This document shows, piece by piece, positions 1-48,440 of a DNA stretch of 48,440 nucleotides. Each line of letters starts with the position of its first letter. The first letter of the stretch is position 1. The translations under genes and the position numbers were made by a program. The notes beneath the pieces were generated by a model, which was not told the DNA's origin, did not search any database, and saw nothing but the letters and a program-made list of their open reading frames with translations. Source of the stretch: a virus; IMG/VR virus record IMGVR_UViG_3300050821_000890, positions 1 through 48,440 of that record; one strand, written 5' to 3'.

Positions 1-97
1 AGCTTCTTTCGGAGCTCCGGCCATAATCTCCATAGTATCTTCTAAGTGTTGTATCTCTAGGTTGGCTCCTAATACCTGCACTTCAGGTACGACAAGC
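1..97. repeat. Left copy of 97-bp terminal direct repeat
   Basis: The first 97 bases are identical to positions 48344-48440. Both copies lie in the same reading frame of the portal gene, so joining the ends restores one continuous ORF. This is the expected signature of a circular assembly graph or a circularly permuted genome that was cut arbitrarily. It is not a biological terminal repeat placed between genes. Confidence 0.95.
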
Positions 98-1233
98 TCT
101 ACATCTCCTTCGTCGGAGGTGAAGATCTTCTCTCCTGGTTGCCATACGAACTCTTCAACGAATCCCTTAATCTTTTGGACAGGATAAGTAACGAGATCGT
201 AGATGTCGGCTTTCATGTTCTCGACATGATCTAAGCGGTATTGCATCCCAATAAGGTTATCCAAGGGACCCATACCCCATAGATTGTCTTGTTTCTTCCT
301 CCACGCTGAGTGGAAGATTGGCGGATAGCCGTAGAAAGAAGGATTCGGTTTATTCGATATAAGCTTATGGCGATCCACCACCATGATAACACGGTTCTTT
401 TCAAACGTGTCATTGATGTAGTCGTACCAGTCTCCGTAGAATGTAAGTACTTCGACAAAGTCGGAGAGAAGATAGGCTCGAAAGTTAGTGAACCCATCCA
501 TGTCATATAATCGATCTCGCTGAGTCCAATCTCCTTGGAATGTCCTGGCATGAAAACGTATGTTCTTGAGGTACTCGTAGAGTTGTTCGTAGCTATCTCT
601 GTTTTCGTCACTAGACATTCTCCCGAGAAGTTCTCTCAGTTCTCCCATGCTGATTACAGATCGTACAAACTTAGGAGACTGCAGGAAGTTCTCTGCAGTA
701 GGGTTCATTACAAGGTCAAGGGGGCTAATTCGCTGTATTGAGGGCCCGATAAAACCTGTCTTGATGTTCTTACCCTGGTTGACTCTCTCGTCTGACCATC
801 GGACAGTGGCGAAGCAGTTTCCAAAGTCAACGTAGTCGGCGAGGATTTTGTCCATTTCGTGCTTGAAAGAGGGCTGGTCGATGCACCAGGACATATAGTT
901 GACAATTGCATCCCGCTTCTCGACAGAGTTTGAATCACGTTCGTTAGCCTCCCACTCAATCCATTTTCTCTTAGGAAAGGATGTCGCCGTGTAATTGGCG
1001 AGTAGGTTATCCCTAATTTGGCACAACTTCGGGACAGTTGTCTTGTTCTTCCAAGGTAGTTGAGAATTTGTGGTGTAGGTTGTGTCAGTAGCGTAGACAT
1101 ATCTACGAATCTCTTCCCAGTCTGTTTTCTTATTACGGCGTAAGCTTTCCCACTCGATGAACCTTTCGGTAAGACGAGTAGCTAATAAGTCTGGACTGAT
1201 TACATTAAGTAGTTCTAGGGATGTTCCGGTCAT
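1..1233 (-). CDS. Portal (head-to-tail connector) protein, N-terminal part
   Basis: This is the first 411 codons of the portal, read leftward from ATG at 1233-1231 and open to the left edge. It continues in frame in the segment ending at 48440 (stop at 47705), giving about 623 residues in the closed genome. The protein starts MTGTSLELLN and is rich in charged helices, with a segment near residue 55 (QLPWKNKTTVPKLC) of the kind found in podovirus connectors. The portal forms the dodecameric ring at one capsid vertex through which terminase pumps DNA. The start lies 2 nt after the stop of the upstream zinc microprotein and is probably translationally coupled. It sits between terminase and scaffold, the classic packaging order. 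Family identity rests on length, context and character, not on a database match. Confidence 0.85.
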   Translation of the reverse strand, partial: MTGTSLELLNVISPDLLATRLTERFIEWESLRRNKKTDWEEIRRYVYATDTTYTTNSQLPWKNKTTVPKLCQIRDNLLANYTATSFPKRKWIEWEANERDSNSVEKRDAIVNYMSWCIDQPSFKHEMDKILADYVDFGNCFATVRWSDERVNQGKNIKTGFIGPSIQRISPLDLVMNPTAENFLQSPKFVRSVISMGELRELLGRMSSDENRDSYEQLYEYLKNIRFHARTFQGDWTQRDRLYDMDGFTNFRAYLLSDFVEVLTFYGDWYDYINDTFEKNRVIMVVDRHKLISNKPNPSFYGYPPIFHSAWRKKQDNLWGMGPLDNLIGMQYRLDHVENMKADIYDLVTYPVQKIKGFVEEFVWQPGEKIFTSDEGDVELVVPEVQVLGANLEIQHLEDTMEIMAGAPKEA

Positions 1234-1235
1234 TT

Positions 1236-1331
1236 CTAACTTACTGGTCCGCCACAGTATTTACAGACTTTGGCAGTACGTGGATTAATCTTGTTGCATT
1301 TGAAGCAGTACGTGTAGTCTTTCTTAGACAA
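1236..1331 (-). CDS. 31-residue zinc-ribbon microprotein
   Basis: This short ORF starts at a TTG directly after the terminase stop codon. A strong Shine-Dalgarno sequence (GGGGAGG) stands 8-10 nt upstream, inside the terminase 3' end, and it decides the start. The product has two CxxC knuckles (CFKC and CKYC) 11 residues apart, the pattern of a zinc ribbon, and little else. It ends 2 nt before the portal ATG. Its place between terminase and portal suggests a role in packaging or assembly, or simply coupling of portal translation; function is unknown. Confidence 0.75.
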   Translation of the reverse strand: MSKKDYTYCFKCNKINPRTAKVCKYCGGPVS

Positions 1332-2948
1332 TTAGCTAACACCTCCCCATCGAGAATCGAAATTAATATATTGCGCATTTATCTTTTGTGTTCTGTAGTA
1401 GTTTAAAGGCGACAATCCCGTGAGGAAATCGACAGCAGATGTCAGAGCATCCTTGATGTCGTCGTGTGGAGGATTTTGAAGAGTGAGCTCTTCTTCCAAC
1501 AGTGAACAGTTTCCTCCTGGATAATGCCACATTTGTTTGTTGGCATACCTCGGTTCTAAGGTAGCAAGTATTCTTTCTTCCTTAGCACCATCCCATCGAG
1601 TAGGTCTGAACTCCTCGATGGAGAGAGACAAGCCCAAAGGCTTGATATAACTTTCCTTTAAATCTTTAACGATAACAACCTGAGCGACACTTACTTCTGC
1701 TCTTAGTTTTCTGAATCCCCATTTCTCGTATAGACGGAAGATATGTTGGAAGTATTCAGAAGGTTGTTGTGTCTTAAATCTATCTATATCTAAGACGTAG
1801 TAGTTTTGGTTCCCGTCAACTCCAACCACAACGATTGCAGTAGAGTCCGCTTTCTTTTTAAGGGAGTAGGCAAAGTCGACAGCTGCGACGATGTTGAGGG
1901 GAGATCCTTTGAAAGCCCATCTTCCTTCACGCTTGGTGAGGTAGGCGGGTTCGTAGTATTGGAAACAGGATCGGTTGATGGGCGAGTTCTCGTCGTCGTT
2001 CGGATCGTTATAATATTGGGCCCTGAAGTGTAAGTGGTTAAGGTACTGTGATTTCTTTTCGGCCAATACTTTAGCGTCGAACCCAAACCATTTTCCGTCT
2101 GTGCGTCTTTGGCGCGGCCAAAGGAATTCGCCATATCCATTACCCAAAGACTCCACTTGTCTTTCAAGGACTTTAAATAAGGGTTCTGAGTCAACTGGGT
2201 TTCCGAGGTCGTCATAATCTGTTCTCTCCATCTCCATGACTTTTGAATACAAGTCTTTGGGATGGTATCTGGTCCCTACGATCCATTCTTGCGAGTTCGT
2301 ACCTTCGACGGACGAGAGATGCGAGTATTGGTCTTCGACTTTCTCTCTGCCCTCTTCAGTGTAAGCGTTCTTGTCAGTGACGACGTCATCGAGGACGGCA
2401 ATGTCACAATGAAGGCCAACGATATTGCTTGTAAGGCCAGCAGTGAATATAGAAGGGTCACGGATGTATTCATGTTTTCTCCTGGGGTCATCTAGAGAGA
2501 TTTCTCTCTCGGTCCATTTTTCTCTTTTGGCTTCGTCTTTGTTGACCATCTCAGGCCACAGAAGACGATAGTTTTCGTTTGTGAATATATCTTTAATGAA
2601 CTTAAGTTGTTTGGTTGCTAAGTTAGACGTGCTCGATATGTATAATACTCTTAACGTAGGGTCTTTAGTTAGCGCCCAAGCAACTCTAAGTGCAATTAGA
2701 GTGGATTTCATATGGTCACGAGGCAGTAACAGTAATTGTTTACTATAGCCTTCGTTATCCCATTTCCTCCATTCTGAAATAATTTCTCTGTGTATGTTAC
2801 CTAAGAGTCTTTTAGGTTGTACTACTTTAATAAATTCTTCTAAGTCCGACTCAGCCAGTTCTCTCAGAGCCTGTCGCTCTGCTGACATCTCGACTTTGGT
2901 CCGTCGGGTTCGGGGCAAAATACTTTCCTCTTCCATCAATAGCTGCAT
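1332..2948 (-). CDS. terL: Terminase large subunit
   Basis: The packaging motor ATPase and nuclease, 538 residues. The ATPase half shows a deviant Walker A (LLLPRDHMKST, about residues 72-82) and a Walker B-like stretch (IAVLDDVV) followed by the coupling region EWIVGTRYHP. The C-terminal RNase H-like nuclease begins at AAVDFAYSL, whose Asp is a probable metal ligand. The first 98 nt overlap the upstream gene. The start at 2948 has a modest AGG-type ribosome site; an in-frame ATG at 2888 (MSAERQAL) is an alternative closer to where conservation probably starts. No classic small terminase was recognised beside it; one of the small upstream genes may fill that role. Confidence 0.93.
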   Translation of the reverse strand: MQLLMEEESILPRTRRTKVEMSAERQALRELAESDLEEFIKVVQPKRLLGNIHREIISEWRKWDNEGYSKQLLLLPRDHMKSTLIALRVAWALTKDPTLRVLYISSTSNLATKQLKFIKDIFTNENYRLLWPEMVNKDEAKREKWTEREISLDDPRRKHEYIRDPSIFTAGLTSNIVGLHCDIAVLDDVVTDKNAYTEEGREKVEDQYSHLSSVEGTNSQEWIVGTRYHPKDLYSKVMEMERTDYDDLGNPVDSEPLFKVLERQVESLGNGYGEFLWPRQRRTDGKWFGFDAKVLAEKKSQYLNHLHFRAQYYNDPNDDENSPINRSCFQYYEPAYLTKREGRWAFKGSPLNIVAAVDFAYSLKKKADSTAIVVVGVDGNQNYYVLDIDRFKTQQPSEYFQHIFRLYEKWGFRKLRAEVSVAQVVIVKDLKESYIKPLGLSLSIEEFRPTRWDGAKEERILATLEPRYANKQMWHYPGGNCSLLEEELTLQNPPHDDIKDALTSAVDFLTGLSPLNYYRTQKINAQYINFDSRWGGVS

Positions 2949-3171
2949 TACGGACCTGCATTTCCCAAATCCTCTTGTCGAGGTTGGAGAAACGTTCGTC
3001 GTCGTGCTTCTCGTGGTATTCCAATTTGTTCAATATTGATTCTTTCACTTCAGTCGTCTGAGCAAATATCAATGATTTGAGGTTATTTAGTTGTACTGAC
3101 AGCCACCATGTCATCGATCCAACGAGAGCGATAATGGTGCCCAAATAACCGACCAGTGTAGAGAAATCCAT
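2851..3171 (-). CDS. Small membrane-anchored coiled-coil protein
   Basis: 106 residues. An N-terminal transmembrane helix (about residues 6-26) is followed by a charged heptad-like stretch (about 40-75) and a polar tail. The ATG shares bases with the stop of the upstream gene (TAATG) and the 3' end overlaps terL by 98 nt. An N-in membrane anchor plus coiled coil recalls inner-membrane spanins (Rz) or small phage membrane proteins, but no Rz1 partner is visible here. The function is therefore open. Confidence 0.7.
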   Translation of the reverse strand: MDFSTLVGYLGTIIALVGSMTWWLSVQLNNLKSLIFAQTTEVKESILNKLEYHEKHDDERFSNLDKRIWEMQVRNAAIDGRGKYFAPNPTDQSRDVSRATGSERTG

Positions 3172-3476
3172 TACAGATAGCAGACAGTCACATCTGCTGT
3201 GGTGCCACCTACATTGGTATAGACAAGTCCACTGTTAAAACCTATATCGTATTCATAGGTAACAGCATTGGAGCTGGCTGCAGGGACAACGATTGTAATT
3301 GGATTAGTAGTATTAGGAACAGTATTGTCGGCTAAAGTAATGGTACCTGGGGTAGCTCCGGTAGTACCGACGGTAATAGCTCGGAGGACTCCTGGTCCTG
3401 TTTTAATTTGTGTACTGGCTACAGCACCGGCTTGGTGACTGTATTTGAATATAGGTCTGGAAAAACCATCAGCCAT
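3171..3476 (-). CDS. Putative small capsid decoration or virion protein
   Basis: 101 residues rich in Thr, Val, Gly and Asn, with alternating hydrophobic residues that suggest an all-beta fold. It has no signal peptide or charged tail. It lies in the late operon in TAATG overlap with both neighbours. In composition it resembles head-decoration or fibre-base proteins and the 172-residue product at 44636-45154. The assignment is inference from composition and context. Confidence 0.6.
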   Translation of the reverse strand: MADGFSRPIFKYSHQAGAVASTQIKTGPGVLRAITVGTTGATPGTITLADNTVPNTTNPITIVVPAASSNAVTYEYDIGFNSGLVYTNVGGTTADVTVCYL

Positions 3477-3706
3477 TAGTTGAACTCCTCTCCGCTTGGA
3501 GACTGCATAGACTCGCCTACGGCTGAATCCATAGGGTGTCCTGCTTCTCCGGGATTGATCAGTGGACTGCCTCCGGGTGTCGGAGGATTAACAGGAAGTT
3601 GTTGGTCATGCCCTAATTGCTGAGGAGTGACCTTCTTCACTGAAGGATGTTGAGAACCGTGTCTTTGGGAGAAGCTTGATTTCTTTCCTTTAGACTTCTT
3701 GCTCAT
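3476..3706 (-). CDS. Hypothetical basic/proline-rich late protein
   Basis: 76 residues. A Lys/Ser-rich N terminus (MSKKSKGKKSSF) is followed by a Pro/Gly/His-rich tail with no predicted fold. Its ATG overlaps the preceding stop (ATGA), and its stop overlaps the next start (TAATG), so it is embedded in a tightly coupled operon. It is one of several small basic proteins before terL; binding to packaged DNA or to the terminase complex is possible but not shown. Confidence 0.65.
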   Translation of the reverse strand: MSKKSKGKKSSFSQRHGSQHPSVKKVTPQQLGHDQQLPVNPPTPGGSPLINPGEAGHPMDSAVGESMQSPSGEEFN

Positions 3707-3948
3707 TTGAAATGTCTCTTCAATTCTTTGAAGTCTTTGTAGTTTCCACGGTTTCCTTTACCAGTGGTACCTTCTCCAGAGATTTCATCCATCAGTTCTT
3801 TTCCTGGTTCAGATTTCTGATACCCTTGGAAGTTCCTGCGTTCTGTGTCTTGATTAGTAATGGGGAGCTTATAGGCAGTTCCTTTGTGAGATCCCTCACC
3901 GTGGATGCCGTGCTCGCCCTGCTTATTCCACTGATCTTCTTTTCTCAT
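3703..3948 (-). CDS. Hypothetical hydrophilic late protein
   Basis: 81 residues, strongly hydrophilic (Lys, Glu, Gly, Gln), probably disordered, ending in a basic helix (DFKELKRHFK). It starts just after the upstream stop and overlaps the next start by 4 nt (ATGA). No family recognised. Confidence 0.65.
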   Translation of the reverse strand: MRKEDQWNKQGEHGIHGEGSHKGTAYKLPITNQDTERRNFQGYQKSEPGKELMDEISGEGTTGKGNRGNYKDFKELKRHFK

Positions 3949-3950
3949 CG

Positions 3951-4130
3951 TTATTCAAGTCCTGCAGGACCTACGTGCTGTCCTGATTGCCCACCACCTT
4001 GGTTGAGACCAGGGGCTGAACCACGATCGTGATTAGCGGTTAAATGCTTGTCTCCACCTTTCTTAGCCATGTGCCCGTAGGACTTCTCATGACCGGGGTG
4101 GATGTGGTTATAATCTAATGCGGTAGCCAT
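3951..4130 (-). CDS. Hypothetical His/Gly-rich late protein
   Basis: 59 residues from MATALDYNHIHPGH, with several His (HIHPGH, GHMAKKGG) and a Gly/Gln-rich tail. I chose the ATG at 4130 because it lies 1 nt after the stop of the basic ORF at 4132-4254 and behind a GAAGAAG purine stretch. A longer in-frame start at 4175 would overlap that gene heavily. Function unknown. Confidence 0.6.
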   Translation of the reverse strand: MATALDYNHIHPGHEKSYGHMAKKGGDKHLTANHDRGSAPGLNQGGGQSGQHVGPAGLE

Positions 4131-4131
4131 A

Positions 4132-4254
4132 TTACTTCTTCTTTCCCTTTTTAATTTTCTTTTCGGTAGCGCCACCTGGATCCTTTACAGGAGCCCCAGC
4201 TTTGGAACCACCTTTAGGGGACTTAGATTTCCCCTTCTTGATTGTCTGTTTCAT
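4132..4254 (-). CDS. 40-residue lysine-rich basic protein
   Basis: A short ORF (MKQTIKKGKSK... ending EKKIKKGKKK), about one third Lys. Its ATG is in ATGA overlap with the stop of the upstream basic protein, and its stop is 1 nt before the next start, so the reading frame fits the operon exactly. Its charge suggests nucleic-acid binding or neutralisation. No family recognised. Confidence 0.6.
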   Translation of the reverse strand: MKQTIKKGKSKSPKGGSKAGAPVKDPGGATEKKIKKGKKK

Positions 4255-4520
4255 CTCTTTCCTTTCAAAGTACTTCTATTAGTTTTAGAATTGTACTTGT
4301 ATTCTGATTTCTTATGTCCAGACTTCTTGGAAGCTCTGTCCTTAGCTCTCTCGGAAGGAGACATGTTTCCCCTCTTAGTACCTTTAGAGGTAGCTTTCTG
4401 TGTACCTTTCTTAAGGTTACCTGATTTCTGTAAGGCTGAAGTAGCTATAGCATAAGCTGACTTCTTATCTTTACCTTTAGCTTTTAATTGAGATACTAGT
4501 CTCTCTAATATCTTAGGCAT
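4251..4520 (-). CDS. Basic small phage protein, KSAYAIA type
   Basis: 89 residues, very basic. The N-terminal helical part (LVSQLKAKGKDKKSAYAIA) resembles a short conserved segment I know from small phage and prophage proteins. The C-terminal half is a Lys/Ser/Arg-rich tail (SERAKDRASKKSGHKK). It has an AGAAG ribosome site and overlaps the neighbours on both sides. A virion-associated or DNA-binding role is plausible; none is proven. Confidence 0.7.
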   Translation of the reverse strand: MPKILERLVSQLKAKGKDKKSAYAIATSALQKSGNLKKGTQKATSKGTKRGNMSPSERAKDRASKKSGHKKSEYKYNSKTNRSTLKGKR

Positions 4521-4623
4521 AATTTCTTCTAGATAATCCTTTAGTAGGACCTTCTAAGATATTCCTAAAGAGATAATCATTCCTTAAGGGATACCTTTGT
4601 CTTCCTTGTCTAGGGAAGTTCAT
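4513..4623 (-). CDS. 36-residue Arg-rich microprotein
   Basis: Product begins MNFPRQGRQRYPLRND and ends SRRNYA. The ATG is in ATGA overlap with the stop of the secreted protein upstream, and the 3' end overlaps the next gene by 8 nt. The fit to the operon and the otherwise unexplained 100-nt gap argue that it is translated. No function can be assigned. Confidence 0.5.
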   Translation of the reverse strand: MNFPRQGRQRYPLRNDYLFRNILEGPTKGLSRRNYA

Positions 4624-4841
4624 ATGGTTGCCTTCTCACAAGACATAGATTCCATCTTTACGTTAGTAGAGACTAATGGCATTTGGAAGTATCCATGTGT
4701 GTAAGCTGGGATCTGATCTTGGTTCTCTGCTAAAAATACTTGACAAGCTTCCTTTGAAGGGAAGTTCTCTATTGACAGTTGTCCAGGTATTGTGTTAACG
4801 TTACTTAAGTAGACAGTAAATAAGATAACTAAAGAATACAT
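4620..4841 (-). CDS. Small exported or membrane protein, first gene of late operon
   Basis: 73 residues from MYSLVILFTVYLS. The start at 4841 is set by GAGGAG 6 nt upstream; a longer in-frame start would place codons inside the promoter leader. The N terminus is a hydrophobic segment that could be an uncleaved anchor or signal peptide. The remainder is a small polar domain with two Cys (about residues 27 and 69) that could form a disulphide in the periplasm. As the first late gene it may act on the envelope; function unknown. Confidence 0.7.
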   Translation of the reverse strand: MYSLVILFTVYLSNVNTIPGQLSIENFPSKEACQVFLAENQDQIPAYTHGYFQMPLVSTNVKMESMSCEKATI

Positions 4842-4859
4842 AAAAATCTCCTCGCGGTC

Positions 4860-4888
4860 TATATAACACAAATTTAAGAAAAAGTCAA
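4860..4888 (-). promoter_or_regulatory. Late operon promoter, sigma70-like
   Basis: On the minus strand TTGACT (4888-4883) and TATATA (4865-4860) are separated by exactly 17 bp. Predicted transcription starts near 4853, giving a short leader that holds the GAGGAG ribosome site of the first late gene. Its near-consensus form and the lack of a phage RNA polymerase gene suggest host RNA polymerase reads the late genes from here. Confidence 0.75.
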
Positions 4889-4908
4889 GTTAACGAAAGG
4901 ATACCTTC

Positions 4909-4995
4909 ATGTGGTGTAAAATGTTCCATAAAAGCTACTGGATTCCTCTATTAAATAAGAATTGGTGTATAAGGTGTGAAAGATTCGTAAGATGA
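4909..4995 (+). CDS. 28-residue Cys/His microprotein
   Basis: MWCKMFHKSYW... contains one CxxxH and one CxxC (CIRC), which could bind a metal. An AAAGG ribosome site lies 8 nt before the ATG. The stop overlaps the ATG of the next tiny zinc-finger ORF (ATGA). It runs divergently from the late operon. The only nearby promoter-like element on this strand is a -10-like TATAAC near 4862 with no good -35. Its size makes it tentative. Confidence 0.5.
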   Translation: MWCKMFHKSYWIPLLNKNWCIRCERFVR

Positions 4996-5096
4996 GTATT
5001 ACGTATATAAGACACTGTTCGGTGTGCGGAAAGCGATTTACGACCAAAACACCCAGTCAGACCCTTTGTCCCCTCCATCAGACCACAGATGCCTAA
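4992..5096 (+). CDS. 34-residue zinc-finger microprotein
   Basis: MSITYIRHCSVCGKRF... carries CxxC followed 12 residues later by CxxH (CPLH), a complete four-ligand zinc-binding set. It is translationally coupled to the preceding tiny ORF through an ATGA overlap. Two adjacent microproteins with metal-ligand patterns are unlikely to arise by chance together with correct overlap. It could be a small transcription or host-takeover factor made divergently from the late genes. Confidence 0.55.
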   Translation: MSITYIRHCSVCGKRFTTKTPSQTLCPLHQTTDA

Positions 5097-5503
5097 CCCA
5101 AGGGCTAGAGAAGGCCACTGGTGAGTTTAAATGGGTATAGAGCTACCCTAGTAGCCGGGAGGATATAAAACGAATGTACGAGCTTCCTAATGAGAATAAG
5201 CTATATTAGTAAAATTTCTGCTCGATATTTTTTAGATGTAGTTCAATTGCGGCTTAAGGGGGGTACGACCCCCTGGCATGGGGGACCGTGGGGGTGACCA
5301 ATCAACAATCAAATAATGATCAACAATCAAACATCAAACAAACATCAATCAAATTTATTTTGATCGATCAACAATCAACAATCAACCAAGGCTCTTAAGG
5401 ATCAATTATGTTTGTTTGATACTCTGGAGTACATAATGTTGTTGTTGGTTACATAAGGATACCTTAAGGAGACCCTTTAGTTAGCTAACGATCCATTAGG
5501 CAA
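5097..5503. other. Gene-free control region with G/C hairpins and repeats
   Basis: No convincing gene. It contains one C5 run (5269-5273) that can pair with a G6 run on its left (5258-5263) or G5 runs on its right (5280-5284, 5290-5294), so alternative hairpins compete. It also holds an A/C-rich repeat array (5299-5390) and the motif GGATACCTT at 5457-5465, also present at 4589 and 4899. Confidence 0.5.
5299..5390 (+). repeat. AATCAACAATCAA iteron-like array
   Basis: Degenerate tandem copies of ATCAACAATCAA (for example at 5299-5312 and 5368-5385) around an AT-rich core. The same words occur as their reverse complement (TTGATTGTTGGTTG) at 7234-7435, on the other side of the leftward gene 5568-6911, so the two arrays face each other. 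This could be a replication origin, a DNA-unwinding element or protein-binding iterons. Confidence 0.55.
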
Positions 5504-5537
5504 TAAAAAAACCCTCGGGCCTTTCGGTCCGAGGGTT
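5504..5537 (-). terminator. Intrinsic terminator of leftward gene
   Basis: The stem AACCCTCGG (5510-5518) / CCGAGGGTT (5529-5537) has a 10-nt loop. On the minus strand it is followed by seven U residues. It begins 30 bp past the stop of the 5568-6911 gene and keeps its transcript out of the late operon. Confidence 0.9.
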
Positions 5538-5567
5538 ATTTGTTTGAAGTGACGGCGAGTTAGACAG

Positions 5568-6911
5568 CTAGGCTACCTTCTTCTTGCCGTTGCCTTCCTC
5601 AGCCTTCGAGCCTTGGTCTACGATGTCTCCACCCTCCAGGATGAACTGTTGATACTCTGGATCCCATTTCTTCTCGAATGGTTTGAGTGCTTTCACAATC
5701 GACATAAGCGTCATTCGAAGACCCTTGTTTGTTTGACCTTCCTTGAAGACCGAGGTCAGGTTGTCTTTGTCGTCAAGCCAGTGAGCTTGCATTGCCCACT
5801 GTTGCTCCAGCATGTGTACGTTGGCCGGCATCGTTGCATCAGGCGTCACCTTGCCAGTGCCAGCAGCAGGCGTGCGAGAACCTTTGCCTTTCTTGGGTGG
5901 CTTCGTGTCCAACAGTTCCTTAATGCCACCGTCATCCTTGACCTTGGTAGGCACGTAAGAAAGGAACTGTTGAATGTTGCACCGTTGATTGATCTCCGCA
6001 TTGTCCGGATCGGTCGAGTACATATAGATCGGGTTAGGTCTGCGGAGGTTACCCTTCTCGTCACGCAACAGCTTAGCAACCACGGTCTTGATGTGGTTGA
6101 CGGCCGCAAGCTGTTGGATGACGCGCGCCGCTTGTTTCAGTTGCAAGCGGCCGTTGTTCTTACGGCTGGTCAGTAGCGTGCGACGGTCCTTAAGGTCTGG
6201 AGTGGCTGTGCCCCAAACTTCCGGCCACTCGTTGCGCGGCTTAGCGCCGACCTTATCGTTAATGACCATATCAAGCTGTGCGATCTCTTCATTGATCGAT
6301 GTCCCGATCGGTGAGGCATCAAACTCAATGAAGTAAAAGTCTCGATCGTCCATCTTGCCCGTTGCACGGTTCTTGACGCGATACTTAGCGGGAAGATCGC
6401 CTTCGAAGCGCGGCACCAAAGGGTTGTCTTTGGTATCCTCACTGTCTACGGCGGGCCACTTGAGGATAATGTTCTTGAGGTTATCGTTGGGAGCGTTGGG
6501 ACCAAACAAACGCTCCAGACTTTCGAGAACATGCAAAGGGCTTTCCTTTGCCTGCTCACCTGCTTCGATGTCAGCCAGCATGGTCCGCGTCATCTGCGCA
6601 TCCCATGCAGCACCGCACAGCACAGCCAGTTCATGCTGTTGTGTCGTGTCAATCTGTGCGGTGAGACCAGCAGCAGCCCGCAACTGTGCCGACGGCTTCT
6701 CCACCGTGGTCAGTGTCTTGACCACATCGGCTACGTATTCATCGTCGCCAATGTTGCCCGGCATCTTTTGGATCGCTTGCCCAATGATGTCGTCAGTAAG
6801 ATCAGTCTCAGTCTCTCGGTCCTTGTTGAGCACCGCTCGAATGAAGTTGACCTTGGATGACAGCTTGCCAGTTCGCACAGCAGCAGTCTGAAGCTTCGTA
6901 AGTGTTGCCAT
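5568..6911 (-). CDS. Unrecognised leftward early protein, 447 residues
   Basis: I do not recognise a family. The start at 6911 (MATLTKLQTA) was chosen because an AGAGG lies 11 nt upstream; ATG codons further upstream (6920, 6950) are less well placed. The protein is mixed alpha/beta and soluble. A Lys/Gly/Pro-rich linker lies at about residues 340-370 (KPPKKGKGSRTPAAGTGK) and a Lys-rich tail ends it (EGNGKKKVA). It is the only leftward gene with its own promoter (7056-7084) and terminator (5504-5537), is GC-richer than its surroundings, and is flanked by opposed repeat arrays. That isolated setting suits a regulator, a replication initiator or an abundant early DNA-associated protein. Function is unknown. 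Confidence 0.85.
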   Translation of the reverse strand: MATLTKLQTAAVRTGKLSSKVNFIRAVLNKDRETETDLTDDIIGQAIQKMPGNIGDDEYVADVVKTLTTVEKPSAQLRAAAGLTAQIDTTQQHELAVLCGAAWDAQMTRTMLADIEAGEQAKESPLHVLESLERLFGPNAPNDNLKNIILKWPAVDSEDTKDNPLVPRFEGDLPAKYRVKNRATGKMDDRDFYFIEFDASPIGTSINEEIAQLDMVINDKVGAKPRNEWPEVWGTATPDLKDRRTLLTSRKNNGRLQLKQAARVIQQLAAVNHIKTVVAKLLRDEKGNLRRPNPIYMYSTDPDNAEINQRCNIQQFLSYVPTKVKDDGGIKELLDTKPPKKGKGSRTPAAGTGKVTPDATMPANVHMLEQQWAMQAHWLDDKDNLTSVFKEGQTNKGLRMTLMSIVKALKPFEKKWDPEYQQFILEGGDIVDQGSKAEEGNGKKKVA

Positions 6912-7028
6912 GTTAGTCATACCTCTTGTTGAATGATGTAGCGGCGGCAAGCGGGCTGCTTGCCTCTAACCGTTTCCATCGATGTCAAACAACAGGAGCA
7001 GGTGGACAAGGGCCGCTAGGGCCGGGCT

Positions 7029-7035
7029 GCTCAAC
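7029..7035. promoter_or_regulatory. GCTCAAC/GTTGAGC operator-like motif set
   Basis: GTTGAGC or its complement occurs at 7029-7035, as a near-perfect palindrome at 7109-7123 (GTTGAGC-C-GCTCAAC), and at 7544-7550 and 7563-7569. The copies flank both the leftward (7056-7084) and rightward (7573-7601) promoters. A 14-bp direct repeat CTCAACTCGTTTCT at 7030-7043 and 7437-7450 includes part of the motif. This distribution suggests binding sites for a regulator of both early promoters. Confidence 0.45.
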
Positions 7036-7055
7036 TCGTTTCTTATTAAGTCTCC

Positions 7056-7084
7056 AGCATAGCACAACCAAAACCATATGACAA
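7056..7084 (-). promoter_or_regulatory. Leftward early promoter
   Basis: On the minus strand TTGTCA (7084-7079) and TATGCT (7061-7056) are separated by 17 bp, a good sigma70 match. Transcription would start near 7049 and read the leftward gene after a leader of about 140 nt, which contains one GCTCAAC motif. Confidence 0.65.
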
Positions 7085-7172
7085 TCTACTCTAGGTTGTA
7101 TTTGAGGCGTTGAGCCGCTCAACTGGTTTTGGATTGCGTTGAGGCATCTACACAACCGCTAATGGCATTTCG

Positions 7173-7212
7173 TTCATGTACATGAATACTAGCTGCTATT
7201 CATCTAGATGAA
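7173..7212. promoter_or_regulatory. Paired 14-bp palindromic operators
   Basis: Two perfect palindromes, TTCATGTACATGAA (7173-7186) and TTCATCTAGATGAA (7199-7212), share the consensus TTCATNTANATGAA. Their centres are 26 bp apart, about 2.5 helical turns. Such pairs are typical of dimeric repressors. They sit between the divergent leftward and rightward early promoters. Confidence 0.6.
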
Positions 7213-7233
7213 CAGACTGTAACATACATCACG

Positions 7234-7435
7234 TGCTGGCTAGTAGTTGATTGATGATTGGTTGTTGACTGTTGTTTGGTTGTTGGTTGTTGTTAGTTGA
7301 TTGATTGTTGGTTGGTATTTGATTGGTTATTGATTGATTCCTATCATTGTTTGTTTGGTTGGTAGCTGGTTGTTGGTTGGTTGTTGGTAGCTGTAGTGTT
7401 GTTGTTGGTTGTTTGGTTGTTGATGTAGCTGGTGC
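7234..7435. repeat. T/G-skewed TTGATTGTTGGTTG array
   Basis: About 200 bp made almost only of T and G on the plus strand, with many copies of GTTGGTTG, TTGATTG and GTTGTTGG. There is no regular unit length, so it is neither a CRISPR nor a simple microsatellite. It is the reverse complement in character of the array at 5299-5390. The extreme strand bias suggests an origin, a melting element or a protein-loading site. Confidence 0.6.
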
Positions 7436-7572
7436 TCTCAACTCGTTTCTCAACTGTTTTTCCTATCATCAATGCGTCGGGTGCCGTCGTGTGCGGGGGG
7501 TCAAACGGGTTGGGCCATATGCGTCGTTCAACGGCCATTTGTGGTTGAGCGGTATAGTAGTAGTTGAGCCCG

Positions 7573-7601
7573 TTGACTTAAGCCACTAGAGGTTGTAAGA
7601 T
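7573..7601 (+). promoter_or_regulatory. Rightward early promoter
   Basis: TTGACT (7573-7578) and TAAGAT (7596-7601) are separated by 17 bp. A GTTGAGC motif ends 3 bp before the -35. Predicted start near 7608, which rules out the in-frame ATG at 7606 and supports the downstream start at 7639 for the first early gene. Confidence 0.75.
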
Positions 7602-7638
7602 TATTATGTACGATGGGTCAAAAGAAATGGGGAGAGCG

Positions 7639-7866
7639 ATGGCGTACAGAGCTAGAGCAGTTGCGTTACAGAACCATGTAATCGTTCCTGGATCGGAACG
7701 GTTTAGTACCCAGTTCTCGGACGAAACTCCGGGAGAGTTCTTGCAGTTGATCTATGGCGATCTCCTGCAACAGGTACTAGCGGTAGTTCGAAGGCGGGAG
7801 ATCCATCCTGTCGATAAGGTCATGATCCAATTCAGTATCGTGATCTCATTTGGAGGTAAGCCATGA
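7639..7866 (+). CDS. Small early protein, first gene of rightward operon
   Basis: 75 residues starting MAYRARAVALQNH. The start is chosen from GGGGAG 4 nt upstream and from the predicted transcription start near 7608. It is a mixed charged and hydrophobic protein with no recognised family. The stop overlaps the next ATG (ATGA). Early phage genes in this position often act on host functions; that is only inference here. Confidence 0.65.
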   Translation: MAYRARAVALQNHVIVPGSERFSTQFSDETPGEFLQLIYGDLLQQVLAVVRRREIHPVDKVMIQFSIVISFGGKP

Positions 7867-8054
7867 CGGTAATCCTCTACCACTACCAACCTTTCTACGA
7901 AGGAAAGAGTTGGTACTTCTTGATACCGGGGAAGGATGGGCCTCCGGGTCACTCTGCGATTGAGCCCATCAAGATCGGACCATACGTCCACCTGTCTGCT
8001 TGCTGTGAAGCGATCCTGGCAATGCAGGCGAGGATACAACGGAGGGAGTCATGA
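7863..8054 (+). CDS. Small early hypothetical protein
   Basis: 63 residues, rich in aromatic residues (LYHYQPFYEGKSWYF), with a CC pair in the C-terminal helix. It overlaps both neighbours by 4 nt (ATGA), so its expression is coupled. No family recognised. Confidence 0.6.
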   Translation: MTVILYHYQPFYEGKSWYFLIPGKDGPPGHSAIEPIKIGPYVHLSACCEAILAMQARIQRRES

Positions 8055-8239
8055 GGGGAGTAAGCTTTCGTCGTCCACATACTGGTGGACACAACGGAGC
8101 ACGCTTGGTCCTGTCCATCGAAGACAGCACCACTGATCGTTTCGTTCCTTTGGAGGATATGATCGAAGCCTTTTTCCAGGGCAAGGTTAAGCCCGTGAAC
8201 ATCGGCAACGACTATCCCAATTCATTCGTGAGGGTGTGA
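8051..8239 (+). CDS. Small early hypothetical protein
   Basis: 62 residues, MRGVSFRRPHTGGHNG..., with a basic His-containing N terminus and a compact alpha/beta remainder. ATGA overlap at the start; its stop overlaps the following gene's start region. Function unknown. Confidence 0.6.
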   Translation: MRGVSFRRPHTGGHNGARLVLSIEDSTTDRFVPLEDMIEAFFQGKVKPVNIGNDYPNSFVRV

Positions 8240-8520
8240 TGACAATCACCATCACACCCAGCGGTAAGTACGTGGAGGCTGACGGTCTCTACTGGTGCAG
8301 GGATGCTCAGAACTCTTTTGGCCACTGTATTTGTAGTGGCTATCGATACCCTTGCGGCAAGTGCGCTATCTACCAGTGTGGGTTCAAGGAACCTAACTAT
8401 CCTGTGCCTGCTCTTCCAATGCAGGTATCGTGGTGCGACGACGGTGCTTTGATGTTGCACACGGAAGGCGATATCATTACCACGTTTCAGAACAGAGCCA
8501 GCAACGCAGTACAATCATAA
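8239..8520 (+). CDS. Cys-rich early protein, putative zinc binder
   Basis: 93 residues from ATG 8239 (GTG at 8236 is an alternative). The central region has a dense Cys set (WCRD, HCICSG, CGKCAIYQC; about residues 20-48), suggesting one or two zinc sites. It is the last gene before a strong terminator at 8538. Possibly a small regulatory protein. Confidence 0.65.
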   Translation: MTITITPSGKYVEADGLYWCRDAQNSFGHCICSGYRYPCGKCAIYQCGFKEPNYPVPALPMQVSWCDDGALMLHTEGDIITTFQNRASNAVQS

Positions 8521-8537
8521 GTGTTGTTGGTTACCTG

Positions 8538-8574
8538 GGGGAGGGGCAGTCACAGCTGCCTCTCCCTTTTTCTT
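8538..8574 (+). terminator. Intrinsic terminator
   Basis: A GC-rich stem formed by GGGAG-GGGCAG and CTGCC-TCTCCC with a short loop is followed by TTTTTCTTTT. It lies 20 bp after the Cys-rich gene and closes the first early operon. Confidence 0.85.
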
Positions 8575-8583
8575 TTCCTCTCT

Positions 8584-8687
8584 GGTGCGTGGGTTGCTCC
8601 TAGCGCACCGGAGCATCAGTGTGCGCGTTAAGCCCGGAGGCGACTCATGCAGGTACGGCCTGACGCTGCATGGACGCGCACCTGATG
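8584..8687 (+). ncRNA. Candidate structured RNA: H-type pseudoknot plus branched hairpin
   Basis: GGTGCG (8584-8589) pairs with CGCACC (8604-8609), while TGCTCC (8595-8600), lying in its loop, pairs with GGAGCA (8610-8615). These crossing pairs form a compact H-type pseudoknot. A long stem follows: CATCAG+GTGCGCG (8614-8627) with CGCGCAC+CTGATG (8675-8687), 13 bp with one bulge. It encloses a CATGCAG/CTGCATG hairpin (8646-8652/8666-8672) and a small GCC/GGC loop. The element lies between a terminator and the gene at 8756. It could be a small noncoding RNA, a cis-acting leader or a ribonuclease-resistant element. No known riboswitch class was recognised. Confidence 0.6.
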
Positions 8688-8755
8688 TCTTTGTTCATTT
8701 TCATTACTGTCGTGTTCATTAGGCAATATTGCCACAAAACCAATGGAGTTAATAT

Positions 8756-9004
8756 ATGGTAAGGGAACCTATGTCTCGTGAAGAAGCTCAAGACCTAGTT
8801 GACTCGGGGGACCTCAAGGTGGAGCTCTACCGTGGCTACTATCGGATGCGCTTCAACCGTGACTCGTCCCTGACTGATGAACAGATCATTGATCTGGTCC
8901 GTTGGGCAGAGGACGACATGGATCCAATTGAGTGGTCCGTTGCCATGGAGAAGATGGAGAACGGCGCTAAGCCGGAGGACATCTCGGAACTGAAGCAGAA
9001 ATAG
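8756..9004 (+). CDS. Small acidic early protein
   Basis: 82 residues, acidic and helical (SREEAQDLVDSGDLK, DLVRWAEDDMDPIEW). GGAG stands 8 nt before the ATG at 8756; a second in-frame ATG at 8771 after AAGGGA is an alternative. Small acidic early proteins can be inhibitors of host DNA-binding enzymes, but no family is recognised. Confidence 0.65.
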   Translation: MVREPMSREEAQDLVDSGDLKVELYRGYYRMRFNRDSSLTDEQIIDLVRWAEDDMDPIEWSVAMEKMENGAKPEDISELKQK

Positions 9005-9014
9005 TTTCAGTTAT

Positions 9015-9094
9015 GTGAGGGGAAGCCGTGGGGATATGGCACCCTCACCTAACGGCGGGAGCGGATTCGTCTGCTCCCGTTCGTTCTTTCTCTT
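9015..9094 (+). terminator. Hairpin pair and intrinsic terminator
   Basis: The first hairpin, GTGAGGG (9015-9021)/CCCTCAC (9042-9048), contains an inner GCC/GGC stem. The second, CGGGAGC (9056-9062)/GCTCCCG (9073-9079), is followed by a T-rich tail (9080-9094). The second hairpin is a plausible terminator; the first may add regulation. Confidence 0.65.
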
Positions 9095-9111
9095 AGCAAC
9101 AGGAGAGTGCA

Positions 9112-9312
9112 ATGCCCAGATTAATCAAGTGTCAAGCCATCGATGTTCCTGATGGTGTGACCTTCAGATGGCGGCCAAGTACTAGATCACCTTGGCAGGA
9201 ATACACTGTAGTTAGTTGGGATGAAGCCAATCAACAGTTGTTGTGTCGTTGCAAACATGGCAACGTGGATCAGTTCAATCCATATAGCCAAGTGGAATAC
9301 GACGCAGAGTGA
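9112..9312 (+). CDS. Small early hypothetical protein, beta-rich
   Basis: 66 residues, MPRLIKCQAIDVPDGVTF..., with alternating hydrophobics suggesting a small beta barrel and a CRCKHG segment. A good AGGAG lies upstream. Function unknown. Confidence 0.65.
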   Translation: MPRLIKCQAIDVPDGVTFRWRPSTRSPWQEYTVVSWDEANQQLLCRCKHGNVDQFNPYSQVEYDAE

Positions 9313-9341
9313 TCCAACAGTACTAACAGGGAGTGGGGACT

Positions 9342-9551
9342 ATGAAGCAGTTAGCGTCTGTGATCCTACGGGCGGTACTGGCTCGTGAGGAGAGTTGGGT
9401 TGATGTCAACGAGCGTTATCTTCTGACGCTGGAGCAGGCTGTGCAGCTGTGCACACAGGAGGAAGCAGAGCAGAAGATCGCTGTGCTTCTGTTAACTGTG
9501 TGTTGGAACGATGCCATCATGTGGGCACAGATGACTATGGAGGTTCGGTGA
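9342..9551 (+). CDS. Small helical early protein
   Basis: 69 residues. The ATG at 9342 is chosen because AGGGAG lies 7-8 nt upstream; a GTG at 9333 is the alternative. The product is largely helical (LASVILRAVLAREESW, EEAEQKIAVLLLTV). Its stop overlaps the next start (TGATG). Confidence 0.6.
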   Translation: MKQLASVILRAVLAREESWVDVNERYLLTLEQAVQLCTQEEAEQKIAVLLLTVCWNDAIMWAQMTMEVR

Positions 9552-9853
9552 TGAGTGACTTCCATCAGCCGAGGCGAGGCGATAAGTTCTGGGATGGACA
9601 AGTGCTGCCCCAACATAATGGGGAGATCATTCACGTTGACTGGCGGTCTGCTGCTGACTATGACGACAAGACAGTCATCGTTAAGTTCCATGATTCCTAT
9701 CATCGCGCGTCGTATACGTTCGGTGAGATCAAGCATTGTTGGGACGAAAGGTACAATTTATACCGTCTAAACATCGAAGATCATGAAGGTGGTTTTCACC
9801 GTTCTGATGAGGTTGACGGCAATATCAAGTATGCAGCCAAGAAACCGCCTTGA
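9551..9853 (+). CDS. Early hypothetical protein, His/Asp-rich
   Basis: 100 residues, MSDFHQPRRGDKFWDGQV..., with many His, Asp and aromatic residues and a basic C terminus (KYAAKKPP). Coupled to the upstream gene by a TGATG overlap. No family recognised. Confidence 0.6.
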   Translation: MSDFHQPRRGDKFWDGQVLPQHNGEIIHVDWRSAADYDDKTVIVKFHDSYHRASYTFGEIKHCWDERYNLYRLNIEDHEGGFHRSDEVDGNIKYAAKKPP

Positions 9854-10044
9854 CTTAACGATTTAGGTATGCGAGAATTATGGATGCTGAAACGAGAAGT
9901 CGTCAGCACATCGGCAAGCCGCTGGGGAGGGATTCTAGATAGCCTCCTAGCTGCGACGGTCAATGCCATTCCTCCTTCTGCACAACCTAGCCATAGCGCG
10001 CACTGGCAGACAGTGTAGGCATCGAGCATTACCTAGTAGATGTG

Positions 10045-10072
10045 TTGACGAGTTCTCGGTCCTCTGTAATTT
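10045..10072 (+). promoter_or_regulatory. Sigma70-like early/middle promoter
   Basis: TTGACG (10045-10050) and TAATTT (10067-10072) are separated by 16 bp. Predicted start near 10079, at the beginning of a leader that folds by itself. Confidence 0.55.
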
Positions 10073-10075
10073 AGC

Positions 10076-10185
10076 GTAGCGTTTATGAAGAGCATCACAT
10101 CATTAATCTAATTGCCTAAGCTCTACATGCACACAGGAGGTAGAGAGCTTAGGGTAGGTTAAGGTGGCTTGAACATAGACGCTAC
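10076..10185 (+). ncRNA. Structured 5' leader of gene 10212
   Basis: GTAGCGT (10076-10082) can pair with ACGCTAC (10179-10185), closing a domain. The domain contains a hairpin CTAAGCTCTAC (10116-10126)/GTAGAGAGCTTAG (10140-10152) with a 2-nt bulge. Its loop holds a Shine-Dalgarno-like CACAGGAGG. The fold starts at the predicted transcription start, so it may be a regulatory leader. Confidence 0.45.
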
Positions 10186-10211
10186 ACTTGATTACAGGTG
10201 AGGAGGGTCAC

Positions 10212-10673
10212 ATGGTTAATCGAGTGATGCAACAGAAAGCGTTCAAGATGCGTCGCTACCGTATGAAGGGGGCAAAGAAAGTGTTCCCTTCCAACTACAA
10301 CAACACTGTCAAAGTATCCCAAGGTCCTGACCTACGCATGGCTGAGTATTATCAGCGTGCAAAGGGATTGGGTGAAGAGTTTACGGATAGACTACGTATT
10401 GATGATCCGATCTTACAGATGGAACTGAAGAGGTTGCATCAAGGGGATCGGATGCAGAAGATCCATGAGTTTTATAACCTACGTGTTAACGGGCAGGAAC
10501 GCCGCCTGACGTACTACTTCTTTGGTGGCGGAGAACATTTCTTCATTAGAGATTTAGGAAGCAAGCGGCAGCTTTCCGTCTCATACAAAACAAGAGAACA
10601 GGCAATGTTCTACTACGATAATAATATGATCCAATGGGAGCGGACCTACGCGGTCCAACCCACCTCCCAATAG
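10212..10673 (+). CDS. Basic early/middle hypothetical protein
   Basis: 153 residues. The ATG at 10212 follows GAGGAGGG by 5 nt. The N terminus is strongly basic (FKMRRYRMKGAKKVF), compatible with RNA or DNA binding. The C-terminal half is beta-rich with aromatics (ERRLTYYFFGGGEHFFI). It has its own promoter, structured leader and terminator, so it is expressed as a single-gene unit. No family recognised. Confidence 0.7.
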   Translation: MVNRVMQQKAFKMRRYRMKGAKKVFPSNYNNTVKVSQGPDLRMAEYYQRAKGLGEEFTDRLRIDDPILQMELKRLHQGDRMQKIHEFYNLRVNGQERRLTYYFFGGGEHFFIRDLGSKRQLSVSYKTREQAMFYYDNNMIQWERTYAVQPTSQ

Positions 10674-10712
10674 GATAGCCCCGAGCAGCCCGCCCCCCGG
10701 CTCGGCGGCTGG

Positions 10713-10761
10713 AACCCCCTGACGGCCCCTCCTCCCCCTCCGTCAGGGGGTTTTTCTTTTT
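10713..10761 (+). terminator. Strong intrinsic terminator
   Basis: An 11-bp perfect stem CCCCCTGACGG/CCGTCAGGGGG (10715-10725/10740-10750) is followed by TTTTTCTTTTT. It ends the single-gene unit upstream; I found no clear promoter for the genes that follow. Confidence 0.92.
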
Positions 10762-10791
10762 GTGCCCATTATCCAAATGGAGCATTCCCCC

Positions 10792-11004
10792 ATGATAATT
10801 CGTTGTAGATGTGGAAAGACTTGGACAGCGTCTCCGTACAAAAATAACGCTGTCAAGACGGGTTGGTGTGATCCTTGTCGCCAGAAACGTTTGGCACGTC
10901 CAAAGATTCTTTTGTCTTTTCGTCCTAATCTCCCGAAGTCAAGGCTTGGAGTAAGGATACGAATAAAGCCCACGTGGCGGAATGGGAAGACGCAAGGGAC
11001 TTAA
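10792..11004 (+). CDS. Small zinc-ribbon protein overlapping the tRNA gene
   Basis: 70 residues from MIIRCRCGKTW. CRC at the N terminus and CDPC about 25 residues later make a zinc-ribbon pattern, followed by a basic tail. GGAG lies 9 nt before the ATG. The last 12 codons run into the 5' half of the tRNA-Leu gene, so either the frame is real and sequence is shared, or the natural product ends differently. Moderate confidence only. Confidence 0.5.
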   Translation: MIIRCRCGKTWTASPYKNNAVKTGWCDPCRQKRLARPKILLSFRPNLPKSRLGVRIRIKPTWRNGKTQGT

Positions 11005-11054
11005 AATCCCTCGGCCGAAAGGTTGTGTGGGTTCGAGTCCCACCGTGGGCACCA
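10968..11054 (+). tRNA. tRNA-Leu(UAA)
   Basis: An 87-nt cloverleaf. Acceptor GCCCACG pairs with CGTGGGC. The D arm is GCGG...CGC with a GG-containing loop. Anticodon stem AGGGA/TCCCT closes a loop CTTAAAA with anticodon TAA. A long class II variable arm follows, then T arm GTGGG-TTCGAGT-CCCAC, discriminator A and encoded CCA. It reads UUA leucine codons, probably supplementing the host tRNA pool for a phage that uses more A/T-ending codons. Confidence 0.97.
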
Positions 11055-11148
11055 AACACAAGAGGATGTCGTCATGCATCAGATGTTTAACAAGATCATG
11101 ATCCATTACAAAGTATGGATCTTCTTACACCGGAGGAGGGGTTGGATC

Positions 11149-11430
11149 ATGTCCGAAAGGAGGCTTGTGTCGGACAATTTCACATCTATGATTGAAGACT
11201 TAGTTTATGAACGTAAGCTTTCACGCGAGAGAGCTGAATGGTATTACAGACAAGCCACTGATTTCTTAGGTCTTTTGGATGCTAGACATCCTAGACTAAA
11301 GGGCGATGCCCTCAAAGCAGCTATAAAGTCTCGACTCTATAGCCATACGTTCTACCGTCCTGTGCCATTGCCGGACAGGCGCAAGACGTTGAAGGAACTG
11401 TTCCGTCCGGCACCACCATGGAAAGAATGA
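11149..11430 (+). CDS. Small hypothetical protein
   Basis: 93 residues from MSERRLVSDNFTSM, chosen because GGAGGAGG lies about 9 nt upstream. An in-frame ATG at 11074 behind GAGG would add 25 residues (MHQMFNKIM...). The product is helical and basic, with an amphipathic core (LSRERAEWYYRQATDFL) and a Pro/Arg-rich C terminus. No family recognised. Confidence 0.65.
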   Translation: MSERRLVSDNFTSMIEDLVYERKLSRERAEWYYRQATDFLGLLDARHPRLKGDALKAAIKSRLYSHTFYRPVPLPDRRKTLKELFRPAPPWKE

Positions 11431-11441
11431 GGAAGATCTCT

Positions 11442-12878
11442 ATGTCTGATCACTCTCAAGTCACGATCATCAAAGAGCCCGATGGTCTGATCGACAGGGA
11501 ATACCTGGAACTGGCGATCAAGATCCACGACTCCTGCAGCGGCGTTGCCATTCCCAATGGCGAGTCCGAGTCGATGGACATCGAGACCAGTCGTGGTCCT
11601 GCGGACATCGAAGCTCTGATGAAGACTCAGGAGGCATTCAAGGAGAAGCGTCTGATCCTGTCTCTCGGTCATCATCCGGTTGGTTTCCCGGACGACGAGA
11701 CGCAGCCGTTCTCGATGATCAAGGACAGCAATGACGACGAGGTCGTCGTGGCCTTCCTTGACGGCGACTTCCCGAAGTTCGCCAAGAAGAATTCGCTCTA
11801 TTCTTCCGCATATCATTTCGCTAACGACTTTCTCGCTCCGAAGCTCGGCGAGATGTACCGGGCTTGTGAAGGCGCCATGCCTGAGTTCATGAAGAAGATC
11901 CAGACGCTGAAGAAGGAGATACAGGCCAACGCTGACCCCCGTGGCGTTGTCACCATCGTCACCTACGACGATGCCATCACTCCGGTTAGTTTCTCCAAGA
12001 ACGATCTCGACGGAGACTATCCGGAGTTCTGGACTTCGAACTCTTACGGCTATGACGATGAGCCGGAGGAGGAGGCTGATGATGAGGCCGATGACAGCCT
12101 CGAAGGCAGCACTTCGGGAACTCCCGTTGTTGCTGCGGCTCCTCCTCCTCCGAAGAAGGCCAAGAAGAACCTGCTCGGTGGTGGCCCCGTCGTTGCTCCG
12201 GGGACGAAGTCCACTCCTGTTCCGGAGAACAACCTCGTCGTCAAGAAGGACGAAGAGTGGGTAATGGCCTCTTGTCCGACGAACATCGTCAAGAACAAGG
12301 ACATCCGGAGGTGGTACGATCGGATGGCCGGGACCGTCCCTGGTAACTTCAAGGACCGGCCACAGGTGCGTGTTCAGAAGTCTCGGCTCAACCCGACAAT
12401 CAAAAGCCTTCAGGAGATTGGCGATCGGGCTGTTGCTTCTGCGACTGCTCCTGCCCCCCAAGGGCTCCAGAATGCCAAGCCACCTGCCTCTGTTCCCAAC
12501 GCGGAGCCGATCAAGGCGACTTCGGAGTTCTTTCACATCATTCCTGCTGAGGATCAACAGAAGTTCTTCAAGAACTTCGCCGTTCGTCCTGACGTCAAAG
12601 GGAATGTCGAGCCTGAAGATATCCAAGGGCAGGAGAAACGTTGGGCAACGTTCTGTGAGATCACGAAGGTACCTGATCTCATAAAGGTAGCCAACTGGTC
12701 CGATGCTTCCCTCTACCTCCTGATCGGAGAGCATAAGCGCCATGCGTTCAAGCTCCTCCGTGATCTGCTCCGGGCCTACGCGATCTCCAAGGGTCAGCAG
12801 AAGGCTCCGACGACCGAAGGTGTCGCCCCTCCTACGACGGGGGTCCAGATTGTCCCCGCTCGCAGGAAAGCCCTGTAA
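11442..12878 (+). CDS. Putative class II glutamine-amidotransferase-like protein with extended C terminus
   Basis: 478 residues; ATG 11442 follows GAGGA by 8 nt. The N-terminal 200 residues recall an Ntn-type GATase-II layout: a DSCSGVAIP segment (30-37), then GHHPVGFPDDETQPF (76-90), then VVVAFLDGD (101-109), like the RxxDSxG...HxR...HPF...HNG order of the family. The N-terminal catalytic Cys expected after Met is absent (Ser), so it may be inactive or use another residue. An acidic/Ala/Pro-rich linker (about 205-255) leads to an unrecognised C-terminal domain. It lies before a gamma-glutamylcyclotransferase-like gene. GC content is clearly higher than in neighbouring AT-rich genes. Fold assignment is tentative. 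Confidence 0.6.
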   Translation: MSDHSQVTIIKEPDGLIDREYLELAIKIHDSCSGVAIPNGESESMDIETSRGPADIEALMKTQEAFKEKRLILSLGHHPVGFPDDETQPFSMIKDSNDDEVVVAFLDGDFPKFAKKNSLYSSAYHFANDFLAPKLGEMYRACEGAMPEFMKKIQTLKKEIQANADPRGVVTIVTYDDAITPVSFSKNDLDGDYPEFWTSNSYGYDDEPEEEADDEADDSLEGSTSGTPVVAAAPPPPKKAKKNLLGGGPVVAPGTKSTPVPENNLVVKKDEEWVMASCPTNIVKNKDIRRWYDRMAGTVPGNFKDRPQVRVQKSRLNPTIKSLQEIGDRAVASATAPAPQGLQNAKPPASVPNAEPIKATSEFFHIIPAEDQQKFFKNFAVRPDVKGNVEPEDIQGQEKRWATFCEITKVPDLIKVANWSDASLYLLIGEHKRHAFKLLRDLLRAYAISKGQQKAPTTEGVAPPTTGVQIVPARRKAL

Positions 12879-13026
12879 GGCTTCGAACCCTTTGGAGGGT
12901 TAACTTCTACCAAACGTATCGCGAGTGGTACTACGAACGGTACGTTCAAAGCGTGTATCTCATCAACCGGCTAGCTCATGACGAGCTAGTCGGCTCTCCC
13001 CGGAAGCAGATGATAGGAGGTAAACG

Positions 13027-13698
13027 ATGTCGATGATCGAGCGCGTGCGCATTACGTTGCAGAAGTCCAAGGACTGGTTAGGTCGTAATCCGACCCAGGA
13101 GTGGCTTCAGGAGCAGGCTTCCAAGCAGGCTCACACTCCAGATTACTGGAACCTCGCCCAGTTCAGGCAGCAGCTGTACTTCACCTATGGTGAGGACATG
13201 CCTGGGTACAGGGCGTATGGGAAGTTCCACGGTCCGAGCACCGTTAACTTCGGAGAAGCCTATACGGCTGTCCCGTTGACGATGTTCATTCACGATGGTG
13301 ACATCTACGACAGTTATCCTGTTGCTTTGGAAGACGAATTCAGGTATACTTACCCCCATGCTCCTCACACTTCGGTCAGGGGCATCCTCATGACGATCAC
13401 AGCAGATGAGCTGACTTCTTTGGACACTTACCATGAGAATGGTCGAGTGTTCGAACGGAAGCGTATCTGGCTCCAGTATTCTGTACTGGATGCTCAGTTC
13501 TCGGACCTTAACAATAGGTCAATGGCGGTCACCGAAAGGATTACGCGAATAGCTGCGTGGACCTACATTGGCAGGAGGGAGTTTTGGAACGAGAGGATCG
13601 ACAATGGGTACAGGTTCCCTCCAGCGAAACGATTCGACAATCTATTCATGAAGGATTTCTACTATTACGGTGCATACGACTTCGTCCCAAACGAGTAA
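13027..13698 (+). CDS. Gamma-glutamylcyclotransferase/AIG2-like protein
   Basis: 223 residues, AGGAGGT 5 nt upstream. The segment YFTYGEDM (51-58), followed by VRGILMTITADELTSLD (117-133) and HENGRVFERKRIWL (136-149), matches the order of the GGCT/AIG2 fold: a YGS-like substrate loop, a G-x-hydrophobic strand, then LDxxE. The E in HEN is the candidate catalytic acid. Enzymes of this fold release 5-oxoproline from gamma-glutamyl amines. A hairpin CTAGCTC/GAGCTAG (12971-12989) lies in the 148-nt gap upstream. With the GATase-like gene before it, it may form a small amide-chemistry module. Confidence 0.6.
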   Translation: MSMIERVRITLQKSKDWLGRNPTQEWLQEQASKQAHTPDYWNLAQFRQQLYFTYGEDMPGYRAYGKFHGPSTVNFGEAYTAVPLTMFIHDGDIYDSYPVALEDEFRYTYPHAPHTSVRGILMTITADELTSLDTYHENGRVFERKRIWLQYSVLDAQFSDLNNRSMAVTERITRIAAWTYIGRREFWNERIDNGYRFPPAKRFDNLFMKDFYYYGAYDFVPNE

Positions 13699-15298
13699 CC
13701 TTTACCACCTTCCGTGCCCGTCATGTACAAGCTCTGACGCTTATAGTCAGTATGCTGATGGGCACGGATACTGCTTTTCATGTAATAAATATTTTAAAGG
13801 AGATACATTGACTAATGATGATGGAACAGACTTTACCTACGAATTTCTTGGAAGACGTGGCATTGCGTCAGAAACTTTTAGACATTTTAAATGCCCGACT
13901 AAAGTTGATCGAGTCGGGAAACCTGTCTCCGTTGGGTTTCGTTATCCAAACGGGTCGGTTAAAGTTAGACTTTTAGACGATAAGAAAACAACCTATTGGT
14001 CACTGCAACATGCCAAGCCGGAAGCTGGGCTATTTGGCATGGATCTATTTGCTCCTGGAAGTCATAAGTTTGTTACTATAACCGAAGGAGAATACGATGC
14101 ACTATCCCTCTTCCAACTTACGCGCTCGCCTGTGGTGTCGGTTCGCTCTGCTTCTACTGCTCGTAGTGATGCTACAGCAGCTCGATCCTGGCTTAACGGG
14201 TTTGAAAGAATATACCTCGCGCTTGATGACGACGCCCCAGGTCGTGAAGCTGCAAGAGAAATTGCACGCCTCTTTGACTACAACAAGGTATACCTTGTGC
14301 AGTTTGGCGAGCGGAAGGATGCAAATGCCTTTCTGCAATTAGGATTAGATGCTGATTTACGGAACTTATGGCTTAACGCTCAGCGTTTCGGGATGCATCT
14401 ATTCCCAGTCATAAGTTCTGTTAATGAATTTGAGAAAATAGTTAGGCAAGAACCTGAATGGGGAGTTCCCTACCCAGCGTGCTTACGTCAATTGAACGAT
14501 ATGACGTATGGCATACGAAGAGGGGAGACTGTCTTGTTTACAGCTCAGGAAGGGGTAGGCAAGACGGAAGTCATGCATGCTATCGAACACCAGCTCTTGA
14601 AGGAGACAGACCATGCTCTTGCAGCCATCTACCTTGAAGAACCTAAGCAAAGACATCTACAAGCACTTGCTGGCCTTGAGCTCCGTCGACCCGCCCACCT
14701 ACCTGACAGTGGTTGCACTAGCGATCAAATCGTCGCAGCACTTAAAGGTATTGTTACGTCGGACGAGAAACTGTATCTTTATTCTCACTTTGGGAGCGAT
14801 GATCCAGAAGTACTTCTCGACACAATTAGATTTCTCGTTACTTCCTGCAATGTTCATTACGTTATTGTGGATCACATCACTATGGGCGTTAGCGGTCTTG
14901 CTGGAGAAGATGAGCGCCGAGCACTAGACTACCTTGCTACCCGTTTGGAAATGATGGTAAAGGAGTTGAACTATGCTTTACTTGTGGTCTCTCATGTTAA
15001 CGATGAAGGCAAAACTAGAGGATCGCGATACATTGGTAAAGTTGCTGACATCCGTGTCGACCTCTCTCGCGATCTGCTTAATCCTGACCCTGTTACTCGT
15101 AACACGACACAGATAGTGGTTGCTAAGAACCGCTACTGTGGCAAAACAGGGCCTGCCGGGACTATCCTCTTCGATCCAGTAACATACACATATCAGGAGC
15201 CTGCAAATGACAACATCAACGGATATCTCGATAGTACGCAGTTTACATCACGCTCATCTGGTTGGGGTATCCCAGCTGGGGAAAAAGTGGCTGCTTGA
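13670..15298 (+). CDS. Primase-helicase, T7 gp4-like
   Basis: 542 residues. Zinc-binding primase domain: CPSC and CFSC (about residues 16-38). TOPRIM catalytic region: VTITEGEYDAL (about 135) and LALDDDAPGREA (about 183). RecA-like helicase: Walker A AQEGVGKTE (about 290), Walker B VIVDHITM (about 397), and the H-x-N sensor VVSHVNDEGKTRGS. It unwinds DNA and makes primers at the fork. The start is a GTG inside the end of the preceding gene, with only a distant AAGGA, so the exact start is uncertain; the zinc domain requires a start close to here. Confidence 0.92.
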   Translation: MHTTSSQTSNLYHLPCPSCTSSDAYSQYADGHGYCFSCNKYFKGDTLTNDDGTDFTYEFLGRRGIASETFRHFKCPTKVDRVGKPVSVGFRYPNGSVKVRLLDDKKTTYWSLQHAKPEAGLFGMDLFAPGSHKFVTITEGEYDALSLFQLTRSPVVSVRSASTARSDATAARSWLNGFERIYLALDDDAPGREAAREIARLFDYNKVYLVQFGERKDANAFLQLGLDADLRNLWLNAQRFGMHLFPVISSVNEFEKIVRQEPEWGVPYPACLRQLNDMTYGIRRGETVLFTAQEGVGKTEVMHAIEHQLLKETDHALAAIYLEEPKQRHLQALAGLELRRPAHLPDSGCTSDQIVAALKGIVTSDEKLYLYSHFGSDDPEVLLDTIRFLVTSCNVHYVIVDHITMGVSGLAGEDERRALDYLATRLEMMVKELNYALLVVSHVNDEGKTRGSRYIGKVADIRVDLSRDLLNPDPVTRNTTQIVVAKNRYCGKTGPAGTILFDPVTYTYQEPANDNINGYLDSTQFTSRSSGWGIPAGEKVAA

Positions 15299-15410
15299 AA
15301 ACATTATAGACGCTGATGTTGAAGTCCTCTCCGTGAAGATTGCGGTTGAACACGCAGAAGACATGGAGAAGGAAATCAAGAACGCAGGATTATTAGTGGA
15401 GTTTAAATGA
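15207..15410 (+). CDS. Small protein overlapping helicase 3' end
   Basis: 67 residues. The ATG at 15207 follows AGGAG by 7 nt and overlaps the helicase gene by 92 nt in another frame; the last 37 codons lie outside the overlap. It ends in ATGA overlap with the uracil-DNA glycosylase gene. The C-terminal half is helical and acidic. Probably a replication accessory protein by position only. Confidence 0.65.
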   Translation: MTTSTDISIVRSLHHAHLVGVSQLGKKWLLENIIDADVEVLSVKIAVEHAEDMEKEIKNAGLLVEFK

Positions 15411-16054
15411 TTGAACACTGGGAACAGCTGAAGTTCTGGCAGTCAGGTGAGTGGCAAGCAACTGAGGAGAAGTTAAATGCTCTACAAGACAGCGGAGTAC
15501 GGCTTAGTCCGAAGAGAAAGGATCTATTTCGAGCTCTCGATCTCACACCTTTTAAAGAGGTCAAAGCAGTCATTGTTGGTCAGGATCCTTACCCTGATGC
15601 TCGCCATGCAAATGGCGTTGCTTTCTCTATCCCTATGGATTGCTTCCCATACCCTCCAAGCCTCCAGAATATCTTTTTTGAATACTCCGACGTCACCCAA
15701 GACCTGAAGTATCCGTATCCTAAGACCGGATGCTTAGAGCCTTGGTGTAAGCAAGGAGTGCTCTTGTGGAATGCTTACCCGAGCCTTCCACGCATCGAAG
15801 AACTTATGTATTTGACTGATGAAATACTTGTAGAGTTGAACCTTAGAGGTTCTGTTGTGTTTGTGTCTTTAGGTAATGTGGCTCAGGAATTTGTAGTGAG
15901 GAACAAGTGTAATAACGTTCTTCACTACTCTCACCCTTCCCCATTAGGGTACAAGAAGGGGTGGTCACCTTTCTTCGGAAGTCGTTTGTTTAGTACCATT
16001 AACGATAAGTTATGTGGTATGAACGTCGAACCTGTAAACTGGAGACTACCATGA
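15407..16054 (+). CDS. ung: Uracil-DNA glycosylase, family 1-like
   Basis: 215 residues. The water-activating motif VGQDPYPDARHANGVAFS (about 57-74) and the intercalation/catalytic loop HPSPLGYKKGW (about 175-185), followed by GSRLFSTIN, match family 1 UDG; the usual GQDPYH is GQDPYP here. The enzyme excises uracil from DNA. A phage-encoded copy beside the helicase suggests removal of dUMP from new phage DNA. It also argues against a uracil-substituted genome. Confidence 0.92.
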   Translation: MIEHWEQLKFWQSGEWQATEEKLNALQDSGVRLSPKRKDLFRALDLTPFKEVKAVIVGQDPYPDARHANGVAFSIPMDCFPYPPSLQNIFFEYSDVTQDLKYPYPKTGCLEPWCKQGVLLWNAYPSLPRIEELMYLTDEILVELNLRGSVVFVSLGNVAQEFVVRNKCNNVLHYSHPSPLGYKKGWSPFFGSRLFSTINDKLCGMNVEPVNWRLP

Positions 16055-16152
16055 CTGAAGTATTCTCGACTGGCTTCATTCAGCTCCTCATCTTCTGTGG
16101 AGTTGTGACCATCTGTGCCTGCTTGGTGAAGAAGATCTCTGGGAGGTTCTAA
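16051..16152 (+). CDS. 33-residue single-pass membrane peptide
   Basis: MTEVFSTGFIQLLIFCGVV... is one hydrophobic helix (about residues 8-25) with a basic C terminus (VKKISGRF). It is in ATGA overlap with the UDG stop, and its own stop shares a base with the next ATG (TAATGA). The exact fit supports translation. Function unknown. Confidence 0.6.
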   Translation: MTEVFSTGFIQLLIFCGVVTICACLVKKISGRF

Positions 16153-16511
16153 TGACCGATTCCCAGGGTGAACTCTTCACCAAGAAGATGGTCATCAAGT
16201 ATAAGGAGAAGCAATCGTTAAGATCGGTAGCACACCGATTAGGGAAGATTGTTAGGATAATCCCTGACTCTCCCGTCAAGACGATCCTTCGAGAGATCCA
16301 AATCCTATTGGTGGACATCGTTACCGAAACTCGTGAACACCCGTCTGTTGGGAGCTCCCGGCAGACTGCGGCAAACGTTCGAGCGATTGTCGAGATGCGT
16401 AAGGAGAAGATGAAGTACAAAGCTATCGCCCACATCATGGGCATAGATCGGGCTACTGTCGCCAGAATATTGAAGCGAGAGGGACTAACCAAGACTATCA
16501 AGCAGGGGTAG
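16152..16511 (+). CDS. Helix-turn-helix DNA-binding protein
   Basis: 119 residues, basic. The C-terminal region MRKEKMKYKAIAHIMGIDRA (about 83-102) followed by TVARILKREGL is a clear homeodomain-like/resolvase-type helix-turn-helix. The N-terminal part is helical and may dimerise. It is the best candidate in the window for a protein that reads the palindromic or GTTGAGC sites in the control region, but no link is shown. Confidence 0.7.
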   Translation: MTDSQGELFTKKMVIKYKEKQSLRSVAHRLGKIVRIIPDSPVKTILREIQILLVDIVTETREHPSVGSSRQTAANVRAIVEMRKEKMKYKAIAHIMGIDRATVARILKREGLTKTIKQG

Positions 16512-16584
16512 TAGCGGGTACCCTAGAATAACGCACCAGTGAGCTTCCTAGGGCCTCTGAGAGGCATCCTAAAGGAGATGGACC

Positions 16585-16875
16585 ATGAATGAAATTGGGT
16601 TTATGCCACGTCGAGAAGAGAAGTCTGACGGAAAGAAGGACTTCGGGTTCGGTGCTAACCAGCCTTCGAGGGAACACATCGAAGCTCGGATAGAGGTCCT
16701 GAACAAACTCAATAAGGCTGAGCGGTGTATGATCCAGCTCAGCGGAGAGGCTGTGGAGATCGATGCTAAGGTTCTTAAGGAAGCCTTGGACATGATCAGG
16801 GACTGTTACAAGGGTCTTCATGAAGTCATTAGGTCCATGAAGCAAGTACTGAATGAAATTCCTACCGTAGAATAA
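16585..16875 (+). CDS. Helical hypothetical protein
   Basis: 96 residues; AAAGGAG upstream. The N terminus is polar and probably disordered. From about residue 30 it is a long helical or coiled-coil region (EHIEARIEVLNKLNKAER, LKEALDMIRDCYKGLHEVI). No family recognised. Confidence 0.65.
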   Translation: MNEIGFMPRREEKSDGKKDFGFGANQPSREHIEARIEVLNKLNKAERCMIQLSGEAVEIDAKVLKEALDMIRDCYKGLHEVIRSMKQVLNEIPTVE

Positions 16876-16899
16876 TTATTTTAATAATGGAGAATAAGA

Positions 16900-17250
16900 A
16901 TGAAATTGATTACCGATAACCTGGAAGGGGAGACAACAAACAATCTCCCTAATAAGCAACCTAAGTTCGCTGTACACGAGGGAGAGAAGCCCCCTCGTAA
17001 CCCCAATTGGTTAGCAGACATGAACCACTTTGCTATCTTCCTTGGAAGGGATATTCCTAAGTATGTCCCCGGGCAACCTATGCCGGGGAAGACAATAGAC
17101 TTAAGAGAATATCATGTCTTAAATAAAGGAGAGAAGGTAACTAAGCTTCGTATGCTTCTACCCGGTTCTCCTTCGATGGAGGTGTGGGTGGATACCTTAG
17201 CCTTCTCTTTAGGAATAGATTTAATAGAGGTACTTTATAATGGTGAATAA
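16900..17250 (+). CDS. Hypothetical protein
   Basis: 116 residues, MKLITDNLEGETTNN..., preceded by GGAG. Contains a Gly/Pro-rich middle (YVPGQPMPGKTIDLREYHV) and a hydrophobic C-terminal strand-helix part. AT-rich codon use like the following genes. No family recognised. Confidence 0.65.
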   Translation: MKLITDNLEGETTNNLPNKQPKFAVHEGEKPPRNPNWLADMNHFAIFLGRDIPKYVPGQPMPGKTIDLREYHVLNKGEKVTKLRMLLPGSPSMEVWVDTLAFSLGIDLIEVLYNGE

Positions 17251-17419
17251 TGTTATTGGTCCTATTGATAAGACCACCTGGAGGAACTTAATAGATATTA
17301 AGGGTTCCATTAAGTTTCTTAAGGAATATGTTGGATTAGATTTTTCAGAAGCTATCGATAAGGAGACAAAGGTCTATAAGGAGACAATCAAAACTCTTAA
17401 GGATCTTAAGGTAGCTTAA
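17240..17419 (+). CDS. Small helical protein
   Basis: 59 residues, MVNNVIGPIDKTTWRNLID..., mostly amphipathic helix with many Lys and Glu in its second half. The ATG overlaps the preceding gene by 11 nt, with GAGG 9 nt upstream. It ends in a tract of repeated CTTAAGG words that continues into the downstream hairpin. Confidence 0.6.
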   Translation: MVNNVIGPIDKTTWRNLIDIKGSIKFLKEYVGLDFSEAIDKETKVYKETIKTLKDLKVA

Positions 17420-17425
17420 GGAACT

Positions 17426-17467
17426 AAAGGTTCCTTAAGGTTCCTTATGGTTCCTTAAGGAACCTTT
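17426..17467 (+). terminator. Perfect 15-bp inverted repeat, probable terminator or attenuator
   Basis: AAAGGTTCCTTAAGG (17426-17440) and its exact reverse complement (17453-17467) flank a 12-nt loop. A weak T-rich tail (CTTC) follows. The stem is only moderately GC-rich, so it could be a terminator, an attenuator or an RNase processing site. Further CCTTAAGG words follow up to 17518. Confidence 0.55.
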
Positions 17468-17538
17468 CTTCATTAACTAACTAAGGGTCCTTTAGCTTAT
17501 GTCCTTAAGTCCTTAAGGTCCATATGGAGGAGAATGGA

Positions 17539-18192
17539 ATGAAGGGATTAGTAACGGGAGTACTCTTGCTAATTACCACACTCACAACAGGGGTTGCACA
17601 TGCGGAAGTTAGTCGAGTTTATCCTGCTAATCATTCTGGCTGGCATACTGATGTACGACAGCATCATCGTGTATCAGTACAAAAAAGAAAGAGACAGCAT
17701 GCCAGAAGGGTACATCGAACAAAACATGAGAGAGTTTCGAGGGCATCCCTCACCTCCTCCGATGGAGGAATTATTACCGTTCCGACGGCAGCTGGAATAC
17801 CAATTCGGGTCGCATCCAAGCTGGCCGATCAGTTTAGAGGTTTCATTCAAGACTTAATCGATGAAGGTTACAAGCCTAAGCAGATTGGCTGCTGGGCTCC
17901 TGTAGGTACACACGTTTGGAATTCAAACCACTACCATGGAGGTGCATGTGACTTCGATCAAACAGGCTGGAACCGCACGGATCCAAAGATGTATCATGTC
18001 GGGGCACTTGCTTCGAAATGGGGACTTCGTGATGGATGTAGTTTTCGTCGACCGGACTGTGGACACATTGATGACGGCCTTAACATCGGGTGGAAACATC
18101 CGGGCAGTCTCATCGCAAGGTACATTGATTATCTCACAACCCCGATCAAGAATGAAGCACCTAAAAGCTCTCCTCAACAGTTTGAAGAATAG
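17539..18192 (+). CDS. Secreted M15-type peptidase
   Basis: 217 residues; the ATG at 17539 is set by GGAGGAG 6 nt upstream. A signal peptide (MKGLVTGVLLLITTLTTGVAHA, about residues 1-22) is followed by an Arg/His-rich low-complexity linker (about 25-75). The domain from about residue 78 carries the metallopeptidase pattern SNHYHGGACDFDQ (His, Asp ligands) and CGHIDDG (third His). M15 enzymes cleave peptidoglycan stem peptides. Being exported from the early/middle region, not the lysis cassette, is unusual. The linker overlaps a second ORF in another frame (17600-17857). Confidence 0.75.
   Translation: MKGLVTGVLLLITTLTTGVAHAEVSRVYPANHSGWHTDVRQHHRVSVQKRKRQHARRVHRTKHERVSRASLTSSDGGIITVPTAAGIPIRVASKLADQFRGFIQDLIDEGYKPKQIGCWAPVGTHVWNSNHYHGGACDFDQTGWNRTDPKMYHVGALASKWGLRDGCSFRRPDCGHIDDGLNIGWKHPGSLIARYIDYLTTPIKNEAPKSSPQQFEE
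17600..17857 (+). CDS. Membrane protein nested inside the M15 gene
   Basis: 85 residues in a different frame. The ATG at 17600 has AGGGG 6 nt upstream. Residues 5-27 (VEFILLIILAGILMY...) form a transmembrane helix; the rest is charged, then Pro-rich (HPSPPPMEELLPF), and would lie outside the membrane. The host gene is at its least constrained, an Arg/His/Lys-rich linker, exactly where the nested frame is most protein-like. That is the pattern expected for overprinting. The layout recalls Rz/Rz1 spanin pairs, though identity as a spanin is inference. Confidence 0.6.
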   Translation: MRKLVEFILLIILAGILMYDSIIVYQYKKERDSMPEGYIEQNMREFRGHPSPPPMEELLPFRRQLEYQFGSHPSWPISLEVSFKT

Positions 18193-18216
18193 CTTACTTC
18201 CTCCTGACGGAGGGGC

Positions 18217-18468
18217 TTGTTGATCGAGAGAGACACGAAACATACCCAGCTGTATCGTGTCGTTTATCCTGATGGGGAAATTTCCGATCTGTTGAATTTG
18301 AGTCGAGCGAAAGAACTCGAACGGTTTGTCTATAACCCCAAGACCCAAGGAGACAACCATGGGCGACTTCAAGAAGTTCGAAAAGCTGAAGGAAGAGCTG
18401 GAAATGCGCCGGGGAAAGAACGAGGAGAAGATCGATCTTCTTCCCGTCGCTCCCGACAACGGCGTTGA
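18217..18468 (+). CDS. Small ORF leading into the AAA+ gene
   Basis: Up to 83 residues from a TTG (18217 or 18220) close behind GGAGGGG. The first 45 residues look protein-like (LYRVVYPDGEISDLLNL). The last third overlaps the AAA+ gene in another frame and is Arg/Gly/Ser-rich, so it is probably constrained by the other frame. Real but small, or a leader peptide coupled to the ATPase; uncertain. Confidence 0.45.
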   Translation: MLIERDTKHTQLYRVVYPDGEISDLLNLSRAKELERFVYNPKTQGDNHGRLQEVRKAEGRAGNAPGKERGEDRSSSRRSRQRR

Positions 18469-19381
18469 TACCTCCGAGGCTGTGGAAGCGGTGAAGGAAG
18501 CTCTGTCTTCCTTCGTCAACAAGCAGCAGGTGGTTAACATCGTTCGTAATGAGCTGATGTCTAATCCTGGAATGAAGAACGTCACCTTGTTGCGAGAGGG
18601 TGTTCCAGAGAAGCTTCCTGAAGAACTTCGTCACTACCTGTTCCCTGAAATCCTCACCACCGTTAACTTGGGTATCCCTGCTGCGTTGATTGGTCCAGCG
18701 GGTTCGGGCAAGTCCACCGTGAGCGAGCAGATTGCGAAAGCGTTGAAGCTTCGCTTCTTCCTCCAGAATGGTGTAACTGGCACGCATGAGCTGACTGGTT
18801 ACATGGATGCCCACGGCCGTTACAACACCACTCCGTTCCGAGATGCTTTCGAGAACGGTGGGTTGATTATGGTGGATGAGGTTGATACTTCGGAAGCTGG
18901 TGCCCTGAAGTGGCTGAACACCGCTTTGGCCAATGGGCATGCTGGGTTCCCCGACCGTGCTGAGCCTGTTCGTCGGCACGACAGCTTCCGGATTATCATT
19001 GCCGCTAACACTTGGGGTTCTGGTGCGGACCGTCTGTATGTTGGTGCGAACCAACTGGATGCGTCGACACTGGATCGCTTCGTGTTCTTCGACTTCCAGT
19101 ATGACGAGAAGCTGGAGATGCTGGTCTCCGGTAATGTGAACTGGACTGAGCGAGTGCAGCTCCTTCGGAAGAATGCCTTTGAAGTCCATGCGCGTATCGT
19201 CATCTCCCCTCGTGCTTCCATCAACGGTGCCAAGCTGATTAAGGCTGGGTGGTCGTGGAATGAAGTGGAGGAGCGAGTGATCTGGAAGGGAATTGATCTT
19301 GAGCTGAAGGACCGGATCCTCAATCCGAGGAAGAAGGCCGACAACGACAACGATGTCCCCAAGCAGAAAAAGCGAGCATAG
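18359..19381 (+). CDS. MoxR/CobS-like AAA+ ATPase
   Basis: 340 residues from MGDFKKFEKL, set by AAGGAG 6 nt upstream. Walker A GPAGSGKST (about 112), Walker B LIMVDEVDT (about 171), sensor 1 IIAANTWG (about 213) and the Arg-finger context LDRFVFFDF are all present. The loop HELTGYMDAHGRY after Walker A is typical of the CobS/MoxR branch. These ATPases work with a vWA-domain partner to remodel a target; the gene 3 nt downstream fits that partner. GC content is higher than that of the surrounding AT-rich genes. Confidence 0.88.
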   Translation: MGDFKKFEKLKEELEMRRGKNEEKIDLLPVAPDNGVDTSEAVEAVKEALSSFVNKQQVVNIVRNELMSNPGMKNVTLLREGVPEKLPEELRHYLFPEILTTVNLGIPAALIGPAGSGKSTVSEQIAKALKLRFFLQNGVTGTHELTGYMDAHGRYNTTPFRDAFENGGLIMVDEVDTSEAGALKWLNTALANGHAGFPDRAEPVRRHDSFRIIIAANTWGSGADRLYVGANQLDASTLDRFVFFDFQYDEKLEMLVSGNVNWTERVQLLRKNAFEVHARIVISPRASINGAKLIKAGWSWNEVEERVIWKGIDLELKDRILNPRKKADNDNDVPKQKKRA

Positions 19382-19383
19382 AC

Positions 19384-20337
19384 ATGAAGCAGACAAAGAC
19401 GGTAGGGAATGCACAGCATCTCGAAAGTCTTTTCCCCTCCCCTGAGGAGGGGGTTAAAACATTTTCATCTTTCTGGTCCTCCCCTGAGAAGTTTGCTGAT
19501 CAGGTAGAGAAGATGGACAGGAGCAAGGCTTGGAGTGACTCCGCTTGGGATACCGACTCTGGAGATTGGTATGGCACCAAGAGCTTGCAAGAAGCTATTG
19601 ATCTTGTCCACAAGGGGTGGAAGGAAGGCGTTGACAAAGTAGAACGTCTTCGTGGAGCAATTGTAGCTCAAACACCCATGCAGCTGAAGCCTGCTAAGTT
19701 CGGAATAGTAGGCTCAGTCCCTAGTGTCCCTAGGGCTGTGTCTGGAAATCCGTTGAATATGAAGACAGTCGACCCGAAGAAATCGAGCAAGAGACCTATC
19801 ATAACGCTGATTTCGGACATGTCTGCGAACTGCTCACACAGTTCTGCAGAGTTCGTCAATCGAGCTGCAGTGGTTGCAGCGCTGATTGATCAGATCGAAG
19901 CTGCAGGATATTCGTGCGAAGTGATCGCCACAGCGTATGGACAGTGCGGTAATTTCCGTATTAAGTCCCATGTTGTGGTGAAAGACAGCAATCAGCCGGT
20001 AGATGTCGCTAGGCTTGCCTTTGGTATTGGGCATCCTGGTATGTTCCGTAGGCTCATCTTTGCAGAATGGGGACACGATCATTTCAACGAAGACCTTGGA
20101 TACGGCTTAGGGTACAATCATAGGATTGTTATCGGCTCTGAGGAGCAAATAAAGCTTGCGGAGAAACACATGTATGTGTTACCATCTATTAACTCTAATA
20201 GGTTCTTCGCTACTGAAGAGTCGGCGGAGACTAAAGGTCTCACATTCATCTTGCAATCTTTGAGAGCACAGAAGTTTCCTTGCTTTACTTATAAGGGTCT
20301 TCCTGAGGAAGACATACCAGGTACTTCGGATGATTAG
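19384..20337 (+). CDS. vWA-like partner of the AAA+ ATPase
   Basis: 317 residues starting 3 nt after the ATPase. The core ITLISDMSANCSHSS (about 140-154) resembles the first strand and metal-site loop of a von Willebrand A domain (DxSxS, here DMSAN), followed by a helix (AAVVAALIDQIEAAGY) and strands with hydrophobic spacing. Large N-terminal part is Trp/Ser/Asp-rich and unassigned. Such AAA+/vWA pairs act as chaperone-like or chelatase-like machines. The substrate in this phage is unknown. Confidence 0.65.
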   Translation: MKQTKTVGNAQHLESLFPSPEEGVKTFSSFWSSPEKFADQVEKMDRSKAWSDSAWDTDSGDWYGTKSLQEAIDLVHKGWKEGVDKVERLRGAIVAQTPMQLKPAKFGIVGSVPSVPRAVSGNPLNMKTVDPKKSSKRPIITLISDMSANCSHSSAEFVNRAAVVAALIDQIEAAGYSCEVIATAYGQCGNFRIKSHVVVKDSNQPVDVARLAFGIGHPGMFRRLIFAEWGHDHFNEDLGYGLGYNHRIVIGSEEQIKLAEKHMYVLPSINSNRFFATEESAETKGLTFILQSLRAQKFPCFTYKGLPEEDIPGTSDD

Positions 20338-20348
20338 AATGGAGGTAA

Positions 20349-22247
20349 ATGAGAGTAGTAATAGACATTGAGGCTAATGGATTAAAGCCTACTAAGATTT
20401 GGTGCATTGTCTGTAAAGACATCGACACTGGTGAGTATCATATTTTTAGAGAAGGTGATTATGCGAATAAGTTTGTTGAGTTTAGTAAAAAGGTCACTAC
20501 GTGGATTGGACATAACATTCTCGATTATGATCTTGCTGCTATTAAGTCCATTCTTCTACTTGATCTTCCTGGTGAGAGAATTGATACCCTTATCGTTTCA
20601 AAGCTGGTTGATTATTCCCGCAAGGGTGGTCATAGCCTCGAACAATACGGAGAAGAGTTCGGTCTAGCGAAGGGTAACTTCAACGATTGGTCCAAGTGGT
20701 CCCAAGAGATGGAGGAGTACTGTGTCAGAGATGTGGACATTACCCATAAAGTATATCTTCGTTATCTTGATATTATCAATGATCGTAAGTGGGCTAAGGC
20801 TATTAGTCTCGAACATAGGTTTCAACTTATTGTCAGCGATCTACATGATCATGGCTTTGCTTTTAATACTGTTAAGGCTACTAATCTTTTAAAGAAGATC
20901 GAGGGAGAGCTCCATGCTGTTGACGCGAAGATCCTTACCGACTTCCCCGGAAGACTCAGACCAATTAAAGAAATTACTCCTAGACTTACCAAGTATGGTA
21001 CTCTCAATAAGAGTGACTTCAGATGGGTTCGAGATGGAGATCTCTCACAATACTCTGAGGGAGCCACGTTCACTAGATGTGTTTACGTACCCTTCAACCC
21101 ATCGAGCCATAAGCAGATTATTGATATTCTCCGCGAGGCAAATTGGTCTCCTACAGAAAAGACCAAGACGTACATACAAAAGGAACGCGACGCCGCCCGT
21201 GGAGAAGTAGACGAGAAGGCGTTAGAACATTTAAAGATTTATGGTTGGAAGATTAACGAAACCAACCTGCAGACCTTACCGCCAAAGGCTCCCGCACCTG
21301 CTAGGACCTTGGCGCAAAGGATCCTTCTTGAGTCCAGGCGTAGAACTCTGGTTGAGTGGCTAGCTCTTGTCCAGCCCGATGGCAGGATACACGGAGAGTT
21401 CTATGCAATCGGAGCCTGGACTCATAGGATGGCTCACCAGAAACCCAACACCGCTAACATCCCTAATGAGTTTGCAATCAATGGCTCAGTGAAACTCTAT
21501 GGGAAAGAATTGAGGCAACTATGGCAGGCACCCAAGAATAGGCTACTTGTCGGTGTAGACGCAGAGGGAATTCAACTTCGTGTGTTCGCTCACTACATTG
21601 ACGATAAGGAATTTACCGAAGCTCTGGTTAAGGGGACTAAAAATGATCGAACTGATCCACATTCTCTCAACCAAAGAATTCTTGGAAGTGCTTGTAAGAG
21701 TAGGTCGGCAGCTAAACGCTTCATCTTCGCTCTACTTCTTGGAGCAGGAGTTGGCAAGCTGGGAGAGATCTTGGAATGTTCCAAGGAGGCCGCTCAAGAT
21801 GCACTTGACCGTCTCATGGAGAGATACCAAGGGTTCACTGAACTCAAGAAGAGCATCATTCCCGCTGACGCTAAAAGAGGATGGTTTCTGGGGCTGGACG
21901 GAAGACAGGTGGTTATTCCCGATGAGACAGTTGGTGGACGTAGACACCTCGCTATGTCTGGTTATCTCCAGAACGGAGAAGCGGTTATAATTAAGACCGC
22001 TGCTGTTAAGTTCTATCCAGAGCTTAAGAAGCTGGATAGTTTCTTAGTTGATATTATCCACGATGAATACCAAACAGAGACTCCCAATAACATGGCTATT
22101 GCATTGCAGGTTGCTGAGATCAAAGCTAAAGCAATTGCTTACGCAGGTGAGCATTTGAAATTGAAGTGTCCTCTATCTGGGAGTTATTGGGATGAAGACC
22201 ATCATAAAGATTACACCATCGGTAAAAACTGGTGGCAAACGCATTAA
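20349..22247 (+). CDS. Family A DNA polymerase with 3'-5' exonuclease
   Basis: 632 residues; GGAGGT upstream. Exonuclease motifs: DIEANGL (6-12), GHNILDYDL (54-62) and YCVRDVD (124-130). Polymerase motif A VGVDAEGIQLR (about 400), motif B RSAAKRFIFALLLGAG (about 452) and motif C IIHDEYQ (about 568) are intact. It is shorter than T7 DNA polymerase (704) but has the same domain order without a 5'-3' exonuclease. It replicates the genome with the primase-helicase upstream. Confidence 0.95.
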   Translation: MRVVIDIEANGLKPTKIWCIVCKDIDTGEYHIFREGDYANKFVEFSKKVTTWIGHNILDYDLAAIKSILLLDLPGERIDTLIVSKLVDYSRKGGHSLEQYGEEFGLAKGNFNDWSKWSQEMEEYCVRDVDITHKVYLRYLDIINDRKWAKAISLEHRFQLIVSDLHDHGFAFNTVKATNLLKKIEGELHAVDAKILTDFPGRLRPIKEITPRLTKYGTLNKSDFRWVRDGDLSQYSEGATFTRCVYVPFNPSSHKQIIDILREANWSPTEKTKTYIQKERDAARGEVDEKALEHLKIYGWKINETNLQTLPPKAPAPARTLAQRILLESRRRTLVEWLALVQPDGRIHGEFYAIGAWTHRMAHQKPNTANIPNEFAINGSVKLYGKELRQLWQAPKNRLLVGVDAEGIQLRVFAHYIDDKEFTEALVKGTKNDRTDPHSLNQRILGSACKSRSAAKRFIFALLLGAGVGKLGEILECSKEAAQDALDRLMERYQGFTELKKSIIPADAKRGWFLGLDGRQVVIPDETVGGRRHLAMSGYLQNGEAVIIKTAAVKFYPELKKLDSFLVDIIHDEYQTETPNNMAIALQVAEIKAKAIAYAGEHLKLKCPLSGSYWDEDHHKDYTIGKNWWQTH

Positions 22248-22257
22248 GGAGAAGAAA

Positions 22258-22428
22258 ATGGCATTGTATGAAGTTGATTTCACAGCTATTGAACCGATTG
22301 TCGGTTTGGTTGAAATAAGCGCAGATCCTGAAACTGTTAGAGAAGAAGCTTTGTTTCACATTGTAGCGTCTTATCCTGAATACGAAGATATTGAGATTAT
22401 AGAAGTTAGAAAGGTTGAAGATAATTAA
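22258..22428 (+). CDS. Small acidic protein next to SSB
   Basis: 56 residues from MALYEVDFTAIEPI, start fixed by AAGGAGAAGAAA. A compact ferredoxin-like or alpha/beta profile with an acidic C-terminal helix. Its stop shares bases with the SSB start (TAATG). Probably a replication accessory by position. Confidence 0.65.
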   Translation: MALYEVDFTAIEPIVGLVEISADPETVREEALFHIVASYPEYEDIEIIEVRKVEDN

Positions 22429-22898
22429 TGGCTACCGAATATATTTTATTCACTGGCAAGGGTAAGTGGGTTAAGACCAACCAACTTAACCAATATGGAA
22501 AATGGTCCTTAAATCTTTACATGGATAGTGAAAACGTTGATCGTTTCAAAGCCATGAAGGTTAAGAACCACTTAAAGAAGGATGAAGAAGGATACTATGT
22601 ACAATTCAGTCGAAATCCTGATCGAAAGGTTGGAGGTAAGACAATCGCAATGCCCCCTCCAATTGTTTTGGATAAGGACAATGTCCCAACCCTCGTTGCT
22701 ATTGGAAATGGAAGTGACCTTACTGTAAAGATTGAACGGTATGGTTACAAGAACCCTCAGACCAAAGCTGAGGAATATGCGTGCAGGATCCACGCTGTAC
22801 GGATTGATAACTTAGTTCCTTATGGCGACAACAGTCGTACAGAAGGGGAGATTAAGGATGTCCAAGATTTTAAAGACAAGCCGATCTCCTTTGACTAG
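22428..22898 (+). CDS. Single-stranded DNA-binding protein, gp2.5-like
   Basis: 156 residues. Beta-rich profile with conserved-looking aromatics (YILFTGKGKWVKTN, KWSLNLYMD, GYYVQFSRNP) and an acidic tail ending KDKPISFD, as expected for an OB-fold SSB whose tail recruits replication partners. Directly downstream of the polymerase and upstream of nuclease genes. Family call rests on sequence character and context. Confidence 0.75.
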   Translation: MATEYILFTGKGKWVKTNQLNQYGKWSLNLYMDSENVDRFKAMKVKNHLKKDEEGYYVQFSRNPDRKVGGKTIAMPPPIVLDKDNVPTLVAIGNGSDLTVKIERYGYKNPQTKAEEYACRIHAVRIDNLVPYGDNSRTEGEIKDVQDFKDKPISFD

Positions 22899-23013
22899 GG
22901 AAGAAAGGGACCAGAGGTATGCTGAGGAAGTAATTAAAGCTTTCCTACCTAAGGCCCCTAACGATAAGATAGTTAAACATTGGATTTATAAGGTCCCTGG
23001 TTCGTTTGATTAG
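22858..23013 (+). CDS. Small basic protein overlapping SSB 3' end
   Basis: 51 residues, MSKILKTSRSPLTREERDQR... The ATG is preceded by AAGG and a GGGGAG and overlaps SSB by 41 nt. Charged N terminus, hydrophobic-aromatic C terminus (HWIYKVPGSFD). It is the last gene before the long RNA-like region. Confidence 0.55.
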   Translation: MSKILKTSRSPLTREERDQRYAEEVIKAFLPKAPNDKIVKHWIYKVPGSFD

Positions 23014-23702
23014 CGAGTAGTCCAAAAACGTAGAGACCTCGGGTCGCGGAGGCGGTTGGCTGTGGACCAGCTTGCCTCTGGACGATGGCCCCTATTAGAG
23101 CAGACATTCGGTCCCTCTATACCCACCGGGCAGATATGGGAAGTTGCGTACCCATCTCGCAAACAGTGGTCCTCTGGTCCAATAGAGGATCATCGGGCAA
23201 CGGTACTCAGCCGTCCTCGCAAAGCTAGCAGCTAAACCGCCCAAATCTCGGGACATGATTGCCTGGGAGAGCACGGCTCTTAAACCGTTTTGGCGGGTGA
23301 GAAGTAGAAACGGTAAAATGCCATCGACATACCTCCGGTGACAGACGTGATCAGTCCGTCTACTCTAGGAAGTGCCGTCCAAGTTTAAGGTCAACGCATT
23401 CCAGCAGGTTGGGTAGACAAAGGTAAGAGGACACGTCAGGTGAATGCCACACCAACATCCTCGTTGTCTGATGGATAGCAACCGCAACCAGATGTATCGC
23501 CTCTCTAGGTAAACCACGTAGCTACGGTCCCTGGATGGAGGCGTAGAGATCAGTCTCCGGTCCCTCAGGCTATCAGCTGATAACTCGACAGTCCCGTTGA
23601 AGCTTGCTCCGGCAGCTGCTGTGTCGCTCATTGCCTCAAACCCAGTAGCACCAGATGGGTGTGAAAGTACGAGCTGGGCTCCCCGTCTCAATATGTGTCC
23701 CT

Positions 23703-23778
23703 CGAATAGCTGACAAGGTGGCAGAGAGGTCTTATGCCCCAACAACTGTTGGCCCCGAGGGGGTTCGACTCCCCCTTC
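23703..23778 (+). ncRNA. tRNA-like element inside the RNA region
   Basis: A perfect T arm GGGGG-TTCGACT-CCCCC (23759-23775) and a TA-GCTG...CAG D arm with a GG-containing loop (23707-23724) stand at tRNA spacing. The acceptor pairs only about 4 bp (CGAA/TTCG). The anticodon arm is poor (AGAGG-TCTTATG-CCCCA, 3 of 5 pairs). A 5-bp hairpin CCAAC/GTTGG (23739-23752) fills the variable region. It is a decayed tRNA, a tRNA mimic or a domain of the larger RNA. Confidence 0.5.
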
Positions 23779-24369
23779 GCAAAGCGCGGAGTTAGGCAAG
23801 TAGGCAGCCAAGGCGCCCCAATGCCCGTCGTTGCATGGCAAGACCACACCCGAATGCTATGGGGAGTGCAATCCCCTACACGCTGTGACGATCGAGTCAG
23901 CCCTTGTCTCATGGCGAAAGAGAGTTTTAGGACACGAGACCCCGTGACTATGCTGATTTGCTCAATGGCCTCCTCCCTTGAAGAGCAGGGCTATAGACGT
24001 ATGGATCAGACATCATTTCGTCGTCTGTACGGTTCAGAACCCCCGTTTCACCACATCTAAAGCCGTGCCTCGAATGTTCTCAAGGCAATGGTTATGGCAG
24101 AAGTACCCTTATGGACCTTAGTACTCGACGTCCGCTTGATCCCGTCTAACGACGATGACTCAGCCGATTGATGCGCTGACAAGCAGGCTCCCTCACCAGA
24201 GGTAAGCTACGGACCTAGGAACTCTCCACACAATAAGGCCTTCACATTGTGATGTTGGTGTAGATCCCTCGAACAGAAAAGTGGAGGTGCACTCATGTTC
24301 TTCCTCAAGAGCTGCTCCGGTCCCAATCAGTATATCCACCCGGAGTGGGAGCGTCCACCTTAAGTTTTA

Positions 24370-24430
24370 GGGGCTGTCACCATGACAAACGGGAGGCCCA
24401 TCAGGCAATAGATGCAAACCTCCCAGCCCC
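24370..24430 (+). ncRNA. Three-way junction at the 3' end of the RNA region
   Basis: GGGGCT (24370-24375) pairs with AGCCCC (24425-24430). Inside are hairpin GTCA-CCA-TGAC (24376-24386) and stem GGGAGG/CCTCCC (24391-24396/24419-24424), which carries a CATC/GATG tip (24399/24411). Nested pairing of this length is well above expectation for 61 random bases. It ends about 6 nt before the AGGAG of the next gene, so it may insulate or control its translation. Confidence 0.65.
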
Positions 24431-24448
24431 GCCAATATAGGAGATTAA

Positions 24449-24658
24449 ATGAGAGTCAAAGACTTAATCAAAGCTTTACAAGCCCACGATCCAGAACAAA
24501 GAATTGTTGTTGATGGATACGAGGGTGGTTTCAACGATATAGAAGATTTGGAAGTAACAAAGATTAAACCAAACCCAAGTGCCGCTTGGTACGATGGGCA
24601 ATACGATTATGTTCGTGAAGATGAACCTGGAGAAACTGTTGTTTATATTCCTCGTTAA
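24449..24658 (+). CDS. Small conserved-type hypothetical protein
   Basis: 69 residues, MRVKDLIKALQAHDPEQRIV...; good AGGAG upstream. The opening helix plus a GYEGGFNDI segment and acidic middle resemble a small protein family common in phages and bacteria, of unknown role. First gene after the RNA region. Confidence 0.7.
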   Translation: MRVKDLIKALQAHDPEQRIVVDGYEGGFNDIEDLEVTKIKPNPSAAWYDGQYDYVREDEPGETVVYIPR

Positions 24659-24680
24659 TCAATAAGAAAGGAGGCAACCC

Positions 24681-24995
24681 ATGTGGATTGTAACTCCCGC
24701 CACACAGGCTCCCCAACAGGGAATGCCCCAAGTTGGAGGAGGGATTACTTTCAGTTCCCTTAAGGAGCTGAAACAATTCATGAAGGGACTCGATAGTAAG
24801 AAGGACGACAAGAAGAAAGAAGAAGAAGAAAAGAAAAAGAAGGAAGGAGACAAGAAAGGCACGGACTGGAAAGCAGTGTTCCAATCTATGTTTTGGCTCA
24901 CCCTTTTGTTCCCGTTCGTTGGGCCTGCTTACTACTTCGCGGTACTAGGATCGTGGGAATTATTAAGGATGGGTATGTCTGCAATGCTCAAATGA
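24681..24995 (+). CDS. Small membrane protein with charged coiled region
   Basis: 104 residues. Gln/Gly-rich N terminus, a run of alternating Lys and Glu (about 38-60), then a C-terminal hydrophobic region (about 72-100, WLTLLFPFVGPAYYFAVLG) that would span the membrane once or twice. AAAGGAGG upstream; stop in ATGA overlap with the exonuclease start. Function unknown. Confidence 0.65.
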   Translation: MWIVTPATQAPQQGMPQVGGGITFSSLKELKQFMKGLDSKKDDKKKEEEEKKKKEGDKKGTDWKAVFQSMFWLTLLFPFVGPAYYFAVLGSWELLRMGMSAMLK

Positions 24996-25852
24996 TCCAT
25001 ACTTTAATTCCCGACATTCAAAAGCTTGTGACCAGAAAGGATGGATGGTTCGATGAACAGTTGGCTCGTTCTCTCAGCGAGGATATATCGAGTCGCTTAT
25101 CACGGAGCTTCAACGGAGATGCCCGCCGGCCTGCACTTCGGCTGTCTCAAATGGGTAATCGATGTCCAAAGGCTCTCTGGCTCTCGATCCACCATCCGGA
25201 ACTGGCACAAGCTTTACCGCCGTGGGCGGAGGTTAAATTCTCGTTTGGTCACATTCTCGAAGCAGAAGCCGTAGCATTCTGCAAAGCTGCCGGACACAAG
25301 GTAGAAGGAGAACAACATGAAGTGGTTCTTGACGGAGTTAAGGGTCACCTGGATGCTATTGTTGATGGCGTTGTTGTTGATTTCAAATCTTGTAGCCAGC
25401 GTAATTTTGAGAAGCTCAAGAAAGGGACTCTTAGATCGCAAGACGATTTTGGGTATCTGGATCAGCTGGACGGTTATGTGGTGGCTACTCTTCAAGACCC
25501 ACGTGTCACTGTGAAGGACCGAGGATATATATTTGGTATTGACAAAACATTAGGACATATGGTATTGTATGAACATATTATTCGACCAGACAACATTAGA
25601 GAACGAATTAGAAAGTACAAAGAGATTGTTGCACGAACTAGCCCGCCAAGTTGCGAATGCCAAACGAGACCCCGAGGGGAATCTGGTAATATCGAACTCG
25701 GCACGGTGGCTAGCTATAACGTCTTTAAATATCAGTGCTTTCCAGGACTACGGACCTTCCTTTACGCTAGTGGTCCCGTCTACCTCACCCACGTCGCAAG
25801 AAAGCCAGACGTAATTGAAATTAATCAATACGGAAAGGTTGTTTATCAATGA
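24992..25852 (+). CDS. PD-(D/E)XK nuclease, RecB/Cas4-type exonuclease
   Basis: 286 residues; start from the ATGA overlap at 24992. Catalytic signatures: GHLDAIVDGVVVDFKS (about 117-132, Asp then D-x-K) and the QxxxY-type motif LDQLDGY (about 155-161). An upstream SQMGNRCPKALWL segment and Glu in HILEAEAVAF complete a RecB-like site. It probably resects DNA ends during recombination or degrades host DNA, as gp6 exonuclease does in T7. No Cas genes are present. Confidence 0.85.
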   Translation: MIHTLIPDIQKLVTRKDGWFDEQLARSLSEDISSRLSRSFNGDARRPALRLSQMGNRCPKALWLSIHHPELAQALPPWAEVKFSFGHILEAEAVAFCKAAGHKVEGEQHEVVLDGVKGHLDAIVDGVVVDFKSCSQRNFEKLKKGTLRSQDDFGYLDQLDGYVVATLQDPRVTVKDRGYIFGIDKTLGHMVLYEHIIRPDNIRERIRKYKEIVARTSPPSCECQTRPRGESGNIELGTVASYNVFKYQCFPGLRTFLYASGPVYLTHVARKPDVIEINQYGKVVYQ

Positions 25853-26007
25853 AGTACGAAGGTTCGAGAAACTATGTTTCAGAACATGTATACGATCATA
25901 TTTGGGACAGTGAACCAGGAACAACTATTACAGTTAAAATCTTAGAAGATAAGTGTATTGTCGAAACCGAGAAACAAATTCGAGACAAGGATATACAAGC
26001 AACTTAG
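25849..26007 (+). CDS. Small acidic protein between nucleases
   Basis: 52 residues, MKYEGSRNYVSEHVYDHIWD..., acidic with a beta-like middle (GTTITVKIL). Its ATG overlaps the exonuclease stop (ATGA), and its 3' end overlaps the resolvase start by 50 nt. Position suggests an accessory or inhibitor of the nucleases; no family recognised. Confidence 0.6.
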   Translation: MKYEGSRNYVSEHVYDHIWDSEPGTTITVKILEDKCIVETEKQIRDKDIQAT

Positions 26008-26305
26008 GCAATCGAGAGTTTCTTTTGATTACGAGTCTGAACGTATCCCTTACATAATTGCATCCCATTACATACCTGACTTTATTGTTCATACCCCTCT
26101 GGGGAAAATCTATATTGAATGTAAGGGATACTTAAGACCAGAAGATAAGCGAAAGCTAGTCGCAGTTAAAAAGTTAAACCCACACATGGATCTGCGTATC
26201 CTGTTCTACAGTGCAAACAAGAAAAACCTAACATGGGCTGACAGACAAGGTTTCAAATACGCAATAGACACCATACCAAAGGAGTGGCTTCATGGACTTT
26301 CTTAA
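25958..26305 (+). CDS. Holliday-junction resolvase, T7 endonuclease I-like
   Basis: 115 residues from a TTG start. The T7 endonuclease I catalytic set is readable: E9 (NKFETRIYKQL), D41 (IPDFIVH) and E54-x-K56 (IYIECKGYL), followed by the R-I-L-F strand and the IPKEWLHGL tail that matches gp3 IPAEW. It is shorter than T7 gp3 (149), lacking N- and C-terminal extensions. It resolves branched replication intermediates before packaging. The start is uncertain because no ATG is available and the ribosome site is weak. Confidence 0.9.
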   Translation: MSKPRNKFETRIYKQLRQSRVSFDYESERIPYIIASHYIPDFIVHTPLGKIYIECKGYLRPEDKRKLVAVKKLNPHMDLRILFYSANKKNLTWADRQGFKYAIDTIPKEWLHGLS

Positions 26306-26417
26306 AGGCGTCGGAGAGGTACTGGCGGAGATCGCAGGGCTTGCCCTAGTAGTAGCAGCGTTCTTCCTGTTCATGTGGTTCCTCAACTTCATATCGAAGA
26401 TACCTGGGCTGTATTAG
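26292..26417 (+). CDS. 41-residue single-pass membrane protein
   Basis: MDFLKGVGEVLAEIAGLAL... has a hydrophobic helix (about residues 12-33) and a short basic end. AAGGAG lies 7 nt before the ATG, and it overlaps the resolvase 3' end by 14 nt. Function unknown. Confidence 0.6.
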   Translation: MDFLKGVGEVLAEIAGLALVVAAFFLFMWFLNFISKIPGLY

Positions 26418-26432
26418 AAAGGAATTATTATA

Positions 26433-26564
26433 ATGGATATGAGAGAAGTGGCCGTAGCAGCTAAGTTATTCTTTACAATTGTAGCGTGCGTAGTAGGAAC
26501 TATTATTCTAACATTGTTTGGTGTTGGCTTCGTCCAAGGTTTCGTAGAGGCTTTCACACGTTAG
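26433..26564 (+). CDS. 43-residue membrane protein
   Basis: MDMREVAVAAKLFFTIVAC... is hydrophobic from about residue 6 to 38, long enough for one or two helices. AAAGGA stands about 8 nt upstream. It forms a tandem pair with the preceding membrane peptide. Confidence 0.6.
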   Translation: MDMREVAVAAKLFFTIVACVVGTIILTLFGVGFVQGFVEAFTR

Positions 26565-26568
26565 TGTT

Positions 26569-26754
26569 ATGTCTAAGACTAAGAGACCTACCAATAAGTT
26601 AGAAAGATTAGTTAGTGAGAAACAGAAGACCGCCAGTGTCACAAAGACCCGTGAAGTTTGGCGAAGGCTTCGAAAAGAAGCAATCAAAGAACAGGAGACT
26701 TCCGATGAGCTCAAAGCGTACTCGGGAAATACAAGTCTCCCGGAGCAGCATTGA
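26569..26754 (+). CDS. Small basic hypothetical protein
   Basis: 61 residues, Lys/Arg/Glu-rich and helical (TKTREVWRRLRKEAIKEQ). No strong ribosome site, but it follows the previous stop by 4 nt and overlaps the next gene, so coupling is plausible. Moderate confidence. Confidence 0.5.
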   Translation: MSKTKRPTNKLERLVSEKQKTASVTKTREVWRRLRKEAIKEQETSDELKAYSGNTSLPEQH

Positions 26755-26944
26755 AGCAGCTTACGAAACATGGCTTCGGCAGATTAAAGAAATCAAAGAT
26801 AACGAGGACATCGTTGAGTTACAGATTGGACCAATGAACCAAGAGTTGGTCAATGTTGTATATAAGGTCAAACCTAAAGAATTAGACACGGAGGTTATTT
26901 TACACGGGGATGGCAAAAGAAAGAGATTATCGCAAGGAGTATGA
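26705..26944 (+). CDS. Small hypothetical protein
   Basis: 79 residues from MSSKRTREIQVSRSS; AGGAG 7 nt upstream fixes the start. A helix (IEAAYETWLRQIKEI) is followed by two or three strands (VELQIGPM, VNVVYKV, EVILHG) and a basic tail. Overlaps the HNH-like gene by 35 nt. Confidence 0.6.
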   Translation: MSSKRTREIQVSRSSIEAAYETWLRQIKEIKDNEDIVELQIGPMNQELVNVVYKVKPKELDTEVILHGDGKRKRLSQGV

Positions 26945-27152
26945 TGACTACCATGCGAAACCAGAGCAGAAGAAACGAAGGGCACAACGCAATAAAGCTC
27001 GCCGTAAGGCACAGAGCGATGGACGTGTACATAAGGGTGATCGAAAGGAGGTCGACCACACAGGAAGCCACCGAACAGGGTCACTGGCTAATGTTCCAAC
27101 TCGCGTTACAAGTCGCGCAGCGAATAGGCGTCGACAACCTAAGCGTTCTTAA
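26910..27152 (+). CDS. HNH-like small basic protein
   Basis: 80 residues. N-terminal YRKEYDDYHAKPEQKKRR and AQRNKARRK, then a GDRKEVDHTGSHRTGSL core and NVPTRVTSRAANRRRQPK end. This is the layout of short phage HNH-type proteins (DH core, then N...R...NRR). The final HNH ligands are incomplete, so nicking activity is uncertain. Often found with phage replication genes. Confidence 0.65.
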   Translation: MAKERDYRKEYDDYHAKPEQKKRRAQRNKARRKAQSDGRVHKGDRKEVDHTGSHRTGSLANVPTRVTSRAANRRRQPKRS

Positions 27153-27169
27153 GCATATTCATTTTTGAG

Positions 27170-27225
27170 CTTCGTACGTCGTAGGGTCTCCTCTACGAAG
27201 TGGGTTTGATCAAGGGCCCTACGAC
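27170..27225 (+). promoter_or_regulatory. Pseudoknot or switching leader before the last early gene
   Basis: CTTCGTA (27170-27176) pairs with TACGAAG (27194-27200), and GTCGTAGGG (27178-27186), inside that loop, pairs with CCCTACGAC (27217-27225). The pairs cross, as in an H-type pseudoknot. A competing local hairpin TCGTAG/CTACGA (27179/27193) offers an alternative fold. It lies 29 nt before the ATG of the next gene, so it could control its translation or protect the mRNA. Confidence 0.55.
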
Positions 27226-27253
27226 AATTAAACAATAGAAAGGTTTATTAATT

Positions 27254-27394
27254 ATGAATGAGATTACCAATGACGAGCAAGTTAGAGAAGATCAGCTTCC
27301 TCAGAAGGATGTGGGAGGCTATCCGACCGCAGTTCCGAGCACAGCAGAACCGAGCGAAGCACAAGAGGAACCGCTCGTCCAAGTAGTTATTTAA
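27254..27394 (+). CDS. 46-residue acidic protein, last early gene
   Basis: MNEITNDEQVREDQLPQ... is acidic and Pro/Glu-rich, probably disordered, ending in a short hydrophobic strand. AAAGG lies 10 nt upstream. It follows a pseudoknot-like leader and precedes the terminator. Function unknown. Confidence 0.55.
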   Translation: MNEITNDEQVREDQLPQKDVGGYPTAVPSTAEPSEAQEEPLVQVVI

Positions 27395-27495
27395 TACCGT
27401 TATAACACAGATCGAGGTGAGTGCTTAAGGAATAGGTTCCCACTCTAACTCGGCAAACTGAGCTGGTATCTCTTGCTGTATACCAGACAAACTTA

Positions 27496-27530
27496 AACCC
27501 CCTGAAGCTGTTGCCTTCAGGGGGTTTTTT
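27496..27530 (+). terminator. Strong terminator of the rightward operon
   Basis: Stem CCCCCTGAAG (27498-27507)/CTTCAGGGGG (27515-27524) with a 7-nt loop, followed by six T. It lies where the rightward and leftward operons converge. The hairpin may also slow leftward transcription, but the minus-side tail is weak. Confidence 0.93.
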
Positions 27531-27558
27531 ATTGTCTAAATTCCGAGTTGGTTAATTT

Positions 27559-29094
27559 TTACTCTTGTTCGTATATATCTTGCTGCGGGATTTGAATCTC
27601 ATAGCCTCCGGGAAGCATGTCCCCAGTCCTAGACCAACCTCTAGGAGATCTGATTGTTTTATATTTGTCTTCTACCCTGCTCAAGTCTACTAGGCTTCTT
27701 TTGATCTTTTGTTTGGTATCGTTTACTCCTCTAGCTCCAGATATTCTATAGCCAGAGATAGTCTTAGCATTCGGGTATTCTTTTCTAATCTGTTCCAAGA
27801 GACTCTTCGTCAACTCGGGATTAGTCATGAACATCCCTTGGTTGTCTCTGTTCCCGTAGTTCTCAACCATGTTCACATGAAGATCATCTCCACGTACACT
27901 TAGATTGATATAGCCTCTGGACTTACCTTCTTCATCAATGAAGTTCCAATACTTAGAAGACGTAGATGGAAAACGAGGATCGTGTGTAAGCTTTATGGAT
28001 TTAGGAGGAGGAGCATTGGTAGCCGCTACTTTAACTTTGCTAGCGGTCCTCTCTAACTCCTGTCTAACCATTTCTCTAAGCTGAGCTTGAGGACTAGTGG
28101 CTTGATTGGTTTGTTGATATCGTTCGTTAGCTGTTTGAAGAGCAGATCGAATGTCTTCTAGATCATTATTAGGACGCGGAGTCTGTTGAGCTTGTTCTAA
28201 GAATGTTTGCGGAGGGCCTTGCTCCCTAGAGGTAGCTCCAGCTCTTCTTCCTGCATCTTGTATAGCCTGTCTCCATCTTTCGTCTCTTGCTGCTTCAGCA
28301 TCAGCAGCTCTACCTCCTGGAATCGGAGGGACTATCTCATGGACGAAGTTGTCAGGAGCTCTACGGAAGTGACGCATAGCTCTTTGGAAAGCTTCTATAG
28401 TCGCCTCTGTGATGGTTCTAGATCCATCTGCAGATGCCAATTGGACACCTAATTCAGATTCATCTAGGCCATGACGTGTGGTGTGAGCGTCCGGATGTCG
28501 GTCCCTATCACTGGGTTCAGAGGCTATCTTCGAAGCATCACGCCAATGTTGTTTATAATCTTCGAGACCATCCTTACCAAATTCTGCTTCTACAGCAGCT
28601 GATTCCCTGGCAGTAGACCAGTCGTGTGCTTTGTGGTAGGCATCCTGAGAACTATAACCAATCTTTACCAGATGGTTCATGTATTCGTTCTCATAGGCTT
28701 CGTGTTGCCACAGATGCTTCTCATACTCAGGCTTCGGTGGAATACGATGATCTATGGCCATCCCATACATCTGGCCGTTGTCATCAGTCAATGCTGAGGC
28801 TACAAGAGGTACGTGATGCTCTCTGTCTATTTGACTTGTAGGAACCTTCTCCAGTATACCGCCTTTATCTTTTAGATCTCTGAATGGTTCACTAAAGGTA
28901 GACGTTCCACCTAAGTCTCCTGGATGGTTATAAAATCCTTGGTCCGTATCTTTGCCAGGAGGGTCTGTCAGAGGTCTGTCTAATCCGTCCCTAGTCTCCT
29001 TACCAGAATGGTAATCCTGAGGATTGTACTTAGAGCCGATCATCCATCCTTCTAAACTGTCGTGTTGCTCTCCAGAGCTAGTTCCGAAAGCCAT
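27559..29094 (-). CDS. Internal virion or late protein with possible GNAT-like C terminus
   Basis: 511 residues, the last gene of the late operon. The N-terminal half is Asp/His-rich with repeated polar segments (EYEKHLWQHEAYENEYMN). A Gln/Arg-rich coiled middle (about 260-350) leads to a C-terminal alpha/beta part (GYINLSVRGDDLHVNMVENY, then LLEQIRKEYPNAKTISG) with the strand-helix order of an acetyltransferase fold. That fold is a guess. Its place next to internal-core genes suggests a particle or ejected protein. Confidence 0.65.
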   Translation of the reverse strand: MAFGTSSGEQHDSLEGWMIGSKYNPQDYHSGKETRDGLDRPLTDPPGKDTDQGFYNHPGDLGGTSTFSEPFRDLKDKGGILEKVPTSQIDREHHVPLVASALTDDNGQMYGMAIDHRIPPKPEYEKHLWQHEAYENEYMNHLVKIGYSSQDAYHKAHDWSTARESAAVEAEFGKDGLEDYKQHWRDASKIASEPSDRDRHPDAHTTRHGLDESELGVQLASADGSRTITEATIEAFQRAMRHFRRAPDNFVHEIVPPIPGGRAADAEAARDERWRQAIQDAGRRAGATSREQGPPQTFLEQAQQTPRPNNDLEDIRSALQTANERYQQTNQATSPQAQLREMVRQELERTASKVKVAATNAPPPKSIKLTHDPRFPSTSSKYWNFIDEEGKSRGYINLSVRGDDLHVNMVENYGNRDNQGMFMTNPELTKSLLEQIRKEYPNAKTISGYRISGARGVNDTKQKIKRSLVDLSRVEDKYKTIRSPRGWSRTGDMLPGGYEIQIPQQDIYEQE

Positions 29095-31193
29095 TAGTTC
29101 TCCGTATGTACTGGATTACCGTGAGCTATTTCAATAGCTTTGACCATCTTATTGGCTACGTCTGTATTCAGACCAGAGCTAGTGAGAAGCCTATAAAGGT
29201 ATATGTCTGTGCTCTGCTCTCCACTCTTCTCATAGATATGATTCATAGAGTATAGACCAGAGTTAACTCTCTGAAGTAAACGAGCAAGATAAGGAGGAGG
29301 AGTTCCTTTAGGGTTACTTCCCTTAGCAGCGAACTTATGATCTTTAGGATCATACCCAATCTCTACACCGCTGGCATCTATCTTAGCGGTATTCATATCT
29401 TGGATCTCATTCCGAAGAAGAGTACCAAACTCATGCTCGCCCCACATCTGAGTGTTAGCGAAGAGTTCTGGTTTGTTAGTATCCTTAGCCAGCTTCCAGA
29501 TATGATCTATGTTCTGATGAGACAGCAAAGTATTGAACACATGGTACTGTCCAGAGATGGGAACACCTTTGTCACTAACGCCATCCTTATTGAATAGCTG
29601 GATGACTCCGTGGTTGTCTGCACCAAAGACTCTGTTGACTACGTTTTCTTTAGTCTGATCGTCTACTGATTTACCCAACATAGCTGGAACCATGTCTACT
29701 AACTGAGAGTAGAACTTAGCTCCCTCTTGTCCTGAGATGCCTTTGACTTTAGCAGTCTCTACCATCTTCTTGAAGGTATCCATCGTGCCAGTCTGAATGT
29801 CTGGCTGACTTACCAGCTTCTGAGCAGCTTGCATGAACTCTGATTTCTGATCGAGATTTCTTAATGAGTCGAAAGCTTGCTGATTCTGTTGGTAGAAGAT
29901 TGCAAATGCTTCGGGACCCATAGTATCTTTAATAGCTTTAAGAGTTCTGGTAATAGCTCCTAACTTAGGATCATTCTGTAAACCACGTTCTCCCGACGCA
30001 GCAGCAGCTTTAACCTGTCTGGCAGCTAGGGTAGCAATGTCCATGTCTTTCCCAGACTTCAAGACACCAATCCAACCATCCAGTTCATCACTTAAGTTCT
30101 TTAAGACTTTCTCTTGGCTATCGCCTAGTCTGGAGCTTAAGGACTTGCTCTGTCCGTTTGCAGTCTCTGCCCATCCCTTACGGATGTCTGTCATTATCTT
30201 TTGTTTGAATCCGTTGAGATTGACAGCCAAACGTTCTGCTTCTTCACCAGAAGGCATAGGTATACGTCCTGAAGTAACTCCATCCATATAGTCTCTGAGT
30301 TTCTCAGGATGATTAAGATCTGAGCCTACAAGGAAACCATCCATAGCTTTGTCTAGTTTGGCATACCCATCTTGAGAGGCTACGCTCTCCGCGTTACGCT
30401 TCTGTTCTTCGAAGGTGCCTTTGTTCTCTTCAAGACTCCACATGTTCTGCTCATGACGATACTTCATCTGACCGCCTGTAGCTAAGGCCTTGTAGATGTC
30501 ATCGTCAGTGACACGACCATCACCCTTCTTCCATTCAGCGAATAGAGAGTAGTCGATGGTTCCTGCCTTCAATCCTTCTACAGCTTGAGTCTCTAATCTG
30601 TTACGAGCTGCTTTACCAGCCTCAACAAAACTATTGATATCTCCCAGCAGAGAACGGACGTATTGATTAGCAGGATGGACTCCAGTGATCCTAGAGATCT
30701 CCTGATCTATTAGTTCTCGTTTACCTGGATACTTGTTCCTAAGTCTGGTAGCTGTATCGATAAGGTCTCGATAGTGAGCAGTCTCCGGTATCTTACCGTT
30801 GGCTCTAGCAGTTTCTTTTATATCTAGATCTCTTCCGAGATTCTTAAGATCTCCTGGAAGGGATCCATACTGTTGAGCTGTCTGAGAAGTTAAGCTAGTG
30901 CTGTTAGGATCAAGACCGCTACCATGCAGTTGATCGTAAGCATTCTGTAGACTGTCCTGATATTCTTTCTCAATAGGGTCTACGGTAGCTCTGGTATCGT
31001 TTCGAGCTATCTGTGTGTAAGCTTCGTCAGCTAGTTTACCACCAGACTCCAATGCCTGCCCTACTCCCTTGAGCATAATCTCTTTAGACTTGTCAGGAGT
31101 TAAAGGAGAGATCTCCCGAGAAAGAAACGGGAAGTGCATCGAAGGAAGATCAGTTCCTGACGCTGGTTGTACGGGAGGATTAAATTCAGCCAT
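29094..31193 (-). CDS. Internal virion protein
   Basis: 699 residues, almost entirely helical and hydrophilic, Lys/Gln/Asp-rich, with no signal peptide or catalytic motif that I recognise. It lies between the giant core protein and the final late gene, where T7-type phages carry gp15-like core proteins that are ejected into the host. Starts in TAATG overlap with the upstream stop. Confidence 0.7.
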   Translation of the reverse strand: MAEFNPPVQPASGTDLPSMHFPFLSREISPLTPDKSKEIMLKGVGQALESGGKLADEAYTQIARNDTRATVDPIEKEYQDSLQNAYDQLHGSGLDPNSTSLTSQTAQQYGSLPGDLKNLGRDLDIKETARANGKIPETAHYRDLIDTATRLRNKYPGKRELIDQEISRITGVHPANQYVRSLLGDINSFVEAGKAARNRLETQAVEGLKAGTIDYSLFAEWKKGDGRVTDDDIYKALATGGQMKYRHEQNMWSLEENKGTFEEQKRNAESVASQDGYAKLDKAMDGFLVGSDLNHPEKLRDYMDGVTSGRIPMPSGEEAERLAVNLNGFKQKIMTDIRKGWAETANGQSKSLSSRLGDSQEKVLKNLSDELDGWIGVLKSGKDMDIATLAARQVKAAAASGERGLQNDPKLGAITRTLKAIKDTMGPEAFAIFYQQNQQAFDSLRNLDQKSEFMQAAQKLVSQPDIQTGTMDTFKKMVETAKVKGISGQEGAKFYSQLVDMVPAMLGKSVDDQTKENVVNRVFGADNHGVIQLFNKDGVSDKGVPISGQYHVFNTLLSHQNIDHIWKLAKDTNKPELFANTQMWGEHEFGTLLRNEIQDMNTAKIDASGVEIGYDPKDHKFAAKGSNPKGTPPPYLARLLQRVNSGLYSMNHIYEKSGEQSTDIYLYRLLTSSGLNTDVANKMVKAIEIAHGNPVHTEN

Positions 31194-34100
31194 TATTGTT
31201 GTCCTTGTTTCATCTTAAGTATTTCTGACCATGCGTCTATCCCAGACTTACGCATACTGTCTGGTCTGTCTCTCCCCAAGTAATATTCTAAATCAACTTT
31301 ATCTTTTAACGTTTCTTCTAAGCCTTTGTAGATGCGAGTCATTACCGTATTACGTTGTTGTTCAGGTATGCCTTGCATATAGACCTTAGCGTTCATGTGA
31401 TGAACCTTAGCCTCATTCCAGTTCTTAGCAGCAACAGCTTGAAACTCCATCTCTACTTCATTGGAGATGTGCTTAGTAGCTTGCAGTTCCATCTCTCTCC
31501 AATTGTGGATCTCCTGAGACTTAGCGTATATGTCTGCAGTATCCTGCGTGGAGACACCAAAGAAGTTAGCTATGAGTGCGTTGGTGGCTGAGGTGTTGTT
31601 GAGGTAGGCCATGTTCCTGGATAACCACCTGCCTGTAACGACACCCATGTATGCGCGCCAAGCGTAGTTAACCGAAGAGATTTCTTTGACCACCCCGACA
31701 AAATGCTGCGGGGTAAGTCTGAAGCGTTCATCATCATTGTTTAATAACGTATCTGCCCATTGGATAAACGGAGTGAGAGCTTCTCCAGTGTTCTGTACAC
31801 CATGCAGAGCAGCACCTCCCCACAGGTCATACCAAGTAGGGTTCTCATTAAAGATCTTGTCTGCAAAGTCTAAGTCTTTAGCACCGAAGGACTCTCCGAT
31901 GTTGTAGACATTTCCAGTGCCCTTATAAAGAGCAGTAGCAACCATCCCTTCCATGATTAAGGTAGAAGTAATGTTCTGTCCTGGAATATAAGGCTGTCCA
32001 GTAAACGGATCATTTCCTTGCATAAGGCCACGAACAGCTTTACTCAGTCCGATTATTCCGCCTGCTGCTGGCAGACCGTAGAATGCAGAGTAGCCAAAGA
32101 ACAGTCTAATCTTTTCAGGGACCGTCAATCTCTTGCCTACTAACAGTTCTAACACACGTTGATTAAACGAAGTGAACTGAGATCCGAAGGATGTAAATCC
32201 CTTCTGGATGGCAGAGCTAGAGGCTCTAGTCATATTATGGGCTAAGTCGTCTGCTCTATTGAGAATACGATTGAAGTCTTCTCTACCTGGAGCGCCTACA
32301 GGTTTGATACCTGTCTTAGCCGTCCAACGAGAACCTGTTATCGTTCTTCCCAGTTTACCATTACGCCACTCAGCTGCAGCCATGTACCAAGATATGGTTT
32401 TGACTGTAGTAACACCCCCTCTGAATGGAGCAGTTCCTGCATGAAGGAAAGATTGACCCTTACTGGTGATTGCCTGAGAAGACATCAAACTATCTTTGAA
32501 AGCGTGCTGTCCTTCTTCAATCTTAAGGAAGCCAGAGTTGTGGAGTCCTTGACGGAAGGCTATCCAATCTCCTGGTTTAAATAAGCCACTCTTAGAGGCA
32601 AGCATATCATAGTGCGCTAATACATTAGGGTGCGCGTTTATGGCTCCGAAGCCATGAAACATCGCTCCTAAGGATCCATGCGGAGCATGGATTGGGTCGA
32701 TGAGCATAGCGTTGATGCCAGTCACAGCATGAAGGAAGAACTGACGAGGAGCGAAGAAACCCATCTTGGCAGAGTACAGAATGTTTCGGAGAACTACAGG
32801 ACCACTGGTAAGTTTACCAATCATCCAAGTAGGAACTCTTTCCTGAGCTGCTTGGCCAACCTTACGGTAGATACTATCGGTAACATCTCTTTCAATGTTA
32901 CGCATAATACCGTCTACCCAGTTGGGGTTGCCGAGGAACATCTGTATCTTCATCTTGTCCCCAGTCATTAGAGCCCACAGCTTAGCATTAGAAGTTTGGA
33001 AACCTTTCTTCCATTCTAAGTTGTTCCAGTAATGGAATGGAGAATGTTGAATGGCATCCAAAGGATCCTTCATGAAGTTAGCTGCACCAACCATCTGACC
33101 AGTAGCAGGGTCTAGATAGTTCTTAGCGAACAGCCAGTGCTCTATGGCTTGGATCTTATAATCATCCAGCTGTAGGGTACGCATAATTCTACTGAGACCT
33201 CTATGCAGCATAGGCATAGGATCAATGAGGTTAGCAGGGTCGAGGTGGTACATAGGGTTCATTGCTGTTCCCCTGTTGGCTACCTCGTGCATCTCATAGG
33301 CATCTCTTTGTCCAGTGAACTCGACAATAGACTGTCTAGCTAGATTGCCAGATGTAGTACCGTCTCTGAACTTAGTCTTTACTTTACCATTAAGGATCTT
33401 AGTGTAACGAGACTCTAAAGCTTCCTTACCTAAGTCCATTATGTTCTGACCCTTCTGCATGTCTACGACATGGAAAGGTTCATCCTTACTCCAACGAGGT
33501 GGAACCTTCTCGTGAGTAACAGGATGTATCTTTTCTTTATAGTCTGCGTGAAGATCTTCTGCAGGAATGTGAAGATGATCTCTAGCGTATTGAAGAGCCT
33601 CTTCTTCTTTACCTTCTCGCATCAAAGCTTGATGGATGTTCATCTTGTTCGCAAACTCTTGCCCTAAGGCATGGTTGCCAACGAAGTAAGCAAGCTTGTC
33701 TCCCTCGTAGTGCCAAGTGTTAGTCACAGGATCAAACTGCATGTTCGCTTGCTTAATAGCAAACTGGTAGTCAGGGACTAAGTGTCCTCCGAACCTACGG
33801 GGTATTTGAGTAGACAAGTCTAGAGGTCTAGTCTCTGCTCTACGAGCGAAGACATACCTAACCTTAGCGTTACCTACGGAGATATCTTTGTTAAGACGTC
33901 CACGTACTCTGAAGTTAAGGTTCCTGAAAGGACGTTCTTCGGTATTGTATATTTCGAATACCTGTCCCTTACCTTCCTTCAAATCTTGTTCTGCTTCAGC
34001 TCTCAGAGCTGCAGGCATAGCATTGCCTGCGTGCATCCTAGTGTGATCAGGATCTCTCTTAAGGAAGAGTACGGTGTCCTCCCCGTGAGGCAGTTCTGTA

Positions 34101-36331
34101 AGCCTCTTGCCTTCAAAGGCAGGAAGTTTGATAGGACCGTCTTTCCCTTCTAGGATCACCGTATGCGATTGAATACCAATACGTTGCTTGTTACGGACTA
34201 AAGACATAGTCCGGAACCAACGATCAGCTTCTACCAATCGTTTGAATTCAAAGTATGCAGCAGCTTCGTGTTCAGTAGGAAGTCTGTCGAAGTGTGTGTT
34301 GTAATGATCTTCTAATTGGCCAACACCATCAAAGAACCATCCCTTGTCTCCTGTCGAAGGATCACGCATGTCTTGAGCATGTCGAAGGACTTGTTCAAAC
34401 TGCCTCCAGGCTTTCCTTCCTGTAAAGGCTGCCTTCCAGCTAGAAGCTGGGGCAAGGTTCCTGATGTTCCGAGTATTATCTCGGATCATGTTGAAGTAGT
34501 TCGATGGAGCGAAGGTAGCAATCTTACGGGCAATCTGTTGGTCTGCTGATTGCGTTTCGTCTGGAGATCTAATTAACCAACCGACTACTGCGTCAATGTA
34601 ACCACCAGTCCAATCTAATGGAGTCGTTGCATTCTTAGTAGTACCTAAGAAAGAACGCATGGTAGGAGACGTCTCATCAATAGGGACGAGGTCAGTGATG
34701 TAGTAACCATGTCCTGACTTCCCTAATTCCCTGATGTGTTTAATCTCTGCGCCTGCTAAGTAGGATTCTTCTGTACCAGGACGGATGGCAGTAAAGCCTC
34801 CGACCTTTCTACGGATGGTAACATCCTTACGAATCTTCTCAGCTAAAGCTATATCCTTAGACCTAGCCCAGTTCTTGGCTTCACCAATACTGGCGAAGTA
34901 TTCTGCAGTATTTCTACCGAAGATGCGCGCAGCGAACCAGCTGGCTCCGAATGGATCCCAGACAGGTCCTTTAACATTCATAAAGCTGTTGGCAGTTGCA
35001 GGGTAAGCGTTCTTGATCTCCTCAGCCATCTTGTCGAAGTGCATCTTCGAAGCTGTGAGTTCAGGAACTCTATTCATCCTAGCGGTTTCTTCAACCTGCT
35101 CAAGAAGACCACCTTCTAACTTAGCAGACTCCTCATCCATACGATTTATGAAGTCTGTACCTAAGTTGCCAGGGTCTCCCCTCATAGCCTTCTGATCGTT
35201 ACGGAAGATCGTAGGCATAGACTCCCTTGCTCTTTGCATAGGGTCTATGGTGCCTTTGGTATCTGCTACAAAGTTCTCAGCAGCTTGCTGCACGGCAGCA
35301 GTTCTAAGGTCTCCTTGTCCTACAGCCACAGCTACAGGTGGAGATACATGGGGAACTAATTCAGACGAACGTACGATGTCCTCTGTGGCTTGGCGGGCCC
35401 TTCCAAACATCAGACGCCTAGCACCTTTTACTCCTTGTACCCCAAGAGCTCCAACGTCTGCCAAGCCTAGACCTGAGAAGATATTGTCCATTGTCTCTGC
35501 GTCTGTAGACTGGCCAGTAGCATAGTGAGCTACCATTAGAGCTAAGGAAGGATTGGTCTCAAGCAGATGTTGGAATATAGGTTCGAACTTAGCCTTAGCC
35601 TCATCAAGAGGAAGACCTAAGATCTCATCTACTTCTTTCTTCAGGGCAGTGCCTAAGAAGTTAAGAGTCCAGCCATTGTCATCAGACAAACCACGAAGCT
35701 TCATTTCGTTGTACGGCTGAAACAGTTGTTTCATCTGGTCAACGATATACCCACCAGTAGACTGAGATTGGAGTGCACTCTCTGCGTCTTCTAGTTTGGT
35801 ATTGAAGTATTCTCTACTGGCGACTACAGACGCACCAGTTCTGTGAAGCATCTTTACGGCTTCAGGGATTTCTTGCTGGTGCTGTCCTTGGTCAGAGTAT
35901 CTAGTGAAAGGATTGTTTGCATCACCTACTGCTTGGAAGTAAGCACCTGCGTATCCCTTCTCAATGATGGTGTCTGGATCTGCTTGTTCTAATGAGTATC
36001 TGGTTATGAGTTCATTAGCACTATCTGGATCGACCTGCCCACGGTTAAGCATCTCAAACAACTTCTGTTGTCTGGACTGGTAGTCGAGTGCAGTTACTTT
36101 CTCAGCGGCTTCCTGACGGAAGTCTTTTTCTCTGCCTTGTTGTAAGGCATTCTTAATATCGTCGAAAGACTTACCTGTTACTGTGCCTAAGCCTAGATGA
36201 GCTTTAGAAGCTCTGGCAGCAGCGGCATCCTCTGTAATAGGATTAGGTACCGAGCCAGTGTCTATGCTGATCGGTTCATCTGTCTTGAAATCTTGAGGTG
36301 CAGCTAATTGTACTTGATCTTGATCGCTCAT
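31193..36331 (-). CDS. Giant internal virion protein, gp16-like position
   Basis: 1712 residues, the largest product. It is mostly polar and helical. It has two hydrophobic stretches in its C-terminal half (around FFAPRQFFLHAVTGINAML and YGLPAAGGIIGLSKAV), compatible with membrane insertion during DNA ejection. No lysozyme or transglycosylase motif was recognised. By position and size it corresponds to the T7 gp16 class of ejection proteins that form a channel across the envelope. Its ATG overlaps the stop of the small core protein (ATGA). Confidence 0.75.
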   Translation of the reverse strand: MSDQDQVQLAAPQDFKTDEPISIDTGSVPNPITEDAAAARASKAHLGLGTVTGKSFDDIKNALQQGREKDFRQEAAEKVTALDYQSRQQKLFEMLNRGQVDPDSANELITRYSLEQADPDTIIEKGYAGAYFQAVGDANNPFTRYSDQGQHQQEIPEAVKMLHRTGASVVASREYFNTKLEDAESALQSQSTGGYIVDQMKQLFQPYNEMKLRGLSDDNGWTLNFLGTALKKEVDEILGLPLDEAKAKFEPIFQHLLETNPSLALMVAHYATGQSTDAETMDNIFSGLGLADVGALGVQGVKGARRLMFGRARQATEDIVRSSELVPHVSPPVAVAVGQGDLRTAAVQQAAENFVADTKGTIDPMQRARESMPTIFRNDQKAMRGDPGNLGTDFINRMDEESAKLEGGLLEQVEETARMNRVPELTASKMHFDKMAEEIKNAYPATANSFMNVKGPVWDPFGASWFAARIFGRNTAEYFASIGEAKNWARSKDIALAEKIRKDVTIRRKVGGFTAIRPGTEESYLAGAEIKHIRELGKSGHGYYITDLVPIDETSPTMRSFLGTTKNATTPLDWTGGYIDAVVGWLIRSPDETQSADQQIARKIATFAPSNYFNMIRDNTRNIRNLAPASSWKAAFTGRKAWRQFEQVLRHAQDMRDPSTGDKGWFFDGVGQLEDHYNTHFDRLPTEHEAAAYFEFKRLVEADRWFRTMSLVRNKQRIGIQSHTVILEGKDGPIKLPAFEGKRLTELPHGEDTVLFLKRDPDHTRMHAGNAMPAALRAEAEQDLKEGKGQVFEIYNTEERPFRNLNFRVRGRLNKDISVGNAKVRYVFARRAETRPLDLSTQIPRRFGGHLVPDYQFAIKQANMQFDPVTNTWHYEGDKLAYFVGNHALGQEFANKMNIHQALMREGKEEEALQYARDHLHIPAEDLHADYKEKIHPVTHEKVPPRWSKDEPFHVVDMQKGQNIMDLGKEALESRYTKILNGKVKTKFRDGTTSGNLARQSIVEFTGQRDAYEMHEVANRGTAMNPMYHLDPANLIDPMPMLHRGLSRIMRTLQLDDYKIQAIEHWLFAKNYLDPATGQMVGAANFMKDPLDAIQHSPFHYWNNLEWKKGFQTSNAKLWALMTGDKMKIQMFLGNPNWVDGIMRNIERDVTDSIYRKVGQAAQERVPTWMIGKLTSGPVVLRNILYSAKMGFFAPRQFFLHAVTGINAMLIDPIHAPHGSLGAMFHGFGAINAHPNVLAHYDMLASKSGLFKPGDWIAFRQGLHNSGFLKIEEGQHAFKDSLMSSQAITSKGQSFLHAGTAPFRGGVTTVKTISWYMAAAEWRNGKLGRTITGSRWTAKTGIKPVGAPGREDFNRILNRADDLAHNMTRASSSAIQKGFTSFGSQFTSFNQRVLELLVGKRLTVPEKIRLFFGYSAFYGLPAAGGIIGLSKAVRGLMQGNDPFTGQPYIPGQNITSTLIMEGMVATALYKGTGNVYNIGESFGAKDLDFADKIFNENPTWYDLWGGAALHGVQNTGEALTPFIQWADTLLNNDDERFRLTPQHFVGVVKEISSVNYAWRAYMGVVTGRWLSRNMAYLNNTSATNALIANFFGVSTQDTADIYAKSQEIHNWREMELQATKHISNEVEMEFQAVAAKNWNEAKVHHMNAKVYMQGIPEQQRNTVMTRIYKGLEETLKDKVDLEYYLGRDRPDSMRKSGIDAWSEILKMKQGQQ

Positions 36332-36831
36332 CCGCCAAACATCTTCATCATTGAACCACCTGCACCGCTTATGCCTTGACCCAGAGACATCAGTCCTTGA
36401 GCGTCAGCTTGTTTAGATTGGGCATCTGCCATGAACATCTTCTGAGTATCTATCTGAGAGTCCAGACCGAACATTGCTCTACCAATCTCTAGGTTAGAGT
36501 TAATGCCAGCTTCATTGAAGTTGCCTTGGCTTTGTATCTGGCCTTGTGCACCAGCCGCTCCAGAGCCGAACTGAGCTCCTTGGCTTACCGCACCTGCTAG
36601 AGCTTTAGCATGAGCAATCTGTGTGTTTCTAGCGTTCTCAATCTTCTCTCGACGTCCAGCCATTTCCATAGCTAGCTGTCTCTGCTGGTTCTCTTGTATC
36701 TGGAGACCAGCGATGTTCTTAGATATGTTAGCTTCGGACTTTGCTGCGTCGGAAGCTTCGCTTGCTCCCACCATCGAAATCCCCATCCCGAAGATGGAGG
36801 CCATTCCGCCTATAATAGCTAAAGGACCCAT
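36328..36831 (-). CDS. Small internal core protein, gp14-like
   Basis: 167 residues. A hydrophobic Gly/Met-rich N terminus (GPLAIIGGMASIFGMGISM) is followed by a long Ala/Gln-rich helix (about 25-85) and a Gly-rich end. This profile and the place before the giant core protein match gp14-type ejection proteins, which form the outer-membrane part of the channel in T7. Confidence 0.75.
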   Translation of the reverse strand: MGPLAIIGGMASIFGMGISMVGASEASDAAKSEANISKNIAGLQIQENQQRQLAMEMAGRREKIENARNTQIAHAKALAGAVSQGAQFGSGAAGAQGQIQSQGNFNEAGINSNLEIGRAMFGLDSQIDTQKMFMADAQSKQADAQGLMSLGQGISGAGGSMMKMFGG

Positions 36832-39222
36832 TTATATTCCCGCGTTCTGTGTTTCCATAACAGCCCATCCCATTATATCAAATGGTAGACCGTTAGTGGA
36901 GTTCACTTGAAATTGTAAAACAATACCATGTCCTCTTACCCTGTGTTTCTTAATGAGACCTGAGAATTGACTAGAACTGTTCTTGACTACTTGGGTAGCA
37001 GACCATCTCCCTGAGTTTATCAATCCGAAGTCTCGTATTCCTCTGAACTGGTAAGAGTTAACCGCATTGTTGTTCAGGTACATATAAAGGTATTCAGGTT
37101 GAAACCTCCGCATGCCATCAGCACTCAATGTATACGCGGTCGTAAACGTACTGATGTAGTTAACAGGAGATCCTGAAGAGTTCCAGTCTACCCAGAGTGT
37201 ACTGTCTTTCTCCTCAGAGAAGGTAACACCTGTTTGAGCTGGATTGGATGTTAGATACTTAAATATCATAGGAGGAGAGTTAGCTTGAGTGTAAGCTATA
37301 TACTTAATATCTAAGATGCTTGGGCCTGCTGCAGAAACAGTCCAAGGGTAGAAGCCTTGTGTAAAGACGTTGAAGTTAAGTACGGAGTCGAATGCATACC
37401 TATTGGCTATGCCAGACTCCTGGGTACTTCGGTAGCACCACTGGATAATCCCTGTGATGGGATTGTAGTCTCCTCTAGCGTACTTCTTAGAGTCCGTAGG
37501 GATACTCTGATAAAATGATTGTATAGAAGGTAAGGTTATGTTGTTAACCGTTAGACCTGCATGAGCAGCACCCATAGCGGCTGAAGCTTGCTGAAGGTCT
37601 GTAGTAACCATGTATATGCCATCGGCATTCCAGAAGACTGGGAGTCCGAGGACATCTATGACTGAGTTACCAGAGATTGTCTTAATGCCAGAGATCTTGG
37701 TTACGGTGTAGTCGTTAGCTGTGAAACCAATTCCTTGACCACCGGTGATGAACCAGATGCCATTGGCAGCAAAGACAAGTAAACCATTCTGGAGAGCGAA
37801 TAGCTTATAGACAGATCCGCTACCTTGAATAACTATTACTCCGCCATCAGATGGCAGAAGAGCATTGAAGTTTTCAGAGGTTGGATCGTTGACTTGATAA
37901 CACTTACCGAATTGATTAGGTGCTTCTACGATCTGTGAGAAGTAGATGTTCTCTGTCCAGGTAGTGAACGGTGCATCTCCCGTAGGGGAGAAAGACACAT
38001 CAACTCCTGCATAGAATACTCTACCTGCAAACCATGCACCTGTCTTAGGTCTTACTGCAGTTATGATCTCAGTTAGTCCTGAGATGCCGGAGGCATTCGT
38101 TCTCTGCTGCTTGAAAGCATTAAAGATTATAGACCCTTTAGGCGCTGCACCACCTAAGCTAACGCTAGCTAAGGTTGTGCTAGGGCTATAGATCCCTGAT
38201 GAATTCTTAAAGGTCCACCATACGTCTGAGTTAGACGGGTAAGCATTAGCGGCAGATAAGAATGCACTGATCTGTGCAGCACTGTTCTTATAGATCCCCC
38301 AGTTACTTACAACAGTTCCGATGGGAACCGGAGGACCATTCTGAGTAACGTTGGTTATGTTACAGACCATGGTTGTACCGCCATAGCTAATAACCGTTCC
38401 TGTTAAGGTATACGTAGTGAACCCTACGGTTCCTACTGCTGTAACAGGATCACCCCCTACAGCGCCCACAGAAGCTCCTACAGTGAATGTATAGCCTCCG
38501 GCGTTCAAAGGTACCGTGAATGGTGTAGGGGAAGAGGTAGACCACGCAGCAACGTTAGACCATCCTTGGTTGAACAGATTGTAGTTGTGTTCAGCAGTCA
38601 GGGAGAGGGGTCTGTAGTTATCAGCGATAGTCTCAGGTATTCCAATGAAGTCCCTGATGTTGATATTGATTATATTAGCAGTAACAGCCCCGCCACTGTA
38701 CGTACAGTAAAAGGGATCGCAACTAGGATGGAAGACGAATAAGTAACCATTACCAGCTGCAAACTGACATTCTTTAGTGTTGTCAAAGAAACCTCCTGTA
38801 GATGCGAATGCAATGATATTAACAGAGGTCCCTAAGATGGTTGTAGAAATGGGAGAAGCTACAGAAGCGTTGGTCAGTAGATAGAAGATTAAGTTACCTC
38901 CTGACTGAACAACGTATACCTGGGTATTCCCATCCCCACCGGCGTTTGTCCAAACGAAACTGTTAATTGCGTTACTAGACAAACCAATCAGTTTAGTAGT
39001 GAAGCCTGCTTCGTAGTCTATTCCCTTTCGACGAGTAACATTCCCAATTCGATTAAAGACACAGTTAGAGGTCGCTGTGCAAGCGTTCTCAGGAAAGTTC
39101 ATGCCAGTAAACTCAGTCTTCAGACCAGCTACAAAGTTCTTTTGTAACGTAGGTCTAGCAGGCTGAGGCTGGGCTGATTGTAATTGAAATGAGGATGTAC
39201 GACGTCCAGAGGGCTTGTTCAA
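36832..39222 (-). CDS. Tail nozzle protein, gp12-like (tail tubular protein B)
   Basis: 796 residues, beta-rich. The N-terminal motif (NFVAGLKTEFTGMNFPENAC, then RIGNVTRRKGIDYEAGF) is characteristic of podovirus nozzle proteins (N...p.na...n...G...rR.G). It forms the distal tail tube through which DNA leaves. It lies after the adaptor gene, as in T7. Confidence 0.85.
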   Translation of the reverse strand: MNKPSGRRTSSFQLQSAQPQPARPTLQKNFVAGLKTEFTGMNFPENACTATSNCVFNRIGNVTRRKGIDYEAGFTTKLIGLSSNAINSFVWTNAGGDGNTQVYVVQSGGNLIFYLLTNASVASPISTTILGTSVNIIAFASTGGFFDNTKECQFAAGNGYLFVFHPSCDPFYCTYSGGAVTANIININIRDFIGIPETIADNYRPLSLTAEHNYNLFNQGWSNVAAWSTSSPTPFTVPLNAGGYTFTVGASVGAVGGDPVTAVGTVGFTTYTLTGTVISYGGTTMVCNITNVTQNGPPVPIGTVVSNWGIYKNSAAQISAFLSAANAYPSNSDVWWTFKNSSGIYSPSTTLASVSLGGAAPKGSIIFNAFKQQRTNASGISGLTEIITAVRPKTGAWFAGRVFYAGVDVSFSPTGDAPFTTWTENIYFSQIVEAPNQFGKCYQVNDPTSENFNALLPSDGGVIVIQGSGSVYKLFALQNGLLVFAANGIWFITGGQGIGFTANDYTVTKISGIKTISGNSVIDVLGLPVFWNADGIYMVTTDLQQASAAMGAAHAGLTVNNITLPSIQSFYQSIPTDSKKYARGDYNPITGIIQWCYRSTQESGIANRYAFDSVLNFNVFTQGFYPWTVSAAGPSILDIKYIAYTQANSPPMIFKYLTSNPAQTGVTFSEEKDSTLWVDWNSSGSPVNYISTFTTAYTLSADGMRRFQPEYLYMYLNNNAVNSYQFRGIRDFGLINSGRWSATQVVKNSSSQFSGLIKKHRVRGHGIVLQFQVNSTNGLPFDIMGWAVMETQNAGI

Positions 39223-39545
39223 TCTACTACTTCTTCTATCTTAACGTTTCTGCCATTGAAATACTTCTCTGCGTCTTTCTGGGCATCGTTGAACTTAGTG
39301 TAACGACGTCCCTTCAAGAACTCAGGGACTGCCCCGGTATCATACTTAAAGTACCAGAGCCAGTTAGAGGCTTCGTCACGTATAGCGTGAAGCCTGTTCT
39401 CGCCTGTGAACAGTCGCTTGTCCACAAGGCCAGTAGAGGATAGTGGGGCTTTCTCGTCAATCTGTTTAATTACGAACAAACGATCGTTGCCGCGCATCTT
39501 AGTTTTCTTATTAGGGTCAATGAATTCTTGCATTAGGGCCACCAT
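39219..39545 (-). CDS. Small protein between adaptor and nozzle
   Basis: 108 residues; a GGGAG six nt before the ATG at 39545 supports this start, though an ATG at 39533 in TAATG overlap is possible. Mixed alpha/beta, basic, with a WLWYFKYD segment. Probably a minor tail or assembly protein by position; no family recognised. Confidence 0.65.
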   Translation of the reverse strand: MVALMQEFIDPNKKTKMRGNDRLFVIKQIDEKAPLSSTGLVDKRLFTGENRLHAIRDEASNWLWYFKYDTGAVPEFLKGRRYTKFNDAQKDAEKYFNGRNVKIEEVVD

Positions 39546-40414
39546 TTACGTCTCCCGAAGTTAGGTAGTTGGTCAAAATAACTTGGTTTGTTTACTACAG
39601 CTTTTGTCTTCTGTAGGGCTACCCACTGCCGATCGATCTCTCTTTCTGCATGAGGGTGCGTAGTTTGTTTAAGTTCGAAGAAGGCTTGTGCCTTAGCTTC
39701 GTTTAGTAAGAGAGGGACAGCCCAATCATCTAGGTCAGGTATGAAGTTGTCTACGTTCTGCCAAGCAGGAGTGACAAATCCAGAGCATAAGGTCTTGCTT
39801 GTTTGAAGAGTGCTGTCTTGTGTATTGTCGAAAGAGTCGAATATGAAATAGTAGTTCTGTATTACTGTACAGTACTGAGGCTGTTTATTGTTTATGTAAT
39901 TAATGTTGAAGGAGTCTAACAGCTCAGTGTTTCTATAAAGTTGATCTGTGAATACAAAGGTTCCGACATTAGACAGAGTAGTGTTTAAACTATTCTGCAT
40001 GTCGAGGAACTCTTTGTTGGGAAGGACTTGTACATCCTGGAACGCAGGAGGGTTAGCTCCGCCAAGACCAACGTCAGACTCATTGAGATCTAAGTCTAGA
40101 TCATGAGTCATGCTTCCTTCTCCAGTTCCAGAAGCACCGGTAGGATTAGAGTTGAAGTACTGAACGAAGTTTAACTTAGCGACGCCTTCATTAGGTCTGT
40201 ACATAAGTACAGGCTTAGTAAGGTCACCTGAAGCGGTAAGCTGAAAGAGCTTGTCATGTTCAGGGAGTTCGGCTCTTCCTAAGATGTCGTAGTATTTAGT
40301 ACGAAGTATTTCAACTACTTGTAAAGACTCGTTAGTATCTCCAATGGAGTTTACTTCATCAGAGTTCAGAGAGCTTAATATACTTTGTGTATAATCTAAT
40401 AGGGTTCTTTTCAT
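39533..40414 (-). CDS. Tail adaptor (gatekeeper), gp11-like
   Basis: 293 residues. The N-terminal helical signature LLDYTQSILSSLNSDEVNSI (5-24), then DTNESLQVVEILRTKYYDIL, matches head-to-tail adaptor proteins (tail tubular protein A). It binds the portal and receives the nozzle and fibres. Located directly before the nozzle region in the order expected for podoviruses. Confidence 0.85.
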   Translation of the reverse strand: MKRTLLDYTQSILSSLNSDEVNSIGDTNESLQVVEILRTKYYDILGRAELPEHDKLFQLTASGDLTKPVLMYRPNEGVAKLNFVQYFNSNPTGASGTGEGSMTHDLDLDLNESDVGLGGANPPAFQDVQVLPNKEFLDMQNSLNTTLSNVGTFVFTDQLYRNTELLDSFNINYINNKQPQYCTVIQNYYFIFDSFDNTQDSTLQTSKTLCSGFVTPAWQNVDNFIPDLDDWAVPLLLNEAKAQAFFELKQTTHPHAEREIDRQWVALQKTKAVVNKPSYFDQLPNFGRRKWWP

Positions 40415-40803
40415 CTTTTCATAATCCTGACTACGTTCTCAATTCCACGCTTACCGAACATGAACGCAACAATCAGAGAAGCCCATTGTCCTGCGTCTCC
40501 AGCTATAGGAGGAACAGGATAGCCTTCAAGCGTATAGGCTATGCAATATACAAAGTATACCCACAGGGTGTACTCAAACAAATGATCAGGCTCATACCAC
40601 CTTCCGATCTCAGCGATCTTAAGTTGGTTTTGAGCCTGTATCTCTGCCTGTTGTACTTGTAGTTCTCTGGCTGCTAAATCAGCTTTAGTCTTCTCGTCAG
40701 TATTCTCCGCACTAAGTTTTGCTGAATAGAGATTAACGAAGAAAGAGGATAGAGCTGTGAGTATTTGACCTATGATTGGCAGACCAGAAAGGAATGCTAA
40801 CAT
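40411..40803 (-). CDS. 3TM holin-like membrane protein (GTA-type)
   Basis: 130 residues. Hydrophobic N-terminal helix (LAFLSGLPIIGQILTALSSF), a long Ala/Gln/Glu amphipathic helix (about 35-65), then two hydrophobic segments (LWVYFVYCIAYTL and WASLIVAFMFG). The helix-tail pattern with a tryptophan after AEIGR resembles the GTA/phage 3TM holin family. It would make membrane lesions for release of endolysin. Confidence 0.65.
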   Translation of the reverse strand: MLAFLSGLPIIGQILTALSSFFVNLYSAKLSAENTDEKTKADLAARELQVQQAEIQAQNQLKIAEIGRWYEPDHLFEYTLWVYFVYCIAYTLEGYPVPPIAGDAGQWASLIVAFMFGKRGIENVVRIMKR

Positions 40804-41063
40804 TAGGTTGCCTTAGAAGCCGCTACTCTAGCCGCCATGCCACTGAACCAGTACGAGAGCGTGAACAAGACCAAGCTGATAATAGCTACAGTCTTAGCTT
40901 CAACGAACTGGGAGAGGGGGGACGTAGTAACATAATCCTGCACGACTGCGGCACCCATGCCGACAGTACCTAGAGCAGTCATAGCTCGGGTCTTGGCGCC
41001 AGGGAACCACGAGTGTACCCAAGCTTCGAAGTTAGCCCATTTGGTCTTAAGCCAAGTAAACAT
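40803..41063 (-). CDS. Small membrane protein in the lysis cassette
   Basis: 86 residues with two hydrophobic segments (about 30-46 and 57-76) and a basic N-terminal face. It directly follows the endolysin gene (TAATG overlap). A second holin, antiholin or pinholin are possible roles. Confidence 0.65.
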   Translation of the reverse strand: MFTWLKTKWANFEAWVHSWFPGAKTRAMTALGTVGMGAAVVQDYVTTSPLSQFVEAKTVAIISLVLFTLSYWFSGMAARVAASKAT

Positions 41064-41701
41064 TATTTATTTCCTTTAAACAGTTTAAGAATAAGTTGAA
41101 AGAAGAGAATGAAGGGATTGAGAGGAGCCTTCTGGATGGGAGCGGGAATAGGATGCTGGTCAGATTGCTCAGTTGTCTTAGTAGAGATGGGCAGACGCTC
41201 TAGACTGTGTGCAAAGTTTCTTCCATTCACACACCTATTAGTCCAGCCTCTGATAAACTGAGGCTTGTCTAACCTTTTGAGAAAGGCTAAACGCTCGTCA
41301 TATATGTCATCGATAAGCGTCGATGGATCTCTTTTAATGGCTTGGGCCACGGTGATAGGACCTATAATCCCATCCTGCGGAACACCGCAGAAGTTTTGCA
41401 ATACCTTAGCTGCTCTGCTTATCCCTGAATTAATACCGTAGTCCAGCACAGCGTAATCAACGCCAGCAGGAAGATCGTTGTAGTGAATCGGGTTAGCGTA
41501 ATGTTTGGCATAGATTTCCTCCGCAACAGACTTAGGCATGGCCTTTACGTCATCAGCTGTAGCATCAGCTTTCCAATAAGCTCTAGCGTCATGAATAGTA
41601 ATGCCGAAATTAGTAGGACCACCTGAATCTCCTTGATCATTGGAGTAGCCTCCTTCATCTTTAAAGACTTGAGTAAGAGCTTGTTCATATGTATTCTGCA
41701 T
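41063..41701 (-). CDS. Endolysin, GH108-like N-acetylmuramidase
   Basis: 212 residues. The catalytic opening FKDEGGYSNDQGDSGGPTNF (13-32) carries the ExGGY signature of GH108 muramidases, with E16 as the catalytic acid. A peptidoglycan-binding segment follows (LQNFCGVPQDGIIGPITV, about 100-118). The unusual C-terminal hydrophobic tail (PFILFFQLILKLF) suggests membrane tethering. It degrades peptidoglycan at lysis. Confidence 0.9.
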   Translation of the reverse strand: MQNTYEQALTQVFKDEGGYSNDQGDSGGPTNFGITIHDARAYWKADATADDVKAMPKSVAEEIYAKHYANPIHYNDLPAGVDYAVLDYGINSGISRAAKVLQNFCGVPQDGIIGPITVAQAIKRDPSTLIDDIYDERLAFLKRLDKPQFIRGWTNRCVNGRNFAHSLERLPISTKTTEQSDQHPIPAPIQKAPLNPFILFFQLILKLFKGNK

Positions 41702-43290
41702 TATCCTGCACTCACTGTAACAACACCTGCGTTACTATAAAGCTGTCCAGACACGTGTGGGTTAGCCGTAGGCAATGATTGTAAGAACATTCTTCCAGCA
41801 GCTACTTGAGAGACGATTTGATTTGTCGTCCCTCCCATGAAGAAGTGGTTCTCAACTCCACTGTCAGCGACAAAGGTAGGACCAATATCATTCTGACCGC
41901 AGTAGACTTGGTTTTGTTTAGAACCTGTTCCAAACTGCATACCGATTGAGCATGTTCCTGTATTAATACTTATACTTCCGATATGATAAACACCGAAGCA
42001 TTCGTTAGTTGTTATTGCAGAGCTCATCCCAGTCTGACTAGGAGTGAGGCCTCCGAACTTCCAAATGTTAGCACCAATCAATCCTGAGGTGTTGCCTGCA
42101 GGACCAATCTCTACTTCAGATATTTTAGAACTTACAACAAGAGAGATATCAATTTCATTCTGTACGAAGCCCGAAGTGCCTCCTACGCAATCTGAAACTA
42201 AAACACCGAAGTTACAGAACCCTCCTGCGAGAATTCCTTCGGAAGATATCTTGTTGTTGTTAAAAGACCAAGTAACACCGCTCATGTTTAAAGCAGAGGT
42301 GAAAGCACCTCCATAAGCAACAATAGTTCTGAAGTGAAACCTGTTGTCTTCTATGAATGGATTGTTAGATGGTTGTGCATTACTAGTATGAACTATCTGA
42401 ACAATGTGCGTAGCGTTAGAAGCAGCTTGGATAGTGCAGTCAAAGTCAATATTACAGAAAGCCATAGTATTGATGTTGATGCAGGATTGTCCGCTCATAG
42501 ACGCGCTAGAAGGGAAATCAATGATTGCTCCGTAAACTCGCATATTCCAGTTTTGCATAGCTGGAAGATTTACTTGAGTAGTGCATTCGATTATTGCAAC
42601 TCCTGCACCTGCAGCAGTCGTACCAGGACCGTAAACTTCTAATGAGTATCCGTTAGTCGTGGCGTAGTTAATAGCTTCTTGAAGACCTGAGGTAGATGTT
42701 CCTGAAGTGTTTAAAACAGTTCCGTCTGGCTTATAGACAGTCCAAGCACTATTAACCCACTTCATAAGAACCTCACCTGGAGGGATCTGTGGGGTAGATG
42801 GTCCAGGGATGCCTAAGAGAGTCTGCGCATTAGCAATAGTACCTGCGATAACTGGCTGCATCGCAGTAGAGATGCCCAGCAATGTTTCAGCAGATGAAGT
42901 AGTAGATGCACCGACTACAGGTTGCATAGCAGGAGAGATCCCTAAGAGGGTATCAGCTGCAGCAATAGTATTGGCATTAAGAACAGGTTGCATTACAACG
43001 GAGACAGGGACACCAGAGACTAACCCTGAAGTGCTGTTGCCTCCGGCAAGAACACCGTTAAGGTAGCCTAATGTAACTGGTTCGGTAACCGATATAGGAT
43101 TAGGCAAATTAATCTCCCGATTAGAATTCATATCCAGAGTAGACAACATCTGATTAGGACTAGTTCCGTCTCTAGATAAGGTGTTGTCAAACGCAGCTGT
43201 AATGAGGGAGTTGTTGGATGCTGTCGCTGCAACGGCAGTCGCATCATTCTGAAAGCTAGCTGGGTTCGCTAAAACAATTTTATCTGTCAT
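41701..43290 (-). CDS. Tailspike-like protein, right-handed beta-helix type
   Basis: 529 residues. N-terminal anchor (1-65) shared with the neighbouring fibre (AFDNTLSRDGTSPNQM at 33-48). Then about three tandem repeats of the pattern MQPV...A.TLLGI (about 95-170). The remainder is Asn/Ile/Val-rich with the rhythm of a parallel beta-helix, typical of capsule- or LPS-binding tailspikes. No catalytic residues can be assigned. Starts in ATGA overlap with the fibre gene. Confidence 0.75.
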   Translation of the reverse strand: MTDKIVLANPASFQNDATAVAATASNNSLITAAFDNTLSRDGTSPNQMLSTLDMNSNREINLPNPISVTEPVTLGYLNGVLAGGNSTSGLVSGVPVSVVMQPVLNANTIAAADTLLGISPAMQPVVGASTTSSAETLLGISTAMQPVIAGTIANAQTLLGIPGPSTPQIPPGEVLMKWVNSAWTVYKPDGTVLNTSGTSTSGLQEAINYATTNGYSLEVYGPGTTAAGAGVAIIECTTQVNLPAMQNWNMRVYGAIIDFPSSASMSGQSCININTMAFCNIDFDCTIQAASNATHIVQIVHTSNAQPSNNPFIEDNRFHFRTIVAYGGAFTSALNMSGVTWSFNNNKISSEGILAGGFCNFGVLVSDCVGGTSGFVQNEIDISLVVSSKISEVEIGPAGNTSGLIGANIWKFGGLTPSQTGMSSAITTNECFGVYHIGSISINTGTCSIGMQFGTGSKQNQVYCGQNDIGPTFVADSGVENHFFMGGTTNQIVSQVAAGRMFLQSLPTANPHVSGQLYSNAGVVTVSAG

Positions 43291-44636
43291 ATATAATACT
43301 CGTGTATGATAATTAGGCCGGCAGAGCCGTTGCCTCCTGCAGCGCCAGATGTACCTAAGGTACCTCCTGTGCCTGCAGCACCTACCGTATAAGCATAGGT
43401 AGCTAAAGGAGAAGTAATAAGCTTTTCAACATACCCTCCGCCTGCACCTCCGCCTCCGGCATTAACAGTGGCAGAGCAGCTTGCGCCTGAACCTCCTGAT
43501 CCTGTATTAGCAGGAGCAGGACCGCCTGCGTTGACGGAGAAGACGAAGTTGTTACTTTGTACACCAAAGACTGGAGAAGCACCACCAGGACCGCCAGCAG
43601 TACTTGCACTAGCAGCAGGAGTACCTCCAACAGCTCCTACTAAATTTAAATCTCCGCCGCTCGCTGTTCCACCTGCAACGTTGGCACCATTACCTGCAGA
43701 ACTGCCTGCAGCACCGCCGCCAGCAGTCAGTAAGGAAGATCCGAAAGTAGTTGTCCCACCTCCAGTAGCAGCACCAGGAGTAGTTCCTGATCCAGCTCCA
43801 CCACCTCCACCACCAATGCAACGAACCCAGATGGCTGTGCAGTTAGCGGGAGTAGTATAGGTACCAGTACCGTTAGCACTGAACCCACCTGTGTGGCTGC
43901 CAGTGGTAACAACGCTAGTTGTATGTACAGGGAACATAGCAGCTAAGTTAGGCACTGTTATATCAGCAGCATTAGCTGTACCACCAGTGTTATTAGCTTT
44001 AATGGTATTAGCAGCCATCTGTGATAATGCTGCATTAGTCACAAGATTGTTAGCTGTAAGAGAAGTAGATATCGTAGGGCTAGTAAGAGTAGGACTAGTA
44101 AGAGTTTTATTAGTTAAAACATCTGTAGTATTCTTACCTACTAAAGTATCAGTAGATGTAGGAAGAGTAAGAGTCCCTGTGTTAACCAGAGTAGGTGTCG
44201 TAACACTCGTCGAGAAGACAGGATTGTTTACTGTAGCAATCGTAACAGGATTAGTTCCTGTTAATGTTATGTTAGTTCCTGCTGCATTGTCTGCTGGATT
44301 AGCACTCCATGCCATATCAAAGTTGGTAGCACTGTTCTTAATTAAGACATCACCAGTAGCTCCACCGACAGGAACAGTACTAATAGTACCTCCTGAGATG
44401 AGAGTGTTGTAGTCTTGAAGTCTAAGAGGAGAAGACCCAGAGGCAGGCCCAGGAAGATTAACAATCTGATTGTTGTTCATGTCTAAGGGTGCACCCATTT
44501 GATTGGGTGAAGTACCATCCCTAGACAGCGTATTATCAAACGCCGTTTGAACCGTACTTGAGTTCGCATTAATAGTTGTCTGCGCAGAGGTAGCCTGCGT
44601 TATATCAGCAACATTGTTTAGCGTTATTTTAGACAT
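43287..44636 (-). CDS. Tail fibre with glycine-rich tip domain
   Basis: 449 residues. N-terminal anchor (AFDNTLSRDGTSPNQM at 32-47) almost identical to that of the tailspike next door. The shaft is Thr/Asn/Leu-rich with short repeats (TLTSPTLTSPTIS). The C-terminal 170 residues are extremely Gly-rich (GGGGGGAGS and similar) and end in IIHEYYI, like Gly-rich adhesin tips (polyglycine II sandwiches) that bind the receptor. Confidence 0.8.
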   Translation of the reverse strand: MSKITLNNVADITQATSAQTTINANSSTVQTAFDNTLSRDGTSPNQMGAPLDMNNNQIVNLPGPASGSSPLRLQDYNTLISGGTISTVPVGGATGDVLIKNSATNFDMAWSANPADNAAGTNITLTGTNPVTIATVNNPVFSTSVTTPTLVNTGTLTLPTSTDTLVGKNTTDVLTNKTLTSPTLTSPTISTSLTANNLVTNAALSQMAANTIKANNTGGTANAADITVPNLAAMFPVHTTSVVTTGSHTGGFSANGTGTYTTPANCTAIWVRCIGGGGGGAGSGTTPGAATGGGTTTFGSSLLTAGGGAAGSSAGNGANVAGGTASGGDLNLVGAVGGTPAASASTAGGPGGASPVFGVQSNNFVFSVNAGGPAPANTGSGGSGASCSATVNAGGGGAGGGYVEKLITSPLATYAYTVGAAGTGGTLGTSGAAGGNGSAGLIIIHEYYI

Positions 44637-45154
44637 TACAGATAGATCACGTAAGATTCAGTACCAGCAGTCACATTGGTAAGACGCACCATCACCCAGC
44701 GTGAGCTGTTAATGGCGATCACCCGTGCAGCCGCAGGTTGATTAGTATCAAACGATCCACCAGAACCAGCACCAATCGTAATGGTGTTAGCAGCGGACCC
44801 ATTGCCGAAGTAGCACTGGATGATGTCACCGACAACAGCGCCAGAAGACATCTTATTGATGCCAGCTACGATGTTAGCAGCAGTATCCAAAGTAGAAGTG
44901 TTACCAGCAGAAGGAGCCTGAATAACGATACCAGTCAGAAGCTGACCGATATCAATAGTAGAAGCAGCACCAGGGACAGTTGAAATAGGAGTACCTGTGC
45001 CACAGATGTAGTTAGTACCCACAGCGTTGGTTGGAAACGTTACCGTCCCAATCGTCTGAGGATACAGTGTTGCACGCATACGAGAGTTGGTTACGACCTC
45101 ATCGGTCCCTGCAAGATTCTCGATACGGGCATAATCAACGCCACCGTAAGGCAT
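44636..45154 (-). CDS. Virion protein, possible decoration or fibre-base
   Basis: 172 residues, beta-rich and Thr/Ala/Asn/Gly-rich, starting MPYGGVDYARIENLAG. Located between capsid and fibre genes, with a long hairpin before it (45177-45216). May be a head decoration or head-fibre protein. No family certain. Confidence 0.65.
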   Translation of the reverse strand: MPYGGVDYARIENLAGTDEVVTNSRMRATLYPQTIGTVTFPTNAVGTNYICGTGTPISTVPGAASTIDIGQLLTGIVIQAPSAGNTSTLDTAANIVAGINKMSSGAVVGDIIQCYFGNGSAANTITIGAGSGGSFDTNQPAAARVIAINSSRWVMVRLTNVTAGTESYVIYL

Positions 45155-45176
45155 ATTTTAAAATCCTTTGTTGAGC

Positions 45177-45216
45177 TATGGGGAGGAGTGCCGTTTAGGT
45201 ACGGGCCCTCCCCATA
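45177..45216 (-). promoter_or_regulatory. 10-bp perfect intergenic hairpin between virion genes
   Basis: TATGGGGAGG and CCTCCCCATA form a perfect 10-bp stem around a 20-nt loop that holds a CCGT/ACGG stem of its own. No T run follows on the minus strand, so it is not a typical terminator. It may be an RNase processing or mRNA-stabilising site that sets the ratio of capsid to fibre gene transcripts. Confidence 0.6.
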
Positions 45217-45228
45217 ACATTAGATCAA

Positions 45229-45948
45229 TTAGTAGTTGATCGAACCATACATCGTATAACGCATACGAAGCTTGATAAGTCCGTTAGTAAACGTACCAGT
45301 AGCAACGGTAGACAGCCACGCGCTCGCAGGGAGCGGAGTGATTGCATTCGTCACGAGCGGCATGTTAGTACCAACCCAAGTACCACCACCTGCAACAGGG
45401 GTAGCACCCACGCTCCACACCAGACCGGTCGTGCCGGGCTGAGTGAAAGAAACCCGCTGTCCAGCCACCATGTTCGCAGTGAGAAGACCATTGACGATCT
45501 GCACACCTGGATTTGGGGTAACCTGAACAAACGAAGAGTTGGGGGTACCCGGTGAAGTCGTAACAAGACCCACCGAGATGCTCGTGCCGCCAGCGGCCGA
45601 GATCAATCCTTCGATAGTCACTTCCTCAACGAAAATCTGAGGAGCGCTGAGAAGCAGAACGCCATTGGTCGTAGTAGTGACCGGGGCGGTTGCCTGGAGA
45701 GGGACCAGCGTAGTCAGCGACTGGATACCAGCAGCAGCCGCAGTACCCGTTCCGGAGAACGTAGTCTGTGCGGGACCGGGGACTTGCATCCCAGCGGCGG
45801 TCAGCTGATAGGGCACCAGAGGAATGAGTTGCTCAATCTCTCGTGTTTCACCGTAGACGAGATAATCGCCTCCGATTTCAGGAACAGCCTTCTGCGTACC
45901 ATACTGCAGATAAAGACCATCCTGATTATACCAATTTCCTGAAACCAT
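45229..45948 (-). CDS. Virion protein downstream of major capsid
   Basis: 239 residues, beta-rich (Val, Thr, Pro, Gly), ending in a basic-aromatic tail (RMRYTMYGSINY). It follows the capsid gene by 18 nt and precedes an unusual hairpin. Likely a minor capsid, decoration or head-completion protein. No specific family recognised. Confidence 0.65.
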   Translation of the reverse strand: MVSGNWYNQDGLYLQYGTQKAVPEIGGDYLVYGETREIEQLIPLVPYQLTAAGMQVPGPAQTTFSGTGTAAAAGIQSLTTLVPLQATAPVTTTTNGVLLLSAPQIFVEEVTIEGLISAAGGTSISVGLVTTSPGTPNSSFVQVTPNPGVQIVNGLLTANMVAGQRVSFTQPGTTGLVWSVGATPVAGGGTWVGTNMPLVTNAITPLPASAWLSTVATGTFTNGLIKLRMRYTMYGSINY

Positions 45949-45966
45949 ATTTTTATTCTCCCTTTA

Positions 45967-46926
45967 TTAAGTCGGAACGACTGATGTGTTGGTGAGAATA
46001 GTGACAAAGTTTTCAGGCCGATAAAGCTTGAAGCCCCATTCGGCAATAGTCAGATATTCCTCTTGCTGGAGGTCTTTATTGAACTCCGAGTAGACGGTAG
46101 GCATCTGTCTGAAAGCACCAACCCAGGGCATCGTGTCACCGGGAGCAGCCGAGAAGAAGTAATTGGCCACGCCATTAGTAACGGTATTACCGCTGATCGT
46201 CTCCGAAGCAATAGACGGCAGATAGTTACTTACGTAAATATCAAAGCCATAGATATTGAAACGGAACTTGAAGCCAGTGACAGCGCCGTCCTTAACAACC
46301 TCGTCCCACATGGGCATAGGCGAAAGAAGCGACACAGTGTTAGCTTGCGTCTGAAGCGTATAAGCAACAGACGGATCAACGATCGCACACAGGTTCGTCA
46401 GAGGAACATTAGCTCTCGTGAGAGCGTAATGCGCACGGGCGAAGTCCTGGAACGCGATAGCGCTATTAAGGCCTGAGCCAACCCAACGGTGATCCGCAGT
46501 ATTGATAATATTTGTAGAGCTAGCAGTCTGACCGGCATTTCCTTTTGCAAGGATGTTAGTCTCAACGGCTTCCATGAGAGCACGATGTTGGCGAGGCACG
46601 AAGGCCGCGATCACATCAGCAGAGTAGAAAGAGTCCCTCTTGAACTTTTCCGAGATTGCATTAGCAGCGTACTTGTAGTTATCGAAAGCAAAGGTGAAAT
46701 TACCAGTGTCTAACGCATTGTACTTAACTGCCTGATTTTCAGTGAAATCGGCAATTTCTGCTTCACCAATCGACGGAATGTTAAGAGTAACACCATCTGG
46801 GAAGTCTGAGATAATCCGGACAAACTTCATAGCATTCAGTTCATCTAGCAACAGTTCCTTAATAGCCCGCGACCAAATATTAGTTCGCAAAAGATATTGA
46901 GTGTTGCCAGTTGTAAAACCAGCCAT
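45967..46926 (-). CDS. Major capsid protein, HK97-fold type
   Basis: 319 residues. The N terminus (TNIWSRAIKELLLDELNAMK) and segments such as GVTLNIPSIGEAEI and AFVPRQHRALMEAVE fit the N-arm, E-loop and spine-helix order of HK97-fold capsid proteins of podoviruses. It follows the scaffold gene, the standard order. It assembles the icosahedral shell. Confidence 0.88.
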   Translation of the reverse strand: MAGFTTGNTQYLLRTNIWSRAIKELLLDELNAMKFVRIISDFPDGVTLNIPSIGEAEIADFTENQAVKYNALDTGNFTFAFDNYKYAANAISEKFKRDSFYSADVIAAFVPRQHRALMEAVETNILAKGNAGQTASSTNIINTADHRWVGSGLNSAIAFQDFARAHYALTRANVPLTNLCAIVDPSVAYTLQTQANTVSLLSPMPMWDEVVKDGAVTGFKFRFNIYGFDIYVSNYLPSIASETISGNTVTNGVANYFFSAAPGDTMPWVGAFRQMPTVYSEFNKDLQQEEYLTIAEWGFKLYRPENFVTILTNTSVVPT

Positions 46927-46945
46927 TTAAGTTGTCTCCTTAAGT

Positions 46946-47704
46946 TCAGTTAGGGAAAGAAGTATCTCCATAACGTTTGAAGTCACCGTCTTCGAAACGG
47001 GCTCCTAAACGCATGTAGTCTTTCTCCATCTGAACAATTGTTTTTGGATCATAATAAGATTTAGGATCTGTCTTCTTTAAGTCCTGGTAATGAGACCATG
47101 TCCGCTCTTTGGTTCCGCTGGATGGCGAGAACACGGAGGATCTTGGAGGAGCTTGGAAGGGATCAGTAAGTGGAGCTTCGTCTAAGCCGAAAGTTCGCAT
47201 AAGAACCTTAGGGGTAGTCTCAGCTAATGTCTGAACCATTTCCTTAGTCAGGCCTAACTCTTGTGTTTTTTCATTAAGGAAGTTCTGGTAATTATGACCA
47301 TGCCTTTCCTTAAGCTTTTCCATAACAGACTGAGCATTCTGTGCTTTAGACTTAGAAGTTTCTACTTCCTTAAAGCGTCTATCAAAAATATCTTCAATCA
47401 GTTTAGGATCGATGGGCTTCTCAACTTCTTTCGATGGGGTATGTTCTCTATTCGCAAGTTGTCTCTGTTGGTCTAACAGTTCTTCAAGTGACGCCCTAGT
47501 CTTGTCTTTTTCTAACAGAGCTAAATAATCTGCTCTGAGTTCATCGTTAGATTGCTCTACGCGTTGAACATGGGTATCTGTAAATACTTTACTCTTAGCT
47601 AGATCGTTGACGGACTTGAATTTCTTTCCAGGTCCTACGAGTTCTGCTACGTAATCTTTGTTTTCGTCAGGAGTGGTCCCCCCGTCGGCAAATAAATCGG
47701 TCAT
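46946..47704 (-). CDS. Scaffolding protein
   Basis: 252 residues, very hydrophilic. Acidic N terminus, long coiled-coil helix (about 40-125, Lys/Glu/Gln/Leu-rich), then a basic C-terminal region, as in capsid scaffolds that bind capsid protein through their C terminus. Sits between portal and capsid genes as in T7 (gp9). Confidence 0.85.
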   Translation of the reverse strand: MTDLFADGGTTPDENKDYVAELVGPGKKFKSVNDLAKSKVFTDTHVQRVEQSNDELRADYLALLEKDKTRASLEELLDQQRQLANREHTPSKEVEKPIDPKLIEDIFDRRFKEVETSKSKAQNAQSVMEKLKERHGHNYQNFLNEKTQELGLTKEMVQTLAETTPKVLMRTFGLDEAPLTDPFQAPPRSSVFSPSSGTKERTWSHYQDLKKTDPKSYYDPKTIVQMEKDYMRLGARFEDGDFKRYGDTSFPN

Positions 47705-48440
47705 TTATTGAGTTCCTAATAGACCTCCTGGTTCAGCACCAGCAGGTGGTTGTCGTTTTAAATCAAAGGGTTGTTGGGGGGCTTTGGAAGCTGCTGAATG
47801 ATTTTTGTCTAGATCAAAATCGTCTCCCATCCCGGTTGCAGTTCCGAGTTCTTGTTGCATTTGCATTTGTGCAATGTGCATTAATTTCTGGCGGTCTGCC
47901 ATTTCATTGACTTGAATATCTTTAACTACAACTTCGTATTCTTTAATGTCGAAAGCATCTTCCACTAACTTCGCTAACTTAATAGACGAGAAGTGTGGAG
48001 AAACAGTTTGCCACAAGGCTGAACCGGTTAGGTTGGTTAAGTTCTGTATAAGCTCTGACTGTTCAGCAAAGTGCCGAGCAGCAATAGCCTTAATCCTACC
48101 GACTCCCGTAATGTCTTCGACAGTCAAATCCTGGAATGATGCAACCTTGTAGTCGTCATCGAATACACGGATAGATGCAGTTCCAGTCATGTTTCTTCGA
48201 GCAAGTTCGACCATAGCATTTAAGAGAGGTTCGATCATTTGCTCTTCGAACTGTGTAATCTTGTTTTGGAAGATACGAGCAGCAGCATTCTCAAGTCTTT
48301 GGACTTCGTATGCTGTCTTTTCTCCAGGAGACCTAAAGCCCATAGCTTCTTTCGGAGCTCCGGCCATAATCTCCATAGTATCTTCTAAGTGTTGTATCTC
48401 TAGGTTGGCTCCTAATACCTGCACTTCAGGTACGACAAGC
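47705..48440 (-). CDS. Portal protein, C-terminal part
   Basis: Completion of the portal gene that begins at 1233. The segment 48344-48440 repeats 1-97, and the frame joins without a gap. Contains charged helices (YEVQRLENAAARIFQNK, YEVVVKDIQVNEMADRQKL) of the crown/stem region and a disordered Lys/Gln/Pro-rich tail ending GLLGTQ. A GTG at 48424 is not a true start; it only appears so because the record is cut inside the gene. Confidence 0.85.
   Translation of the reverse strand, partial: LVVPEVQVLGANLEIQHLEDTMEIMAGAPKEAMGFRSPGEKTAYEVQRLENAAARIFQNKITQFEEQMIEPLLNAMVELARRNMTGTASIRVFDDDYKVASFQDLTVEDITGVGRIKAIAARHFAEQSELIQNLTNLTGSALWQTVSPHFSSIKLAKLVEDAFDIKEYEVVVKDIQVNEMADRQKLMHIAQMQMQQELGTATGMGDDFDLDKNHSAASKAPQQPFDLKRQPPAGAEPGGLLGTQ
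48344..48440. repeat. Right copy of 97-bp terminal direct repeat
   Basis: Identical to positions 1-97. Removing one copy gives a closed circle of 48,343 bp. Confidence 0.95.

Follow-up and report, generated by a model that had tools for sequence, protein, structure and literature searches.

Positions 23014-24448 of a 48.4-kb viral record contain no gene of ordinary size, which raises the question of what this stretch, read on the gene strand, encodes. The window analyzed here is the whole of that record (IMG/VR IMGVR_UViG_3300050821_000890, 48,440 nt). A preliminary description, made from the sequence alone, had proposed that the interval is gene-free and specifies a giant phage-encoded structured RNA. 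Its setting is as follows:

22428..22898, + strand: ssDNA-binding protein gene, the upstream flank, with similarity to the protein annotated as such in Pelagibacter phage HTVC115P
23014..24294, + strand: RNA body, without a conserved ORF; same-position intervals in relatives have an excess of compensatory pairs in three subgroups
24992..25852, + strand: Cas4-like exonuclease gene, the downstream flank (phrog_1990, E = 9e-23)

The 5' limit given for the RNA body (23014) is the end of the upstream ORF. Two small ORFs separate the interval from the exonuclease gene, beyond which lies an endonuclease gene (25958-26305). The polymerase and major head protein share 35-48% identity with those of Roseobacter and Celeribacter podoviruses, an example of a near phage being Roseobacter phage CRP-5, annotated as Zobellviridae, Cobavirinae. 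Elsewhere in the window, a gene of the uracil-DNA glycosylase superfamily (PF03167) is found at 15407-16054, and a MoxR-like AAA ATPase gene (phrog_249) with a phrog_1909 neighbor precedes the polymerase (18326-20337). At 11352-12743 a 463-aa ORF lies wholly antisense to a 486-aa sense ORF (GC about 0.57), and probably arises artefactually from a low-complexity gene.

Relatives, all of them metagenomic contigs, were collected with the polymerase, which gave 80 IMG/VR loci, and with an alignment of divergent polymerases, which gave 80 more that overlapped the first; the ssDNA-binding protein, used as a query against IMG/VR, returned no relatives. After removal of duplicates, the comparison set comprised 77 intervals downstream of the ssDNA-binding protein gene. 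An equivalent interval of 1.1-3.8 kb lies between the ssDNA-binding protein and exonuclease genes of about 68 related viral contigs. From the former gene to the micro-ORF described below, the distance is 1128 to 3785 nt (median 1731), some of the longest intervals including inserted ORFs. Five relatives with long intervals (L006, L055, L065, L067 and L068) have extra conserved blocks in common, with 100-490 aligned bases in total, which are possibly an additional RNA domain or an inserted element. The sequence is nearly unalignable across subgroups: a single 25-base segment is all that links the window to its relatives by blastn, and the whole interval found no blastn match among isolate phages.

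The longest ORFs within 23014-24448 are 160 aa (antisense) and 108 aa (sense), and none of the ORFs there has a homologue in related phages at E < 0.1 (tblastn). Indel lengths in alignments of homologous intervals are not multiples of three. With no conserved ORF and indels that do not come in threes, a protein-coding region was ruled out. Conserved ORFs across homologues had been named as what would undo the RNA interpretation, and they are absent. The claim that the interval is gene-free holds for genes of ordinary size but missed a micro-ORF of 22 codons at 24295-24363. The elevated GC content noted earlier was confirmed, being 0.54 compared with 0.40 in 22001-23000 and 0.47 or 0.45 downstream (0.40-0.47 among the neighbors).

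Evidence for structure was sought by comparison within three alignable subgroups (mean identity 63%, 77% and 64%), using RNAalifold consensus structures in 250-column windows and column-shuffled nulls. Compensatory pairs numbered 163 against a null of 52 (maximum 67), 101 against 36 (47) and 255 against 103 (117), an excess of 2.5-3-fold in three independent subgroups; overlapping windows repeat some pairs, with nulls and controls counted identically. The polymerase gene, examined as a control in two of the same sets, showed no excess (51 against 50.6 and 103 against 98.9). Folding energies were lower for the + strand than for the - strand in all three sets. The excess of compensatory pairs, together with the flat polymerase control, indicates that the interval encodes a conserved structured RNA. 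By comparison of sequences, then, one phage group encodes a structured RNA of 1.1-3.8 kb on its gene strand. The folding energy of the window interval by itself is not below that of dinucleotide shuffles (z = -0.43), and protein genes of the same phage have lower folding-energy scores than the interval, so single-sequence folding energy was set aside as evidence for structure. The local stems that had first drawn attention are, by the same value (z = -0.43), not in themselves unusual, but the structure they were taken to indicate is supported comparatively rather than energetically. The proposal of a giant structured RNA is thus borne out by compensatory pairs, whose absence had been named as a refutation and which exceed their nulls in three subgroups, and by the lack of a conserved ordinary gene.

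An Rfam search of the interval gave no match, including to GOLLD, ROOL, OLE, HEARO and tmRNA. The GOLLD and ROOL models matched neither at the gathering score nor at E <= 5, and they were not found in the relatives; the OLE covariance model was likewise unmatched at E <= 5. Group II intron models, including those for the permuted 'T-large' RNAs (PMC8637638), found no match in the interval, and neither ARAGORN nor Rfam called a tRNA or tmRNA there. At E <= 5 the interval gives weak matches to YrlA and SNORD49 only. The suggestion that this might be a new class therefore gains from the absence of Rfam matches even at permissive thresholds, and searches of open-licence papers found no description of the same combination of features. 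By every test available here both the class of RNA and the combination are new; the single ingredients all have known analogues.

Two kinds of element recur within the body of the RNA, and their positions in the window are:

23340..23356, + strand: P hairpin (G7-R8-C9 / loop AGACG(n)GAUCA / G-Y-C)
23759..23775, + strand: tRNA T-arm-like hairpin GGGGG-UUCGACU-CCCCC, identified by T-arm recurrence and a match to model R1 (19.8 bits)
23795..23809, + strand: candidate D-arm-like hairpin GGC-AAGUAGGCA-GCC, from its sequence and a YrlA alignment (E = 0.19)

The P hairpin is the core of a conserved motif, UCCGGUGRCAGACG..GAUCAGYC (23334-23356 in the window). Its closing helix is paired in 96.5% of cells across 19 sequences, the window included, a score reached by 2 of 500 shuffles. 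It also covaries: the pair is A-U in 11 sequences and G-C in five, and in L036 the outer pair is replaced by C-G. A search of 2.9 million viral contigs with the P pattern returned 18 matches, every one of them in this interval of contigs that have this phage group's flanking genes. The same pattern matched 21 times in bacterial genomes, never near the flanking phage genes, and for that reason these were taken as chance matches. An additional stem surrounding the P hairpin, seen by eye, was discarded: over 20 loci it did no better than mismatched partners, 1961 of 5000 permutations being as good.

T arms are abundant, with 78 in 47 of the 77 intervals and none on the reverse strand, the average for shuffles being 0.25 intervals. 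Downstream of the T arm, about 15 loci have first a short hairpin and then a tRNA-Leu-like D arm (UGGYGAAA..GG.A.ACRC). The T and D stems of 12 loci are 95.8% paired, which none of 500 shuffles equaled, and the middle D-arm pair alternates between C-G and U-A among these 12. A T arm leading to a D arm with covariation, that is, a permuted module of the YrlA type, is accordingly present in about 12-15 relatives, and further members were recovered with the module model R1. YrlA is a bacterial Y RNA with a circularly permuted tRNA order (PMC11472068), and the order T arm, hairpin, D arm is what the phage modules have in common with it (PDB 6CU1). Matches to the YrlA model (RF02553) fall below its gathering cut-off of 69 bits, the best examples being L033 (29.4 bits, 5e-6) and L002 (1.7e-4); unlike YrlA itself, the phage module reaches no cut-off-level match and is a small part of a giant RNA. 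In the window the YrlA model aligns to both T arm and D arm at 20.9 bits (E = 0.19), and model R1 leaves the D arm unscored. For the window copy of the permuted module, certainty extends to the T arm alone (23759-23775), the weak D arm being possible. The tRNA-like element reported earlier consequently survives as a perfect T-arm hairpin, but not as a complete tRNA, which neither ARAGORN nor the Rfam tRNA model detects. A tRNA gene cluster was also rejected, as the window interval has no tRNAs and 62 intervals gave three calls, two of them odd. A complete tRNA-Leu(UAA) gene does occur at 10968-11054, about 12 kb upstream of the interval. Since the permuted D arms of relatives are tRNA-Leu-like, the modules may descend from a gene of this kind.

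The 3' end of the interval carries a feature that is far better conserved than the sequence of the RNA body:

24283..24287, + strand: Shine-Dalgarno sequence GGAGG of the micro-ORF
24295..24363, + strand: micro-ORF of 22 codons, MFFLKSCSGPNQYIHPEWERPP-stop, ending ERPP; a predicted termination-arrest peptide
24370..24430, + strand: GC-rich hairpin or three-way junction without a U tract (-27.1 kcal/mol, z = -2.6)
24449..24658, + strand: inserted small ORF (69 aa) of the window phage, between the RNA and the membrane protein gene
24681..24995, + strand: small membrane protein gene (104 aa), recognized by hydropathy and gene order

A short ORF led by a Shine-Dalgarno sequence and ending Pro-Pro-stop, conserved at the amino-acid level in the manner of a Pro-stop arrest peptide, is present in 68 of 68 complete intervals (those of the RNA-bearing group that reach the exonuclease gene). 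It is 11-33 codons long (median 14), and there is normally exactly one per interval, one interval having an extra 4-residue match. Among the first 62 intervals, Pro-Pro ends 56 ORFs with a Shine-Dalgarno sequence, the next commonest C-terminal pair ending eight. The Shine-Dalgarno sequence is of the GGAG type at 60 of the 68 micro-ORFs, starts are AUG (62) or GUG (6), and stops are UAA (67) or UAG (1). Neither the length nor the remainder of the peptide is conserved, the sole constant feature being the C-terminal (Arg/Gln)-Pro-Pro-stop.

This end accounts for a frequent 3' string, CCNCCUUAA, which is the end of the micro-ORF reading frame. In the first Pro codon any third base is allowed (T25 A22 C11 G10), and CCU serves as the last Pro codon in 58 of 68. 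Pro-Pro is usually preceded by Arg (29) or Gln (24), encoded by every one of the six Arg codons and by either Gln codon, and the nearest upstream Shine-Dalgarno-AUG is in frame with the Pro-Pro-stop in 54 of 54 cases. Synonymous codon use and in-frame starts imply selection on the end of the peptide rather than on a nucleotide string, a pattern consistent with a peptide that acts through its C terminus on the ribosome translating it. The alternative, that CCNCCUUAA is a nucleotide signal resembling the 16S anti-Shine-Dalgarno ACCUCCUUA, draws on CCUCCUUAA being the commonest form and on the preference for CCU as the last codon; the free third base, the six Arg codons and the in-frame starts speak against it, and it was rejected on synonymous codon use as very improbable. 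Frameshifting or read-through at the Pro-Pro-stop into the next gene was discounted, because distances to the next start vary over all frames.

After the micro-ORF stop, relatives have equivalent GC-rich hairpins. Strong ones follow the stop in 17 of 68 loci, compared with 1% of shuffles, with a U tract in one, and only in some loci do they lie near the next Shine-Dalgarno site. The three-way junction first recognized at the 3' end in the window (24370-24430) is upheld by its folding energy. As a rule, the hairpin in relatives is followed by a gene for a protein of 85-118 aa with a membrane segment; that of the window includes a charged, Lys/Glu-rich stretch. The 69-aa ORF that intervenes in the window seems to move, as a homologue is found just upstream of the polymerase in L011 and L046. 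In relatives outside the RNA-bearing group, the Pro-Pro-stop micro-ORF and the linked membrane protein gene are both absent from the interval, and in Roseobacter phage CRP-13 the ssDNA-binding protein and exonuclease genes are 54 bases apart. Judged from these gene arrangements, the RNA, micro-ORF and membrane protein gene have apparently been inserted or lost jointly. The preliminary description had overlooked the micro-ORF, the linked membrane gene and the fact that the tRNA-like element is a T arm.

Our preferred explanation, to which we assign a probability of roughly 0.5, is that of a new class of giant RNA with its 3' boundary set by a termination-stalled ribosome that gates the membrane protein gene. 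Ribosomes would load at the strong Shine-Dalgarno sequence, translate the 11-33 codons and stall at termination, where the C-terminal Pro-Pro would slow peptide release. A C-terminal proline slows release and also induces SsrA tagging at termination (Hayes et al. 2002, as cited in PMC13410324), and selections for stalling peptides have yielded three classes, Pro-stop being one (Tanner et al., as cited in the same article). From this known release defect we infer a stalled ribosome at the 3' boundary of the RNA. Held against the hairpin, it would mark and protect the 3' end, and it would gate the membrane protein gene behind it in the way that the Pro-stop leader TnaC does in bacteria. In the least certain step, the T-arm and permuted D-arm would give the RNA body a surface like the tRNA elbow, to which a partner that handles tRNA binds. 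The purpose of the stall may be to gate the membrane gene, to protect or define the end, or to tether a trans-acting RNA to the ribosome or membrane. An RNA of more than 1 kb far exceeds what a leader needs, which counts against this explanation. So do the folding energy of the window RNA by itself, which is no better than that of shuffles, and the small gene placed after the micro-ORF, ahead of the membrane gene, in the window and in a few relatives, an arrangement less compatible with strict cis control of a single target. The post-stop hairpins, moreover, are close to the next Shine-Dalgarno site in some loci only and lack U tracts, so that neither a classic attenuator nor a sequestering switch is visible.

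The two main rival accounts part over cis or trans action of the RNA, and the present evidence does not separate them. The RNA could be a stand-alone, trans-acting molecule, either RNA-only or an RNP, that works with the membrane protein, the ribosome doing no more than forming, protecting or tethering its 3' end. Its length and structure go well beyond those of any leader, it was gained jointly with the gene for a membrane protein bearing a Lys/Glu-rich charged stretch, and giant phage RNAs without a known function exist (GOLLD and ROOL; PMC12286853); in almost every locus, however, the micro-ORF lies directly before the next gene, where a cis-acting leader would be, and a search for a processing site or terminator recognized none. 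We hold this account tentatively, as a serious competitor that falls short of probable. A purely cis-acting, very long leader, the body of which senses translation state, tRNA or a metabolite while the Pro-Pro-stop peptide switches the membrane gene, seems somewhat unlikely. The order Shine-Dalgarno-micro-ORF, hairpin, gene is kept in nearly all loci, the status of tRNA could be read through the T-arm and D-arm modules, and genes for membrane biogenesis are often under the control of arrest peptides (MifM, PMC4423224; CliM, PMC13183943). Yet other genes lie between leader and target in several phages, that of the window among them, and there is no consistent terminator or Shine-Dalgarno-sequestering hairpin.

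A bolder variant, which we regard as unlikely, is a particle made of the giant RNA and a parked ribosome, which the neighboring membrane protein may bring to the membrane, with the tRNA-elbow modules engaging the translation machinery in trans. We know of no RNA-ribosome hybrid device of this kind. Least credible of all is that the interval is ordinary intergenic debris or the remnant of a tRNA gene cluster in decay. The many T arms, and some T-arm/D-arm neighbors that could be remnants of tandem tRNAs, are what such decay would leave, but tRNA calls are absent from nearly all loci, compensatory evolution occurs throughout, the D arms, permuted in order relative to the T arm, show covariation (U-A, C-G), and position and end are conserved in 68 loci.

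Comparison with known systems places the preferred reading, a giant RNA ending at a stalled ribosome, among several partial analogues. GOLLD and ROOL are giant phage RNAs of unknown function located near tRNA islands (PMC12286853), and the present RNA resembles them in being a very long structured phage RNA with a connection to tRNA. It differs in being longer (a 1.1-3.8 kb interval), in its fixed place in a replication operon, in the Pro-Pro-stop micro-ORF at its 3' end and in carrying T-arm and D-arm pieces rather than tRNA genes. A large RNA beside a small membrane-protein gene also recalls OLE RNA, which works with OapA, a small membrane protein. Here there is no sequence or model match to OLE, the RNA is phage-borne, an arrest-like micro-ORF stands between RNA and gene, and the candidate protein partner would be the product of the adjacent membrane-protein gene. 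With tmRNA it shares a tRNA-like part and a short reading frame, but that frame has its own Shine-Dalgarno sequence and start codon and is situated at the 3' end, and there is neither an acceptor stem nor a match to the tmRNA model. TnaC and other Pro-stop peptides are likewise short ORFs ending Pro-stop or Pro-Pro-stop before a regulated gene, and uORF2 of human cytomegalovirus UL4 also ends Pro-Pro-stop. In the phage RNAs, by contrast, only the last three residues are conserved, a giant structured RNA is attached and the stall is a prediction.

The giant phage RNAs GOLLD and ROOL have been a long-standing puzzle because there was no clue to their function. The RNA described here offers such clues in the predicted stall peptide at its 3' end, its mimicry of parts of tRNA and the membrane gene that accompanies it, and these make specific, cheap tests possible. 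It would add a large, fast-evolving class of RNA, whose subgroups keep structure, place and end signal but have next to no sequence in common, and it looks like a new RNA machine tied to protein synthesis in a large group of uncultivated viruses of bacteria.
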